This document shows positions 1 through 55,033 of a stretch of DNA of 55,033 nt, piece by piece. The notes below the pieces were generated by a model, which was not told where the DNA came from, made no database searches, and was given only the letters and a program-made list of their open reading frames with translations. The stretch's first letter is position 1. The number at the start of each line of letters is the position of its first letter. Both the position numbers and the translations under genes were made by a program. Source of the DNA: Acidobacteriota bacterium (GTDB taxonomy: Bacteria; Acidobacteriota; Terriglobia; Acidiferrales; UBA7541); the NCBI GenBank assembly GCA_003154775.1, contig PMES01000084.1, forward strand, positions 1-55,033, read 5' to 3'.

Positions 1-134
1 TGTTCAATCTGTTCAACCATGCGCAATTTGGCCTCCCTGGCTCCGACATCAATGCTCCGGCATCATTCGGCCTAATCTCATCGACGGTGAACAACCCGCG
101 TCTCGTTCAATTCGGGCTGAAGCTCACTTTCTAG
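1..134 (+). CDS. TonB-dependent receptor, C-terminal end (5' cut by window)
   Basis: Only the last 43 or so codons are in the window, reading from base 3 to the TAG at 132-134. The peptide begins FNLFNHAQFG and ends in VQFGLKLTF. An aromatic C-terminal residue after an alternating beta-strand, and the FNLFNHxxFG segment, are typical of the last strands of Oar-like outer-membrane receptors (carboxypeptidase-regulatory domain plus TonB barrel) that are abundant in Acidobacteria. The substrate cannot be told from this piece. A second receptor end follows directly downstream. Confidence 0.7.
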   Translation, partial: FNLFNHAQFGLPGSDINAPASFGLISSTVNNPRLVQFGLKLTF

Positions 135-160
135 CGCTGGCTCGCAACGGATCAGGCTGA

Positions 161-629
161 ACTTTACATCTGCCGCCCCGCCAGAGCACCGGAGATGAGG
201 TGTCCAACAATGGTCATAATAACGATCGTCCAACCATTACGACCAACGGTAAGACGTCGCTGCTCCCACGCTTTCCAACTAACCAGCCAGATTTCTTCGA
301 TTATGGATATGCGGCTGGACAAGGGTTTCAAGATTCACGAACGTTACAGCTTGCATTTGGTGGCTGATTTCTTCAACGTGACCAACCGCGCCAACCTCTG
401 GTCAAATCCGGATGTTAGCGCCACGATTAACTACGCGCCGTACTGCACGCCGCGCACGCCGGGCGGCGGTCAGGGCCCGATAGGGTATAGTTGCACGCCG
501 CTAACCGCGTGGCCGCAACGGGGCGTCAAAGGCCCTTCGTCAGTCTATTACGGCTACGGGGCAATCGATCAGATCGCACCAGGTAGTTCGCCATTCGCGT
601 TCCAAGCGGGAGTGAGGTTCACATTCTGA
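161..629 (+). pseudogene. Oar-like TonB receptor C-terminal remnant, frameshifted
   Basis: Two reading frames join into one receptor C-terminus. The frame open from 161 reads NNGHNNDRPTITTNG and then LLPRFPTNQPDFFD. The frame used from about 303 to 629 reads MDMRLDKGFKIHERYS, then FFNVTNRANLW, and ends FAFQAGVRFTF. In intact Oar-like receptors these blocks are contiguous, so one extra base near 300-305 appears to have shifted the frame. Everything upstream (plug and most of the barrel) is missing: a stop lies at 158-160 and another receptor ends at 134. The stop overlaps the next start (TGATG, 627-631). This suggests the ancestral receptor gene headed the nucleoside-salvage operon and was translationally coupled to it. 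An alternative is a pure gene fragment with no present role. Confidence 0.7.
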
Positions 630-1750
630 TGAGTTTAAACTACCAGACACGTAGGCAGTTTGTTGGAAGGATCGGAAGTTCGGTGATGCTGGCGGTCGTC
701 GGAGGCAAAAACCTTCGACACGAAGTGGCTTCAGTTCCGACCGCCAGCTCTGGTTTGCGCTGGCCCAAGCCAATCGGCAGTCCCGTCCTGGACAGCCTAC
801 GTCCCGTAATCGAGCACTCCAAAGACGTCGACACGAATGTAGACAAGATTGTTGAGGTCGCTGGCTGGATGGCCTATGAAGAGCTACCGATGCCTGATAT
901 GAGCGTTCCCTACGGGCTCGCCAAGGACCCGTCTAAGGCCATGGACTTCATCATGGTGGCCAACTCGATCAACTCTGCGTTCACCGATTTCAAGACCCAC
1001 GTGAAGTTCCAAGTGGAATTCGAGGGGGAGATTCGATCCGACTCCGACGCGATGGTCGCATGCCTGAAGCGCGCAATGGATAACGGCGTTCCGATTTTGG
1101 ACGGCAAGTTCCTCGCCAGCATTACACGCCCGCAGCTCGAAAAGATTTTCGCAGGCAACATGGAAATACCGATGCTCGACGAGAAGATGCAGGCTTTCCA
1201 CGAAGTGGGCAAAGTGCTCGCTGAACGTTATGATGGGCGCTTCTATAATTTCATCAAGTCGTGCCCGCCGAAGCTCTACGCCAACGGCGAAGGGCTAGTC
1301 GACCGCTTGGTGAAGGAATTCCCGCGCTTTAACGACGTGAGCGAGTTCGAGGGCCACGAGATCAAGTTTTACAAGCTCGCCCAGCTCGGCTTCTGGGGCA
1401 TGTACTCGGGGCTTCTCTCAACGGGCGCATTTCCTCTGGACGACATTTCGAAAATGACGGCGTTCGCTGATTACATCGTACCGGTGGCTCTGCGCCTTAT
1501 GGGCATCACCAGCTACTCGCCCGTTCTCGAAAAGGCTGTCGACTCTTATCAGCTGATCCCTCGCGATTCTACGCAAGAAATTGAAATCCGCGCTCACAGC
1601 CTCTATGCCACAGCGTTGCTGGCGGAAGAAATCAACAAGATCCGGACTGCCGACCAGCAGATCATCATCCCGCAGCTTGATGCGCGGCTCTGGACGCACT
1701 ATCACACGACACTCTGGCCTCACCACCTGACGCGCACGATCATGTATTAG
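629..1750 (+). CDS. Tat-signal Q_salvage (DUF2419/QNG1-like) family protein
   Basis: 373 residues, starting at an ATG that overlaps the receptor stop by one base. The N-terminus, RRQFVGRIG followed by a hydrophobic stretch (about residues 8-24), is a twin-arginine export signal. The mature part follows the queuosine-salvage family in order: VLDSLRPVIEHSKDV (about 52-66), a KRAMDNGVPILDGKFLASIT block, EIPMLDEKMQAFHEVGKVLAERYDGRFYNFIKS (split here by description only), a FYKLAQ block, FADYIVPVAL (about 279-288), an EIEIRAHSL block and a C-terminal TRTIMY. Eukaryotic and bacterial QNG1 proteins release queuine from queuosine 5'-monophosphate in the cytosol. Here the segments equivalent to NFSFW and GYWSL are not conserved and an export signal is present. 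The substrate may therefore be a nucleoside outside the cytoplasm. Family membership is recalled from motif similarity; activity is inferred. Confidence 0.72.
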   Translation: MSLNYQTRRQFVGRIGSSVMLAVVGGKNLRHEVASVPTASSGLRWPKPIGSPVLDSLRPVIEHSKDVDTNVDKIVEVAGWMAYEELPMPDMSVPYGLAKDPSKAMDFIMVANSINSAFTDFKTHVKFQVEFEGEIRSDSDAMVACLKRAMDNGVPILDGKFLASITRPQLEKIFAGNMEIPMLDEKMQAFHEVGKVLAERYDGRFYNFIKSCPPKLYANGEGLVDRLVKEFPRFNDVSEFEGHEIKFYKLAQLGFWGMYSGLLSTGAFPLDDISKMTAFADYIVPVALRLMGITSYSPVLEKAVDSYQLIPRDSTQEIEIRAHSLYATALLAEEINKIRTADQQIIIPQLDARLWTHYHTTLWPHHLTRTIMY

Positions 1751-1786
1751 AAACTCCGGATAGACGACATGGAAAGAGGTAGACCG

Positions 1787-2884
1787 ATGATAACGAAACG
1801 TAGTTGGCTTCTAGTCACTCTGCTGGTTGTTCTGGCGGGAATCGCTTCTCCACTGGCAGCTCAGGAAAAACGCAAAGTGATCATTGACCAGGACGCGAGC
1901 GGGCCCGCGTCTACGGACCTCCAATCTGTTCTCGTCTTAATCCAGTCTCCGCAGACCGAAGTGCTCGGCATCACTATTGTCAGCGGCGATCAGTGGCGCG
2001 ACGAAGAGGTAGCTCACACGCTCCGCATGCTCGAGCTGATCGGCCGAACAGACATCCCCGTCGTGCCCGGCGCGGTATTTCCGTTGCTGAACAGCAAGGA
2101 ATTCCAGGAGCGGTGGGAAACGCTGTATGGCAAAACAATATACCAGGGCGTTTGGAAGGACTGGCGCACGCCTGACATGCCGGTTCGCGGCCCGTGGGAA
2201 ATTCCTCCGCTGCCGGAAGGCTCTCCCACAACCAAACCCGCCGATGAAGACGCGGCGCACTTTATTATCCGCATGGTTCATAAGTATCCGCATCAAGTAA
2301 CGATTTATGCCGCAGGACCGCACACGAACTTGGCCCTGGCAATCAGGATCGATCCGCAAGTGCCGGAACTGGCGCAGGAGCTCGTCTTCATGGGCGGGTC
2401 GATATCGGAAGTTCTCAAATCTGAAGGACCGCAGACGCAGCGCCGCGAATTCAATCTCTGGTGGGACCCGGAAGCTGTGCACATCGTCCTAACCGCGCCC
2501 TGGCACAAGATTACAGACACGACCGTGGACACCTCGGTCAAAACGAATTTGACGAAGGCTATGATTGCTGAGATTACAAAGTCGCCGAATCCAGCCGCGC
2601 AGTACATCGCGAAGTATGCAACCGAGGGGTACATGTGGGACGAGTTGGCGGCTGCGGAGTGGCTCGACCCGAGCATCATCACGAGCGAGTCGCAGTGGTA
2701 CATGGACATCGACTGTGCACACGAAGGCGGCTACGGCAACATTCTTATCTGGGATCCCGGCCAACAGCCCGGACTCGGCGAGCAGATCGTTCATGTGCCG
2801 ATGGAGATAAATGCGGAGAAGTTCTACAAGATGTTCATCGATCTCATGATGCGCCCAACGCCCGTTGCGAGAGCGACCCAGTGA
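1787..2884 (+). CDS. Exported nucleoside hydrolase-like protein (IU-NH family)
   Basis: Start chosen at 1787, not the ATG at 1769: AGAGGT lies 7 bases upstream of 1787 and the protein then opens with a clean Sec signal peptide (KRSWLLVTLLVVLAGIASPLAAQ). 365 residues. Family hallmarks are an N-terminal IIDQD strand, LVFMGGSI, EFNLWWDPEA (substrate-binding Asn and Asp region) and YMWDELAAAEWLDP near the C-terminus, which carries the late active-site Asp. The family cleaves the N-glycosidic bond of ribonucleosides to base plus ribose. Oddly, the Ca-binding DxDxGxDD loop is DQDASGPASTD here, with a longer loop and only one Asp at its end. QueK, a queuosine hydrolase, belongs to this superfamily, which fits the Q_salvage-like neighbour. 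The substrate is an inference. Confidence 0.82.
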   Translation: MITKRSWLLVTLLVVLAGIASPLAAQEKRKVIIDQDASGPASTDLQSVLVLIQSPQTEVLGITIVSGDQWRDEEVAHTLRMLELIGRTDIPVVPGAVFPLLNSKEFQERWETLYGKTIYQGVWKDWRTPDMPVRGPWEIPPLPEGSPTTKPADEDAAHFIIRMVHKYPHQVTIYAAGPHTNLALAIRIDPQVPELAQELVFMGGSISEVLKSEGPQTQRREFNLWWDPEAVHIVLTAPWHKITDTTVDTSVKTNLTKAMIAEITKSPNPAAQYIAKYATEGYMWDELAAAEWLDPSIITSESQWYMDIDCAHEGGYGNILIWDPGQQPGLGEQIVHVPMEINAEKFYKMFIDLMMRPTPVARATQ

Positions 2885-2960
2885 GATTCAGACCGGGGGT
2901 GCATATCGGGGAAACCGATCGGGTGTCCGCATGGAGGGTTGTTAGGCCGGGGATGTTCTG

Positions 2961-3101
2961 ATGGGCCGTCGGCGTGAGGGGGAAGCAGGGCGCCTGACAC
3001 GAAGAGAGCTCGGACAGATTGCAGGAATGTCACGAAGTCCGGCCGAGACGCCAGTCGCTTCCCAGCCGAAACACAAAGACCGCGTGGGAACCACGCGCTG
3101 A
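2961..3101 (+). CDS. Possible 46-residue small ORF
   Basis: An ATG at 2961 opens 46 codons ending TGA at 3099-3101, just before the ribokinase. The peptide is Arg-rich at its start (MGRRREGEAGRLTRRELGQIAGM) and has no membrane segment. There is no convincing ribosome-binding site and no family I recognise. It may be only a spacer or a decayed signal-like fragment between operon genes. Confidence 0.15.
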   Translation: MGRRREGEAGRLTRRELGQIAGMSRSPAETPVASQPKHKDRVGTTR

Positions 3102-3116
3102 TAAAAAAGGGAAAAG

Positions 3117-4055
3117 ATGGCCAAGCAGCCTTACATCGCTGTTGTAGGCAGTGCCAATGTGGATCTGACAACGTTTATTGACGAATTTCCCCGTCCGGGA
3201 GAAACGATTTTCGGGAAGAAATTCGACCTCGGCTTCGGCGGCAAAGGAGCAAATCAGGCCGTGGCCGCTCGCCTGTGCGGTGCTGCGGTCTGCATGGTCG
3301 CAAAGGTTGGGAGCGACTTGTTCGGTCCCGTCACGATCGAGAACTTTAATTCCTTTGGGATAGACGCCAGCCACGTCCGGATCGTCGAAGGAGTTTCTAG
3401 CGGCGTCGCACCGATTTTCGTGGACGCGAGCGGCCAGAATCGCATCATCGTGGTAAGTGGCGCAAACGATGCGCTTCTCCCGCAGGACTTGGATTTAGCT
3501 GCTCCCATTCTTCGGAAAGCCGATTACATCGTGTTGCAACTTGAGATCCCTTTGAACACGGTTTACCACGCCATTCACTTCGCGAAATCGAACGGGATCC
3601 GCTGCATCTTGAATCCGGCCCCCGGCCGAGTGCTGGATCTGACCGAACTTGCCGCCGTGGACTATTTCATCCCGAACGAAAGCGAAGCGGAGCTCATCAC
3701 AGGGATGCCTGTCCACTCAATTGAGGACGCAAGAAGTTGTGCCGACTCGCTTCTCGGCCGAGGAATACGCCGGGTTGTCATTACATTAGGTGAAAGAGGA
3801 GCCCTGCTGAGCGGGCCGGAAGGAATGGAGTTGATCCCTGGTTTCAGGGTCAAGACGATCGATAGCACCGGCGCGGGCGATGCCTTCATTGGCAGCTTCG
3901 CTGTCTTTCTTGCCGAAGGCCTCCCGGAGGTGGAGGCCCTTACCCGGGCAAACCTCTACGCTGCCCTCTCCACGACGCGAGTGGGAACACAAAAATCCTT
4001 CTTGAGCAGGTCGGAGTTCGAGCAGGAATGGAAGGTTCGCGGGGGGCGATCGTAA
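3117..4055 (+). CDS. rbsK: Ribokinase (PfkB family)
   Basis: 312 residues. It phosphorylates D-ribose with ATP to ribose 5-phosphate, taking the sugar released by nucleoside cleavage into the pentose phosphate pathway. Motifs visible: VVGSANVDL at the start, the sugar-binding GGKGANQAVAA (about residues 42-52), NPAPG, and the signature STGAGDAFIGSFA (about 250-262), whose GAGD holds the catalytic Asp and anion hole. Length is normal for RbsK. A purine-rich stretch (AAAAAAGGGAAAAG) precedes the ATG. It sits between the nucleoside hydrolase and the permease on the same strand, which supports ribose from nucleosides as the substrate. Related kinases (adenosine kinase type) are less likely given the GGKGANQA motif. 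Confidence 0.9.
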   Translation: MAKQPYIAVVGSANVDLTTFIDEFPRPGETIFGKKFDLGFGGKGANQAVAARLCGAAVCMVAKVGSDLFGPVTIENFNSFGIDASHVRIVEGVSSGVAPIFVDASGQNRIIVVSGANDALLPQDLDLAAPILRKADYIVLQLEIPLNTVYHAIHFAKSNGIRCILNPAPGRVLDLTELAAVDYFIPNESEAELITGMPVHSIEDARSCADSLLGRGIRRVVITLGERGALLSGPEGMELIPGFRVKTIDSTGAGDAFIGSFAVFLAEGLPEVEALTRANLYAALSTTRVGTQKSFLSRSEFEQEWKVRGGRS

Positions 4056-4124
4056 CTACACTTGGTTTTGCGTTTCGAGGTGTACTGCGGTGATTCCGAT
4101 ATTCTCTGAGTCGTGGGAGCAAAC

Positions 4125-5126
4125 ATGTTTATCCTACAGAGCTACTTCTGGGCCGTGGTCTTTTGCGCCATCACCATGCTTTGCTGGGGTTCGTGGGCTA
4201 ACACACAGAAGCTGGCACCGAAAGACTGGCGATTTGAGCTATTCTACTGGGACTATGCCGTCGGCGTCCTCCTGATTTCCCTATTGTTTGGCCTGACCTT
4301 GGGCAACACAGGGTCCCAAGGACGGAGTTTCTTTGCGGATGTTGCGCAGGCGTCTAGCAAAAGCCTGATCTTTGCATTGATCGGTGGCACGATATTCAAC
4401 GCCGCAAATATCCTCTTGGTGGCAGCCATTGACATTGCGGGTATGGCGGTAGCATTTCCCGTCGGGATTGGCTTGGCCCTGGTTCTCGGAGTTATGGTTA
4501 ACTATCTCGCAAATCCAATGGGGAGTCCCATCCTTCTCTTTGGGGGTGTTGCTCTTGTCGTACTGGCTATCATTCTAGATGCGATTGCGTACCGTAGGCT
4601 ATCCAAGCGTACCGAAGGCCTCAGCATTAAGGGTCTGGCTCTGTCTGTTGCCTGTGGAATTCTGATGGGCTTTTTCTACAGGTTCGTCGCAGCTTCCATG
4701 TCGCTAAACTTCGCTAACTTGGAAACGGGCAAGCTGGGTCCCTATGCTGCGGTTTCAGTTTTCTCACTCGGCGTGCTCCTCAGCAACTTCGTATTCAATA
4801 CGATCATCATGAGAAAGCCTTTTCGGGGAGAACCAGTCTCGGCATCTGCGTACTTCCGGGGCGACCTTCGGACGCACTTGATCGGGGTGCTTGGTGGGAT
4901 AGTCTGGGGAGTTGGAATGGCGCTCAACATCATCGCATCAGGAAAGGCTGGCTTTGCCATATCCTACGGCTTGGGCCAGGGCGCCACTATGGTCGCGGCC
5001 TTGTGGGGCGTTTTCGTTTGGAAGGAGTTCAAAGAAGCGTCATTAGGGACCGACAAGATAATTGCTTTTATGTTCTTGTGTTTCCTTGCCGGGTTGGTGT
5101 TGATTATTATCGCTCGGAATGTCTAA
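4125..5126 (+). CDS. Ureide permease/GRP-like sugar or nucleobase transporter
   Basis: 333 residues, about ten hydrophobic segments, of the drug/metabolite transporter superfamily. Start at ATG 4125, preceded by GGGAG at 4115-4119; a GTG at 4113 overlaps that site and is less likely. The arrangement (CWGSWANTQKL after TM1, FYWDYAVG, GGTIFNAANILL, FPVGIGLALVLG, then a C-half with FYRF, GGIVWGVGMALN, SYGLGQGATMVAALWGVFVWKEF) resembles plant ureide permeases, which carry allantoin, uracil and other oxo-heterocycles. It also resembles bacterial glucose/ribose GRP carriers. As the last gene of the nucleoside-salvage cluster it could import the base or the ribose released in the periplasm. Which one cannot be decided here. 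Confidence 0.75.
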   Translation: MFILQSYFWAVVFCAITMLCWGSWANTQKLAPKDWRFELFYWDYAVGVLLISLLFGLTLGNTGSQGRSFFADVAQASSKSLIFALIGGTIFNAANILLVAAIDIAGMAVAFPVGIGLALVLGVMVNYLANPMGSPILLFGGVALVVLAIILDAIAYRRLSKRTEGLSIKGLALSVACGILMGFFYRFVAASMSLNFANLETGKLGPYAAVSVFSLGVLLSNFVFNTIIMRKPFRGEPVSASAYFRGDLRTHLIGVLGGIVWGVGMALNIIASGKAGFAISYGLGQGATMVAALWGVFVWKEFKEASLGTDKIIAFMFLCFLAGLVLIIIARNV

Positions 5127-5128
5127 CG

Positions 5129-6348
5129 GCGTGCATCGGAATCCAAAGCGACGATCTGTGCCTCTCGAAAATCTCGAAATGTCTGAGCGGATAGGGGTTA
5201 TATTTCTTTCATAATTCTCGCCGATGCTTATTTCTCTCACGACACTCCTCGCAACTCTGTCTTCGATCTTCCGTTTGCGTGCTGCCCTTGAGCTCGAGAA
5301 CCTGGCTCTGCGCCACCAAATCGGCGTGCTTCAGAGGTCCGCAAGAAAACGCCCGAAATTGACCTCAGGGGACCGCCTGTTGTGGATCTGTCTGTCCCAC
5401 CTCTGGCGTGACTGGCGCTCGGCGCTGGCCATCGGCAAGCCAGAAACGGTCGTAGCCTGGCATCGTGCCGGCTTGCGTTTGTTCTGGACCTGGAAGGTGC
5501 GGCGCGGCCAACCCGGACGACCCGTCATTTTCCGCGAGGTCCGAGATCTGATCCGCAAGATGTGCCGGGACAATCCCGGTTGGGGTGCACCCCGCATCCA
5601 CGGGGAACTGCTCAAACTCGGCATCGACATCGGGGGAGAGCAGCGTCAGCAAATATATGGTGCGCTGCCACAAGCCGCCGTCTCAGACCTGGCGCACATT
5701 TCTGGAGAATCACGCCAAGCAGCTCGTCTCCATCGACTTCTTCACGGTGCCCACTATCCGTTTCCAGGTCCTTTACGTGTTTCTGGTGTTGGCCCATGAC
5801 CGGCGTCGCATTCTGCACTTCAATGTGACCGCCCACCCGACCGCGGAGTGGACCGGACAGCAACTGCGGGAGGCCTTTCCCTTTGACCAACTCCCGCGCT
5901 ACCTGCTGCGCGACCGCGATGCTATCTTTGGGAATGACTTCCGAGAACAGGTGCGAGACACGGGCATCTGCGAAGTTCTGTCTGCACCGCGCTCGCCTTG
6001 GCAGAGAGCCTATGTAGAGCGAGTGATAGGATCCATTCGGCGCGAGTGCCTCGATCATGTGATCGTGTTCCATGAAAACTCGTTACGACGAACCCTCAAT
6101 TCGTATTTCGATTACTATCACCGATCAAGAACACATCTTTCGTTGGGGAAGGACTCGCCGGAGCCACGAACGATTCAGCCGCCGGAAATGGGGTCCGTCG
6201 TGGCGGTGCCGCAGGCCGGCGGACTGCATCACCGCTACGAACGACGGGCTGCCTGAAAAAGCCCGAATCCACCACGCTAAGCGCTTTCTCTCCTTGGGCC
6301 ATTGAAATTTGTGTTCGAACTGTGCTCCCTTGCACACGCGTGCATCGG
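5129..6348. mobile_element. Insertion sequence (rve/DDE type), boundaries uncertain
   Basis: The segment holds a DDE transposase gene (5224-6256). An identical 11-base direct repeat, GCGTGCATCGG, lies at 5129-5139 and 6338-6348, on either side of it, and may be a target duplication. I find no convincing terminal inverted repeats inside these points, so the true ends are not fixed. The element lies just after the permease gene. Confidence 0.5.
5224..6256 (+). pseudogene. IS transposase with integrase core, single frameshift
   Basis: The first frame (from ATG 5224) carries the N-terminal part: RAALELENLALRHQIGVLQR, SGDRLLWICLSHLW and GWGAPRIHGELLKLGIDIG. The second frame continues with SSVSKYMVR and the catalytic core. 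The DDE triad is visible as VSIDFFTV (first Asp), LLRDRDAIFG (second Asp) and AYVERVIGSIRREC (Glu). The frame is lost in a run of five G at 5632-5636: reading four G would give IGESSVSKYM. Related transposases (IS3/IS481-like group) are normally one uninterrupted protein here. This copy is therefore probably inactive, unless the G run slips at translation or is an assembly error. Downstream Tyr-His-Arg motifs to the end (HHRYERRAA) are intact. Confidence 0.88.
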
Positions 6349-6640
6349 CGAATTTCGTTCACCAGACTCAGGCAAGGCCACAAACTGCTTGAGCTTTGCG
6401 GTCCAGTTGGGGGAATGACATCCCCATGGGCTGCACAGAATTTTCGGTAGGGACAGGCCAAAACTCCTAGCGGGGTTCGAATCCCCCCCCCATTCGGAAC
6501 CGACAAACCCAAGCTGGAATCCTGGAGAGCGAATTCCCGAACCTTCGCAGACTAGCCTTTGGAGGTGACTCCGGTTCTCGTCTCTCTGTGCGGTTACTGT
6601 GCATTAATTCTATCTTTTCCATTCATTAGGGTTAGTCTTG
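6257..6640. other. Intergenic stretch with a tRNA 3'-half-like T-arm
   Basis: No gene is supported. At about 6472-6486 the sequence GGGGTTCGAATCCCC has the exact T-stem/TTCGAAT-loop form of a tRNA, but no D-arm, anticodon arm or paired acceptor strand lies upstream. It is read as a degraded tRNA 3' fragment or chance. A sequence ACAGGCCAAAAC just before it resembles the TGTGCCAAAAC motifs found near the tRNA-Arg repeats. Confidence 0.35.
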
Positions 6641-6767
6641 AGCGAAAAGCAGATGCCCCGAATTGTTGGAAACATTGAGAGTTAGAAATATTCGATGGAG
6701 TTGTTGGTGCCGGAAGCCGCAGCGCTTAGAAGGCAGACGCTCTATCCAACTGAGCTACGGGCGCGTC
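6641..6767 (-). repeat. Direct repeat copy 1 with tRNA-Arg(TCT) 5' half
   Basis: Bases 6724-6767 read on the minus strand give a tRNA 5' half: acceptor GCGCCCG, a D-arm GCTCAGTTGGATAGAGC, then TCTGC and the anticodon loop CTTCTAA (anticodon TCT, Arg). The anticodon stem then breaks off and no variable loop, T-arm or 3' acceptor follows. The 44 bases are identical to 21567-21610. A further 80 or so bases to the left (starting AGCGAAAAGCAGAT) also match copy 2, but imperfectly. This is the form expected of an integration-site (att) scar. Confidence 0.8.
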
Positions 6768-7121
6768 GTGCAGTTCTACAGATTCTAAAGCACTTCTCGA
6801 TTCCACAGCTACCTGTATCCTCATATATTACGTCGAAAGTGTGCCAAAACTTGCCCAAACCTCTCTAGTGACACGAGTGTGCCAATTGAATCCTGCATCT
6901 CGTTCGCTTGTCGATTGAGTTGCCCGAGTGCTTTCATGCTTCCCACCACTTCATTTCTGGGAAGTCTGAAACTTGAGGGAAGTTCTACATGTGGCCGATC
7001 ACAAGACCAAACGCTCGCCGATCTCTTCGGTTGTTTTTCTCTTCATCGACATGTTCAGCATTGCTTCAGAGTGATTCTCTCTCACTCCTGCTAGAAGGAT
7101 TCACTCCGGTCACGTCACTCA
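6768..7121. other. Non-coding left end of the putative island
   Basis: No gene is supported in these 354 bases. They hold GTGTGCCAAAACTTGCCC at about 6838-6855 and another GTGTGCCAA near 6880-6888, candidate recombinase arm sites beside the tRNA-Arg repeat. The rest is unremarkable and forms the 3' end region of the minus-strand RND operon. Confidence 0.4.
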
Positions 7122-7322
7122 TCAAGACTGGGTTTCTGCACCCACCCCGAATTTCCGCAGAATGTCTTCCATCAGGCACCATTTCGTGAAGCCCGATTGC
7201 AGCAGGTTCGCGCCGACGAACGCCGTGAACCAATACCAGTTGTGATTCACCCATGTCCCCAGCGCCAGCGACACCAATACAAGTGTCCCCGCGATAATCC
7301 GGATGTATCGCTCCATTGTCAT
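7122..7322 (-). CDS. DUF2892 (YgaP-like) membrane protein
   Basis: 66 residues with two hydrophobic segments ([17 protein letters not shown] and [17 protein letters not shown]). The form [10 protein letters not shown]..., ending in a short polar tail with a conserved-looking [14 protein letters not shown], matches the DUF2892 membrane domain found alone or behind rhodanese domains (YgaP). The start overlaps the RND permease stop by four bases (ATGA), so it is the last gene of the operon. DUF2892 proteins are often linked to sulfur or thiol handling. The conserved Cys of this domain is present in KWCLME. The exact role is unknown. Confidence 0.85.
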
Positions 7323-10300
7323 TTGCCACCTCGCTCACTCATGTAATAAAGAACTGGGACAGCCATACGTGAAAGAAACGTCGACGCCACTTCTCCCGCC
7401 ATCAGTGAAATCGCCAGGCCTTGGAAGATCGGATCGAACAGGATGACTCCCGCACCCACTACAACTGCTGCCGCTGTCAGCAGCATCGGTCGAAATCTCA
7501 CAGCACCCGCATCTACGACGGCTTCTTCCAGCGGCATCCCTTGTTCCCGCCGCAACTTGATGAAGTCCACCAGGATGATTGAATTCCTAACGATGATTCC
7601 AGCACCCGCGATGAATCCAATCATGGATGTAGCGGTGAAGAATGCGCCCATCGCTGCGTGTGCAGGCAAAATTCCCACGAGTGTCAGTGGGATTGGCACC
7701 ATGATCGCGAGCGGCGTCTTGAAGGACTTAAACCACCCGACTACCAGCACGTAGATCAGCACTAATACCGCTGCGAACGCCAATCCCAGATCTCGGAACA
7801 CTTCATAAGTGATCTGCCACTCACCATCCCACTTCACTGCGAGCTTCTTGGCGTCGGGAGGCTGAATGGCTGTGAATTGCTCAATCCCGTAGCCTTCGGG
7901 AAGTTTCAGTGCATCGATCTTTTTTCCCAGCGTGCCAATTGCGTACACTGGACTCTCTTCGGCTCCTGCAACATCGGCCGTTACATAAACCACTTCGCGC
8001 TGATTCTTCCGGTAAATGCTCTTGTCAATTGTTCCTTCCTGGACCTTTGTTAGTTCGCCGAGCGGCACCATCGCCCCGTCCGGCGCGTTCAGATACAGAC
8101 CGCGCAGCGCGTCGGCGCTCGATCGGCTCTCTCGCGACAGTTGAACGCGTATTGGCACGTCCTCGCGTTCATTGGCCTGATGCATCAAACCGACCTGCGT
8201 TCCTCCCAGTGCCATCGCCACGGACTGCGAAACTTCCGCTGGCGAAATCCCCCGCAGCGCGGCTTTGTCTTGCTCCACCTGAAAATCCAACTTCTTCTGG
8301 TCCGCCACGACATACCAGTCCACGTCCACGACTCCCGGCGTCTCATCGAAAATCTTGCGGATCTGCCGGGCCACTTCGATTTGTCGCTGATAATCTGGCC
8401 CATACACTTCCGCCACCAACGTCGAAATAACCGGAGGACCCGGCGGAACTTCCGCCACCTTCACGCGCGCATTCCATTTTTTGGCGATCTCCTGAATCGG
8501 CCCGCGCATTTCCTTTGCGATTTCGTGGCTCTGGCGCTGGCGTTCCTCCACCGACCTCAAATTCACCTGAATGTCCCCCTGATTTGCACCGCGCCGTAGG
8601 TAGTAGTGCCGTACAAGTCCGTTGAAGTTGTACGGGCCCGATGTTCCGGCATACGTCTGGTAGTTCAATACGTCTGGCTGCGTGTGCAAGTACGCGCCGA
8701 TCTCCTGTTCCACGGCGAGCGTGCGTTCGAGCGGCGTGCCTTCCGGCATATCCACGATCACCTGGAATTCGCTTTTATTATCGAAAGGCAACATCTTCAC
8801 GCGCACAGCCTTGAACGCGACCAGCGAGCAAGCCAGCAGCAGGAGCAACACAACGGTTCCCAGAAACGCCCACCGCTTTCGCGCATTCTGTATCAGTCCG
8901 CTCATCAGTTTCCGGTAGAGCCTCGTTGTCCTGCCTTCCGCTTCACCTTCGGCATGTTTTCCGGTATGTCCGCGCAACAATCTCAGCGCAGCCCACGGCG
9001 AAACGACAAATGCAACCATGAGCGAAAACAACATGGCTGCGGAGGCACCCACGGGAATGGGCCGCATGTACGGGCCCATGAGACCGCGCACAAACGCCAT
9101 GGGCAGAATCGCGGCAATCACGGCAAAGGTCGCCAGGATCGTCGGATTACCGACCTCGTCCACCGCTTCGACGGCAACATCGCTCCATGATCTGCCCTGA
9201 CTTTCCGGCAAGCGAAAATGCCTCACGATGTTTTCGACCACCACAATCGCGTCGTCCACCAGGATGCCAATGGAAAATATGAGCGCGAAGAGCGTCACTC
9301 GATTCAGGGTGTAGCCGTAGGCATAAAAGATGAACAGCGTAAGTGCCAACGTTACCGGAATGGCCAGCAGCACGACGCCCGACTCGCGCCAGCCCAAGGC
9401 CAAACCGACCAGCAGCGTCACCGAAATAGTCGCCAGAAAAAGATGTTTCAGGAGTTCATCCGATTTGTACTTTGCCGTCTGTCCGTAGTTGCGCGTCACG
9501 GTGACCTGCACGTCGTTCGGCAACACATAACCGCGCAGGGAATCCATTTTTGCCAGCACATCTTGTGAAACGTTTGTTGCGTTGGCTCCCTTGCGCTTTG
9601 CAACTGCCAACGTCACCGCGGGATATGTCCCTGCCGAGCCGTTGGCAGCCCCGCCTGTCCCGAAATATACGTAATCCGTGGGTTCTTCTGGACCGTCTGC
9701 TACTGTGACCACATCCCCGAGATACACCGGACGGCCACTCTGGACCGCGACCACGATCTTTCGCGCTTCCTCTGCGCTGTGGAGGAAAGCTCCCGCTTCC
9801 ACCGCGAATTCCTGGTTTCCTTCAGCAAACGATCCTGCCTGCAGGCGCTGGTTGCTCGTTTGGAGCGCCCGTGCAATCGCTAATGGGCTCACGTGATAGG
9901 CCGCCAGCTTCTGCGGATCCATCGCGATCTTCAGTTCGCGCTTCTGTCCTCCGAGCAGCGTGGTCTCCGATACATTTGCCACCTGCTTGACGCTCTGTTG
10001 CACTTCCGCTGCGATTCTCCTCAGCGTAGCTCCGTCGTGGTTCTTTCCCCAGAACGTCATCGCCAGCACCGGAACATCGTCAATCGAGCGCGCCTTGATC
10101 AGCGGCTGGCTCGCCCCCTGCGGGATGCAGTCAAAGTTTGCGTATAGCTTGTTGTAGGTGCGGACAATCGCATCTTCTTCCTTAATGCCCACATAAAACC
10201 GGACAATGACCAGTGCACCACCCGGCTGGCTGGTCGAATAGAGGTACTCGACACCAGGAACTTCGTTTAACAGGCGCTCCATCGGAATCGTTACGCGCTG

Positions 10301-10495
10301 CTCGACTTCCTGTGCCGAAGCGCCCGGCATGCTCACAAACACATCCAGCATCGGGACGACGATCTGCGGTTCCTCTTCACGAGGCGTCTGCCAGATGCTG
10401 AAGAGCCCCAACAACAATGCAGCCACGATCACCAGCGGCGTGAGAGGCGAATCGATAAACCCGTGCGCGATTTTTCCTGCCAGCCCCCGCTTCAC
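7319..10495 (-). CDS. RND efflux permease (AcrB/HAE-type), system 1
   Basis: 1058 residues, the usual size. It is the inner-membrane proton-driven pump of a tripartite exporter, working with the adaptor and the TolC-like protein encoded just upstream. Features: TM1 near residues 17-35, a large periplasmic loop, the [14 protein letters not shown] block in TM4 with the paired Asp of the proton relay, then a second repeat with a second periplasmic loop and C-terminal TMs ([26 protein letters not shown]). It begins with GTG, overlapping the adaptor stop (GTGA). The paired Asp points to organic or anionic substrates rather than a CzcA-type metal pump. The companion OsmC and DUF2892 genes suggest oxidative or thiol stress. 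The substrate is unknown. Confidence 0.93.
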
Positions 10496-11697
10496 GAATG
10501 CTTCTCCCCGGCTGTCGGCGCTACGCCAGTCTTCTTTCCATCTAACTCCTGGCTGCCCGGGTTCAGGACCACCGCGTCGCCATCGCTCAGTCCTGACAAC
10601 ACTTCAACCTGGTTGCCGAGAGGCCTCCCAAGGGTGACGACGCGCCAGTGCACCAGTCCCGCGTCGTCGACAACGTAGATACCGCGGAGTTGGCCGCGGT
10701 TCACCAGCGCGGCGACTGGAATCATCAATGCCCGCTTTTCTCCTCGCGGAAAAAATGCTCGCCCAAACATCCCGGACTGCACTCCCGCTTCCTTCGGCAG
10801 GTCGATGCGCGCCTTCAATGTGTGTGAGGTCGGATCGGCTCCGGCTTCAATCTCGGCGACCTTGCCCGATAGAGGCTTCTCCGCGAAGCCATCCAACTGG
10901 ACGCGGGCCGCTGCATTTTTCTTCACAGCCGCCAAAGCTTCTGCTGGCAGCGTGGCCTCCAGTTGGTACCGTGATGTGTCTTCCACCACGAACAGCGGCA
11001 TTCCCGTCGACACCAACGATCCCGGCTCCACAGTCCGACGAATCACTCGGCCATCGAAAGGCGCAACGACCCGCGCGTAACTCGCCACGTCCTGCGCCGC
11101 CCGCGCTTCCGATTCCGCTTGGGATGCACCCGCTTGCGCCTGGCGTAGGCCCGCTTTTGCCTGTTCGAGACTCGCTTGCGCGGCCTGCTGCTTCGCCGTA
11201 ATTTCGTCAAATTCCTGTGGGCTCAAGGACTTTTGTTCTTTCAAGTAGGCATAGCGGTCATACGTTTTCTGCATGACATCGGCTTGCGCTTGCGCTGCTG
11301 CCAACGCCTTCGTCGCCTGCGCCACCCCTGCAGCGGCTCCCTGTGCTCCAGCCTGCGCAGCGCTCCGACGCGACGCCAGCTCTCGCTCATCCAATTGAGC
11401 GAGTACTTGCCCGCGCTTCACGGTGTCGCCTTCCCGCACCGCGACCTGTAGCACTGTGCCCATCGTTCTCGCCGCCACTTGCGCTGTGGACACCGCAATT
11501 ACACTTCCCGGCGCTTCCAACTCGTCCGCGACGTTCTGCAACTGCAACTTCTTTACTTGCAGTCCCTGCACAACCTCGGTTTTTTGCGATGTGATCTCCG
11601 GTGTTCCGCCGCACCCGGCTGCGAATGCCCACGCCGCAACAAGTAAGATCTGTATTCCTCGGCGCATCGCTGCTTCCATCCTCTCCGTCATGCTCAT
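10492..11697 (-). CDS. RND periplasmic adaptor (membrane fusion protein), system 1
   Basis: 401 residues. A lipoprotein-like N-terminus ([15 protein letters not shown], with Cys about residue 29) anchors it in the inner membrane. Next comes the biotinyl-lipoyl-like half ([31 protein letters not shown]) and a long Ala/Gln-rich helical hairpin (about 105-205). The second lipoyl half follows ([21 protein letters not shown]), then beta-barrel and membrane-proximal parts ([16 protein letters not shown]). It bridges the pump and the outer-membrane channel. Both ends overlap neighbours by four bases, so the three subunits are translationally coupled. Confidence 0.92.
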
Positions 11698-13097
11698 GGC
11701 TTGCTCGCTCCCGTAATGAGTGCTGACTCCGGCGTCAGCAGGCCCGCTGCTCTCTCCAGCTGTGCTCGTGCCACTTGCCAGTCCTGCAGCGCCGCCAGAT
11801 ATCCCGTCGTCGCATCAAGCTGCGCCGTCTGCGATCGCAACAGCTCCGTAACAGTCGTCAGGCCTGCCTCATACCGGTTCTGTACAATCCGTAAGCTCTC
11901 TTTAGCTTGTTCCGCTGCATCGCGCGCCGACGCCGCTCTCTGTGCTGCGGCATTGCCGTCGAGGTACGCCTTGCGCACTTCCATCTGCACCCCGGAACGG
12001 AACCATTCCACGTTGTGTTTCGCCTTGTTCGCGTTCGCGGTTGCTTCCGCAACACGGGCTTTCTGCGCGCCGCCTGCAAAGAGGTTGAAATCGAGCCGTG
12101 CACCCGCCGTCCAGTTCGTCCCCGAAGGGCCACCAAGCGTCAGCGCGTCGCGCTCTGCGCTTCCGAACAGCCCGATCTTTGGCCCGAATTCCGCTTTTGC
12201 CGCCCTTCTCTCCTCGCCCATCGCTGTTTCCTGCAATTGCGCTGCGCGAAGCCCAGGCCGTTGCTCAAGAGCAACGTGAATCCATTCCTCAATGCTTTCA
12301 GAAGGCATCCCTGGCTCGGCCAAAGTTGCAGCAGGTTCCGCTGGTGCGTCGAGCGACATTCCCATCTCTCGCGCCAGTTGCATCTCCGCCAGTGCCAGAT
12401 CGTTCTTTGCACGGATTTGACGATCCTTCATCTGGGAGACAAAAACCTTCGCACTGAGCAAGTCCGAATCCACCAGCATTCCTGCCTTGTGCATTGTCTC
12501 CATGCGCTGCGCGCTAGATTCGGCCGTCTTCAGCGCTTCGTCCGCCGCTTTTGTGTTTTCCTTCAGGACCAACACGCCGTAGTAGGTTTTTACGATCTCG
12601 AGAATTAAATCCTGCCTCGCCTGCTCCGTCTCGAAATCGGCGGCGGTCACCAGGCGTTTCGCACTGCGCTGGTGAAACAAGGTTTGTCCCGAATCGAACA
12701 GCCTCCACTGCCCATCGAACTTTGTTTGAAAGTTGTCCAGCGGGGTTGGAGTGTTTAGGTTGTTCAGTGCAAAATCCGCCGCCGAAAATTGCCGCTGCGT
12801 CAGCTTGGTCCCAAACACATACACCGGGTTATTTCCGCGTGTGAAGTCCTGGTGAAAGTCGAATCGCGGATACCATGCGGACTGCACTTGTTTCAGCCTT
12901 GCTCGCGTTGCCTCGGCTTCGTCGGCGCTCGTTTGAAACGCCGGATTCTGTTGCAGCGCCATACGCACCGCCTGCTCTAACGTGAGCGTTTGAGCCGCAC
13001 CCTTTTCTTGCGCGCGCGCCAGCGGGGCCACTGCAACAAACAGAATCGCAGCGCAAACAAACATTCCGGCCGAGTTTGAGATCCATCCTCGATTCAT
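11694..13097 (-). CDS. TolC-family outer-membrane efflux protein, system 1
   Basis: Start placed at ATG 13097: GAGG lies nine bases upstream, and the protein then begins with a Sec signal (MFVCAAILFVAVAPLARAQ). A longer frame to 13148 would overlap the OsmC gene. About 467 residues. Two repeats of the TolC fold are visible, each with a long helical region: LTLEQAVRMALQQNPAFQ and later EEWIHVALEQRPGLRAAQ, with DFNLFAGGAQKARV marking the strand before the second hairpin. It forms the trimeric exit duct across the outer membrane for the adjacent RND pump. The stop overlaps the adaptor start (ATGA). Confidence 0.92.
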   Translation of the reverse strand: MNRGWISNSAGMFVCAAILFVAVAPLARAQEKGAAQTLTLEQAVRMALQQNPAFQTSADEAEATRARLKQVQSAWYPRFDFHQDFTRGNNPVYVFGTKLTQRQFSAADFALNNLNTPTPLDNFQTKFDGQWRLFDSGQTLFHQRSAKRLVTAADFETEQARQDLILEIVKTYYGVLVLKENTKAADEALKTAESSAQRMETMHKAGMLVDSDLLSAKVFVSQMKDRQIRAKNDLALAEMQLAREMGMSLDAPAEPAATLAEPGMPSESIEEWIHVALEQRPGLRAAQLQETAMGEERRAAKAEFGPKIGLFGSAERDALTLGGPSGTNWTAGARLDFNLFAGGAQKARVAEATANANKAKHNVEWFRSGVQMEVRKAYLDGNAAAQRAASARDAAEQAKESLRIVQNRYEAGLTTVTELLRSQTAQLDATTGYLAALQDWQVARAQLERAAGLLTPESALITGASKP

Positions 13098-13105
13098 CGC
13101 TTGCC

Positions 13106-13582
13106 TCAAGCGGAGACCCGCTCCGGATTGGGTGTTGACTGGAGCCAACTCGAGGGTTCCTCGTGAATCTCGTACACCGTTTTAAGTGCCGCGTTTTGTT
13201 TCAGCATCGCGCCCACGGAACAGTACTTTTCTTCGGATAGTTGAATTGCCTGTTCCACTGCCGTCTTGTCGATCCCAAATCCCGTCAGCACGTGTCGCAG
13301 ACGAATCGCCGTGAACACCTGCGGTGGCCGCTCGGCCTGTTCCGCTTCCACAAGCACCTCATATGCGGTCACTTTCTGGTGGTGCTTCTGTCGCAGCATG
13401 GTGACTACATCGAAGGCTGTGCATCCCGCCAGCGCGACGGCGACAAGTTCAATTGGTTTTGCGCCCGTCGCTCCAGCGGCGTCGTCCAGAACGATGTGGT
13501 GGCCGCTGCCTGTTTCCGCAATGAACTGCCGTTGCGATTTCAACGCCTGCGTAAGACTCACTTTTGCCGTGATCATCTCCAA
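13106..13582 (-). CDS. OsmC/Ohr-family peroxide or thiol-stress protein
   Basis: 158 residues. OsmC-fold dimers reduce organic hydroperoxides or act on persulfides with two Cys. The first Cys lies in the helix VAVALAGCTAFDVVTML (about residue 54). The second is in KYCSVGAML (about 120). Spacing and length fit the YhfA/OsmC branch rather than Ohr. It sits 8 bases before the TolC-like start and after a DUF2892 gene in the same transcript, so peroxide, persulfide or thiol stress is a plausible inducing signal for the exporter. The final residues (SSWLQSTPNPERVSA) extend past the usual end. Confidence 0.88.
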   Translation of the reverse strand: MEMITAKVSLTQALKSQRQFIAETGSGHHIVLDDAAGATGAKPIELVAVALAGCTAFDVVTMLRQKHHQKVTAYEVLVEAEQAERPPQVFTAIRLRHVLTGFGIDKTAVEQAIQLSEEKYCSVGAMLKQNAALKTVYEIHEEPSSWLQSTPNPERVSA

Positions 13583-13625
13583 CTCCTTTTATCTCGCCTT
13601 TTCTGATTAACCCCTCGGACACAAC

Positions 13626-13844
13626 CTACTTGTTTTGGCTGGGCTTCAGCGGGCACGTATTGATTCCAAAAACTGACCACGCCGGGCAGTAACGAACCAC
13701 GCCAGTCACCAGTGCTATGGCTCCGACAACATAAGCAGCGATTGCGAGCCCGCCGGTTACGGTATGGCGAAGTCCCAGCGCAACCAAAATGATTCCCAGG
13801 ACGATTCGAATTACTCGATCGGTTGTTCCCACGTTACTTCTCAT
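13626..13844 (-). CDS. DUF2892 (YgaP-like) membrane protein, first gene of RND operon
   Basis: 72 residues from ATG 13844, with GGAGGAG six bases upstream (the frame is open further, but that site decides the start). Form: MRSNVGTTDRVIRIVLG, two membrane helices (IVLGIILVALG, LAIAAYVVGAIALVTGV) and a CPAWSVFGINTC motif with two Cys. This is the canonical DUF2892 pattern of YgaP-like proteins. It heads the minus-strand operon DUF2892-OsmC-TolC-adaptor-RND-DUF2892. The two Cys after the second helix are suggestive of sulfane-sulfur or metal handling, which is an inference. Confidence 0.88.
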   Translation of the reverse strand: MRSNVGTTDRVIRIVLGIILVALGLRHTVTGGLAIAAYVVGAIALVTGVVRYCPAWSVFGINTCPLKPSQNK

Positions 13845-14044
13845 TTCTTCTCCTCCATCGGATGGCGCTTCTTGCTGGCCTTGCACCAGAACAAATGCAA
13901 TCTCGGGAGATTTGTTACAGGTAAAACCGCGTCGGCGGCTCTGGAGAAGCGCAGGGAAGGCAAGTCTCTTCTAAAGGCTGCTCTGTCAGCGGGTTATGGC
14001 CGGTCACCGAGAAAAGAGAGGTTGGTGTGCTATCGTGAGGGGCA

Positions 14045-14950
14045 ATGCGAAAAGAGATCGAACAAGCCGTGGCGCTACTCGAGAAAAATGACCCGCGGGC
14101 CATCGAACAGGCTTTGGAACTGCTGCAGGGGACGGTCTTCTCGTTCAGCATGAAGGTCTGCGGACAGCGCGAAGATGCCGAAGACACAATGCAGGAAGTC
14201 CTCGTAAAGGCTATCCCGTACCTCCCGAAATTTGAAAGCCCCCGCGCACTTCTCGTCTGGCTCTATAAAGTTGCCAAGAACCGTTGCTTGATGAGCCGCC
14301 GCAAAAGCAAATTTGCGCCCAAACAGGATCTGTCGTTGGACGAACTCATGCCCGATCGTCACGAACTTGCACGGCTCGCCAAGGCAGGTCCGGTCAATCC
14401 AGAGTCTCTGGCCATCCGCAGTCAGCAGGCCAGACGCCTGCGCGAGGTGATTCAGGAATTGCCGCCGCAATACCGCATCATTCTTGTGTTACGGGATATG
14501 GAAGGGCTCACCGATGAAGAAGTGGGAGACATAACAGGCCTTCGCCCCGGAAATGTTCGCGTGCGTCTCCATCGCGCACGGCTCTTTGTTCGCCAAAAAT
14601 TGGCCCGCCAGAATCACAATCCCGCTGCTCCAAAGAAAGGCATCCTCCGGCCTGCTCCGACCATGGCAACTCCAGAAAAACGCTCTGCTTCATGCAAAGC
14701 TCTCTTCGCCCAACTTTCCAACTACCTCGACGAACAACTCGATGATTCCCTGTGCGAAAAGCTGGAGCAGCATCTCGATGGCTGCCAACCCTGCAAAGCC
14801 TTCCTCGCCAGCCTCGAATCCACTATCCAGCAACTTCGCAACGCGCCTTCCGGCTCACTCACCAAAGTCTCAGCCGCCAAAATTCGTCGCGATCTTCTGA
14901 AGCAATATCCGTACCCGCCATCAACCAGCGGCAGAAGATCGCCCATCTGA
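14045..14950 (+). CDS. ECF sigma factor with C-terminal zf-HC2 anti-sigma-like domain
   Basis: 301 residues. Sigma region 2 spans about 20-85 (REDAEDTMQEVLVKAIPYLP, ALLVWLYKVAKNRCL). Region 4 spans about 125-182 (VIQELPPQYRIILVLRDMEGLTDEEVGDITGLRPGNVRVRLHRAR is the helix-turn-helix stretch, given here only as its extent). A linker leads to a zinc-finger domain at about 216-262 with CKALFAQLSNYLDEQL and the ligand motif H242-x3-C246-x2-C249. Zinc-binding anti-sigma domains are usually separate proteins, so the fusion implies a built-in redox or metal switch. It is divergent from the OsmC/RND operon and precedes RND operon 2, so it probably controls one or both. GAGGGG is only two bases from the ATG, so initiation may be atypical. 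Confidence 0.88.
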   Translation: MRKEIEQAVALLEKNDPRAIEQALELLQGTVFSFSMKVCGQREDAEDTMQEVLVKAIPYLPKFESPRALLVWLYKVAKNRCLMSRRKSKFAPKQDLSLDELMPDRHELARLAKAGPVNPESLAIRSQQARRLREVIQELPPQYRIILVLRDMEGLTDEEVGDITGLRPGNVRVRLHRARLFVRQKLARQNHNPAAPKKGILRPAPTMATPEKRSASCKALFAQLSNYLDEQLDDSLCEKLEQHLDGCQPCKAFLASLESTIQQLRNAPSGSLTKVSAAKIRRDLLKQYPYPPSTSGRRSPI

Positions 14951-14993
14951 CCCTGCAGCTTCTCATTTCGGAAAAACACCGGCAAAGCATCCC

Positions 14994-15022
14994 TTGACCG
15001 CGAGCATGCCTCTGACTAATCT
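14994..15022 (+). promoter_or_regulatory. Sigma-70-like promoter TTGACC-17-TAATCT
   Basis: The -35 TTGACC (14994-14999) and -10 TAATCT (15017-15022) are separated by exactly 17 bases. Transcription would start about at the GTG at 15029. The mRNA of RND operon 2 would then be leaderless or nearly so at its first small gene. Confidence 0.55.
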
Positions 15023-15028
15023 GGTGAT

Positions 15029-15403
15029 GTGAGTATGTTGAGCGCTAAGTGGAGAACTGCGCGGCCCCGAGGCCCTGTGCCTTGCTCCCAGACTTTTGTG
15101 TACCTTGTGCTCGCGGGGCTCCTCCTCTACAATCCATTTCTCGCCCTGATTCACTCCCACACCGGGTTGTCCATGCAGGACTTGCCACGGAACCGGGCGA
15201 CGGTCGGCTCTTCAGAATTGCAACATTTCTCGCCGGTCACGAATGCTTTAACGGCGGACATAGTGGCCGCCAGATGCATGGGCAATATTGTCCCCGTGCT
15301 CCAGGAAAAAGAGTTTCATCTCGCAATAGATGCCACGCCATCTACCGTTATACTGCGCGATTTTTCCTCGAATTTGTGGTTCCGTCCGCCGCCCTCGGCG
15401 TAG
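15029..15403 (+). CDS. Small membrane-anchored protein heading RND operon 2
   Basis: 124 residues from GTG 15029 (or 122 from ATG 15035). One hydrophobic segment (FVYLVLAGLLLYNPFLALI, about 23-41) is followed by a polar domain with HSHTGLSMQDLPRNRATVGSSELQHF and a Trp/Pro-rich end (NLWFRPPPSA). I recognise no family. The segment may be an uncleaved anchor that puts the C-terminal part in the periplasm. It is followed after 77 bases by the adaptor of RND system 2. The consensus promoter abutting the start supports its being real. A role in sensing or pump assembly would be a guess. Confidence 0.6.
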   Translation: MSMLSAKWRTARPRGPVPCSQTFVYLVLAGLLLYNPFLALIHSHTGLSMQDLPRNRATVGSSELQHFSPVTNALTADIVAARCMGNIVPVLQEKEFHLAIDATPSTVILRDFSSNLWFRPPPSA

Positions 15404-15480
15404 TTCATTCCCGGTTTTCCCCGACAAACCGTGGGCCAAGTGCGTCGCTTGAACCGCAATGATCCTTCAGAAAATCAGGA

Positions 15481-16734
15481 ATGCGGATGACACGAAAAAC
15501 AAAGATGGTATTGGGAATAGTTTTAGGACTACTCGCACTCGCAGCGGGCTGGCGTTGGTTGGGTCATTCGCGGAGTGAGGCCAGCGATTCGGATTCAGAT
15601 TCTTCTGTTGAAGTCGGAGCGGCAGTCGCGCATGTACAGCGGGGCACAATCGAAAACACGCTAACGATTGCGGGAGCGTTTAAGCCCTTCCAGGACGTAG
15701 ATGTCCATGCGAAAGTGGCGGGATATATTCGCAAAATTTACGTTGATGTGGGCGACCACGTTAAAGATGGGCAAACGCTGGTGGTTTTGGAGGTGCCGGA
15801 ACTCGCGGCGGAATTGGCTGGGGCCACGGCGGCGGTACGGCGATCCGAGCAGGAAATCCATAAAGCACAGGGAGATGTTGAACGTGCGAAGTCGTCCCAT
15901 GCCGCTGCTCACGCCATGTATGACCGCCTGAAACAAGCTTCTGAACAAAAAGCCGGCTTGGTCGCCCAGCAGGAAGTAGATGACGCCCAGGCCAAGGATT
16001 TGGAGGCCGAAGCCGGAGTCTCCAGCGCGCAGGCGGCGTTCAGCATGGCTCAACAGGCGTTGCAGGTCGCGCAAGCAAATCAAAATCAGTTCAGCGCTTT
16101 ATCGAATTACACGCGAATCGTGGCTCCCTTCGCCGGCGTTGTTACCGCGAGGTACGCGGATACGGGGGCGCTAATCGCGGCGGGGACTTCATCGAGTTCC
16201 CAATCCGTTCCCGTGGTGCGATTGGCGGAAGTCTCGAAGTTGCGCTTGGTCCTCCCGGTCCCGGAATCGATCGCCGGGCAGATTCATCTCGCCGATCCGG
16301 TGAAGGTACATGTGCAGGCGCTGAATCAGGACATCGTGGGCAAGGTGTCCAGGTTCGCTGGCTCTCTGGATAGTCAAACGCGAACGATGGAGACAGAAAT
16401 TGATTTCGACAATCGCAACGGGAAGCTCCTGCCAGGAATGTTTGCGGAGACAGTCTTGCAGTTGGCGGAGCGCGACAATGTATTGGTAGTCCCGATGGAA
16501 GCTGTAACGCAGAGTAGTGGAAAAGCAACTGTCCTGGTGGTGACTTTACAAAACGTGGTGGAGGAACGTCACGTAAAGCTGGGACTGCAGGGAAAGGCGC
16601 GCGTGGAAGTGCTTTCGGGATTGAGTGAGAACGAGCGCGTCATCATCGGCAACCGGAGCCAGTTCCGCGACGGCCAAAAGGTCTTCCCAAAGGAAGTGAA
16701 ACTCCCCGATGCGGAAAAGGGAGGGGCAGAGTAA
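15481..16734 (+). CDS. RND periplasmic adaptor, system 2
   Basis: 417 residues with an N-terminal membrane segment (MVLGIVLGLLALAAGWRWLG). Domains in order: lipoyl half (VDVHAKVAGYIRKIYVDVGDHVKDGQTLVVLE, about 75-105), an Ala/Gln/Glu-rich hairpin (about 110-205), the second lipoyl half (RIVAPFAGVVTARYADTGALI), then beta-barrel segments (LRLVLPVPESIAGQI, LLPGMFAETVLQL). It couples the RND pump encoded next to the TolC-like channel. AGGA immediately precedes the ATG at 15481; a second ATG at 15487 is possible. The stop and the pump start share one base (TAATG). Confidence 0.92.
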   Translation: MRMTRKTKMVLGIVLGLLALAAGWRWLGHSRSEASDSDSDSSVEVGAAVAHVQRGTIENTLTIAGAFKPFQDVDVHAKVAGYIRKIYVDVGDHVKDGQTLVVLEVPELAAELAGATAAVRRSEQEIHKAQGDVERAKSSHAAAHAMYDRLKQASEQKAGLVAQQEVDDAQAKDLEAEAGVSSAQAAFSMAQQALQVAQANQNQFSALSNYTRIVAPFAGVVTARYADTGALIAAGTSSSSQSVPVVRLAEVSKLRLVLPVPESIAGQIHLADPVKVHVQALNQDIVGKVSRFAGSLDSQTRTMETEIDFDNRNGKLLPGMFAETVLQLAERDNVLVVPMEAVTQSSGKATVLVVTLQNVVEERHVKLGLQGKARVEVLSGLSENERVIIGNRSQFRDGQKVFPKEVKLPDAEKGGAE

Positions 16735-19700
16735 TGGCCGGCTTTTCCATTCGCAATCCCTATTTCATCATCGTCTGCTGCCTGATGATCACGATTGTCG
16801 GCACGGTGACGCTTGTACGCATGCCGGTGGACCTGTTTCCCCCCATCAATATTCCCGTAGTTGTGGTAGCGACATTTTATTCAGGCATGCCTCCGCAGCA
16901 GATCGAAGCGAGCATCACCAACCCGTTTGAACGGTTCTTCACCTTGGCGAGCGGTGTGGACCACATCGAGTCACGTTCGCTGCCGGGCGTGAGCCTCGTC
17001 AAAATTTACTTTCAACCTGGAACGAACGCGGATTCGGACGTCAGCATTATTGCCAACCTGGCGATGGCCCAATTGCGCCGCTTGCCGCAAGGAACGCTGC
17101 CGCCGGTCGTGCTGAAGTTCGATGCATCGAGTTTGCCGGTATGTCTGGTCACTCTCAAGGGCGAAGGACTCGACGAAACGGAATTACATGACCTTGGGCA
17201 GTACAACGTCAGAAACCAGATTGCCAACGTGCCGGGCGCATCCGTCCCTCAACCCTTCGGCGGGAAGTACCGGCAGATTATGGTCTACGTTGACCCGTTG
17301 AAATTGCAGGCGCACCAGCTAAGTCCAATGGATGTCGTCCGGCAGATCAACGAAAGCAACCTCATCCTCCCAGCCGGTGACGTGAAGATTGGGCCGTTCG
17401 ATTACAACTTGTATTCAAACGCCCAGGCACCCGACGCCAATGCGATCATGACCATGCCTCTCAAAACGATTGGCCAGTCCTCCGTGATGGTCGCCGACGT
17501 GGGAAAAGCGGTGGACGCCCAGGCGATCCAAACCAACATCGTGCGGGTGGATGGCCAGCCGTCTGTCTATTTGCCCATCCTCAAGCAGGGTGGAGACACA
17601 AACACCATCGCGGTCGTTAACGGAATTCGCGATGCCTTGAAACAACTGGTAGACGTTCCGAAGCAGTTGGTCACCCGGGTCGTTTTCGATCAATCTATCT
17701 TTGTCAAAACGGCCATCAAAAATCTAATCAGTGAAGGCTCCATCGGCCTCGTGCTTACCGGCGTGATGGTTCTGTTGTTTCTCGGGAGCATGCGAGCGAC
17801 GGCTGCCGTGTTCTTGTCCATTCCGCTTTCGGCGCTGGCCGCGTTTCTGGCCATCAACGCCGGCGGCGGAACCGTGAACACCATGGTGTTAGGAGGGCTT
17901 GCGCTGGTGTTCTCGCGATTGATCGACAATTCCGTGATCGTTCTGGAGAACATTTTCCGGCACCTCGAAATGGGGGAATTGCCGGAGGTGGCGGCGGAAA
18001 AGGGCGGCAACGAAGTAGCGCTGGCTGTGTTGGCCGCGACCCTTGCCACGGCCATCGTGTTCTTTCCCGTAGTCTTCCTCTATGGCGTCAGCCGCTTCCT
18101 CTTTATTGCCCTGGCTTCTTCCGTGGTTTTCGCCCTGTTTGCTTCGTATATGGTGGCGATGACCGTGGTGCCGTTGTACTGCGCGAAGCTCATGCACAAG
18201 CATGAAGCAGATGAAGAACTCGAAGGCGACACCCGATCCATACTCGGGCGGATAGTGAAGCGCTTTGACCTTGCGTTTGAAAGGATGCTGGTGAGCTACG
18301 ACAAGAGTCTGGCGAAAACTCTTTTGCGGCCAGTCTCCGCCGTGGCAGGTCTTGCCGGAGTTTCACTCCTTTGTCTTTCTCTCTATCCGTTGCTCGGCGT
18401 TTCCTTCTTCCCGAGGACGGACGCGGGACAATTTGTCATCAACCTGAAGGCTCCCTCAGGGACTCGGGTGGAGTTGACGGAAGATTACGTGAAGCAAGTC
18501 GAGCAGATCATTCGCGAAGTGATCCCGAAGAGCGAGTTGCAAATGGTCGTGTCCAACATCGGCATCACTCCCGACTTCTCGGTCATTTACACCTCGAATT
18601 CGGCCCCACATACCGCCTTTGTCCAGGCCAGTCTGAAGGAAGGGCACAAGGTCGGAAGTTACGAATACATGAGGAGGGTTCGAGAGCAAATTCAGAAACA
18701 ACTCCCGCAGCTCACCGTGTATTTTCAGTCGGGCGGGCTTGTGGATGCCGTGCTGAACTTGGGATTGCCCGCGCCAATCGACATCCAGGTCAGCGGAAGC
18801 GACATGGACGCGGCGCATGCGGTGGCATCGAGAATCGCCTCACTGACGAAGCAGCTTTCGGGCGTCAGTGATGTGTTGATACCGCAAGACGTGGATTATC
18901 CAGCGCTGCAATTGAACGTGGATCGCGAAAAGGCCGCGCAACTCGGCCTTTCGCAACGGGAAGTGGTCGACAACGTGATCACCGCGCTAACCTCGAACGC
19001 CATGATTGCGCCGAACTACTGGGTGGACCCCAAGAGCGGCAACCCGTACCTGCTGACCGTGCAATATCCCGAAGAGACTGTGAAAACGATGGCAGATCTC
19101 CGGCAGATTCCCTTGCGCGGCCCCAAGATTCAACAACCAACTTTCCTGGATTCAGTTGTGACCATGATTCACATCTCCGCTCCAACGGAGGTGGATCACT
19201 ACCAATTGGCGCGCGTGATGGATGTCTACGTGGCACCGAAAAAAGAAGATCTGGGAACGATCACCGGCCAGATTGAGGAAATTATACGCAAGACGCAGCT
19301 CCCCGAGGGCGTGCGCGTGAAACTCCGCGGATCGGTGCAGGGTATGCGCGCGTCCTTTAAGAGTTTTGGCATCGGCCTGATATTGTCGGTCGTGCTGGTG
19401 TACCTGATTCTGGTAGCGCAATTCGCTTCCTGGACAGATCCATTCATCATTTTGTTGGCTGTACCGCCCGGACTTGCGGGAGTGCTGCTGTTCCTGCTGG
19501 TGACGAATACCACCCTCAACGTGATGTCCCTCATGGGCCTGGTCATGATGGTCGGAATCGTTGTGTCGAACAGCATTTTGATCGTCGAATTCGCCCGCCA
19601 CCTCCACAAGGAAGGGAAATCCGTGAAGGAAGCCGTGGCAACCGCATCACGTCAAAGGTTGCGTCCTGTCTTGATGACCTCGCTGGCCACGCTGTTGGGG

Positions 19701-19868
19701 CTGATCCCCTTGGCATTGGGAATCGAAGCAGGCAGCGAAGCTTACGCGCCTTTGGCGAGGGCAATCATTGGTGGGCTTTTGGTGTCCGTAGTCGTCACCG
19801 TTTACCTCGTCCCCGCAGCGTATCTGCTAGTGCATCGCAAAGAGGAATCTGCGGAGGTGACGGCATGA
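16734..19868 (+). CDS. RND efflux permease, system 2 (D-N at proton-relay position)
   Basis: 1044 residues, full-length AcrB-like pump with two repeats of six TMs and large periplasmic loops. TM1 is YFIIVCCLMITIVGTVTLV. Pore-domain landmarks include FPRTDAGQFVINLKAPSGTRVE. TM10-12 contain LMGLVMMVGIVVSNSILIVEFA. In TM4 the usual paired Asp reads SRLIDNSVIVLENIFRH (about residue 398): the first Asp is kept and the second is Asn. This variant also occurs in a recognisable RND subgroup, from memory, and may alter proton coupling. The gene overlaps both neighbours, by one base with the adaptor and four with the TolC-like gene. The substrate is not evident. Confidence 0.93.
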   Translation: MAGFSIRNPYFIIVCCLMITIVGTVTLVRMPVDLFPPINIPVVVVATFYSGMPPQQIEASITNPFERFFTLASGVDHIESRSLPGVSLVKIYFQPGTNADSDVSIIANLAMAQLRRLPQGTLPPVVLKFDASSLPVCLVTLKGEGLDETELHDLGQYNVRNQIANVPGASVPQPFGGKYRQIMVYVDPLKLQAHQLSPMDVVRQINESNLILPAGDVKIGPFDYNLYSNAQAPDANAIMTMPLKTIGQSSVMVADVGKAVDAQAIQTNIVRVDGQPSVYLPILKQGGDTNTIAVVNGIRDALKQLVDVPKQLVTRVVFDQSIFVKTAIKNLISEGSIGLVLTGVMVLLFLGSMRATAAVFLSIPLSALAAFLAINAGGGTVNTMVLGGLALVFSRLIDNSVIVLENIFRHLEMGELPEVAAEKGGNEVALAVLAATLATAIVFFPVVFLYGVSRFLFIALASSVVFALFASYMVAMTVVPLYCAKLMHKHEADEELEGDTRSILGRIVKRFDLAFERMLVSYDKSLAKTLLRPVSAVAGLAGVSLLCLSLYPLLGVSFFPRTDAGQFVINLKAPSGTRVELTEDYVKQVEQIIREVIPKSELQMVVSNIGITPDFSVIYTSNSAPHTAFVQASLKEGHKVGSYEYMRRVREQIQKQLPQLTVYFQSGGLVDAVLNLGLPAPIDIQVSGSDMDAAHAVASRIASLTKQLSGVSDVLIPQDVDYPALQLNVDREKAAQLGLSQREVVDNVITALTSNAMIAPNYWVDPKSGNPYLLTVQYPEETVKTMADLRQIPLRGPKIQQPTFLDSVVTMIHISAPTEVDHYQLARVMDVYVAPKKEDLGTITGQIEEIIRKTQLPEGVRVKLRGSVQGMRASFKSFGIGLILSVVLVYLILVAQFASWTDPFIILLAVPPGLAGVLLFLLVTNTTLNVMSLMGLVMMVGIVVSNSILIVEFARHLHKEGKSVKEAVATASRQRLRPVLMTSLATLLGLIPLALGIEAGSEAYAPLARAIIGGLLVSVVVTVYLVPAAYLLVHRKEESAEVTA

Positions 19869-21202
19869 GGCGGCGAATGACCATGCTGGCCCTTTTCTTA
19901 GCCCTCTGGGTAGGGAAGTGTCTCGCCCAAAATCCGATGCCACCCGCCCAACAAGAGCCGACTGCCCCCGCCAAGACAGTCGGTAAGCGCTTAACTCTTC
20001 AGGAAGCCGAAGCGGTCGCGCTGCAAGAGAATCCGCAAATCACGGTGGGTAAGCTTCGCGCCCTTCAAGCGCACGAATTTGTTCGCGAAGCGCGCTCGGC
20101 ACTCTTGCCCACCGCCAACCTCAGCATGACGGGAGTGGAATCGAGGGCCGGAAGCCGCATCGCGGCAGGTTACTTGAACAATCCGGTGGTTTATCCACGC
20201 GCGGCCGTGGGTGCGTCTGTCAGCCAGTTGATTACGGATTTCGGCCGAACCAATAATCTGGTGTCCAGTTCCGAATTTCAGGCGAAGGCTGAAGATGAGA
20301 ATGCCATTGCCACGCGCCAACAAATCGTCCTTGCCGTGGACGAGGCGTTTTACAACAGCCTCGAATCACAAGCCCTTCTCGAAGTCGCCGAGCAGACCGT
20401 GAAAGCGCGCCAGCTCCTCGTCGACCAGGTCAAAGCACTTACCGATGCAAAACTCAAATCCGACCTTGATCTCAGTTTCAGCAATGTGGACTTGGCGCGC
20501 GCCAAGCTGTTGCAACTCGATTCACAAAGCAATTACGAAGCTTCACTCTCCACACTTTCCGCGATCCTCGGATTTTCCGATCGCCAGGATTTCGCTCTCG
20601 TCGAACCTTCTCCGCAAACGGTCGCCCCGACTGCGGATGCCGCTCCGTTGATCCAGCAGGCGTTGCAGCTTCGGCCCGAAGTCCGGGCCTTACAGGATGA
20701 AGTCGCCTCGGCTACGAAGTTCGGCAAGGCTGAGCATGCTCTATGGTGGCCGACCGTGAATGCTACCGGAGTTGTCGGCTTGGCGCCGGTCCGCGCTCCA
20801 CAAATTGACAATTGGTATGGGGCAGCCGGCATCAACATCAACATTCCCGTCTTCAATGGATTTCTCTTTAATGCGCGCGCAAAAAGCGCTGACCTGGAGA
20901 CACGAGCGAAACAGCAGCGGCTGCTGGACTTGCAAAATAACATTGCGAGGGATGTTCGCAACGCGTGGCTGGAGACGCAGAAAGCGTATCAACGATTGTC
21001 GCTCACCCAACAGCTTCGGGAACAAGCCAGCCTCGCGTTGGAGCTGGCGCAGGCACGATACAAATTGGGACTAGGATCAATAGTGGAATACAGTCAGGCA
21101 GATTTACAAAAGACAGAAGCGGACCTCCAAGACACTGACGCTCGCTATCAATATCAAGTGATGCAAATCGTTCTAGGGTACGAGACTGGCATGTCACCCT
21201 GA
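19865..21202 (+). CDS. TolC-family outer-membrane efflux protein, system 2
   Basis: 445 residues. A signal peptide (MTMLALFLALWVGKCLAQ) is followed by the TolC repeats: LTLQEAEAVALQENPQITVG, ASVSQLITDFGRTNNLV (strand entering the first hairpin), then ALQLRPEVRALQDEVA and NINIPVFNGFLFNARAKSADL in the second half. It is the outer-membrane duct for RND system 2, and the ATGA overlap with the pump shows co-translation. It ends some 280 bases before the second tRNA-Arg repeat, so it is the last gene of the putative island. Confidence 0.92.
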   Translation: MRRRMTMLALFLALWVGKCLAQNPMPPAQQEPTAPAKTVGKRLTLQEAEAVALQENPQITVGKLRALQAHEFVREARSALLPTANLSMTGVESRAGSRIAAGYLNNPVVYPRAAVGASVSQLITDFGRTNNLVSSSEFQAKAEDENAIATRQQIVLAVDEAFYNSLESQALLEVAEQTVKARQLLVDQVKALTDAKLKSDLDLSFSNVDLARAKLLQLDSQSNYEASLSTLSAILGFSDRQDFALVEPSPQTVAPTADAAPLIQQALQLRPEVRALQDEVASATKFGKAEHALWWPTVNATGVVGLAPVRAPQIDNWYGAAGININIPVFNGFLFNARAKSADLETRAKQQRLLDLQNNIARDVRNAWLETQKAYQRLSLTQQLREQASLALELAQARYKLGLGSIVEYSQADLQKTEADLQDTDARYQYQVMQIVLGYETGMSP

Positions 21203-21486
21203 GTCACACGCCCTCGGCCGTAAAGCGAAGCATGGAGTTCGCAGAGATCCCGGTATCGTCTAGCCATCGAGGTTGTTGGTATTTGACAGCATTCCTGGGG
21301 AGAAGACACTTGCGAGGGGGATTGCGGCTTGTACCAAACACGAATTGCATGGTCGTGCACTCATCCTCACGCACAACTCCACTGTTCGGGCGGTTAGCTC
21401 GAATTGTGAGACGACCTAAGCATTGGTCCGGCTGTGTCAGAACTGTGCCAAAACCCTATCCTTTCGAACCATGGGAGTTCGCTTTA
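21203..21486. other. Non-coding right end of the putative island
   Basis: No gene is supported. At about 21436-21458 GTGTCAGAACTGTGCCAAAACC contains two related half-motifs; the second (TGTGCCAAAAC) also occurs at the left end of the segment near 6839. No tyrosine- or serine-recombinase remnant could be read in any frame. Confidence 0.4.
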
Positions 21487-21610
21487 AGCGAAAAGCAGAT
21501 TCCCCAAGTTGTTGGAAAGTTTAGTGATTAAGAAAAGAGGATGGAGCTATTGGAACCGATCAGCGTGCTTAGAAGGCAGACGCTCTATCCAACTGAGCTA
21601 CGGGCGCGTC
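21487..21610 (-). repeat. Direct repeat copy 2 with tRNA-Arg(TCT) 5' half
   Basis: Bases 21567-21610 are identical to 6724-6767 and encode, on the minus strand, the acceptor 5' strand, D-arm and anticodon loop of tRNA-Arg(TCT). Beyond the loop the sequence diverges into ACGCTGATCGGTTCC, with no correct stem closure. The 80 bases to the left (AGCGAAAAGCAGATTCCCC and onward) match copy 1 imperfectly with a 3-base gap. Confidence 0.8.
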
Positions 21611-21720
21611 CCTGGCTACTCCTTGATATTACTGCGGTTGTAATTCTAATTCGAGTTCCAATTCCTCCAAAATATCGGAGCACTTTGGATCAATATAAGC
21701 TGGAGCTTCGAATCCGGCGC

Positions 21721-23105
21721 CTGCCTTTGGCGCTAGATTTGAAGCCGGGGCAAAACCATGTGGAAGTGACAGACATTACGGGGCACGTGGAGCCCGATTC
21801 GGTGTTCTTGCGGTCGCTGGAGGAGGGGCGGCATTTGCGGATCCTGGAGCAGAACTACCGCAATGACCCGGTATTCGAGCAATTGTTGTTGTCGTTATAC
21901 GAAGGGAAGACCATTGATTTCCTGGCGCCAGACAAAACGATTGTCCAAGGAAAGATAATTCGCAGCGGGTTTGTGCCGCACGCGACGCTGATGTACGGAC
22001 AAAGGTATTACCAGGCACAGGCAATGTATGCACAGCAGGGAGCCGGGCAGCCGGTGATTGAAGTGAATGGCAAACTGCAATTCACACTGCCAGGGCAGCC
22101 GATATTTCCGTCTCTGGCCGACGACACGGTGCTGAAGCCGACACTTTCCTGGGAATTGGAAACGGACAAGGCGGGCAAAGCCGCCGCGGAATTGAGCTAC
22201 GTCACGGGCGGGATGAACTGGGAAGCAAGCTACAACGTGGTCGCACCAGTGAAGGGAACGGAGTTGGAGCTGCTGGGATGGGTCACGCTAGACAACCAGA
22301 GCGGAAAAACCTTTCGTGACGCGCGGATTAAACTAATGGCGGGGGACGTCAACAAGATTCAGCCCAATGAGGCGTACATGGCGAGAGACGCCATCAGTTT
22401 TCAAGCCGGCGTTGGAATGAGCGGAGGGCCGCAAGTCACAGAGAAGGCGTTTGATGAATATCATCTGTACACTCTGGAGCGGCCGACCACGCTGCACGAC
22501 CGGGAAACGAAGCAAGTGGAATTTGTGCGCGCGGCCGGAGTGAAATCGAAGACGGTGTATGTATACGACGGCTGGAAAGTGGATGCAAACTACCGGAATT
22601 GGCCGATGGAGACGATTCGCGCGCAGGATGCGTTTGGCACGCAATCCAATTCCAAGGTCTGGGTGATGCAGGAGTTCAAGAACAGCAGCGAAAATCACCT
22701 GGGCATGCTGCTGTTGAAGGGCAGAGTGCGATTTTACCGGCGGGATGACGACGGGCAACTTGAATTCACCGGTGAGAACGAAATCGATCACACACCGAAG
22801 GACGAGCTGATCCGGATTTACACGGGGAACGCGTTTGACCTGACGGGAGAACGCCACCGGGTGGACTACAAATTGAACACGCCGGCGCGGTGGGTGGACG
22901 AGAGCTTTGAAATCAAGGGAGGAATCACAAGAGCACGCCGGTGGAATTGCGGATTGTGGAGCACTTGTACCGGTGGAATTCGTGGGACATCAGCAAAAGT
23001 TCGGATCCGTTCAAGAAGGTGGATGCGCAGACTGCGGCCTTCACGGTGCAAGTGCCTCCGGATGGCGAAAAGGTCGTGACGTATCAGGTACATTACTCCT
23101 GGTAG
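21721..23105 (+). pseudogene. DUF4139-domain protein, 5'-truncated and frameshifted
   Basis: The recognisable protein starts at LDLKPGQNHVEVTDITG, near 21733. It continues through LRILEQNYRNDP, LSWELETDKAGKAAAELSYVTGGMNWEASYNVV (a DUF4139 hallmark, extent only), GWVTLDNQSGKTFRDARIKLMAGDVN and ARWVDESFEIK at about 22917. A one-base deletion at about 22918-22921 then shifts the frame. The correct end, reading KSTPVEIRIVEHLYRWNSWD to a final VHYSW and TAG, is in another frame and stops at 23105. The signal peptide and first strand are absent, replaced by the tRNA-Arg repeat to the left. DUF4139 proteins are secreted and of unknown function. This copy is dead or encodes only a fragment. Confidence 0.82.
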
Positions 23106-23590
23106 GCAGAACGAGTCGAAAGAACTCCGAACAATCTCACGACCAGCGGCAGCGGCAAAGCTAAACGCCTATTTGATGTCGCCTTGTGTCGTCAGGCAAA
23201 AGCGTCTCGCAGCAGCTCAGCGGGAGACTGGAATCTGCATTTCGCGTCTGCATTTCGGTAGCGCACTCAACAGATTCGACCGCCCGCGCCTTCCTTCACC
23301 GCCAGGTCGAAGTTCTCACTTCAGGTCTCGTGTCGGGCTGCAACCGGCCAGGAATCGCCGGATTTCCCCCTGAGCGGTGTCAGAACGGCAACAACGAAAG
23401 TACTATCGCGATTGGACCTTCCGCCAGACTCCCTACCAAACTCATGCTGCGAGATTTTCCCGAACGTCCCTCCGCAAAGCCGTTAAGTGCCGCGCATTTC
23501 CTTGCGAAACAATTGTTTACACAAAGGCGTCGCGACTTCCTGCCCATCTGAGTTTGTTCTCATAAATCTAAACCTTAGTAACTGTCCCCC
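23106..23590. other. Intergenic stretch with no recognised feature
   Basis: About 485 bases between the DUF4139 remnant and the structured leader of the pilin operon. Short frames exist but have no ribosome-binding site, family motif or consistent codon pattern. No strong sigma-70 or sigma-54 promoter could be picked by eye. The pilin-operon promoter must lie here or at the start of the leader. Confidence 0.4.
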
Positions 23591-23600
23591 TAGGAAGCGC

Positions 23601-23642
23601 GGACGGGTGCAATCCCACTGCCCCAAAGCAGTACTTTCGTCC
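23601..23642 (+). ncRNA. Small three-way-junction RNA element upstream of pilin leader
   Basis: Pairing by eye: GGACG 23601-23605 with CGTCC 23638-23642 closes the junction. Inside are a short GGG/CCC hairpin (about 23605-23616) and a perfect hairpin ACTGC 23617-23621 / GCAGT 23628-23632 with loop CCCAAA. It lies about 50 bases before the larger fold and may be part of the same leader. It matches no RNA family I can recall. Confidence 0.35.
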
Positions 23643-23691
23643 AGTTGTTCAGACACAGTCAAATGAGTTCCACTACCTTAGGAGCAAGTAT

Positions 23692-23830
23692 TGGCGGAGC
23701 GGGTGTAGTCGACGCCGCGGTCTAGCGTGATGCCCCTTAACCCAGCAAATGGCTGGGAAAGGGCGGCGGGAAACACCTGGCAATCCGTCGATACCGCCAT
23801 TTCGGAAGCGAATGTCTTAGCGAAGGGGAG
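23692..23830 (+). promoter_or_regulatory. Structured 5' leader of the minor-pilin operon, candidate riboswitch-like element
   Basis: Nested pairings: P1 TGGCGG 23692-23697 / CCGCCA 23794-23799. P2 GGTGT 23702-23706 / ACACC 23773-23777. P3 ACGC 23712-23715 / GCGT 23725-23728. P4 is an arm of CCCTT 23734-23738 / AAGGG 23759-23763 stacked on CCCAGC 23741-23746 / GCTGGG 23752-23757 with a five-base loop. The CCCCTT strand of P4 (23733-23738) is also exactly complementary to AAGGGG 23823-23828, the ribosome-binding site of the first pilin gene. Alternative pairing could therefore hide or free the site. The class is unknown to me, and the folding is on paper only. Confidence 0.5.
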
Positions 23831-23836
23831 TTGCCC

Positions 23837-24475
23837 ATGATGAGTCACAAAAAAAGAAACGAGCAGGGCTTCACCTTGCTGGAAACCCTCATCGTAATGG
23901 GCGTCATGTTCATTCTGGCGGGCATCACGATCATCAAGAGCTTCGGCACCATGGAGAGTTATCAGGCCAACTCAGCCAAGGACGTCGTCATCGGCCAACT
24001 GCGTGTAGCCAGACAATTGGCCATCAGCCAACGCCGCGCCGTACAAGTCTGGTTTAACACTTACTCTACAGCTAAGGAACCTTACACAGTCAGCTACCAG
24101 GTCCAAGCGCGTCCGAATGTCAACGGGGACGTTGCCGGGCCTCTCATCACTATGCCCCTGCCGACGAACACACAGTTTGTAATGGAAAGTGGTGTTCCCG
24201 ATACGCCGATGGGATTTGGCACCTGTTCCGGCGCTTCTCCGGTGTGTATCGGAGGCATCAGTTGCTGCCCGACGACCATGTATTTCTCCTCGACAGGACA
24301 GTTTAGCGCGGATGAATTTGGCACTACGGTCTATAACGGAAGCGTTTTTATCGGTATCCCAAACCAGCCCGCGACGGCGCGAGCTGTCACGATTATGGGC
24401 AGTACCGGCAGGGTGCGCCCCTACACCTTCATCGGTCCTCTCAACGGGGCGCCATCACTGGTTTGGATCGAATAG
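23837..24475 (+). CDS. GspH/FimT-like minor type IV pilin
   Basis: 212 residues from ATG 23837, with GGGGAG six bases upstream (an ATG at 23840 is also possible). A short basic leader ends in QG, followed by FTLLETLIVMGVMFILAGI: the prepilin-peptidase site with Glu at mature position 5 and the N-terminal hydrophobic helix. The rest has the FimT/GspH pattern (DVVIGQLRVARQLAISQRRAVQVWFN) and a Cys-rich loop (GTCSGASPVCIGGISCCPTT). Minor pilins of this type prime assembly of the pilus or pseudopilus at the inner membrane. It is the first gene of a four-gene pilin operon preceded by a structured leader. Confidence 0.9.
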   Translation: MMSHKKRNEQGFTLLETLIVMGVMFILAGITIIKSFGTMESYQANSAKDVVIGQLRVARQLAISQRRAVQVWFNTYSTAKEPYTVSYQVQARPNVNGDVAGPLITMPLPTNTQFVMESGVPDTPMGFGTCSGASPVCIGGISCCPTTMYFSSTGQFSADEFGTTVYNGSVFIGIPNQPATARAVTIMGSTGRVRPYTFIGPLNGAPSLVWIE

Positions 24476-24487
24476 GAGCATCAGCCC

Positions 24488-25033
24488 ATGAAAAACAGTC
24501 GGCCGCGAAAACAAAGAGGATTTACGCTTATCGAGGTGATGGTCGCCATGGCCGTCCTTTCCTTCGGTGTTCTCTCCCTCGTTTCCATTTTCACCCAGGG
24601 TCTCAGGGCTTCCTACCAGACCCAAATTCAATACATCGCACAACAAAAAGCACAAGAAGCGATGGAGAGCATTTTCACAGCGCGCGACACGCGACTCGTC
24701 ACCAGCGCGCAAATCAACAACGTGTCGAATGGCGGCATTTTCAAGGATAATGCGCAGCCGCTGTATGCGCCAGGCCCGGACGGCTTGTTCGGAACCGCGG
24801 ACGATGATTCCACCAACCCCGACGCCATCGTAATCGCACCCGGGCCGGACGGCATTTTCGGGACTGCCGACGACGTCTCGATCAATTTGAATCCCTGGAT
24901 GACGCGCACCGTCGTGATCGCCCCGGTCGCCAACACCCCCAACCTGAAGAGCGTCACGGTGACCGTCAATTGGACGTTTCAAGGGCAAACATCGCAGTAT
25001 CAACTCGTCAGCTTTATTTCCAATTTCTCATGA
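24488..25033 (+). CDS. PilV-like minor pilin with two DG-rich repeats
   Basis: 181 residues. The prepilin leader KNSRPRKQRG is cut before FTLIEVMVAMAVLSFGVLSLVSI, typical of PilV/GspI. Residues about 97-140 carry two near-identical units, APGPDGLFGTADDDS and APGPDGIFGTADDVS, separated by about nine residues. They resemble short Asp-rich Ca-binding or thrombospondin-3-like repeats and may stabilise the protein or bind metal. GGAG lies about ten bases before the ATG. Its stop region overlaps possible starts of the next gene, so translation is probably coupled. Confidence 0.88.
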   Translation: MKNSRPRKQRGFTLIEVMVAMAVLSFGVLSLVSIFTQGLRASYQTQIQYIAQQKAQEAMESIFTARDTRLVTSAQINNVSNGGIFKDNAQPLYAPGPDGLFGTADDDSTNPDAIVIAPGPDGIFGTADDVSINLNPWMTRTVVIAPVANTPNLKSVTVTVNWTFQGQTSQYQLVSFISNFS

Positions 25034-25041
25034 GGCCTACG

Positions 25042-26217
25042 ATGAAAATCCAACCAAAGAAAAAAATCGCGGGCTTTACCCTGATCGAATTGATGATCGC
25101 CATGGGTGTCACCCTGATCCTGCTGTACGCAGCCGTAATCGCGTTCCATGATGCGTCGCAGTCGAACCAGGTGGTCGCGCAAGGGTCAGACATGAGCGAA
25201 AATTTGCGGGCTGGGTTGAACATGATCCAGTTGGACCTGCAGCAGGCGGGCACGGGAATTCCTACCGGCGGTATCTCCATCCCATTCACGGCTCCGTGTG
25301 GTACCACCCCGCGGATCAATCGGCCCATGCTTAATGGCACGAGCACATTTCCCTACCCGGGGGCGACCTGCGAATCCTCGATACCCGCTGTCGAGCCGGG
25401 CAACGGGATGGGGCCCTACATCACGGCTCCCGATGCGACTACCGGCACGGCCGCGAATCCCAACAGCATTACCGACGAAATCACCATGCTCTACGCGGAC
25501 AATACCGTCGGCCTTGATGGGGTGCCCATCAATCAACCGGCCTCGACGGGACCGCCGGCAGTCGCGGGATGCCCGAATGGCAAACTCCAATTCAGCGGCA
25601 CGACCGTCACCGCCACGTTCGATATCAATTGCGTGAACATTTCCAGCACCACCACAGCCAATTTGATCACGATCAATACCGGCGACCTCATCATGTTCAG
25701 CAACCCCAAGGGAACCGCCCTCCTGTGGGTTACGAGTGTTAGCGGGCAGGCGGTGACCTTTGGCCCGAATGACCCGTTTGCTTTGAACGGCCGCACCGAG
25801 AGCGGCGGCACCATTCAGTATTTGCAGACCAGCTCCACTTGCGGCGGCGCTGCTTCCTGCTTTCCCGCGACTCTCGCCACGCGGATCTGGATGATTACGT
25901 ACTACCTGGACAACACCACCAGTCCGCCGTACACGAGGTTGATCCGCCAGGTCAACATGAAATCTCCCACGCCTGTCGGAGAGACTCTGGAAAACTTGCA
26001 GTTCACCTATAACTACGTCGATGGGGTCACCAATCCTTCGAACCAGAATTCCGTGCCCACGGGGAATTCCGAGGCGAATATTCGCTCGGTGGACGTCTAT
26101 CTCGGCGCGCGCTCGAGTCAATCGGTCCAACAAGCCAACAAAACCATCTATGCCCGAAGCAATTTGATGACACAGGTCAGCCTGCGCAGTTTGGCCTACG
26201 TCAATCGTTACCAATAA
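25042..26217 (+). CDS. PilW-like minor pilin
   Basis: 391 residues from ATG 25042 (GAGG six bases upstream). An ATG at 25030, overlapping the previous stop, would add four residues. The leader MKIQPKKKIAG is followed by FTLIELMIAMGVTLILLYAAVIAF: a class III signal with Glu5. The sequence SENLRAGLNMIQLDLQQAGTGIP is the PilW hallmark after the N-terminal helix. The remainder is a large Thr/Ser/Gly-rich beta domain ending near RSLAYVNRY. PilW-like minor pilins sit at the pilus tip complex with PilV and PilX. Confidence 0.88.
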   Translation: MKIQPKKKIAGFTLIELMIAMGVTLILLYAAVIAFHDASQSNQVVAQGSDMSENLRAGLNMIQLDLQQAGTGIPTGGISIPFTAPCGTTPRINRPMLNGTSTFPYPGATCESSIPAVEPGNGMGPYITAPDATTGTAANPNSITDEITMLYADNTVGLDGVPINQPASTGPPAVAGCPNGKLQFSGTTVTATFDINCVNISSTTTANLITINTGDLIMFSNPKGTALLWVTSVSGQAVTFGPNDPFALNGRTESGGTIQYLQTSSTCGGAASCFPATLATRIWMITYYLDNTTSPPYTRLIRQVNMKSPTPVGETLENLQFTYNYVDGVTNPSNQNSVPTGNSEANIRSVDVYLGARSSQSVQQANKTIYARSNLMTQVSLRSLAYVNRYQ

Positions 26218-26229
26218 GAGGAGCCGGAA

Positions 26230-29200
26230 ATGAGCATGAATTTATTCAAAAAATCGAAACTTTTGCGTGATGACGCGGGCGTTGCCCTCATCACATCGCT
26301 TCTCTTGCTTTTTCTCATGTCCAGCCTTCTGGTTGGTTTCTGCATCCTGCTGATTACCAACCAGCAACTGACTGGCTCGAACAACGACAATGTAACCGCT
26401 TTCTACGCCGCGGAAGCCGGCATGGAGCAGATGACGGCCAATCTCGGAGACCTCTTTGCACAGACCTATTCACCGACGATAGCCCAGATCAATACCGTGC
26501 AACTCAACCCGCCACTTCTTCTCAATATTCAATATCTGACCAGCAACGGCACGAGCGGTTTCACGATCACGCCGGCGGCCGTCGACAGTTATGGCAATCC
26601 TGCTCCGACGATCTCCACGATCAAATCGGGTACCTATGGTGGTATGACCGCAATGCTCACGGAATACACCATGTACGTGAATGCCCGAACCACCGCGGGA
26701 AGAGAAGTGAAGTTGCAGCGCACCATCCAGACCGTCGGTATTCCGATGTTCCAGTTCGGCATTTTCTCGAATACGGACCTCGCCTTCTTTGCTGGCCCGA
26801 ACTTCCAATTTGGTGGCCGCACGCATACCAACGGAAACCTTTTTCTGGCCGAGGGGAATGGCGATACCCTGACCATGTCTGACAAGGTGGACGCTTACAA
26901 GGATGTCATCCGCACAAATCTGGAGAACGGTTGGCCCGTCAGCACGAACTATACGGGTACGGTTCAAATCACCACGCAACCCGGTGGCAGCAACTACAGG
27001 TCTTTGGGAACCGCGGAAGGGAGCCTCACGGGGAATATAGGCTCTTCAGCAGATACAAGCTGGCCCACGATCTCTACAGGCAACGCCCCGGCAGACTACA
27101 ACAGCAATCTCACCAACGGGCAAGGCAGTGCCTATCCGCAGTATTCCACCGGCTCAAAACTGTTGAATCTGGGCATCGTCACGATCGGCAACGGCACCAC
27201 ACAGTCTATCGACCTCATCCGGCGCCCAATCCCCGGCGAATCTCAGAATGTCACCGGCGAGCGCTATTTTGCGCAAGCCAGCTTGAAGGTTCTTCTTTCC
27301 GATAATGCGCAAGACATCATGAACCTGCCTTGCATCGACGGCAGCACGCAGCCGTTTGACTTGAGCACGATCGCAATCCCGCCTGGCGCTGCGGGCATTA
27401 ATTGGACCGGAACTGCGGCGACACTTTATACTAAAATGGTGGCAAACGGCGTGACGCCGCTCCCCTTGGCGGCTTCGGGCGCGGCCTCCGCGCTCCCCCC
27501 AGGCGCTTATAACCCTCTTGACGGTTACTGGACGCCGAGCACGGGGCCCAGTCTGACGCCTTATACCTGGCCGGTCATCAACGGGTTCCTCAAGATCGAG
27601 GAGCAAACGGCTTACGGCAGCCCCTGCGGCACATGGAAAGACGTGACCGTGGAGATCCTCAGCTACGGCTACGTCGGCCGCAATATTAATCCCGTTCCGC
27701 AATCTTTGGACGGAGCCACACTGAACCCGCAGTGGAATCAAAACACCACTCTAATGCAAACTGGCGCCGCTCCGAACATTACGACCCCACCTGCTGCCGC
27801 GCTTGGCTACCAGAACGGCCCACTCGTGGCGGCCACGAATTATGGGACAACCATTTTCAAGGCAGCCTCCGTTTCGACGCCGAACAACCCACTGACTTGC
27901 CCCGATCCTCATCCTTGGGCAGTCATTCGCCTGGAACGCATCCGAGACAACCCATCGTCCGTCTACTACAATTCCGGGCAGCTCACCGCTGCCACCAGAA
28001 CCTCACCCGGCAACCTGCCGTACCAGTCCTATCTAGGCGAAGCTTGCGGCGTAGACCCGAATACTGCCACCAGGCTACCCGCGACACGCAACACTCTCGC
28101 AACCAATGGCGTCACAACTACCTGGGTTCCGCAGACCTACGACTTCTGGCCAAACGTCCTCTTCGATACGCGCGAAGGAACGTTGCGTGACACCCAGATA
28201 TCGGCCGCGAACCTTCCCACTTTGAACGGCGCGATGCAGTACATTGAGCTGGATGGCAAGAACCTGGCGAGCTGGTTTGGCGGAAAAATCGGGACCATGC
28301 CCACCACCGGACAGAGCACCAGAGATCCGGCCGTGGCGCCAAACAATTACGTGGTCTACATTTCTGACCGCCGCGGAAACTACGAAGATCCTACCGTCGA
28401 GACGATCACCGGCGGCTGGCCTCCGCTTTCCTTCACACAACATGAAACGGGCGAGTACGGTTGGGATGACAACGTGAATTTTACCCAAAACCCGACGACC
28501 GGTTGCCCGGACGATGTTCTGAACCCCGGGGAAGACCCGAACGTAGGAACTACCTTCGCAGGTCAGTTCTACTATTACGGCGCGAGCCAGGCCCATATCC
28601 ATGCGCTGGGAGCACAAAATACCACGACCAACCCGTTACAGCCAGGCCAAATCGGCGTCTTCTCCACCCTGGCGACCACCGGTCTCCAAGCCAATTCCGT
28701 TTGCACGGCTGTACCCGCTTACTCAACCACCGACAAGATTTGGCCAATGATGGTGGCCGCGAATACAAACTCGCCCCGCGAAAACGCTCCGCTCTTCTTC
28801 CGGCGCGCCGTCAAGATCGTCAACGCAAGCCTCCTGACGGCTGTTGGCACCTGCCCGGGTGGTGCGAATTGCGGCTTGGCGATTGCCACGGAGAATCCGG
28901 CCTACCTCCAAGGTGACTTCAATTCCAACTCCGCCGGAAATGATTTCACTGATCCATCCATCGCGGCTTCAGTGGCGGCGGACGCAGTCACTCTTCTTTC
29001 CGATAGCTGGAATGATGTCAATTCCTTTGCCTTCCCTTACAACTCGGGGAACCGCGCCGGTATCTCCACGGACTACCGCGTGGCCGTCGTTGCCGGAGCG
29101 AACCCTTACTTCCAGAATCCCACCGGCGTGATCTATCAGGACTTTGGCACGGACGGCGGCGTGCACAACTTCCTCCGCTTCCTCGAAAACTGGAACGGCA

Positions 29201-29418
29201 CTCTGAGCTACGAGGGTTCCATCGTGGACTTGTACTATAGTCGCCAGGCCAATGGCACTTATAAGTGCGGCAACATCAACGCGGTTTACCAGCCGCCCAC
29301 CCGTGGCTACGTCTTCGACAGCAACTTCCTCACTCCCGCGTTGCTGCCACCGCGCACGCCGCTCTTCCGCGACGTCAACACGACGGGTTGGACGCGGCTG
29401 TTGCTACCGAGCCAGTAA
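26230..29418 (+). CDS. Very large PilX-N-domain pilus protein
   Basis: 1062 residues; AGGAG lies six bases before the ATG. The N-terminus DDAGVALITSLLLLFLMSSLLVGFC, followed by NNDNVTAFYAAEAGMEQM, is the PilX N-terminal domain. Ordinary PilX proteins are about 150-250 residues. Here a Gly/Thr/Asn/Pro-rich exported region of over 900 residues follows, with scattered Cys, GRTHTNGNLFLAEGNGDTL near 195 and several Tyr/Trp-rich strands. No VWA or PilY1 propeller signature was seen, although the size and position suggest it does the job of the PilX/PilY1 tip module. It is the last gene of the operon, followed by a strong terminator. Confidence 0.85.
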   Translation: MSMNLFKKSKLLRDDAGVALITSLLLLFLMSSLLVGFCILLITNQQLTGSNNDNVTAFYAAEAGMEQMTANLGDLFAQTYSPTIAQINTVQLNPPLLLNIQYLTSNGTSGFTITPAAVDSYGNPAPTISTIKSGTYGGMTAMLTEYTMYVNARTTAGREVKLQRTIQTVGIPMFQFGIFSNTDLAFFAGPNFQFGGRTHTNGNLFLAEGNGDTLTMSDKVDAYKDVIRTNLENGWPVSTNYTGTVQITTQPGGSNYRSLGTAEGSLTGNIGSSADTSWPTISTGNAPADYNSNLTNGQGSAYPQYSTGSKLLNLGIVTIGNGTTQSIDLIRRPIPGESQNVTGERYFAQASLKVLLSDNAQDIMNLPCIDGSTQPFDLSTIAIPPGAAGINWTGTAATLYTKMVANGVTPLPLAASGAASALPPGAYNPLDGYWTPSTGPSLTPYTWPVINGFLKIEEQTAYGSPCGTWKDVTVEILSYGYVGRNINPVPQSLDGATLNPQWNQNTTLMQTGAAPNITTPPAAALGYQNGPLVAATNYGTTIFKAASVSTPNNPLTCPDPHPWAVIRLERIRDNPSSVYYNSGQLTAATRTSPGNLPYQSYLGEACGVDPNTATRLPATRNTLATNGVTTTWVPQTYDFWPNVLFDTREGTLRDTQISAANLPTLNGAMQYIELDGKNLASWFGGKIGTMPTTGQSTRDPAVAPNNYVVYISDRRGNYEDPTVETITGGWPPLSFTQHETGEYGWDDNVNFTQNPTTGCPDDVLNPGEDPNVGTTFAGQFYYYGASQAHIHALGAQNTTTNPLQPGQIGVFSTLATTGLQANSVCTAVPAYSTTDKIWPMMVAANTNSPRENAPLFFRRAVKIVNASLLTAVGTCPGGANCGLAIATENPAYLQGDFNSNSAGNDFTDPSIAASVAADAVTLLSDSWNDVNSFAFPYNSGNRAGISTDYRVAVVAGANPYFQNPTGVIYQDFGTDGGVHNFLRFLENWNGTLSYEGSIVDLYYSRQANGTYKCGNINAVYQPPTRGYVFDSNFLTPALLPPRTPLFRDVNTTGWTRLLLPSQ

Positions 29419-29448
29419 AACCAATCTCAGCGGCTTCACTTCCGCGAG

Positions 29449-29480
29449 CGCCCCGGTTACCGCCGGGGCGTTTGCTTTGT
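29449..29480 (+). terminator. Rho-independent terminator of the pilin operon
   Basis: A perfect 8-bp stem CGCCCCGG 29449-29456 / CCGGGGCG 29463-29470 with a six-base loop is followed by TTTGCTTTGT. Confidence 0.8.
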
Positions 29481-29569
29481 GTGCCGCTCCCTGCCCGACC
29501 ACGACCTTGCGCTTCCGTGGTACTTTGAAATGTACCGCCCAAATTTGATCCGAGCACTCGCGCGCGGCC

Positions 29570-30154
29570 ATGAACCCTCTCGAAACACTTAGCCTGGTCC
29601 TTGGCGCCGGTTTCTCCTCCGGCCTGAATCTCTATGCCACCGTCGCCACATTGGGATTGCTCCAGCGCTTTGGCGTCATTCAACTGCCCGAGCACCTCCG
29701 CATCCTCTCCCATCCCGTGGTGCTGGGAATCGCGGCGGTCCTTTATTTGCTGGAATTCCTGGCGGACAAGGTTCCTTATATCGATTCGATCTGGCAGGCC
29801 GTCCATACGTTCATTCGGCCACCGGCTGCGGCACTTCTGGCGTTCGGCGCAACCGCAGCGGACCCCGAGGCTTGGCGCTGGGCAGCGGCGCTGCTTGCGG
29901 GAGGCATCGCGCTTACTTCCCACGGCACCAAGGCCAGCGCGCGTGCTGCCGTGAACATGAGTCCGGAACCTTTCAGCAATTGGGCGCTCAGTTTTGGAGA
30001 AGATGTGCTGGCGGTCTGGCTGGTCTGGTTTGCCACCGCGCATCCCACGGCCGCGATCATCGTGGTGAGCGTGCTCTTCGGCGTATCACTCTTCCTGCTG
30101 TATCACCTGTTTCGATTTCTGCGGCGCACGCTGCGGAAACTCGCGGAAATCTAG
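29570..30154 (+). CDS. DUF4126 multi-pass membrane protein
   Basis: 194 residues with about five hydrophobic segments. Landmarks of DUF4126: LGAGFSSGLNLYATVATLGLL at the start, YLLEFLADKVPYIDSIWQAVHTFIRP, then HGTKASARAAVNMSPEPFSNWALSFGED (extent only) and a C-terminal pair of helices ending in a basic tail (FLRRTLRKLAEI). The function is not known. It stands alone between the pilin-operon terminator and a hairpin, so it is probably monocistronic. No clear ribosome-binding site precedes the ATG (GCGCGGCCATG). Confidence 0.85.
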   Translation: MNPLETLSLVLGAGFSSGLNLYATVATLGLLQRFGVIQLPEHLRILSHPVVLGIAAVLYLLEFLADKVPYIDSIWQAVHTFIRPPAAALLAFGATAADPEAWRWAAALLAGGIALTSHGTKASARAAVNMSPEPFSNWALSFGEDVLAVWLVWFATAHPTAAIIVVSVLFGVSLFLLYHLFRFLRRTLRKLAEI

Positions 30155-30165
30155 CCGCGCTTGTG

Positions 30166-30187
30166 GCACAGTCACTCTTGACTGTGC
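30166..30187 (+). terminator. Hairpin after the DUF4126 gene
   Basis: A perfect 9-bp stem GCACAGTCA / TGACTGTGC with a CTCT loop starts 12 bases after the stop codon. The tail (TCTTGGATCT) is weak in T, so it could be a terminator or a palindromic repeat. Confidence 0.5.
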
Positions 30188-30208
30188 TCTTGGATCTGCT
30201 TGTGTAGA

Positions 30209-30256
30209 GGCCGCCTGGCGTTTACCCCGACCCGGTCGGGGAGGCGGGCGCCTTTG
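30209..30256. repeat. Dispersed palindromic repeat, copy A
   Basis: 48 bases containing CCCCGACCCGGTCGGGG flanked by GGCGTTTA and AGGCGGGCGCC. The reverse complement recurs at 51297-51344 with one difference, and a shorter relative lies at 51067-51093. The core forms a strong hairpin. It lies just after the S9 peptidase gene in that gene's direction. Confidence 0.8.
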
Positions 30257-30284
30257 CCCCTGCGGCATCTCTCCTCCCGCGCGG

Positions 30285-32339
30285 CTACTTCACGTAGGTC
30301 GCCAGCCAATCCAGGAATGTCTTGTACCAAAGCTGGCTGTTCTGCGGCTTTAGTACCCAGTGTCCTTCATCCGGGAAGAACAGAAGCTTGGATGGCACGC
30401 CCTGGCGCTGCAACGCACTGAAAAATTCCAGCGACTGCGTGTACGGCACGCGGTAATCCTGTTCACCCGCCACCACCAAGGTCGGCGTCTTGTACTTGCC
30501 GAGCTCCGCGGCGTAGGTGGATGGCGACCACTTCTTGTAATTGTCCGGAGCCGTCCAAGGCGTGCCTTGCATCTCGCGCTCTCCAAACCAGAGTTCCTCG
30601 GTCGCATACATAGACGTTTGATCGTACACGCCCGCATGGCTGATGATCGCCTTGAACCGGTCCGTGTGCGTCGCCAGCCAGTCCGCCATGTATCCCCCGT
30701 AGGAGCCGCCCGCTGCGGCCAGCCGCGTTTTGTCAATGAAGGGATACTTCACAATGGCAGCGTCGACGCCTTTCATCACGTCAACATACGCTTTGCCGCC
30801 CCAATCGTTGGTGATTTCGTCCGTGAATTTCTGCCCAAAGCCCGTTGAGCCGCGGCGGTTGACCATCAGCGTGACGTAGCCCGGAGCCGAAAAGACTTGC
30901 GCGTTCCACCGGTAGCCCCAGGCGTCATCCCACATGGTCTGCGGGCCGCCGTGCAACAGCACCAGCATTGGATATTTCTTCGCGGGCGAAAAATCCGGGG
31001 GCCGCACCACCATCGCCTCCACTTTCATCCCCTCGGCCCCTTCAAACCAGAAGCTCTCCGGCGCATTCATTTCCAATTGCGCGAGGATGGCATCGTTTTG
31101 ATGCGTCAATTGCTTCAGGCCGCTGCCTTCGCCCGCGGCAACAAATAATTCCGAGGGTGAAGTCAAGCTGGTCCGCTCTGTCACCAAAACGGTCGCGTCG
31201 CCATTGAAGGAGAATGCGCCGTTGTAGCCATCGAGCAGCTTCTTCGGCGCCGCGCCAGCGCGCGCCTCCATCGCATAAATAGGCTGCAATGTCTCATTTT
31301 CAGCGGTGAAGTAAATGGTTTTGCTGTCCGGCGACCACGCCAAATCGTTGGCGCTGCGGTCGAATCCGGCTGTGAGATCCGTGCTCTTGCCCGTCTGGCG
31401 GTCGTACAGCATGACGCGCCACCGGTCTGCCTCGTATCCCGCGGTCAATTGCGCATGGTAAGCGATCGAGCGTCCATCCGGCGAATACACGGGATCGCCA
31501 TCGAACCCGGGATTGGAAGTGATGCGCTTCGCGTCACCGCCGGAGACGGGCACGACGAACAGATCGGCGTTCGTGCTGATTGCTTCCACTTTATCCGTTA
31601 CCGCCGTGTAACAAATCTCCTTGCCGTCCGGTGAAAAATTGATGTCGCCGGGACCGCTACGCTCGTCCGGCGGAATATCGTAGTCGGCTTCCGGCGTGAG
31701 ATCGCGCGCGGGCGAGCCGCCGTCGGCCGGCATGACGAAAAGGTGGCTGCGCTTGCCTTCGGACCAGTGATCCCAGTGGCGGTAGAGAAGGTGCTCGTAA
31801 ATGCGCGCTTTTACCTTGCTCTTTTCTTTTTCTTCATCGCGCTTGGCGTTGCACGCATCGTCTTTGCAACCCACATAAACAGCCGATGTGAAGGCGATGC
31901 TCTTTCCATCCGGCGCCCATTTGAACAGATCGGCTCCCGTCGAAAGCTGCGTCAGCTTTTTCGCTTCGCCGCCCTCCATCGAGAGCAGAAAAACCTGGGA
32001 ATTTCCGTCGCGCGCGGAAAGAAACGCCAGCATCTTGCCATCGGGGGACCATGCGGGAGAAGTGTCGCGGCCGCCCTGGGTCACCTGAATGGCGTCGCCG
32101 CCCGCCGTGGGGATGATCCAGATATTGCTGACGCCGCGGTTCAACTCCATGTCCGGCGTGGACACCGCGTAGGCCACCCATTTGCCGTCGCGCGAGATCT
32201 GCGATCCCGAGACGCGATGCATTTTGATCAGGTCGTCAAAGGTGATCGGGTGTTTCGCCGGCGCCTGCGCCTGTACGGCCAAAGCTACGCCCAGCGCGAT
32301 GGCCAAAATTCCACTGCGCATTACTATGCGATTCCTCAT
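30285..32339 (-). CDS. S9-family (prolyl oligopeptidase/DPP-like) secreted peptidase
   Basis: Start at ATG 32339, chosen because GGAGGA lies three to four bases upstream and the protein then opens with a signal peptide (RSGILAIALGVALAVQAQA). 684 residues. An N-terminal beta-propeller of TolB/WD40-like repeats (SPAWSPDGKMLAFLSARDG, KWAPDGKSIAFTS, DPVYSPDGRSIAYHA) is followed by an alpha/beta-hydrolase domain. The triad is GGSYGG (Ser about 545), GEQDYRVPY (Asp about 628) and DEGHW (His about 660). It would trim peptides in the periplasm or outside the cell. It follows an APC permease and an M61 peptidase on the same strand, a peptide and amino-acid utilisation set. Confidence 0.92.
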   Translation of the reverse strand: MRNRIVMRSGILAIALGVALAVQAQAPAKHPITFDDLIKMHRVSGSQISRDGKWVAYAVSTPDMELNRGVSNIWIIPTAGGDAIQVTQGGRDTSPAWSPDGKMLAFLSARDGNSQVFLLSMEGGEAKKLTQLSTGADLFKWAPDGKSIAFTSAVYVGCKDDACNAKRDEEKEKSKVKARIYEHLLYRHWDHWSEGKRSHLFVMPADGGSPARDLTPEADYDIPPDERSGPGDINFSPDGKEICYTAVTDKVEAISTNADLFVVPVSGGDAKRITSNPGFDGDPVYSPDGRSIAYHAQLTAGYEADRWRVMLYDRQTGKSTDLTAGFDRSANDLAWSPDSKTIYFTAENETLQPIYAMEARAGAAPKKLLDGYNGAFSFNGDATVLVTERTSLTSPSELFVAAGEGSGLKQLTHQNDAILAQLEMNAPESFWFEGAEGMKVEAMVVRPPDFSPAKKYPMLVLLHGGPQTMWDDAWGYRWNAQVFSAPGYVTLMVNRRGSTGFGQKFTDEITNDWGGKAYVDVMKGVDAAIVKYPFIDKTRLAAAGGSYGGYMADWLATHTDRFKAIISHAGVYDQTSMYATEELWFGEREMQGTPWTAPDNYKKWSPSTYAAELGKYKTPTLVVAGEQDYRVPYTQSLEFFSALQRQGVPSKLLFFPDEGHWVLKPQNSQLWYKTFLDWLATYVK

Positions 32340-32467
32340 TGTTCCTCCACCCCTGCGGCGATTATCCCCGCAATTCCCAAAACAGTGCATGATGTCACGA
32401 TTGCGCGCCGAATCCAAGGCGGGAGCCTGAAGTCGAGGCCAGGCAGTGCCAACGCTTTGTCATGGAT

Positions 32468-33760
32468 TTACCGCCGCACCACCAGCCAGTTTACGAACGC
32501 CACCACGCACGTCGTCCCTACAATTACAAATTCGCCTTTACCCATCTGGGTTAGCAGTAGCAGGGAAAAGATCAGGCCGAGCCCGGCGAAGAGGTAGGGC
32601 CAAGGGAGAACGAAGTGCGCCTGGCGATCGCTGCGCCGGCGCAGCAGTGGCACTGCCAGGGCCATCGCGCCGTAAACTGTCAGGCGCGAGACAGCCGATA
32701 GAATGGCGTTCCACTCGAAGTTCCCCAGTGCCGCGAACACAAAAACCAGAACCGCATAGACGAAGATGGAAACGTGCGGCGTCCGGTATCTGGGATGAAC
32801 CGCGCCCAGAAACGCGGGGAAATCACCCTGCTCGGCAAGTGCAAATGTAATGCGCGGGGCATGCAAAAGATTCGCGCTCAAATAGCCGTACGCGGAAACT
32901 AGCGCGGCCAGCGCGATCGCGATTCCGCCCGCGGGTCCCAAAAATCGCTGCGCGGCATCGGCAAGGGGCCGCGTGGAAGCTCCTGCATCCGGCAAGATGG
33001 CCACGACGGCGAATTGCACTGCTGTGTAAATCACGCAAACCACGCCGAGCGCCGTCAGCAGGGCTATGGGCGTATCGCGCTTGGGATTGGTCGTTTCTCC
33101 GCCGACAAATAGTGCGCCCTCAAAGCCGCCGTAGGCATAAACGAGCAGCAGCATGGCCTGAAACCAGCTTTTCGCGGAAGCAGCGGGAAACACAATCGCC
33201 ACGCGAAGTTCCGGCTTGATCGTCAGAGCGACCAGCGCCGCCATCACGAAGAACAGCAAGAACCCCACCTTGATCGCGGTGAAAAAGTTGCTGACGATTT
33301 TCCCGGTCTTTACGCCGATGTAGTTCAGCAACGCCAGATGGCCGATCAATACGCCCAAGAGGAGCAGTTCGCCCCGGCGCGTTTCTAATGCGGGGAAAAA
33401 CTGCGCCGCGTAGGTGCAAAAAAGATTCGCTGCCGCGGCGGGAGCGGCGATGCGCGTCAGCCATGTGAGCCAGGCGACCAGCAGCCCCGCGAAGCGCCCC
33501 AGCGTGTCCCGTGCATATAGGTACAGCCCGCCGGTTTCTTCGTAGTAGGAAGAAACCTCCGCGATGCAGCCCGCGATGATGAGAATTCCCGCGCCTGCGC
33601 CGAGACAGCTTACCGGGCTGAGCCCGCCCAATCGCGCCGCCAAATCGCCAGGCAATTTGAAGATGCTGACGCCGACAATCGAGTTGACCATCAGAGCCGT
33701 CAGGCTCCAACGGCCGATTGTGCGTACCAATGCGCGCGAGCTCTGCGTCAACCGTGGCAA
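32468..33760 (-). CDS. APC-family amino acid permease
   Basis: 430 residues with about twelve hydrophobic segments. TM1 has the APC signature VNSIVGVSIFKLPGDLAARLG (unwound helix), and YAYGGFEGALFVGGETTNPKRDTPIAL is the conserved TM6-loop region (extent only). It is a secondary importer of amino acids. The frame starts with TTG at 33760, directly after AGGAAGGA. TTG at 33751 has a better distance to that site, so the first residues are uncertain. It begins 22 bases after the M61 peptidase stop, and the two are probably one transcript with the S9 peptidase downstream. Confidence 0.9.
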   Translation of the reverse strand: MPRLTQSSRALVRTIGRWSLTALMVNSIVGVSIFKLPGDLAARLGGLSPVSCLGAGAGILIIAGCIAEVSSYYEETGGLYLYARDTLGRFAGLLVAWLTWLTRIAAPAAAANLFCTYAAQFFPALETRRGELLLLGVLIGHLALLNYIGVKTGKIVSNFFTAIKVGFLLFFVMAALVALTIKPELRVAIVFPAASAKSWFQAMLLLVYAYGGFEGALFVGGETTNPKRDTPIALLTALGVVCVIYTAVQFAVVAILPDAGASTRPLADAAQRFLGPAGGIAIALAALVSAYGYLSANLLHAPRITFALAEQGDFPAFLGAVHPRYRTPHVSIFVYAVLVFVFAALGNFEWNAILSAVSRLTVYGAMALAVPLLRRRSDRQAHFVLPWPYLFAGLGLIFSLLLLTQMGKGEFVIVGTTCVVAFVNWLVVRR

Positions 33761-33781
33761 TCCTTCCTGCCAGCCGATTTC

Positions 33782-35767
33782 CTAGTATGTCTTCGGCAGG
33801 CTGACCGGAGCCGCTTTCATGCGCGCGATCTCGCCCAGCACATCGCTCTTCCCGTTGATCGCTTCGAGATGCGGATTGCGCTCGCCGCCGTGATAATCGA
33901 TGCGGTAAGTCTTGTAGTAATCGGCGCTTTCGGCGAGCAATTCGATGGGTTCTTTGTTGTCTTTCGCCCACTGGATGGCGCTGTGCAAAACTTCCGGTGA
34001 CCACTTCCGGCCGTTCACCGCCACCAGATGCATTCCCGGTGCCAGCCCCGCCTGATCCGCCGGCGAGCCGGGAATCACGTCCAGGATGCGGTCGCTGAGA
34101 TCACCCCCGGGTGCGTGCACGTCAAAGCCCAGCGAAAAGGTGTACGCGGCCACTTGGGTGGCGATTTCTTCCGCCTTATCGTGTTCGTTGGGAACATCTG
34201 TAAACACCACTTTCCAGCCAGAATTCTCCAGCCCGCCAAGCGGCGCGCCCGGCCCGTGAGACCGGAGGCGCTCGGTAAAAAATCCCCGCCAGTCGTAGGG
34301 CACAACTTCGTTCATTCCCGCCACGACATCCTCGAAAGTGTAGGAAACGACTTTCGGCCCGCTATTTTCGCCGCCATGGAATTTCCGGCAGAAATCATCG
34401 AGCGATTTCTTGCCTCGGGTTTCGCGGCGGATAATGGTATCGGCCTCCAGCCAAATCAGGGTGCTTTCATCGTAGTAATCGACGCTGCGACGCCGCGAAG
34501 CTCCCGCTACCGGTGCGCCGTAAAGGATCTGCGCGGAAATCGCCGTGTCCTGCAGGTCTCGCCACGTGCGTCCCGGCCAGTCATTCAAATACGCGGCGGT
34601 GGCCGCGAGATACTCGCGCAGTCGCTCCGGCGTCCAGAAGCCGCTGCGCGCTGCCAGCATCACTCCGAGATATTGCGTCAGTCCTTCATAGACCCAGAGC
34701 AGATCACCTTTGAGTGGCGTCTGATAATCGGAGGCGACCAGGCCCACGGGGCGGCGATACTTGCCGTTCCAGGAATGCGTGAATTCATGCGCCAGCAGAT
34801 CCGTCTGCGTTTCGAGGACCTCGGGATCCAAGAACAGCGCTTCGGGCGCGCGGTCATCGCTGGATTCGTGATGCTCCACGCCATCGGGAGGCATAACATC
34901 GCTAAGCGAGAGCAGGAAATCGTAGCGGCGATAGTGCCGCGCGCCGAAAAGCGCTCCGGCCTCCGCCACCAGTTGGCGCATGTGCTGCACTTCCGCAGGG
35001 CTCACCGCCAGCGCCGCGGGTCCATCCGCCGCGATGTGGATGAAATGCTCGGGCTTCTGCCCGGGCGCAAGATCAATGGTGCGGAAATAGGCTCCGGTAA
35101 TCACTGGCGAATCGATCAGCGTGGTTAAGGAAGCCGGAGCGAACTCCACCGTATCCGAAATTTCCTTGGCCACCGGCAGCGCCGTGCCGTACTTCCATCC
35201 GCCGGGCAGGCGCAAACTCGCCACGTAGGTCAGATCGTCGGTCTTCGCCCCTTGCGGATAGAGCGTGACGAGATACCAGTTCAACACCGCGATCTGCGCC
35301 GTCGCGGAAGGGGTCTCTCGCGACCCGTTCGCGTCCGCCGGCGACAAATAGTCCAACGCCACCTCCAGCGTGCTGGCGCCGCTCGGAACTTCCAGATGAA
35401 AGGCGTACATGTCCACATCATCGCGGCGCCATGCGACTTCCTGTCCCGCGGCCTGCATTTTCAGGCCGACGAGATCGACGATCGGCCCCGTCGGCGAGTG
35501 CTCGCCCTGGATCCACTTCGGGTAGACGAGAGTGAGCGGACCGGCCTTCACGGGAAACACGAATTTCGCGTGAAAAAGGTGCTTCGCAACGTCGTGTAAA
35601 TCCACGGCAATTTTCACCGGCGCCTGCGCGGACTGCGCGTGACTTCCGCTGATCGCGACGAGACCCGACACAAGAAAAAAAATGAACGAACGAAAACAGA
35701 AACGCGTGAACAAGTGGAATCCTCCAAACCCGCGAATGAGTATCACACGACTTTGTCGCGGGGTCAT
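33782..35767 (-). CDS. M61-family (glycyl aminopeptidase-like) metallopeptidase with PDZ domain
   Basis: 661 residues from ATG 35767 (GGAGG ten bases upstream; a TTG at 35773 is too close to it). A long signal region is followed by an N-terminal beta domain. Then comes the gluzincin core: LLAHEFTHSWN (about residue 327, HExxH), and WVYEGLTQYLG with the third zinc ligand Glu. A C-terminal PDZ domain is seen in ILDVIPGSPADQAGLAPGMHLVAVNG (extent only), the usual M61 layout. It releases N-terminal small residues from peptides. The 5' end lies about 40 bases from the divergent aminotransferase start, so the promoters overlap. Confidence 0.92.
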   Translation of the reverse strand: MTPRQSRVILIRGFGGFHLFTRFCFRSFIFFLVSGLVAISGSHAQSAQAPVKIAVDLHDVAKHLFHAKFVFPVKAGPLTLVYPKWIQGEHSPTGPIVDLVGLKMQAAGQEVAWRRDDVDMYAFHLEVPSGASTLEVALDYLSPADANGSRETPSATAQIAVLNWYLVTLYPQGAKTDDLTYVASLRLPGGWKYGTALPVAKEISDTVEFAPASLTTLIDSPVITGAYFRTIDLAPGQKPEHFIHIAADGPAALAVSPAEVQHMRQLVAEAGALFGARHYRRYDFLLSLSDVMPPDGVEHHESSDDRAPEALFLDPEVLETQTDLLAHEFTHSWNGKYRRPVGLVASDYQTPLKGDLLWVYEGLTQYLGVMLAARSGFWTPERLREYLAATAAYLNDWPGRTWRDLQDTAISAQILYGAPVAGASRRRSVDYYDESTLIWLEADTIIRRETRGKKSLDDFCRKFHGGENSGPKVVSYTFEDVVAGMNEVVPYDWRGFFTERLRSHGPGAPLGGLENSGWKVVFTDVPNEHDKAEEIATQVAAYTFSLGFDVHAPGGDLSDRILDVIPGSPADQAGLAPGMHLVAVNGRKWSPEVLHSAIQWAKDNKEPIELLAESADYYKTYRIDYHGGERNPHLEAINGKSDVLGEIARMKAAPVSLPKTY

Positions 35768-35789
35768 CTTCAAGTGCCTCCGCCTGGTT

Positions 35790-35798
35790 TGCTACAAT
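35790..35798 (+). promoter_or_regulatory. Extended -10 promoter of aminotransferase gene
   Basis: TGCTACAAT (TG at 35790-35791, TACAAT at 35793-35798) ends six bases before the ATG at 35805. No good -35 is seen, as expected for an extended -10. Transcription would begin at or next to the ATG. Confidence 0.55.
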
Positions 35799-35804
35799 CA
35801 CAGT

Positions 35805-37151
35805 ATGAGTAAGGTCACACAGTCTTCGTCGCTATTTTCCCGCAATCTCCGAAAACAGTATGCGGTTGCCGTGCGCGGCGAAGGCAGTTGGATTATTGCC
35901 GCCGACGGCCGCCGCTATCTGGACGCTTCCGGACAGGCCGCGGTTGTCAGCATCGGCCACGGCGTTCCGGAGATTGGCCGCGCCATGGCCGAACAGTCCA
36001 ACAATATCGCCTTCGCGCACACCTCGCAATTTCACACCGCGCCTGCTGAAAAACTTGCGGCGCGTGTACTGGCGCTTGCTCCAAGGAATTTCCACGATGG
36101 CGGGCGGGTCTATTTCACTTCGGGTGGTTCGGAAGCCACGGAAACCGCCATCAAACTCGTGCGGCAATATTTTCTGGAGCGCAAACAGAACTCGCGTTAC
36201 CGCGTGATTTCGCGCAAACAGAGTTATCACGGGAGCACGCTCGGCGCGATGTCCGTCAGCGGCAATGTGGCGCGGCGTGCGCCGTATGCGCCGATGCTTC
36301 CGGAATGGGGCCACGTCGCTCCTTGCTTCTGCTACCACTGTCCGTTCGACAAGGCATTCCCGGAATGCCAAGTCGCCTGCGCGGACGATCTGGATGCATT
36401 TCTCAAGGCGAATGATTCCTCCACAGTCGCCGCGTTTATTTTTGAGCCCGTTGTCGGTGCGACGCTTGGCGCCGCCGCCGCCGTGGATGGCTACACGGCG
36501 CAAATCGCCGAAATCTGCCGCAAGCACGGCATCCTGCTGATCGCGGACGAGGTCATGAGCGGGATGGGCCGCACGGGCAGACCCTTTGCGAGCCAGCACT
36601 GGGGCCTCGAGCCGGACATTATTCTTGCCGGGAAGGGCATCGCCAGCGGCTATGCGCCGCTCGGCGCGGTTCTTGCGGCGCCGCACGTGGTCGAAGGGTA
36701 CGAAAAAGGCACAGCGGCGTTCATGCATGGCTTCACATACCAGTCGCATCCGGTGTCCATGGCCGCGGGGAATGCGGTGTTTGACTATTTGGAAGCGCAC
36801 AAATTGTTCGATCGTGTGACCCCTGCTGGCGAGACGCTGCGCAAGGCACTCGCTGCGCTGGAAAGCCACCCGCACGTCGGGCAGGTGCGCGGTTTGGGAT
36901 TGCTGCGGGGCGTCGAATTCGTGAAGAACAAATCCACGCGCGAGCCGTTTCCTAAAGAAGCGGGCATTGCCGAGAAGATTCGCCAGGCCGCGCTCGAAAA
37001 AAACGTTCTCACCTATCCCACGCAGGGTTGCGTGGACGGCTCGCGCGGCGACCACGTGCTCCTTGCGCCGCCGTTCATCATCACACCGGAAGAGTGCCGG
37101 CTCATTGCTGGGGCATTGCAACACGCGCTGGCAAAAGTCTTTCCGGCCTGA
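35805..37151 (+). CDS. Class III (PLP) aminotransferase
   Basis: 448 residues. Start at ATG 35805, where Ser-Lys-Val begins the conserved region; an upstream extension of the frame overlaps the promoter and the divergent gene. Motifs: LDASGQAAVVSIGHG, FTSGGSEATETAIKL (phosphate binding), ISRKQSYHGSTLGAMS, FIFEPVVGAT, LLIADEVMSGMGRTG (Asp binding the pyridine N) and IILAGKGIASGYAPLGAVL with the PLP Lys at about 277. The subgroup (aspartate-aminotransferase-family, omega-amino acid:pyruvate-like) acts on omega-amino acids or amines; the exact substrate is unknown. The mRNA may be leaderless. It neighbours peptidases and a permease, fitting amino-acid catabolism. Confidence 0.92.
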   Translation: MSKVTQSSSLFSRNLRKQYAVAVRGEGSWIIAADGRRYLDASGQAAVVSIGHGVPEIGRAMAEQSNNIAFAHTSQFHTAPAEKLAARVLALAPRNFHDGGRVYFTSGGSEATETAIKLVRQYFLERKQNSRYRVISRKQSYHGSTLGAMSVSGNVARRAPYAPMLPEWGHVAPCFCYHCPFDKAFPECQVACADDLDAFLKANDSSTVAAFIFEPVVGATLGAAAAVDGYTAQIAEICRKHGILLIADEVMSGMGRTGRPFASQHWGLEPDIILAGKGIASGYAPLGAVLAAPHVVEGYEKGTAAFMHGFTYQSHPVSMAAGNAVFDYLEAHKLFDRVTPAGETLRKALAALESHPHVGQVRGLGLLRGVEFVKNKSTREPFPKEAGIAEKIRQAALEKNVLTYPTQGCVDGSRGDHVLLAPPFIITPEECRLIAGALQHALAKVFPA

Positions 37152-37222
37152 GCGGCTCGCGCTAATCTTTTGACAGGACTTCATCATCGTTCGTTCGCTC
37201 GTTCATCTAGGAGATGCCTTTC

Positions 37223-38413
37223 ATGCGCCGTCAGTTGCCGCTCTTTGCCTTGCTGTTCGCCTCTGTTCTTATCGCGATTCCTTCTTTCCCGCAGGAAAAG
37301 AACGCAGCCAAACCACGAGCACGCGATCTTGGCGTGCCCTTTGATGGGACACCCGGCCCATTCAACGCCATCACCGACGTGCCGGGCGTAACCGTCGGCC
37401 ACACCACGCTGATTTCCGGCGAGGGAAAGCTGGAGGTCGGCAAAGGGCCGGTACGCACGGGCGTCACTTCGATTCTGCCGCGCGGAAAAGATTCGTTTGA
37501 CGGCGCGGTGTTTGCGGGCTGGTGGTCGCTGAATGGCAATGGCGAAATGACCGGCACAACCTGGGGGGAAGAATCCGGTTTTCTGGTGGGCCCGGTGATG
37601 ATCACGAACACGCACAGCGTGGGAGTGGTGCGCGACGCGGTCATCCAATGGATCGTCGCGCATCGCAAGGTGGGGCCCGACGATGACTGGTGGTCGCTGC
37701 CGGTGGTTGCGGAAACGTGGGACGGCTGGCTGAACGACATCAACGGCTTTCATGTGAAACCCGAGCATGCGTTTCACGCCATCGAATCCGCGCATGGCGG
37801 CGCCGTCGAGGAAGGAAACGTTGGCGGCGGCACGGGGATGATCTGCGGCGGTTACAAGGGCGGGATCGGAACGTCCTCGCGCAAGTTAACGGCGAAAGAT
37901 GGCGGTTACACCGTTGGCGTGCTGGTGCAATGCAATTACGGGTCACGCCAGAATTTCCGCGTGGCCGGCGTTCCCGTGGGCCGCGAGATCTGGTCGGAGG
38001 ATCCGTATGCTTACCAGCCGTCGGACATTTCCGAGCGCGGCTCGATCATTGTTGTGGTGGCTACGGACGCGCCGTTAGTCTCGCAACAGCTCAAGCGCCT
38101 GGCGCGCCGCGTCTCCCTCGGACTGGGCCGGAACGGCAGCATTTCTGACAACGGCTCGGGCGACATTTTCATCGCGTTTTCAACGGCGAATCCCGGGGCC
38201 GCTGCGACAGACCACGTGGTGGACGTGAAGATGCTGCCGAACGATATGCTTGCACCAGTGTTTGCGGCCACGGTGGAAGCGACGGAAGAGTCGATCGTCA
38301 ACGCAGTGGTTGGCGCCGAATCCATGACTGGGATCGAGAACCATCACGTGACTGCGCTGCCGCACGATCAACTGCGCGCCGTACTGAAAAAATACAACCG
38401 GCTGAACCCGTAG
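37223..38413 (+). CDS. P1-family peptidase (DmpA/BapA-like aminopeptidase)
   Basis: Start at ATG 37223: AGGAG at 37209-37213 abuts an earlier ATG and suits this one. 396 residues with a signal peptide (LPLFALLFASVLIAIPSFPQ). P1 peptidases are Ntn-hydrolase-like enzymes that cut themselves before a Ser to form two chains. The site is in SDNGSGDIFIAF (Ser about 312). Other family blocks are NAITDVPGVTVGHTT near the start, NTHSVGVVRDAV and GNVGGGTGMICGGYKGGIGTSSR (extent only). Known members release N-terminal D-amino acids or beta-amino acids from short peptides. Here it is secreted, and close to the aminotransferase, so it may feed it. Confidence 0.92.
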   Translation: MRRQLPLFALLFASVLIAIPSFPQEKNAAKPRARDLGVPFDGTPGPFNAITDVPGVTVGHTTLISGEGKLEVGKGPVRTGVTSILPRGKDSFDGAVFAGWWSLNGNGEMTGTTWGEESGFLVGPVMITNTHSVGVVRDAVIQWIVAHRKVGPDDDWWSLPVVAETWDGWLNDINGFHVKPEHAFHAIESAHGGAVEEGNVGGGTGMICGGYKGGIGTSSRKLTAKDGGYTVGVLVQCNYGSRQNFRVAGVPVGREIWSEDPYAYQPSDISERGSIIVVVATDAPLVSQQLKRLARRVSLGLGRNGSISDNGSGDIFIAFSTANPGAAATDHVVDVKMLPNDMLAPVFAATVEATEESIVNAVVGAESMTGIENHHVTALPHDQLRAVLKKYNRLNP

Positions 38414-38521
38414 GATGCACTTGCAGGGGCGCATCGTACCGTCTTTTCCCGCCCGAAAGTATTTGTAGATAAAGTGGAGTCAGCGCCTCGCGCCGACGCA
38501 GCGGGGCTGTGCTCCGTGCAC

Positions 38522-39724
38522 TTAAAGTGCAAGCGCCGCGGTCTTGCGCGGCGGATTGAAAAATGGCAAGGGCACGATTTTGGCGGAAACCGTCTTGCGC
38601 GAGGCTTCCACCGTCAATTCCATGCTGAGGGTCTGGCCCACGGTGGCGCTTTCCCGGCTTATGGTTGCCAGCGCAATCATGCGTTTAAGCGTGGGCGACC
38701 AGGTCGTGGACGTGGCCTTGCCCACCTGCCGCCCGCCGCGATACACCGGCACGGCCACGCGCGACGCTATTGAAGGCACTTGCGGCGCCATGCCGATTTT
38801 TTCGTAGAGCGCTTCGACTTCGCTCCAATTGATTTCCAAGCCTACCAGCGAGCGTTGTGGGCCGCCCTTCTTCGCTTCCAGCGCCAGGGCTTCGCGCCCG
38901 ACGAAGTTTTCCTTCTTCAAGTCCACCAATTTGCCGAGGCCGATTTCGCCCGGCGAGTATTTCTGGTCTTCGATCAAGGCGCGCTTGCAGGAGATATAGT
39001 CCACTTCGATCAAGACCAGGCCCGCCTCGATGCGCGCGATATCCAAGGCCACCATGCCTGCGGCGTGGATATCGAAGGGTTTGCCCTTGTTCATCAGCTC
39101 GTCAAACACTTTGACGGCATCATTCCAGTTGACCCAGATTTCGTAACCCAGGTCGCCGGTGTAGCCGGTGCGCGAAATGTCCACGGGAACGCCGGCAATT
39201 TTTCCGTGGGTCACGCGGAAATATTTCAGCTTGGCAATGTCGGCGTCCGCAACGGCGTGCAGCAGTCTGCCGGAGGTAGGGCCTTGCAATGCGAGCGCCG
39301 CAACTTTCTCGGAAATGTCTTCAATCTGCACATCCAGGCCGAGGGCGTTCTGCCGGAACCAGCGGAGGCTGGGGTCGGCGGCGGTCCAGCGGTAGTCGTT
39401 TTCGCCCAGGCGCGTGATGGTGCCGTCGTCGATGACCTTGCCGTGGGGATCGCACCAGCAGCAGTAAATAACCTGATCGATGGCCACCTTGTTGATGTCG
39501 CGGGCGATGACGCGATTGACGAGTTTGCTGGCATCGCGGCCGCTGACGCGGTATTTAAAAAGCGGCGTGATGTCGATCAAAGCCGCGGTGCTGCGGATGG
39601 CGTTGTACTCGTGCTCGTGCGTCATTTCGTAGACGCTGGCGGTGTAATAGCCCGACCACTCCTTGAAGTTTAGGCTTTCGCAGAGCGCGAGAGTTCTTTC
39701 ATGAAAAGCGGTTCCAACGGGCAC
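38522..39724 (-). CDS. GcvT-like aminomethyltransferase family protein
   Basis: 400 residues from GTG 39724, with GGAGGGAAC just upstream. It belongs to the folate-dependent T-protein/dimethylglycine-oxidase family: YEMTHEHEYNAIRSTAALIDITPL at the start, LALQGPTSGRLL, the RTGYTGDLGYEIWV block and IEAGLVLIEVDYISCKRAL, then a C-terminal barrel (VGKATSTTWSPTLKRMIALA). T-protein moves a methylene group from an aminomethyl donor to tetrahydrofolate. No H- or P-protein of the glycine cleavage system is nearby. It may therefore act on a methylated amine made by the divergent flavoenzymes rather than in glycine cleavage, which is an inference. Confidence 0.85.
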   Translation of the reverse strand: MPVGTAFHERTLALCESLNFKEWSGYYTASVYEMTHEHEYNAIRSTAALIDITPLFKYRVSGRDASKLVNRVIARDINKVAIDQVIYCCWCDPHGKVIDDGTITRLGENDYRWTAADPSLRWFRQNALGLDVQIEDISEKVAALALQGPTSGRLLHAVADADIAKLKYFRVTHGKIAGVPVDISRTGYTGDLGYEIWVNWNDAVKVFDELMNKGKPFDIHAAGMVALDIARIEAGLVLIEVDYISCKRALIEDQKYSPGEIGLGKLVDLKKENFVGREALALEAKKGGPQRSLVGLEINWSEVEALYEKIGMAPQVPSIASRVAVPVYRGGRQVGKATSTTWSPTLKRMIALATISRESATVGQTLSMELTVEASRKTVSAKIVPLPFFNPPRKTAALAL

Positions 39725-39791
39725 GTTCCCTCCGATGTAGACCCACGAAAACTTAAGGAGAACCTGGCACAGGCTGCCGGGTTAACCTCGG

Positions 39792-39797
39792 ATTATA
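39792..39797 (-). promoter_or_regulatory. -10 box (TATAAT) for GcvT-like gene
   Basis: A perfect TATAAT is read on the minus strand about 70 bases upstream of the GTG start. A weak TTGCAG lies 18 bases further upstream. Confidence 0.45.
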
Positions 39798-39854
39798 GTT
39801 TCGACTTCATGGCGGCTGCAAGCGCCGGAGAGCGCGAGAATCCAAGCGATTCGC

Positions 39855-39883
39855 TTGTAAGGCGCGCAGGCTCTCAGTAGAAT
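39855..39883 (+). promoter_or_regulatory. Promoter TTGTAA-17-TAGAAT for flavoenzyme pair
   Basis: TTGTAA 39855-39860 and TAGAAT 39878-39883 are 17 bases apart. The predicted start lies about 45 bases before the ATG at 39936. Confidence 0.6.
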
Positions 39884-39935
39884 AATTGGTTCTTCGATTC
39901 ATTCCGGTTCTTTCTATAGAGCGGAGCCCTAACGC

Positions 39936-41528
39936 ATGCCCCAGTTTTATGATGTGGTCGTCATTGGCGGCGGTCACAACGGTCTGGTGAACGCCGCGTA
40001 TCTGGCCAAAGCAGGGAAAAAGGTGCTGGTTCTGGAACGCCGTGGAGTTCTCGGCGGTGCCGCGGTTACCGAAGAAATCTTTCCCGGCTTTCTTTTCTCC
40101 GAGCTTTCCTACGTGGTTTCCCTGCTGCGCCCCGAAATCATCCGCGAACTCGATCTTCCACGGCACGGCCTGGAGATTCTTCCTCTCGACGGCACCTTCT
40201 CGCCGATGCTGAACGGCGATTACCTGTGGCGCGTGAACGATCACGCGAAAACGCAGCGCGAAATCCGGCGGCACTCGCGGTTGGACGCCGAAGCGTACGA
40301 CGAATTCTCGAAGCTGATGACCCCGATGTGCCGCTTCGTGAAGCCACTGCTTTCCATGATTCCGCCGGACCCGACAACGCTGAATCCGAAAGACTTGAAG
40401 CAGTTGAATTTCCTGCTGCAGCGCTTCCGCGAGCTCTCCTCCGACGAACGTTACACGCTGGTGCAGTTGATGACCATGAGCGCGGCGGATTTCCTGGACC
40501 AGTGGTTTGAGACGGACGTCTTGAAGGCGACGATGTCCGCTTCCGGGATCATCGGCACGTTTCTGGGTATCCGTTCGCCGGGCACGGCCTACGTGCTGCT
40601 GCACCACTACATGGGCGAGATTGACGGAGCGTTTCGTTCGTGGGGCTTCAGCCGCGGCGGTACGGGCGGCATCTCGTTGGCGATCGCGTCGGCGGCGCGC
40701 GAAGCAGGCGCAGAAATCCGCACGCAGGCCGCGGTCAGCAAGATTCTGGTGAAGAACGGCCGCGCCTGCGGCGTGGTGCTGAAATCCGGCGAAGAAATCG
40801 GCTGCAATGTGGTTTCCTCCAGCGTGGATCCGCACCTGACGTTTGAAGTTTTCCTGGAGCCAAAGGATCTGCCTTCGGATTTCCTGGAGAGCGTGCGGCG
40901 CTACAAATACCGGGGCTCCTCCGGCAAGGTAAATCTGGCGCTCGACGCGCTGCCGAATTTCAGGGCGCTCCCCGGCGTAGGCGCGCACCTGCGCGGCGCG
41001 ATGTCCATTTCGCCGAAGATGGAATACATGGAACGCGCGTACGACGATGCGAAGTACGGCCATTTCTCGCGCCGGCCATACATTGACCTGGTGATTCCGA
41101 GCCTCACCGATCCTTCCGTGGCGCCGCCGGGCAAGCACGTGCTTTCCTGCTTCGTGCAATATGCGCCATACAAGCTGGCCGAGGGCACGTGGGACGATCA
41201 GAAAGAAGCTTTCGGCAACAACGTGATTGACACCATTGCCGAACACGCGCCGAACATCAAGGACATCATCATCGGCAAACAGTTCGTGACGCCGCTGGAT
41301 ATGGAGCGCGAGTTCGGGCTTACGCAAGGCAACATTTTCCAGGGCGAGCTTTCGCTCGAGCAGCTTTTCTTCCTGCGGCCGGTGCCGGGTTGGGCGTATT
41401 ACAGGACACCGGTCAGCAACCTTTATATGTGCGGCTCGGCGACGCATCCGGGCGGCGGCATCATGGCCGCGAACGGGCGCATTGCCAGCCAGGTCATCCT
41501 GAAAGAATGGAAGAAGGCGGCGAACTGA
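39936..41528 (+). CDS. Phytoene-desaturase-fold FAD oxidoreductase (PYROXD2-like), copy 1
   Basis: 530 residues. The Rossmann FAD motif VVVIGGGHNGLVNAAYLAKAGKKVLVLERR occupies about residues 6-36 (extent only), followed by GGAAVTEEIFPGFLFSELSYVVSLL. The middle holds SRGGTGGISLAIASAARE and a substrate domain. The C-terminal FAD block is NLYMCGSATHPGGGIMAANGRIAS. This is the GGGHNGL branch of the amine-oxidase/carotenoid-desaturase superfamily, which includes human PYROXD2 and many bacterial proteins without a known substrate. No carotenoid genes are nearby. It is tandem with a paralogue two bases downstream and divergent from a GcvT-like gene. A demethylase or dehydrogenase on an amine or lipid is possible. 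Confidence 0.88.
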   Translation: MPQFYDVVVIGGGHNGLVNAAYLAKAGKKVLVLERRGVLGGAAVTEEIFPGFLFSELSYVVSLLRPEIIRELDLPRHGLEILPLDGTFSPMLNGDYLWRVNDHAKTQREIRRHSRLDAEAYDEFSKLMTPMCRFVKPLLSMIPPDPTTLNPKDLKQLNFLLQRFRELSSDERYTLVQLMTMSAADFLDQWFETDVLKATMSASGIIGTFLGIRSPGTAYVLLHHYMGEIDGAFRSWGFSRGGTGGISLAIASAAREAGAEIRTQAAVSKILVKNGRACGVVLKSGEEIGCNVVSSSVDPHLTFEVFLEPKDLPSDFLESVRRYKYRGSSGKVNLALDALPNFRALPGVGAHLRGAMSISPKMEYMERAYDDAKYGHFSRRPYIDLVIPSLTDPSVAPPGKHVLSCFVQYAPYKLAEGTWDDQKEAFGNNVIDTIAEHAPNIKDIIIGKQFVTPLDMEREFGLTQGNIFQGELSLEQLFFLRPVPGWAYYRTPVSNLYMCGSATHPGGGIMAANGRIASQVILKEWKKAAN

Positions 41529-41530
41529 CC

Positions 41531-43129
41531 ATGCCCATCGGACAGAAGGTAGTGCTCATCGGCGGGGGTCACAACGCGCTGATCACCGCATATTATTTGG
41601 CGAAGGGCGGGTTCAAGCCGGTGGTGCTGGAGCGCCGCGAAGTGGTGGGCGGCGGCGCGGTCACGGAGGAATTCCATCCAGGATTCAGGGTTTCGACGCT
41701 GGCGCACACGCTGGGGCCGCTGCGAGCGGACATCGCGCGAGAGATGCGACTCGAGCGTTTCAAGTTCGGCATTTTCCACCCTGATCCGCGGATGATTGCG
41801 TTGGGACCGGATGGCAAAGCGATCGTGTTTTATAACGATGCGGCGAAGACGGCCGGCGGGATCACGAGGATCTCCGCGAAGGACGGTTCGCGCTACACCG
41901 AATTTGCCGCAGCGCTGGGAAAGCTTTCCGGCGTGTTCCAGCAGTTGACGTCCATCACACCGCCGAAGATTGATAAACCGACGCCGTTGGATTTGTGGAA
42001 CCTGCTGCAAACGGGCCGCGGCATACGGAGCCTGGGAAAGAGCGGCATTTTCGACCTGCTGCGTTGGGGACCGATGTGCGTGGCGGATTTCGTTTCGGAA
42101 TTTTTTGAGACGGAGTTGTTGCGCGCAGCGGTAGCGGCGCGCGGGATATTCGGCACAAATCTGGGGCCATGGTCCGCGGGCTCGACGGTTGTGTTGCTGT
42201 TGCGCGCCGCTGCGGATGCGCATCCCATCGGATCGGCGGCATTCCCGCGCGGCGGGCTGGGCGAATTCACGCGAGCGCTTGGCGACGCAGCGAAAAAAGC
42301 CGGCGCGGAAATTCGCACCAACGCGGAAGTACAACTGGTACGCACAAAGGACGGGCGCGTCACCGGCGTGGTGCTGGCGGATGGAGAAGAGATCGCGAGC
42401 GAAGCGGTGGTCTCCGGCGTGGATCCGAAGCGGACGTTCTTGCAACTGGTGGATCCGGCAAACCTGGATCCCGTGTTCGCGACGCGCATCAAGAATTACC
42501 GCTCGGTGGGCAAGGTAGCGAAGGTACACCTGGCGCTGGGCGGACTGCCGAATTTTCCGGCGCTCGCGGATGCCATGGGGCCGGATGGCTTGCGGCAAGC
42601 GCTTTCTGGGCGCATTCACATCGGGCCGGACCTCGAATATCTGGGGAAGGCCTTTGACGCGGCAAAGTATGGCGATATTTCCGGGGCGCCGCACCTGGAT
42701 GTGACGATTCCGTCGCTGCTCGATTCCACGCTGGCGCCGGAAGGGAAGCACGTGCTCTCCGCATATTTCCAGTACGCGCCGTACAAGCTGAAAGAAGGGA
42801 ACTGGAGCCAGCGGCGCGGGGAACTGGCCAACATTGCGATCAAGACGCTGGCGAACTATTCGCCGAACCTGGCGAACCTGGTGGAAGCGGCGCACGTGGT
42901 CACGCCGGAGGATCTGGAAACTATTTACGGCTTCACCGGCGGGCACATTTTTCACGGCGAACTGGCGCTGGACCAGATCTTCACGATGAGGCCGGTGCTG
43001 GATTGGGCGCGCTACCAGACGCCGGTCAAAGGCCTGTTCCTGTGCAGCAACGGCACGCACCCGGGAAATGGATTGACGGGTGCTTCCGGAGCGAACGCGG
43101 CCAAAGAGATCATCCACGAATTGCGATAG
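41531..43129 (+). CDS. Phytoene-desaturase-fold FAD oxidoreductase (PYROXD2-like), copy 2
   Basis: 532 residues from ATG 41531, two bases after the first copy. The same plan is seen: VVLIGGGHNALITAYYLAKGG at the N-terminus, GGGAVTEEFHPGF, FPRGGLGEFTRALGDAAKKAG, and the C-terminal LFLCSNGTHPGNGLTGASGANAAKEI. The alignment with copy 1 holds over the whole length but is clearly below identity, so the duplication is old. Two different paralogues kept side by side suggest a heteromer or two consecutive oxidations. No good ribosome-binding site precedes the start, and translation is probably coupled to copy 1. Confidence 0.88.
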   Translation: MPIGQKVVLIGGGHNALITAYYLAKGGFKPVVLERREVVGGGAVTEEFHPGFRVSTLAHTLGPLRADIAREMRLERFKFGIFHPDPRMIALGPDGKAIVFYNDAAKTAGGITRISAKDGSRYTEFAAALGKLSGVFQQLTSITPPKIDKPTPLDLWNLLQTGRGIRSLGKSGIFDLLRWGPMCVADFVSEFFETELLRAAVAARGIFGTNLGPWSAGSTVVLLLRAAADAHPIGSAAFPRGGLGEFTRALGDAAKKAGAEIRTNAEVQLVRTKDGRVTGVVLADGEEIASEAVVSGVDPKRTFLQLVDPANLDPVFATRIKNYRSVGKVAKVHLALGGLPNFPALADAMGPDGLRQALSGRIHIGPDLEYLGKAFDAAKYGDISGAPHLDVTIPSLLDSTLAPEGKHVLSAYFQYAPYKLKEGNWSQRRGELANIAIKTLANYSPNLANLVEAAHVVTPEDLETIYGFTGGHIFHGELALDQIFTMRPVLDWARYQTPVKGLFLCSNGTHPGNGLTGASGANAAKEIIHELR

Positions 43130-43252
43130 CCTGTTAGTCCAAGCGGCCTCAGCGGCGCTCTCTTTGTACTTTGGAATGAGAGTGTCGATAGTTCCGATTC
43201 GGGAGGGAAGTGTTGGCGATGGAGTAACCCCCTCCCCCTGGGTGTTTTTGTG

Positions 43253-43353
43253 AAGCATGTCAAAACAAAGGGGTTGCGGGCGCAAGTGTGCGCAAGCATG
43301 TGAAAACAAGGGACTTAAAAAGAGCGTACTTTGATTTGTAAAGCCCTTGTTTT
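43253..43353. repeat. Clustered AAAACAAGGG repeats, two direct and one inverted
   Basis: AAGCATGTCAAAACAAAGGG at 43253-43272 and AAGCATGTGAAAACAAGGG at 43294-43312 are near-identical direct copies. CCCTTGTTTT at 43344-43353 is the exact inverse of 43303-43312, giving a 10-bp stem around a 31-base loop. Two GCGCAAG units lie between the direct copies. This looks like an operator, a recombination site or a mobile-element end at the edge of the accessory patch. Confidence 0.5.
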
Positions 43354-43754
43354 GATATCGATGCGCACTGTTGTTGCAGCGAGCGAGTGTGCTGGGGATC
43401 TGTGGGGTGCGGACGGGCTTGTGCCGAGTGTTCACAACGCATGATACCACACTATTTACCAACTGTCAATAGATATTTATGAGGTACTACATTCGAAAGT
43501 GGTACGAGGCGACTGACGTGCTGGAAGAAAAGTCAAAACCCGCAACCTTTAGGAATCAGACCCAAAAGGTGTGGCACCCGCGGTCGATCCCCCCGATGAG
43601 TTGTCGGCCACCCGGCTCACTTGTTGCCTCAGGTGTTACCTGCAACGCACACTGTGCGTATCACCACGTTCTTACTGGGTTTTTCGTCTATTGTGTTTCA
43701 GGTGGTTAAGAGCTAAAACTCGGTTATCGCCACGTAGCTATGGGAAAGTGGCCC
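43354..43754. other. Intergenic stretch before the DUF4145 gene
   Basis: No gene is supported in these 400 bases. A 76-codon frame from 43479 has no recognised motif and mixed codon use. The stretch is more AT-rich than its left neighbour and holds the promoter region of the DUF4145 gene, where no clear -35/-10 pair was found. Confidence 0.35.
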
Positions 43755-44462
43755 ATGAAAAAGTCAGTTAAAGTTAGAATCGATGAAGATCATGGAGTCG
43801 TACGCACAACCGTAGTGGGGGTGGACAAGACTCCAGCAGAGTGCCCCATCTGTCATGTCGCCGTGACACCGTTAGACCTGGGTTTGGCTCTTCAGATTCA
43901 AGGCGAGACCGCTCTTGAACAAGTCTTCCAGTGCCCCAATGAGGAATGCCAGCATATCTTTGTAGCCCGATACCAAGAGGGGAAGCAGGGGTTTGAATTC
44001 GATTCGTGTGTGCCGATTGAGCCGATTGTTGGCCAGCAGTCACCGACCATATCGCAAATCTCACCGGACTTTTGCTTAATTTACGAGCAGGCTGACAAGG
44101 CAGAGCAACATGGGCTTCTGTTAGTGGCTGGCCCAGGATATAGGAAGGCTCTGGAATTTCTAGTCAAGGATTACATCATCAGTGAGTCTACTGAAACAGG
44201 AAAAGAGCTTGCCATCAAGAAGACCACCGTCGAAAAAACACAGTTGGGTGCGTGCATAGCGAATTACATCAAGAGCGAGCGAATCAAGGAGATTGCGAGA
44301 CGGGCGACTTGGCTAGGAAACGATGAGACGCATTATGTGCGCAGGTGGGAAGACAAAGATTTGAAGGACCTGAAAAAGCTAATTAGCCTCACCCTGCACT
44401 GGATTGAAATAGAGAAACTCACCGCCGAAGTCATGGTGGATATGCCACACCGAAAGCCTTAG
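43755..44462 (+). CDS. Zinc-ribbon DUF4145 protein
   Basis: 235 residues from ATG 43755 (GGGAAAG six bases upstream; ATG 43740 overlaps it). An N-terminal zinc ribbon has CPIC (about residues 31-34) and CPNEEC (about 62-67). The DUF4145 domain follows: SPDFCLIYEQADKAEQHGLLLVAGPGYRKALEFLVKDYI (extent only), and later RATWLGNDETHYVRRW. DUF4145 occurs alone or attached to restriction and other defence proteins; its activity is not known. Codon use and base composition are less GC-rich than the flanking genes, a sign of transfer. Its neighbour on the other strand is a deoxyribosyltransferase-fold protein. Confidence 0.82.
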   Translation: MKKSVKVRIDEDHGVVRTTVVGVDKTPAECPICHVAVTPLDLGLALQIQGETALEQVFQCPNEECQHIFVARYQEGKQGFEFDSCVPIEPIVGQQSPTISQISPDFCLIYEQADKAEQHGLLLVAGPGYRKALEFLVKDYIISESTETGKELAIKKTTVEKTQLGACIANYIKSERIKEIARRATWLGNDETHYVRRWEDKDLKDLKKLISLTLHWIEIEKLTAEVMVDMPHRKP

Positions 44463-44617
44463 TTTTGGCTCGCATTGGCGAGTCGACAGGCAGGGTTCCC
44501 CGCGCAGGCTATGATCGCGGCGGGAGAGCGAGCGCGAATCGCACTACCCTTCCTACGCGAATGGATATCGCGGACCACGCCTCTAAGGAATTGCAGCGCT
44601 GATGCTGACATGTTTTC

Positions 44618-45454
44618 CTAGACTTCGACGAGGCTCAAGAAAAATGCCGTTGACTGTGGTCCTGTAGGAGTGAAAATCTTCAACTCCGCTGGAACATTCC
44701 GCAACGGTTTCCCTCCACCTCTGTCCACATTGAGGTCAACTCGAAGCGTATCCCATGCACCGGGAAGCAGGGTGCCGATCGTGCCGATGCTGTGGAGGAA
44801 TCTCTTATCGGACAGTTGAACCGCATTGCTTTCAATGTAAGGCGAAAAATATTCTGGCAGGACCAATCCGACCGCCCGGCCCTTCCAAGCAACGACGTTC
44901 TCTCCGGGGTTATTGACGCCGATTATGATCGTTTTTCTAAATTCCCTCAAAGTATTCCTATCCATCCGAACCTCAATGACTACACCCGGTTCGATGACGC
45001 TTCCAGCGATTGTGAATTCCAGCGGCGATAGCTCTGGCGGGGCTTCTCTTGTGGGGTTGGCCAGATGGTAGGCGATGCGCTTGCCGAGGTCATCTTTCAG
45101 TCCTGCAATCGAACCACCGTAGATGATATGAGGGTAATGCTTCAAATCGAATGGGATATCGTCCGTGTTTCTAGTGAGCAAGATCACAGTCTTTCCGAGA
45201 GCGTGCGCGTAGCCAACTTCGTAAAATACATTTGGATTGCGGCCTGTCATGTCCGCAACAATCAAGTCGGCTTTGGCGATTTGGTTATAAATCCTTTGAA
45301 GGATGCTCTCCGCAAAAATCTGCTCATCGATCCGCTCACAATAAGCGCCCGCACCTTCAGCGGCGGGTTTGATGCCCAGTTGATAGACATCGCCGAAGAA
45401 CTCATCAAACGGCATCAGTACAAAAACAAACGGTTTCGGAGCTGTAGTTGCCAT
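44618..45454 (-). CDS. Nucleoside deoxyribosyltransferase-fold protein with C-terminal beta domain
   Basis: 278 residues. The N-terminal 130 residues have the pattern FVLMPFDEFFGDVYQLGIKP, CERIDEQIF, ADLIVADMTGRNPNVFYEVG, YAHALGKTVILLT and DIPFDLKHY. This is the family often annotated as TIR-like/nucleoside 2-deoxyribosyltransferase-like, in which the ADxTGxNPNVxYE segment lines the nucleotide pocket. Residues 145-278 form a beta-rich, probably Ig-like domain (FTIAGSVIEPGVVIEVRM onward). Members cleave or bind nucleotides, and several serve as effectors in antiviral systems. A defence role here is an inference from the fold, the DUF4145 neighbour and the atypical composition. No sensor or cyclase gene is present. 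Confidence 0.75.
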   Translation of the reverse strand: MATTAPKPFVFVLMPFDEFFGDVYQLGIKPAAEGAGAYCERIDEQIFAESILQRIYNQIAKADLIVADMTGRNPNVFYEVGYAHALGKTVILLTRNTDDIPFDLKHYPHIIYGGSIAGLKDDLGKRIAYHLANPTREAPPELSPLEFTIAGSVIEPGVVIEVRMDRNTLREFRKTIIIGVNNPGENVVAWKGRAVGLVLPEYFSPYIESNAVQLSDKRFLHSIGTIGTLLPGAWDTLRVDLNVDRGGGKPLRNVPAELKIFTPTGPQSTAFFLSLVEV

Positions 45455-45649
45455 GTTCTAAGCCATTGCGATTATGGCAGGTGGCGCGGCCCTTTGCTTG
45501 AATTTGGGTTGCACACGGGCAGGATACCACTTTAGAAAATAACTGGGGAGTGATAATAGGCAGGGGAGTGGGTGGCCTGTGGGGCCAGGAGTTTTAAGTA
45601 TTCAGTTATAAGTTTTGAGTTTTCGGAGAAGAGAAGCGGGGGAGGAGAG

Positions 45650-45745
45650 AAAGAGTGAAGAGCCAGAGCCCACCCTTTGCAAAGGGCGCAAAGGGTAGGC
45701 CACCCGAAGTTACCTTAGCGCACCAAGGCGCGCCACACGCCAGGC
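45650..45745. repeat. Dispersed repeat, copy 1 (CCCACCCTTTGC type)
   Basis: AGAGTGAAGAGCCAGAGCCC leads into ACCCTTTGC, a purine-rich stretch and a CGCGCCACACGCC end. A related copy is at about 47010-47108 in the same orientation, with several gaps. Confidence 0.5.
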
Positions 45746-45810
45746 TGCCGCTTTGAGGGCGGGGGCGATGTGTTCAGATGTGTTTTCCGCTTTGTTCACG
45801 GTTTGGCCCT

Positions 45811-45880
45811 GGGAACGCCATTCTCCTGAATGGCGTTTTTTGGAGTACTTCACAGTGCCAATCGGGAGATTGGCGTTCCC
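45811..45880. repeat. Nested palindromic element (GGGAACGCC...GGCGTTCCC)
   Basis: The outer arms GGGAACGCC 45811-45819 and GGCGTTCCC 45872-45880 are exact inverses. Within are two perfect hairpins: AACGCCATTC/GAATGGCGTT with loop TCCT followed by TTTTTT, and GCCAATC/GATTGGC with loop GGGA. The first hairpin could terminate plus-strand transcription. The whole looks like a REP or BIME-type repeat. Confidence 0.65.
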
Positions 45881-46145
45881 GGGATTGTACTTAGATCTGA
45901 CGGATGCCCCACCTACCTGGGAGCTCCTGTTGGGAGCCCGAATCATTGCGCTCTCCATCAGTGGTGACGCGCATCAGAGAAAACATTCTGGTATTATGGC
46001 GGAATCTGGACTTACCTCCTTGTGGTCGCGCGGCAGCCGTGCCCACGCAATAGCGGAAGCGGCCATCATTTGAGACTGAGTAGAGAACCTCGCGTGGCGT
46101 CTTTTGAGACGCTCCCGTTCAGTTCTAAAGGGAAGTGTGGGTACT

Positions 46146-46820
46146 ATGAAATATTTGCTGTTTTGCGTTCTTGCCATATTCCTTGGCCTGCCCGCGGTGG
46201 CGCAGCAGACGGACATAAACCGTTACACCCTGTACACCGGATTCGATTCGATGATCAGCCCAGCTCGCAGCCTCACGGAGTATGGCTTTGACCTCGATTT
46301 CGGTGTCACTTTGAAGCCCTGGGTGGCCCTCGGCGTAGATTTCGGCGCCCTCGGCAACGGCATCATGAGTGGCACGGGAACGATCAAGGGGAGCGAGACC
46401 GTCTACGCCCCTGAGGTGAGCGCGGCTGGCGGCGATCCAAGCGCAATTCTGGTGCCCTTCAGATCGAGGACGTATACCTTTGCCGCAGGCCCGCAACTCT
46501 ATCTGCGCAAGTGGCAAAAGATCACCCTGTTTGCGCGTCCTGGCCTCGGGGGAATTCATGAGACAGCAGACCTCACCTTCCCGGCCGGGCTGGGTGGTTT
46601 ACTGACGGAGTTGCAGCTTCCGATCCCTAGCTCTCATCAGACCGACACTACCTGGTTCATCGGCGCCGGTGGTGGCTGCGACTTCAACTTGTCCCGGCGG
46701 GTGGGGATGCGAATCTCAGTGGACTGGATAAATACTCATCTGTTCTCCAATTTGCTGACTGATCGGCAAAACTACGTCCGGTTCACCATTGGGCCGACTT
46801 TTCGCTGGGGACATTTGTAG
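46146..46820 (+). CDS. Outer-membrane beta-barrel protein
   Basis: 224 residues from ATG 46146, where a clean Sec signal begins (MKYLLFCVLAIFLGLPAVAQ). The mature protein alternates polar and apolar residues in short strands (YGFDLDFGVTLKPWVALGVDFGAL, RTYTFAAGPQLYLR, WFIGAGGGCDFNLSRRVGMRIS, NYVRFTIGPTFRWGHL), as expected of an 8-stranded OmpA-like/opacity barrel. No periplasmic OmpA domain follows. The role is unknown; such barrels are common adhesins or small porins. It is monocistronic, with repeat-containing DNA on both sides. Confidence 0.75.
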   Translation: MKYLLFCVLAIFLGLPAVAQQTDINRYTLYTGFDSMISPARSLTEYGFDLDFGVTLKPWVALGVDFGALGNGIMSGTGTIKGSETVYAPEVSAAGGDPSAILVPFRSRTYTFAAGPQLYLRKWQKITLFARPGLGGIHETADLTFPAGLGGLLTELQLPIPSSHQTDTTWFIGAGGGCDFNLSRRVGMRISVDWINTHLFSNLLTDRQNYVRFTIGPTFRWGHL

Positions 46821-47149
46821 CAGGCGGGTGGGCCGGCCGGAATTCGGGTGATTGGATTGGGCGCACGCATCGTTGGCTAGGATACCACTGCAATAAATCA
46901 CCGCGAAGTAGAATGGCGTCTCCTCCAGAAAACGGCGGACGCAAGAGACGCGGGTGCCCCGCGTTTTGGGAGGGTGGGTGTTGGGGTTTCTGATGCCCAG
47001 AGGAAGAGTGAAGACGAAGAGTGAAGACGAAGAGCCCACCCTTTGCATAAGGTGCGAAGGCCACCCCGAGATTTTTCAGCGCGTTAAGCCTGCGCCACAC
47101 GGCATGGTTAGAGCGATTACCCAAGGACACGTCGAGTGGAGCGCGAAAG
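46821..47149. other. Intergenic stretch between converging genes
   Basis: No gene is supported. The right part (about 47010-47108) is a second copy of the CCCACCCTTTGC-type dispersed repeat, including a short tandem GAAGAGTGAAGAC. Confidence 0.45.
47010..47108. repeat. Dispersed repeat, copy 2 (CCCACCCTTTGC type)
   Basis: It begins with a tandem of GAAGAGTGAAGAC, then AGCCCACCCTTTGC, a GGCCACCC segment and GCGCCACACGGC. It matches copy 1 at 45650-45745 in order but with gaps. Confidence 0.5.
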
Positions 47150-48166
47150 TTACATGAGGCCGCTTTGGCGGGCGAGCTTTAGCGCTTCGATGGCCGCGCC
47201 ACGGGCGCCGGCGGTGTCGCCATTGGGCATGACGTAGATGGGAATATTGGCTTGCTCTTCGCGCTGGGTGGGCATGCCGACGCGGATCTCGTTCAAGAAC
47301 CACTGTTGAAACTCTTTGCTGGCCTCGAGGGCGCCACCGCCGACGATTAGCGCATCGGGATCGAAAATATTCACCATTTCATCGAAGAAGAGTCCCAAGG
47401 CGTGGGCCTGAACCCGGAAAATGTCCTTGCACAACGCGTCGCCCTTGTCCGCGAGACCGCGCACGAGTTTTGCCGCCTGGTGGGGGTCCAGTTTCGCCAG
47501 TTCGTGGCCGGGATAGCGCGGTAGAAAATAGGGCAGGAGATTCCTTTCGATCGCGGTGAGTGAACAGAGCGACTCGAGATCGCCGGTGCGTCCACAATTG
47601 CAGCGCGGCTTGATGCCGAGGGTTCCGGCGATGCTTTGATAGGGAACGAGCACGTGGCCAAGTTCACCGCCAAAACCGTTTTTGCCCTTCACGACGCTGC
47701 CATCGAGAATGATGCCGCCGCCGTTGCCCGTCCCGATGATGGCCGAAATGGAGGTTTCGCGGCTGTTTGCGCCAAAGATCGAATAGTGTCCCCAAATCGC
47801 GGCTGCGTTTGCATCGTTCAGATAGGAGACCGGTTTGCCGATCTTCTGCGCCAGTCCTTCCCGAATATCGAATCCCGCCCAATGCGGATGAACGAAGTTC
47901 GTGGCACCCCGCGTACTGAGTTGGCCCGCCGCACTGGCCGGACCGGGAGTATCCAGGCCGACTGCGACGACGTCCGAGAGGAGAACACCTGCCTTATCGG
48001 CGGCAATCTTGAGACCATCGGCAATCTGGCGGAGGCAAACTTCGGGCCCCTGTTTTACAAGGGCCGGATGCTCGCACATACCGTCGATGAGAAACTTTTC
48101 TTGCTGGTTCACCAAGGTATAGTTGACGGCAGTTCCGCCAAGATCCACTCCGGCCACGACGGTCAC
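47150..48166 (-). CDS. ROK-family sugar kinase
   Basis: 338 residues from GTG 48166, with AGAGGAG about eight bases upstream. The N-terminal phosphate loop is VVAGVDLGGTAVNYTLV. The active-site block is YLNDANAAAIWGHY with the catalytic Asp, then IIGTGNGGGIILDG and GELGHVLV. The family zinc motif CxCGxxGCxE reads CNCGRTGDLES, so the third Cys is Asp; a later Cys follows at LCSL. A ligand change like this may weaken zinc binding. ROK kinases phosphorylate glucose, N-acetylglucosamine or related hexoses with ATP. The substrate is not evident and no transporter is adjacent. The gene runs towards the beta-barrel gene. Confidence 0.9.
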   Translation of the reverse strand: MTVVAGVDLGGTAVNYTLVNQQEKFLIDGMCEHPALVKQGPEVCLRQIADGLKIAADKAGVLLSDVVAVGLDTPGPASAAGQLSTRGATNFVHPHWAGFDIREGLAQKIGKPVSYLNDANAAAIWGHYSIFGANSRETSISAIIGTGNGGGIILDGSVVKGKNGFGGELGHVLVPYQSIAGTLGIKPRCNCGRTGDLESLCSLTAIERNLLPYFLPRYPGHELAKLDPHQAAKLVRGLADKGDALCKDIFRVQAHALGLFFDEMVNIFDPDALIVGGGALEASKEFQQWFLNEIRVGMPTQREEQANIPIYVMPNGDTAGARGAAIEALKLARQSGLM

Positions 48167-48423
48167 GCTTTTTCTCCTCTATGATTGAATGGTTGCTCGG
48201 CCCAGCGTAACAGGATTGAGAATCATCGTCCAACGTGGCGCGAAGGAGTCTTGCTCGCGTGGCCGGGCAACCTTGCTATAACTCCGCAAGGTGTAAGACA
48301 GTGTGGGCCGCGCAAGCGAGGTGGATGCGGCGGGGGGCTGATTGCCAATGGCTGAGAAACCTCCGACAGGAAGACGAAAAGTCTGGGTGCTGGGATGCGG
48401 CTTGCCGCTTGCGAGATGCAGGG

Positions 48424-48744
48424 CCCGTGCATGCCGTCAGCGTGAGCGCGTTCTGGATGGCGCAGGCCACGGTCAGCAGCCACGATCTGGAATTGTTTTC
48501 TGTTCAGCAAGGATTGAAGTTAAGGCCCGGCGATGTGACACTGCGGATCGCTGATGCCTACACGCATTGGTTGTCGCAAGCGACGGGGAAGAAATATCGC
48601 CTCCCGACAGAAGCGGAAGTGGAGTACGCGTGTGTGGCCGGCGGCACCATGCCCGCTTGGGAGCGAATGGCCAGCCCGGCTAACATCACAATCACGCCAG
48701 CGGTCTTCAACGCGTGGGCGCCGCCGAACATATTGGGTGCATGA
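48424..48744 (+). pseudogene. FGE-sulfatase (SUMF1) domain remnant with internal deletion
   Basis: One frame reads AVSVSAFWMAQATVSSHDLELF, the usual start of the domain (sFWMGxxEVTNxxYxxF). It then jumps directly to ADAYTHWLSQATGKKYRLPTEAEVEYA, which in intact proteins lies about 50 residues later. The RLPTEAEWEYA Trp is Val here, and the C-terminal GNVWEW and Cys region is absent. The part after about 48660 lies opposite an ICMT-like remnant and is probably not FGE at all. It is a dead fragment of a formylglycine-generating-enzyme-like protein. Confidence 0.7.
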
Positions 48745-48923
48745 GATTCACTGATCCATTGACACGCTGTGACGGATGCGGCGATGACGATCCACAGAAT
48801 CAGCAACGAACCCCGGTCATGCACTTTTCCGCTGTTGTGTTTGGTGCGCGTCACGACGCCGACGAGAATCTCCGACGCAAACCAGCCATATAAAAGCAGT
48901 TGCCAAAAGAACGATAGGGTCAT
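48663..48923 (-). pseudogene. ICMT/PEMT-like membrane methyltransferase, N-terminal fragment
   Basis: From ATG 48923 (overlapping the VOC gene stop by four bases) the frame reads LLYGWFASEILVGVVTRT, DRGSLLILWIVIAASVTAC and LKTAGVIVMLAGLAIRSQA. These match the first three membrane helices of isoprenylcysteine carboxyl methyltransferase-like proteins. The catalytic C-terminal half is missing: the sequence runs into the antisense of the FGE remnant near 48660. The frame stays open to 48558 but without family similarity. Confidence 0.6.
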
Positions 48924-49348
48924 CGTGACTCCAAGGGCAAAGGCTTAGGAGTGTTTGGGTCGTTCGGTTGGAGGAAATCCCATTTGTTGCCGTAGAGATC
49001 CTCGAAAACGGCGATGATGCCGTAGGATTCATGGCGAGGAGCCTCTAAAAACTTAACGTTAGAGGCCTGCATTAGACGGTAATCCCGCAAGAAATCATCG
49101 GTATGGAGAAAAAGGAAGACGCGGCCACCGGCTTGATTGCCGATTTGTTGGACTTGCTCGGGGGTGTCCGCTTGTGCGAGGAGCAGACTTGTGCCGCCAG
49201 AGCCGGGCGGAGCGACAACGAGCCAGCGTTTGGCGACGGAGAGGGGCGTATCTTCGATGACGCGGAAGCCGAGGGCTTCTGTAAAGAAGGCCAGCGCTTC
49301 CTCGTAATTGCGAACCAGCAATGTGACGTGAGCCAGCGATTGTGGCAT
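48920..49348 (-). CDS. VOC-family (glyoxalase/bleomycin-resistance fold) protein
   Basis: 142 residues. It shows the paired beta-alpha-beta-beta-beta modules: AHVTLLVRNYEEALAFFTEALGFRV (extent only), RWLVVAPPGSGGTSLLLAQAD, then GRVFLFLHTDDFLRDYRLM and YGIIAVFEDLYGNKWDFLQP. Putative metal ligands are His in AHVTLLV and Glu in VFEDLYGNKWD. Members are dioxygenases, lyases or antibiotic-binding proteins; single-domain proteins of this type usually lack an assigned substrate. The downstream ICMT-like fragment overlaps its stop. Confidence 0.88.
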   Translation of the reverse strand: MPQSLAHVTLLVRNYEEALAFFTEALGFRVIEDTPLSVAKRWLVVAPPGSGGTSLLLAQADTPEQVQQIGNQAGGRVFLFLHTDDFLRDYRLMQASNVKFLEAPRHESYGIIAVFEDLYGNKWDFLQPNDPNTPKPLPLESR

Positions 49349-49423
49349 GACCCATGATTATCCCACGGTTGCGAGGGAGCCGCCAAAAATGGGGGTTGCT
49401 TGTGGGGGTTGAGGGAGCGGCCC

Positions 49424-49429
49424 TATAAT
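49424..49429 (+). promoter_or_regulatory. -10 box (TATAAT) of pruA
   Basis: A perfect TATAAT lies 32 bases before the ATG at 49462. No convincing -35 is seen at the right distance. Confidence 0.5.
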
Positions 49430-49461
49430 TGAGCGTTAAGCAACCAGGAGGCAGAGACGCC

Positions 49462-51036
49462 ATGGCGACAGCGAAAGCGAAATTGAAGGTGCGGGAATTC
49501 ACAAACGAGCCATTAAGCGATTTTTCGAATGCAGCGAATCGAAAAAAGATGGAGGCGGCGCTGAAAAAGGTGGCCGGGGAACTTGGCCGCGAGTACCCGA
49601 TGTGGATTGGCGGGAAGAAGGTGATCACGGCGGGGAAGAGGAAGTCCACGAACCCGTCGCGACCGTCGCAGGTCGTCGGGGTATTCCAGGATGCGTCGAA
49701 GGAGCACGCGATCGAGGCGATTGAGGCGGCGAACAAGTATTTTGACGTTTGGAAGAAGGTGCCGGCGCAGGAACGCGCCAAGTGTTTGTTCAAGGCGGCG
49801 GCGATCGTGCGCGAGCGGAAGTACGAACTAGGGGCGCTGGTTTGCTATGAGGTGGGGAAATCCTGGTTTGAAGCGGACGCGGACATCGCCGAGGCGATCG
49901 ATTTTTGCGAGTTTTACGGGCGCGAGATGCTGCGGCTGGGGCAGCCGCAGAAGCTGACGCCGATGCGCGGCGAGCGGAACTACCTGGTGTACATCCCGCT
50001 GGGCGTAGGCGCGGCCATTCCGCCGTGGAATTTCCCGTGCGCCATCATGGCGGGGCTGGTGGTGGCTTCCCTGGTGACCGGGAATACCGTGGTGCTGAAA
50101 CCGGCTTCGGATGCGCCGGCGATTGCGGCGAAATTCGTGGACATTCTGTTTGAAGCCGGTATTCCGAAGGAAGCGGTGCAGTTTGTGAGCGGGTCGGGCG
50201 CGGCCGTCGGCGACACAATCGTGCAGCACCCGAGGACGCGGTACGTCGGATTCACGGGCTCGAAGGAAGTGGGCTTGCGGATCGCGGAACTGGCAGCGAA
50301 GCCTTCGCCGGGGCAGATCTGGATCAAGCGCACCGTGCTGGAAATGGGCGGCAAGGACGGCATGATCGTGGACGAAGAGGCGGATATTGACGCGGCGGTG
50401 GAAGGGACGGCGCAGGCCGCGTTTGGGTACCAGGGACAGAAATGCTCGGCGTGTTCGCGCGTGATTGTGAGCGAGAAGGTGTACGACACGTTCCTGAACA
50501 AGCTGGTAGAGCGGACGAAGAAAATCAAGGTGGGACCGAGCGACGACCCGAACAACTACATGGGCCCGGTGATCAATGAACCGGCGATGAAGGGGATTCT
50601 GGACTACATCGAGGTTGGGAAGAAAGAAGGGCGCTTGTTGACGGGCGGCGGACGCGCGCCGGGCGAAGGGTATTTTGTGGAGCCGACGATTATTGCGGAC
50701 GTGGATCCGAAAGCGCGGCTGGCGCAGGAAGAAGTCTTCGGGCCGGTGCTGACGGTGATCAAGGCGAAGAACTTCGATCATGCGATGGAGATCGCGAATA
50801 ACACCGAGTTTGGGTTGACGGGTTCGGTGTACTCGAAGAACCCGGCGAAGATTCGCCGCGCGGAGCAAGAGTTCCACGTGGGGAATCTGTACTTGAATCG
50901 GAAATGCACGGGAGCCATGGTGGGAGCGCATCCGTTCGGCGGGTTCAATATGAGCGGAACGGATTCGAAGTCCGGCGGGAAGGATTATTTGCTGCTGTTC
51001 CTGCAGGGGAAGGCCGTCGCGGAGAAGGTCAAGTAA
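49462..51036 (+). CDS. pruA: L-glutamate gamma-semialdehyde (P5C) dehydrogenase
   Basis: 524 residues from ATG 49462, with AGGAGG at 49446-49451. It oxidises glutamate semialdehyde (from proline via P5C) to glutamate with NAD. Motifs: VGAAIPPWNFPCAIMAGLV, TGNTVVLKPASDAP, FTGSKEVGLRI, LEMGGKDG (general base Glu about 293), GYQGQKCSACSR (nucleophile Cys about 328), EEVFGPVLTVIKAKNF and HPFGGFNMSGTDSKSGG near the end. The N-terminal extension (FTNEPLSDFSNAANRKKMEAAL) is typical of the stand-alone bacterial P5CDH group. No proline dehydrogenase gene is adjacent in this window. A strong terminator follows. Confidence 0.93.
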   Translation: MATAKAKLKVREFTNEPLSDFSNAANRKKMEAALKKVAGELGREYPMWIGGKKVITAGKRKSTNPSRPSQVVGVFQDASKEHAIEAIEAANKYFDVWKKVPAQERAKCLFKAAAIVRERKYELGALVCYEVGKSWFEADADIAEAIDFCEFYGREMLRLGQPQKLTPMRGERNYLVYIPLGVGAAIPPWNFPCAIMAGLVVASLVTGNTVVLKPASDAPAIAAKFVDILFEAGIPKEAVQFVSGSGAAVGDTIVQHPRTRYVGFTGSKEVGLRIAELAAKPSPGQIWIKRTVLEMGGKDGMIVDEEADIDAAVEGTAQAAFGYQGQKCSACSRVIVSEKVYDTFLNKLVERTKKIKVGPSDDPNNYMGPVINEPAMKGILDYIEVGKKEGRLLTGGGRAPGEGYFVEPTIIADVDPKARLAQEEVFGPVLTVIKAKNFDHAMEIANNTEFGLTGSVYSKNPAKIRRAEQEFHVGNLYLNRKCTGAMVGAHPFGGFNMSGTDSKSGGKDYLLLFLQGKAVAEKVK

Positions 51037-51066
51037 GAGCCGAAGAGGAAGCCTTAACGCAGAGTT

Positions 51067-51093
51067 CACCCCGACGGGGTCGGGGTAAACGCC
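51067..51093. repeat. Dispersed palindromic repeat, short relative
   Basis: ACCCCGACGGGGTCGGGGTA followed by AACGCC shares the CCCCGAC/GTCGGGG palindrome and the TAAACGCC arm with copies at 30209-30256 and 51297-51344. Confidence 0.6.
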
Positions 51094-51119
51094 GAACGCG
51101 GAGTTCACTGAGAAGAGGA

Positions 51120-51145
51120 GGGCGGATGAGAATCCGCCCTTTTTT
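51120..51145 (+). terminator. Rho-independent terminator of pruA
   Basis: A perfect 8-bp stem GGGCGGAT 51120-51127 / ATCCGCCC 51132-51139 with loop GAGA is followed by a run of six T. Confidence 0.9.
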
Positions 51146-51221
51146 ATTGGGGAAGCGCGAACTCGCCGGGCATTGTCTCGACGTCAATACTCATTGCTTG
51201 AGCTGAAAGTTGAGGTCCTTC

Positions 51222-51242
51222 GCCCATCCTTGTCGGATGGGC
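51222..51242. repeat. Palindrome GCCCATCC/GGATGGGC
   Basis: A perfect 8-bp inverted repeat with a five-base loop (TTGTC), followed by TCAGGATGACA. No T-run is present, so it is more likely a repetitive palindrome than a terminator. Confidence 0.5.
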
Positions 51243-51296
51243 TCAGGATGACAGCCGTTTTTTTGGTTATATGAAAAGAAGAAGACACATGCCCCT

Positions 51297-51344
51297 CAAA
51301 GGCGCCCGCCTCCCCGACCAGGTCGGGGTAAACGCCAGGCGGCC
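51297..51344. repeat. Dispersed palindromic repeat, copy B
   Basis: Reverse complement of the 48 bases at 30209-30256 with a single difference at the palindrome centre. It lies immediately after the stop of the minus-strand APC permease. Copy A has the same position relative to the S9 peptidase gene. Confidence 0.8.
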
Positions 51345-51345
51345 G

Positions 51346-52764
51346 CTACAAGGGCTCGGCGGAAGCGCTGCTGGAGACCAATTTTAGCACGCGGTAAACG
51401 GGATAGCTGCAGGCCAGGGCGATGAGAGTGAAGATGCTGTTGGTGCGGTCTTCGCGGATGGCTTCGATGAGGAATCCGATGGAGCCGAGGAGCGCGAGAG
51501 CGGTTGTCCACGGATAGCCCCAGGCGCGATAGGGTCGGGGCATTTCGGGTTCGCGAAGGCGGAGAAGAAACATCGAGGTGAAGGAGAGCAGGTAGTTGGT
51601 GACGAAGAAGAAGGCGAGCATGGCGATGACGCGCTCGAAACTGAAGATGGCGAAGGCCACGCCGACGAGGGCGCTGAGGAGAAGGCCGAAGGTGGGCGTG
51701 CCACCCTTGTTAATGCGAGAGACGCTGCGGAAGAAGAGGCCGTCGCGGCTCATGGCGTAGATGACGCGGGCGCCCATAAGGTGGAGGGCGTTGAGGGAGC
51801 TGAAGAGAGCGAGAACCATGATGGAACGGAACACCGTGTCGCCATGCGGGCCGAAAACGCGCTGGGCGGCGAGGCCGAGGGAGAAATTGTTGCCGGCAAT
51901 CTCGCTCATGGGGAGAACGTAGAGAACGGCGGCGTTGATGAGGAGATAGATGGCGACGACGGAAAACAAGCTGGCAAAAATGGCTCGAGGGACGAGGTGG
52001 CCGGGATTCTTGATTTCGTCGCCGAAGTAGATGACGCCGTCCCAGCCGTCGTAAGTGTAGATAGTGGCCTGAATGCCGAAAAGGAGAGCGGTGATGAGGG
52101 CGGCGCCGACGGGGATAACGACGGGAGCGGCGGCCTGGGCGAGCGGTGCGGCTTCGGCAGCGTGGCGCACATTGCCACCCATGGTGAAGCAGGCGATGAC
52201 CATGACGAAGAAGACCAAACCCTTGAGGACGGTGGTGAAGTTCTGCACCTTGCTGCCCATGCTGATGCTTCTCCACTGCAGCAGGGCGAAGAGAACGATC
52301 GCGGAAACGGCAGTCAACTTGATGCGCATGGCGCTATCCAACGCGGGGAAAATATGCGCCATGTACTCACCGACGACGATGCCGATGGCGCCGGTGGTGC
52401 CACAGGTGGAGAGCCAGTCGCTCCAGCCGACGATGAAACCGGCATAATCGCCGAGGGCGCGGCGGGAAAAGTTGTACTGGCCGCCACTTTTGGGGATCGC
52501 GGAGCCGAGTTCAGCAAGCTGGAAAGCGCTGACGAGGGCGTAAAAAGCGCCACCAAACCAGACGCTGAAGAAAAGCCAGTGATTGGGGAGGCGCGCGGCG
52601 ATGTCGCCGGGAGTGCGCACGATGCCGGCGGAGATGGCATTGCCGACGGCGACGGCGATGCCGAAGCCGACGCCGAGGATTTGCAGGAGCTTGCCGCGGT
52701 CCTTGCGGGAGCGAAGAGACGGCGTGGATGGGTCGGCAGACGAGGTGTCAGCAGGCAGCGGCAA
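51346..52764 (-). CDS. APC-family amino acid permease
   Basis: 472 residues with twelve hydrophobic segments. TM1 carries VGNAISAGIVRTPGDIAARL, the unwound substrate-binding helix. Further blocks: ELGSAIPKSGGQYNFSRRAL, IVGWSDWLSTCGTTGAIGIV, YTYDGWDGVIYFGDEIKNPGHLVPRAI (extent only) and MGARVIYAMSRDGLFF. It imports amino acids by proton or sodium symport. The frame opens with TTG at 52764; no ATG or GTG lies in frame before TM1, so the exact start is uncertain. It is convergent with pruA and may supply it with proline or a related amino acid, but that is a guess. Confidence 0.9.
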   Translation of the reverse strand: MPLPADTSSADPSTPSLRSRKDRGKLLQILGVGFGIAVAVGNAISAGIVRTPGDIAARLPNHWLFFSVWFGGAFYALVSAFQLAELGSAIPKSGGQYNFSRRALGDYAGFIVGWSDWLSTCGTTGAIGIVVGEYMAHIFPALDSAMRIKLTAVSAIVLFALLQWRSISMGSKVQNFTTVLKGLVFFVMVIACFTMGGNVRHAAEAAPLAQAAAPVVIPVGAALITALLFGIQATIYTYDGWDGVIYFGDEIKNPGHLVPRAIFASLFSVVAIYLLINAAVLYVLPMSEIAGNNFSLGLAAQRVFGPHGDTVFRSIMVLALFSSLNALHLMGARVIYAMSRDGLFFRSVSRINKGGTPTFGLLLSALVGVAFAIFSFERVIAMLAFFFVTNYLLSFTSMFLLRLREPEMPRPYRAWGYPWTTALALLGSIGFLIEAIREDRTNSIFTLIALACSYPVYRVLKLVSSSASAEPL

Positions 52765-52953
52765 AGTGAAGTCTCAAGGTCCTTGGGGAGTACGCGTCAT
52801 CATACGTTTGCGGGGCAAAAAAGCAAACTGGAAATGAAAGTGCGACGAATGCTTTTGGATGATAACGGCAGGGGTGGGAGAGGCGAGACGGGAGCTAAGT
52901 ACGGGTCGTGCCTGAAGGTTACTGGCAGATTGGGCCGGGGCACGGGAGGGTGA

Positions 52954-53661
52954 TTAGCCCATTTGCGGGATGCGGGGATTGCGGGAATCGTCGGCGAGGT
53001 CGAGGGCAAGTTCGCGGGGAGAGGAAGAGGCGGCGAGGCGGATCGAGGCGCAGTCGTTGATGATCCAGTCGGCGCCCTCGGCGAGGAGTTCGGGATCATG
53101 CGTGGTGGTGCGAATGGCAAGGACGCGGCATCCAGCGGCTTTGCCGGAGCGGACGCCGGAAGGGGCGTCTTCGATGACGACGCAGTTAGCAGGGGGAACG
53201 CCGAGAGCGGCGGCTCCGGAGAAATAGGGTTCGGGATCCGGCTTACTACGCTCGATGTCACTGGCGGTGACGAGATGGCCGACGAAATCGAGGAGACCTG
53301 CGGCGCGGAGGCGCACTTCGGCTAGGGGGCGCGTGGCGGAAGTGACGACGGCGAACTGGCTGGCGGGGATGGAGGCGAGGAGTTCACGCGCGCCGGGAAG
53401 AGCGGTGACGTCGGCGACGTCGTCGATTTCTGCTTGCTCGAGCCAGGAGTTCTCCTGGTGATGAACGGCATCGGAGGCGTGCGGGAGGAGCTCCTGGACG
53501 GAGACAAGGCTGGTGCGGCCGTGAGCGGTTTTGATGACGAATCCGGGATCCATGCCTTGCTTGATGGCCCAATTGGACCAGGCGCGGGCCACGGCGGCGG
53601 TGGAATCGACGAGGACGCCGTCCATATCGAAGAGCAGGGCCGAGCAGAGGATACGAGTCAT
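52954..53661 (-). CDS. HAD-superfamily phosphatase (beta-PGM/sugar phosphatase-like)
   Basis: 235 residues from ATG 53661, where the HAD core begins (MTRILCSALLFDMDG). Motif I is FDMDGVLVDS (nucleophile and acid Asp). Motif II is VVTSATRPL. Motif III is ERSKPDPEPYF with Lys. Motif IV is VIEDAPSGVRSGKAAGC. The alpha-helical cap of subclass I lies between (AVARAWSNWAIKQGMDPGFVIKTAHGRTS, extent only). Such enzymes remove phosphate from small sugars or phosphoglycolate; the substrate is not evident. It starts 189 bases before the APC permease on the same strand. Confidence 0.9.
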   Translation of the reverse strand: MTRILCSALLFDMDGVLVDSTAAVARAWSNWAIKQGMDPGFVIKTAHGRTSLVSVQELLPHASDAVHHQENSWLEQAEIDDVADVTALPGARELLASIPASQFAVVTSATRPLAEVRLRAAGLLDFVGHLVTASDIERSKPDPEPYFSGAAALGVPPANCVVIEDAPSGVRSGKAAGCRVLAIRTTTHDPELLAEGADWIINDCASIRLAASSSPRELALDLADDSRNPRIPQMG

Positions 53662-53769
53662 TGGGCACCGGAGAATCGAAACAGGTATTGTCGCGTGAAA
53701 GCGGGCGGAGGGGAAGGGCAAGGCGTGTCCCATGCGTACCTATTCCACACGCTGAGCCACGATAAGGAT

Positions 53770-53925
53770 ATGAAAAAAGAAGTGAATATTTGCGGTGCGA
53801 AGGCGGGGTGGTCGCGGTTGTTGCGGAGGCTGGCAGCGGGGGAAGAGATCACGATTACCAACCGGGGAGTGCCGGTGGCGCGGCTGGTGCCCGTGTTCAC
53901 AAGCAAGCCCAAACGGAAGGGATGA
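53770..53925 (+). CDS. Phd/YefM-type antitoxin
   Basis: 51 residues: MKKEVNICGAKAGWSRLLRR, then AAGEEITITNRGVPVARLVPV. This is the compact N-terminal DNA-binding fold of Phd/YefM antitoxins (Mxxvnixeaktxlsrll...GexixItrxGkPvArlvp). The usual 25-30-residue toxin-binding tail is very short (FTSKPKRKG). Only the last 20 codons of a VapC-like toxin follow, overlapping the stop, so it is an orphan. AAGGA lies too close to the ATG for ideal initiation. It may still be made and bind its operator. Confidence 0.75.
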   Translation: MKKEVNICGAKAGWSRLLRRLAAGEEITITNRGVPVARLVPVFTSKPKRKG

Positions 53926-53984
53926 CGGTTCTGACGGATGATCCGATCTTTCAGAAATACGAGGTCGAACATTCGTCTTCATGA
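53922..53984 (+). pseudogene. VapC (PIN) toxin C-terminal scar
   Basis: MTVLTDDPIFQKYEVEHSSS, read from an ATG overlapping the antitoxin stop, matches the last strand and helix of VapC toxins (LLTxDPxFxxYxV). The catalytic N-terminal 100 or so residues with the PIN-domain acidic quartet are absent, so a deletion has fused antitoxin and toxin tail. Confidence 0.65.
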
Positions 53985-54328
53985 TTGGCGTGGCGTTTTT
54001 CGCCGCGCCGTTCGTCTGGATCACAATCCTGACGACACATCTGGCGTTTCGCCGCGCCACAGCACGAGTCGGCAAAAGGATTCTCCGTTTCGCCCCGCCG
54101 GGGCCATGGAGTTCATTGGTGGGAATCACCGCGCTGCTCGGCGTCTTGATTTCGACGTGGTGGGTGCCCAGTTTCCATATCACGCTGCTCGCCGGGGGAT
54201 CCTGGCTGCTGTTCATCATACTGTGCTATCTGGCATGGGGAAGAGTGCGGCATGCGGCGCAGGAAAAACCAGCAGCTCGTGGAGTTCCTAAAGTAGTTGC
54301 ATGGGGAGAGGCTGATTTAGAGGAATGA
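53981..54328 (+). pseudogene. Amino acid permease C-terminal fragment
   Basis: 115 residues with three hydrophobic stretches. FVWITILTTHLAFRRATARV and WWVPSFHITLLAGGSWLLFII fit the last TMs and connecting loop of GABA-permease-type APC transporters (WxxIxxTHLxFRR). The preceding ten TMs are missing. It overlaps the VapC scar by four bases and ends just before tRNA-His, so it is a decay remnant rather than a working gene, though an independent small membrane protein cannot be excluded. Confidence 0.55.
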
Positions 54329-54335
54329 ATGTTGT

Positions 54336-54412
54336 TGGGGTGGGAGATGGGATTTGAACCCACGACTTTCGGTGCCACAGACCGACGCTCTACCAACTGA
54401 GCTACTCCCACC
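54336..54412 (-). tRNA. tRNA-His (anticodon GTG)
   Basis: Read on the minus strand: G-1 at 54412, acceptor GTGGGAG/CTCCCAC, D-arm GCTCAGTTGGTAGAGC, anticodon arm TCGGT-CTGTGGC-ACCGA with anticodon GTG, T-arm GTGGG-TTCAAAT-CCCAT, discriminator C and an encoded CCA (54338-54336). The extra 5' G opposite C73 is the histidine identity element. All stems pair. Confidence 0.97.
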
Positions 54413-54731
54413 ACTTGTCGTTAGTTTAGCATGACCCTGGAGCGCGGGAAAACGTGCCGCGAATTGATTAGCAGGCGGGGAGAAAAGGTTATCAGCGATC
54501 AGAGATCAGCGATCAGGGACCAGCGTCAAGAAGGCAACGGCAAGGGGCCAGCTCATCAGGAAGCAACGGCGAGGAACCAGCGAGCAGGAAGCAAGCGGGT
54601 GGTAGGGCGCAACTCGGGGACGGTTTTCGGGTTGAATAGGGTGGAAGGCGGTTTGGAGGAAGATGAAACACCGGAACCCTTTCGCGTTGGATCACATCTA
54701 ATGTAAAGTGTGCCGGGGATCGGGGAAAGCG
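54413..54731. other. Intergenic stretch with short direct repeats
   Basis: No gene is supported. At 54491-54525 ATCAGCGATCAGAGATCAGC and GATCAGGGACCAGCG form a tandem of degenerate GATCAG/ACCAGCG units. More AGCAACGGC/AAGCAAGCG-like units follow to about 54600. This looks like simple-repeat filler seen between genes in such genomes. Confidence 0.4.
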
Positions 54732-55033
54732 ATGAGATACCTAAAATACATGGTTTTGCTCGGCATTTTGCTGATGGGCGTGGGCTACGCGCAGGCGCAA
54801 GTCAGGGTGGGAGTTGGAGTCGGCCCGTTTTATGCCGGGATTGGCGCCCCGTCTGCTTGCGCTTATGGATACTACGGGTATTACCCGTATGATTGTGCGC
54901 CCTACGGCTACTATGGGCCAGACTACTTCGTAGGTGGACTGTTTATCGGCGCGGGGCCCTGGTATCACGGCTGGTACGGACGCGGTTACTATGGCCGGCC
55001 CGGATGGGCCTACGGTCGTGGTGGATATGGCAA
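54732..55033 (+). CDS. Secreted Gly/Tyr-rich protein, 3' cut by window
   Basis: The first 100 residues are visible. MRYLKYMVLLGILLMGVGYAQAQ is a Sec signal peptide, followed by VRVGVGVGPFYAGIG and a region of Tyr/Gly/Pro-rich units (YGYYGYYPYDCAPYGYYGPD, then WYHGWYGRGYYGRPGWAYGR). Such YGYY/GRGG-rich exported proteins are common and uncharacterised in Acidobacteria and Proteobacteria, probably surface- or wall-associated. GGGGAAAG precedes the ATG. The end is outside the window. Confidence 0.75.
   Translation, partial: MRYLKYMVLLGILLMGVGYAQAQVRVGVGVGPFYAGIGAPSACAYGYYGYYPYDCAPYGYYGPDYFVGGLFIGAGPWYHGWYGRGYYGRPGWAYGRGGYG

Follow-up and report, generated by a model that had tools for sequence, protein, structure and literature searches.

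An exported QNG1-family protein in acidobacterial nucleoside gene clusters and its possible part in the salvage of queuosine precursors

An exported protein of the QNG1 family is encoded at positions 629–1750 of the window, the 55,033-nucleotide stretch of DNA from a soil acidobacterium analysed here, within a gene cluster of a recurring type. QNG1 is the enzyme by which animals and plants recover queuine, a building block of tRNA, and all queuine and queuosine-salvage hydrolases known to us act in the cytoplasm. We propose that the protein is a periplasmic variant of QNG1 that acts at the nucleoside level and frees 7-deazapurine bases, probably preQ0 or preQ1, for import by a permease; the probability of this reading is put at roughly 0.55. 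The family, the fold, the retained catalytic residues, the export signal, the recurrence of the cluster, the clade-wide loss of three basic residues and the co-distribution of the clade with QueC absence are computed results. The exported QNG1-type gene cluster described in an earlier note on this DNA is confirmed as real.

The window starts at base 1 of its contig, and its first genes are the following.

3–133, plus strand: C-terminal end of a TonB-dependent receptor (tblastn with the receptors of the relatives L036, L042, L062 and L072, 53–79% identity over the C-terminus)
191–628, plus strand: remnant of a second TonB receptor (tblastn), with a frame break near 305; TGATG leads into the QNG1 gene
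629–1750, plus strand: exported QNG1-family protein of 373 amino acids, from a putatively nucleoside-type clade (PF10343, phmmer, Foldseek, twin-arginine signal, tree)
1769–2884, plus strand: predicted exported nucleoside hydrolase (PF01156; IU_nuc_hydro, 189 bits against a cut-off of 34.2; Sec-type signal)
3117–4055, plus strand: cytoplasmic ribokinase (TIGR02152, 332 bits, above cut-off)
4113–5126, plus strand: ureide-permease-like DMT carrier, candidate importer of the base or of ribose (PF07168, 74 bits against 27)

The profile matches and the Sec-type signal bear out the exported nucleoside hydrolase, ribokinase and ureide permease that had been named downstream of the QNG1 gene. The metal motif of nucleoside hydrolases is DxDxGxDD; in the alignment the first metal loop of the window hydrolase is altered to DQDASGPASTDLQS, and VSGD replaces the usual VxGN. 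A TonB remnant fused to the QNG1 gene by TGATG had also been described: the overlap at 626–630 is real, but the remnant is more degraded than that description. The intact receptors of relatives match 191–304 in frame 2 and 306–626 in frame 3 (tblastn), and the remnant corresponds to about the last 140 of the 1100 residues of such receptors. The end at 3–133 belongs to a different receptor, the remainder of which lies beyond the contig start. An intact TonB receptor gene is located immediately upstream of QNG1 in L042–L046, L051 and L067.

The 629–1750 protein scores 202.2 bits with PF10343 (Q_salvage), for which the cut-off is 25, and the match spans positions 5–285 of the 285-position profile. 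In the PDB, phmmer matched five sequences, every one of them a Qng1 (7uk3/7u07, E 2e-46; human 7ugk, E 2e-31). Its AlphaFold model (pLDDT 86, pTM 0.83) gave 11 Foldseek matches at E ≤ 0.001, all of them Qng1 entries, with TM-scores by target length of 0.87–0.89 to the Sphaerobacter Qng1 (7u91, E 1e-22, TMt 0.87). These matches rule out a false PF10343 hit, and the checks suggested in the earlier note, a PF10343 search and a structural comparison with the Sphaerobacter and human enzymes, both uphold its family assignment. Its claim of a twin-arginine signal also stands: in the N-terminus, MSLNYQTRRQFVGRIGSSVMLAVVGG, a pair of arginines is followed by a hydrophobic stretch, the signal covers about residues 1–35, and the stretch that shows the Tat features reads TRRQFVGRIGSSVMLAVVGG. 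This and all other export signals were called by a purpose-written scoring script and inspection, not by SignalP or TatP. A second Tat-QNG1 gene is present on another contig of the same genome, directly downstream of an exported nucleoside hydrolase gene. This copy and 27 further acidobacterial-type rows rule out an oddity of a single contig.

In the tree, the protein falls in a clade of 59 rows with a support of 100/100, comprising 29 acidobacterial-type and 30 Gram-positive-type members; L105 and one L104 fragment were omitted as too short, as were loci repeating a genome already included. The residues K199, D231, D298 and W302 of StQng1 correspond to K249, D281, D351 and W355 of the window protein, and each is conserved in 100% of the 59 rows, gaps set aside. 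K199 and D231 are the residues mutated in the structures 7u5a and 7ulc according to the entry titles, and D298 and W302 are named as active-site residues of Qng1 in the excerpted text of PMC11592518. Four other positions mark the clade: across the 59 rows R200 is changed to Leu in 97%, and K233 to Ile, R317 to Leu and Y315 to His in 100% each. The window protein carries L250, I283, L367 and H365 at these positions, whereas StQng1 and L107 have R, K, R and Y at 200, 233, 317 and 315, respectively. Human QNG1 has R200 and an Arg at 233 in an alignment that ends short of 317. A third acidobacterial QNG1 type also has Leu at 233, but retains R200 and R317. The replacement of the three basic residues suggests that the clade has lost recognition of the 5′-phosphate, and the pocket changes point to nucleosides rather than nucleotides as the substrate. 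The family and the export proposed for the protein in the earlier note hold, but with this clade-wide loss it is not simply an exported QNG1. A plain nucleotide enzyme, acting on queuosine-5′-monophosphate from tRNA degraded outside the cytoplasm, would agree with the retained fold and catalytic residues and with the primary substrate described for canonical Qng1 in the excerpted text of PMC11592518. We consider it improbable, given the Leu/Ile/Leu found clade-wide in place of the three basic residues and the nucleoside importers that adjoin several non-exported members.

Export is a property of 18 of the 29 acidobacterial-type members, 13 of them recognised by the main signal scoring and L042, L046, L048, L063 and L068 by a simpler rule with inspection. 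Ten members are without an intact signal, among them L041, whose signal is seemingly broken by frame changes; L040, with a borderline signal, was placed in neither group. The simpler rule also flagged L076 and L098 through an upstream frame outside the gene, and both were dropped, as was L069, where the upstream frame overlaps the ureide permease (UPS) gene and the ATG start carries no signal. Signal scoring gave no credible export signal in any of the 30 Gram-positive-type rows. A survey of neighbourhoods for Tat-QNG1 with a nucleoside hydrolase, as the earlier note suggested, found such a gene near 14 of the 18 exported members, including the window and the second copy, in the surrounding stretch examined. 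A UPS gene lies near 10 of the 18 in the same stretches (fragmented in L042 and L063).

Other importers accompany members without a signal. L066, L071 and L072 adjoin genes for a CNT nucleoside transporter and a pyrimidine-nucleoside phosphorylase. Within seven genes of the Gram-positive-type rows, BPD_transp_2-cluster permeases were found in 8 of 26 and a Bmp-cluster binding protein in 4 of 26; neighbours were mapped for these 26 of the 30 rows, and Pfam was run on one representative per cluster. In L102, a Vut_1/queuosine-precursor-transporter-like gene begins 9 bases past the QNG1 stop (52.5 bits against a cut-off of 27.2; TIGR00697, 48.6 against 50.95), and L101 and L103 have a homologue at the same place. 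The pairing of location and importer is not strict: a UPS gene accompanies L037, L041 and L069, all of which lack an intact signal, and genes of the CNT cluster occur close to the exported L047 as well. Overlap with longer frames kept QNG1 from being called as a gene by the neighbour map in L037, L039, L040, L051, L063, L079, L081, L082 and L097; where such a locus was acidobacterial, a separate annotation of the surrounding stretch was used.

PF10343 has a match in 10 of 297 genomes of the phylum and in 13 of 95 genomes of the host order. The window genome possesses tgt, queA and queC. The earlier expectation of tgt with missing queuosine synthesis genes thus fails here, obligate salvage in this organism is ruled out, and salvage would be supplementary. 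Across the host order, QueC, required for preQ0 synthesis, was not found in 7 of the 13 clade carriers versus 8 of the 82 non-carriers (Fisher p 0.0006; permutation p 0.0013 within genus, 0.0013 within completeness bins and 0.0044 within both), while 6 of the 13 carriers have it. QueA is retained in six of the seven QueC-less carriers, so the pathway stops at the precursor. Four of the seven are exported (G323, G366, G371 and G375, all 77–87% complete), G302 is borderline, and G299 and G330 have no signal; both near-complete QueC-less carriers are among the latter three. For the exported carriers alone, QueC is absent in 4 of 9 versus 8 of 82 (Fisher p 0.016; stratified p 0.005, 0.04 and 0.012); the association follows clade membership more closely than export. 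Among Gram-positive-type genomes, in a count that covered carriers only, a search of 17 found QueC in none and TGT in 15.

All 20 acidobacterial TGTs among 35 aligned have GG[LV][AS]VGE and DEC, and GGLAGDE with DQP is present in four (the QueA-less G414 and G416–418). We take the former motifs to mark preQ1-type and the latter queuine-type enzymes, and a queuine-type TGT in Acidobacteria is ruled out by the motifs of all 20. G412 and G358, QueA-less but represented by incomplete assemblies or by fragments, show the usual GGL[AS]VGE and speak against a simple motif rule. The link to queuosine metabolism claimed earlier is supported by tgt, by the QueC-absence association of the clade and by its Vut_1 and UPS partners.

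The locus could also serve general extracellular nucleoside catabolism, with a drifted QNG1 relative, harvest of ribose or deoxyribose as carbon and a UPS-like carrier that moves sugar. Several clusters do include ordinary catabolic genes (DeoC-like aldolase, cytidine deaminase, pyrimidine-nucleoside phosphorylase) beside exported nucleoside hydrolases and ribokinase, and the window carrier also matches Sugar_transport PF06800 (29.6 bits against a cut-off of 26.3; its TIGR00776 score is below cut-off). The queC, queA and tgt genes of the window genome agree with this role, as does the dependence of the QueC signal of exported carriers on four genomes less than 90% complete. It is countered by the association of the clade with QueC absence, by the retained D298 and W302 and by the Vut_1 gene adjoining a clade member in Limnocylindrus-type Chloroflexi, where TGT is without the usual motif. 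Transport of preQ0 and preQ1 by a UPS beside qng1 (PMC11130926) also speaks against it, and we regard general catabolism as rather unlikely. Considerably less likely still is detoxification. Toyocamycin and sangivamycin are 7-deazapurine nucleoside antibiotics made by soil actinomycetes, and an exported enzyme might destroy such compounds, with import of the base being incidental. The patchy distribution of PF10343 and the location of the enzyme outside the cytoplasm would suit this role, which leaves the QueC association and the transporter partners unexplained; no resistance gene was seen among the neighbour representatives scanned.

For the preferred reading, periplasmic release of precursor bases, we propose the following route. 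The TonB receptor, whose gene is a remnant in the window copy, would carry material across the outer membrane. The QNG1-fold N-glycosidase, sent to the periplasm by the Tat system, would split free 7-deazapurine nucleosides of the queuosine family into base and ribose. The likeliest substrates in Acidobacteria would be preQ1 and preQ0 nucleosides and possibly queuosine, and the adjoining exported nucleoside hydrolases may handle other nucleosides. The ureide permease would take up the released base for use by tgt and queA, and ribose would enter the cell and then be phosphorylated by ribokinase. For the window organism, we infer both the substrate of the enzyme and the role of the transporter. 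The broader proposal, that Acidobacteria salvage queuosine precursors periplasmically through a phosphate-blind exported QNG1 that strips preQ1 or preQ0 (or queuine) from nucleosides for the ureide permease, the location of the enzyme having co-evolved with the importer type, is put forward tentatively, at clearly less than even odds. If true, an exported nucleoside-type clade would explain the preQ0/preQ1 carrier beside qng1, a puzzle left in PMC11130926. It would also extend micronutrient exchange in soil by one step, and its pocket changes would be a natural resource for studying how QNG1 chooses its substrate.

The Qng1 enzymes of Sphaerobacter thermophilus (7u91/7u07) and human (7ugk) share the fold of the 629–1750 protein (TM by target length 0.82–0.89, 27–32% identity), and H316 of StQng1 is retained along with the four residues named above. 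Unlike them, the window protein has an export signal, the clade-wide changes at R200, K233, R317 and Y315, and clustering with nucleoside hydrolases and UPS. QueK is a nucleoside hydrolase relative, like the exported hydrolases near QNG1. It belongs to a different family from QNG1 and has been characterised as a queuosine hydrolase (PMC11130926). The 1769–2884 hydrolase is likened to it by description only and departs from the usual nucleoside hydrolase motif in its first metal loop. The closest published locus is that of the Acidobacteriota UPS A0A2V9U0M9, which lies next to qng1, as in the window, and is probably the same cluster type, likened by description rather than sequence. This UPS restores preQ0 and preQ1 uptake in E. 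coli, a substrate range called unexpected by its authors; it did not carry Q, and its transport of q required a very high concentration (PMC11130926). Acidobacteria would therefore more probably release preQ0 or preQ1 than queuine, barring a further conversion of queuine. The earlier reading of queuosine-type hydrolysis outside the cytoplasm is amended in this respect and keeps its family, export, operon and queuosine link. With the UPS–qng1 linkage already published, the layout suggested as new in the earlier note is new only in part; that study tests the transporter, and its main text contains neither "signal peptide" nor "periplasm". Our literature search found no report of an exported QNG1 or other exported queuine or queuosine-salvage hydrolase. 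The queuosine precursor transporter QPTR/YhhQ (Vut_1, TIGR00697) has its counterpart in the Vut_1 gene adjoining the clade member in L102; the window cluster has no Vut_1, and UPS stands in that place.

The QNG1-family protein is encoded in the window, which forms the 55-kb start of contig C150 in a 98% complete genome of 4.63 Mb. The features discussed are as follows:
629-1750: QNG1-family protein, 373 residues (PF10343, 202 bits, entire profile covered)
1769-2884: variant-loop nucleoside hydrolase
5224-6256: two overlapping transposase-like reading frames directly 3′ of the permease

Assignment of this protein to the Q_salvage family, proposed in the earlier note, is borne out by the profile match and by the predicted structure (pLDDT 86, pTM 0.83; residues 1-40 below pLDDT 50). 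All five PDB sequence matches are Qng1, and each of the eleven Foldseek matches at E ≤ 0.001 is a bacterial or human Qng1. The proposed twin-arginine signal is also present, as RR-x-F followed by a hydrophobic stretch. The described gene order was confirmed: a Sec-exported nucleoside hydrolase, a ribokinase and a ureide permease (UPS)-like carrier follow, and the TonB receptor on the 5′ side is reduced to a frame-broken C-terminal remnant. The named relatives of the protein belong to Candidatus Sulfotelmatobacter and Acidobacteriaceae, which points to an acidobacterial genome. The transposase-like frames are IS3-like by eye; the helix-turn-helix matches of the first are weak and below cut-off.

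The exported QNG1 is real and recurrent, beyond a single oddity. The window genome encodes a second copy, 63% identical to the first and likewise with a twin-arginine signal, directly 3′ of a nucleoside hydrolase that is exported and has the standard metal motif. PF10343 is scarce in the phylum (10/297 genomes, two of those below cut-off) and occurs in 13/95 genomes across the order; 52 loci were recovered when named genomes were scanned. The recurring acidobacterial order, mostly partial, is nucleoside hydrolase, TonB receptor, QNG1, variant nucleoside hydrolase, ribokinase and UPS. In the variant hydrolase subfamily the first metal loop is expanded (DQDxxGPxxTDxQS-like) and VSGD replaces VxGN; the subfamily is a repeated neighbour of exported QNG1, found at 1769-2884 of the window, at 4800-5906 of locus L003 and at many acidobacterial loci. 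Near the second QNG1 copy, at 132-3374 of L003, a pair of neighbouring DeoC-like aldolase genes and a regulator of LacI type were recognized by eye, which suggests deoxyribose use in that region; a related gene in locus L047 matches PF01791.

In a QNG1 tree of 65 rows, 59 form one set with support 100/100. It comprises 29 acidobacterial-type rows, including the window protein, the second copy and L069 (labelled Verrucomicrobia), and 30 Gram-positive-type rows, labelled Actinomycetota, Chloroflexota or unlabelled. Outside it lie Sphaerobacter thermophilus Qng1 (StQng1), L107 from Woesebacteria and a third type represented by four acidobacterial rows. The root is uncertain because long branches meet at the base. 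In StQng1 numbering, the equivalents of K199, D231, D298, W302, H316, E267, E269 and R271 are kept across the 59 rows; PDB titles name the mutants K199C and D231N, and PMC11592518 is the source for D298 and W302 and describes queuosine 5′-monophosphate as the primary substrate of canonical Qng1. Four positions are switched: R200 to Leu (97%), and K233 to Ile, R317 to Leu and Y315 to His (100% each). At positions 200, 233, 317 and 315, StQng1 and L107 carry R, K, R and Y, respectively, and human QNG1 has the motifs FYKRAQ and ADYRLP. The window protein has the profile, fold and catalytic residues of QNG1 and lacks its canonical basic residue set. From these substitutions we infer that the lost charges may once have held the 5′-phosphate. 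The third type (L050, L052, L053, L054) has ADNLVP instead of ADY[KR]xP; it retains R200 and R317 and has Leu at 233, and therefore position 233 alone is not diagnostic. No export signal was seen in these four proteins, and their genomes (G062, G043, G068, G030) possess QueC and QueA.

A twin-arginine signal was found in 18 of the 29 acidobacterial-type rows (13 by a scoring script, five by a simpler rule and inspection); one row is borderline (L040) and ten have no signal or a broken one. A nucleoside hydrolase lies near 14/18 exported members and a UPS gene near 10/18, with some contigs ending early. Three of the ten rows without an intact signal (L066, L071, L072) adjoin a CNT nucleoside transporter and a pyrimidine-nucleoside phosphorylase, and genes of the CNT cluster are also near the exported L047. 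UPS is present beside L037, L041 and L069, which likewise have no intact signal, and therefore the rule linking location to importer is not strict. None of the 30 Gram-positive-type rows has a credible export signal. Within seven genes of the 26 with mapped neighbours, BPD_transp_2-cluster permeases occur in eight, an ABC ATPase in eight and a Bmp binding protein in four, the Pfam labels coming from one scanned representative per cluster. The nearest NCBIfam match of these genes, a putative B6 transporter, is far under cut-offs, so their reading as nucleoside importers draws on the neighbouring hydrolases together with the Bmp/PnrA match in Pfam.

The earlier note proposed checking for tgt without queuosine synthesis genes; the window genome carries tgt, queA and queC. 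Across the order, QueC (E ≤ 1e-20) was not found in 15/95 genomes: 7/13 QNG1 carriers versus 8/82 others (Fisher p 0.0006), all eight of the latter being ≤ 86% complete. Among the 52 genomes ≥ 90% complete and ≤ 5% contaminated, it is absent from 2/5 carriers and 0/47 others (p 0.0075). Permutation gave p 0.0013 within genus, 0.0013 within completeness bins and 0.0044 within both. The control QueA showed no such link to QNG1 carriage (p 0.18) and is retained in six of the seven QueC-less carriers. Four of these seven are exported (77-87% complete), one is borderline and two are signal-less; the near-complete G302 and G330 are one borderline and one signal-less. With exported carriers only, QueC is absent from 4/9 versus 8/82 (Fisher p 0.016; stratified p 0.005, 0.04, 0.012), and it is absent from 3/4 of the remaining carriers. 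The link thus belongs to the clade, not to export as such.

Searches of named genomes covered 28/51 clade loci plus L107. G214, a 96% complete genome of another family, encodes an exported member as well as QueA, and its QueC matches are all weak. In 11 further carriers labelled Acidobacteria or Verrucomicrobia, QueC was found in nine (one weak) and QueA in ten. The 17 Gram-positive-type carriers gave QueC in none, QueA in eight and TGT in 15, counts that cover carriers only, for Acidimicrobiia and Chloroflexi alike. In four QueA-less Chloroflexi, GGLAGDE replaces the usual GGL[AS]VGE of TGT, which in view of structure-function work suggests a different base; the usual motif is present in G412 and G358, which are QueA-less too. 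In three Limnocylindrus-type Chloroflexi (L101-L103), a non-exported clade QNG1 is directly followed by a Vut_1-type transporter gene (by profile scan in L102, where it starts 9 bases past the QNG1 stop codon, and by similarity in L101 and L103). Neither QueC nor QueA was found in these genomes, and in their TGT (L132-L134) GGLAGDE and DQP replace the usual motifs. These Chloroflexi may therefore salvage queuine or queuosine. In three small actinobacterial genomes (L139-L141), in which QueA was not found, the base-specificity loop of TGT reads DGFG[LF]GG, and GVGFK is inserted after TDSGGFQVLSL.

We propose, with a probability of roughly 0.55, that the window QNG1 is a periplasmic nucleosidase acting on 7-deazapurines at the nucleoside level and serving queuosine-precursor salvage. 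The main rival, in which the hydrolases and ribokinase around it would serve general nucleoside catabolism, is less likely. No report of an exported QNG1 was found in the accessible parts of the open-access literature searched on queuosine with export, hydrolase or transporter topics; in PMC6679007, the mention of queuosine concerns QueC. Among the closest known systems is a UPS encoded beside qng1 in an Acidobacteriota bacterium. According to PMC11130926, whose main text contains neither "signal peptide" nor "periplasm", it lets E. coli regain uptake of preQ0 and preQ1, takes up no queuosine, and takes up queuine only at very high levels, a result termed unexpected. Salvage by the window QNG1 would resolve this puzzle, why a UPS carrying preQ0 and preQ1 is encoded beside qng1, provided that the exported enzyme frees these bases or that released queuine is processed further.
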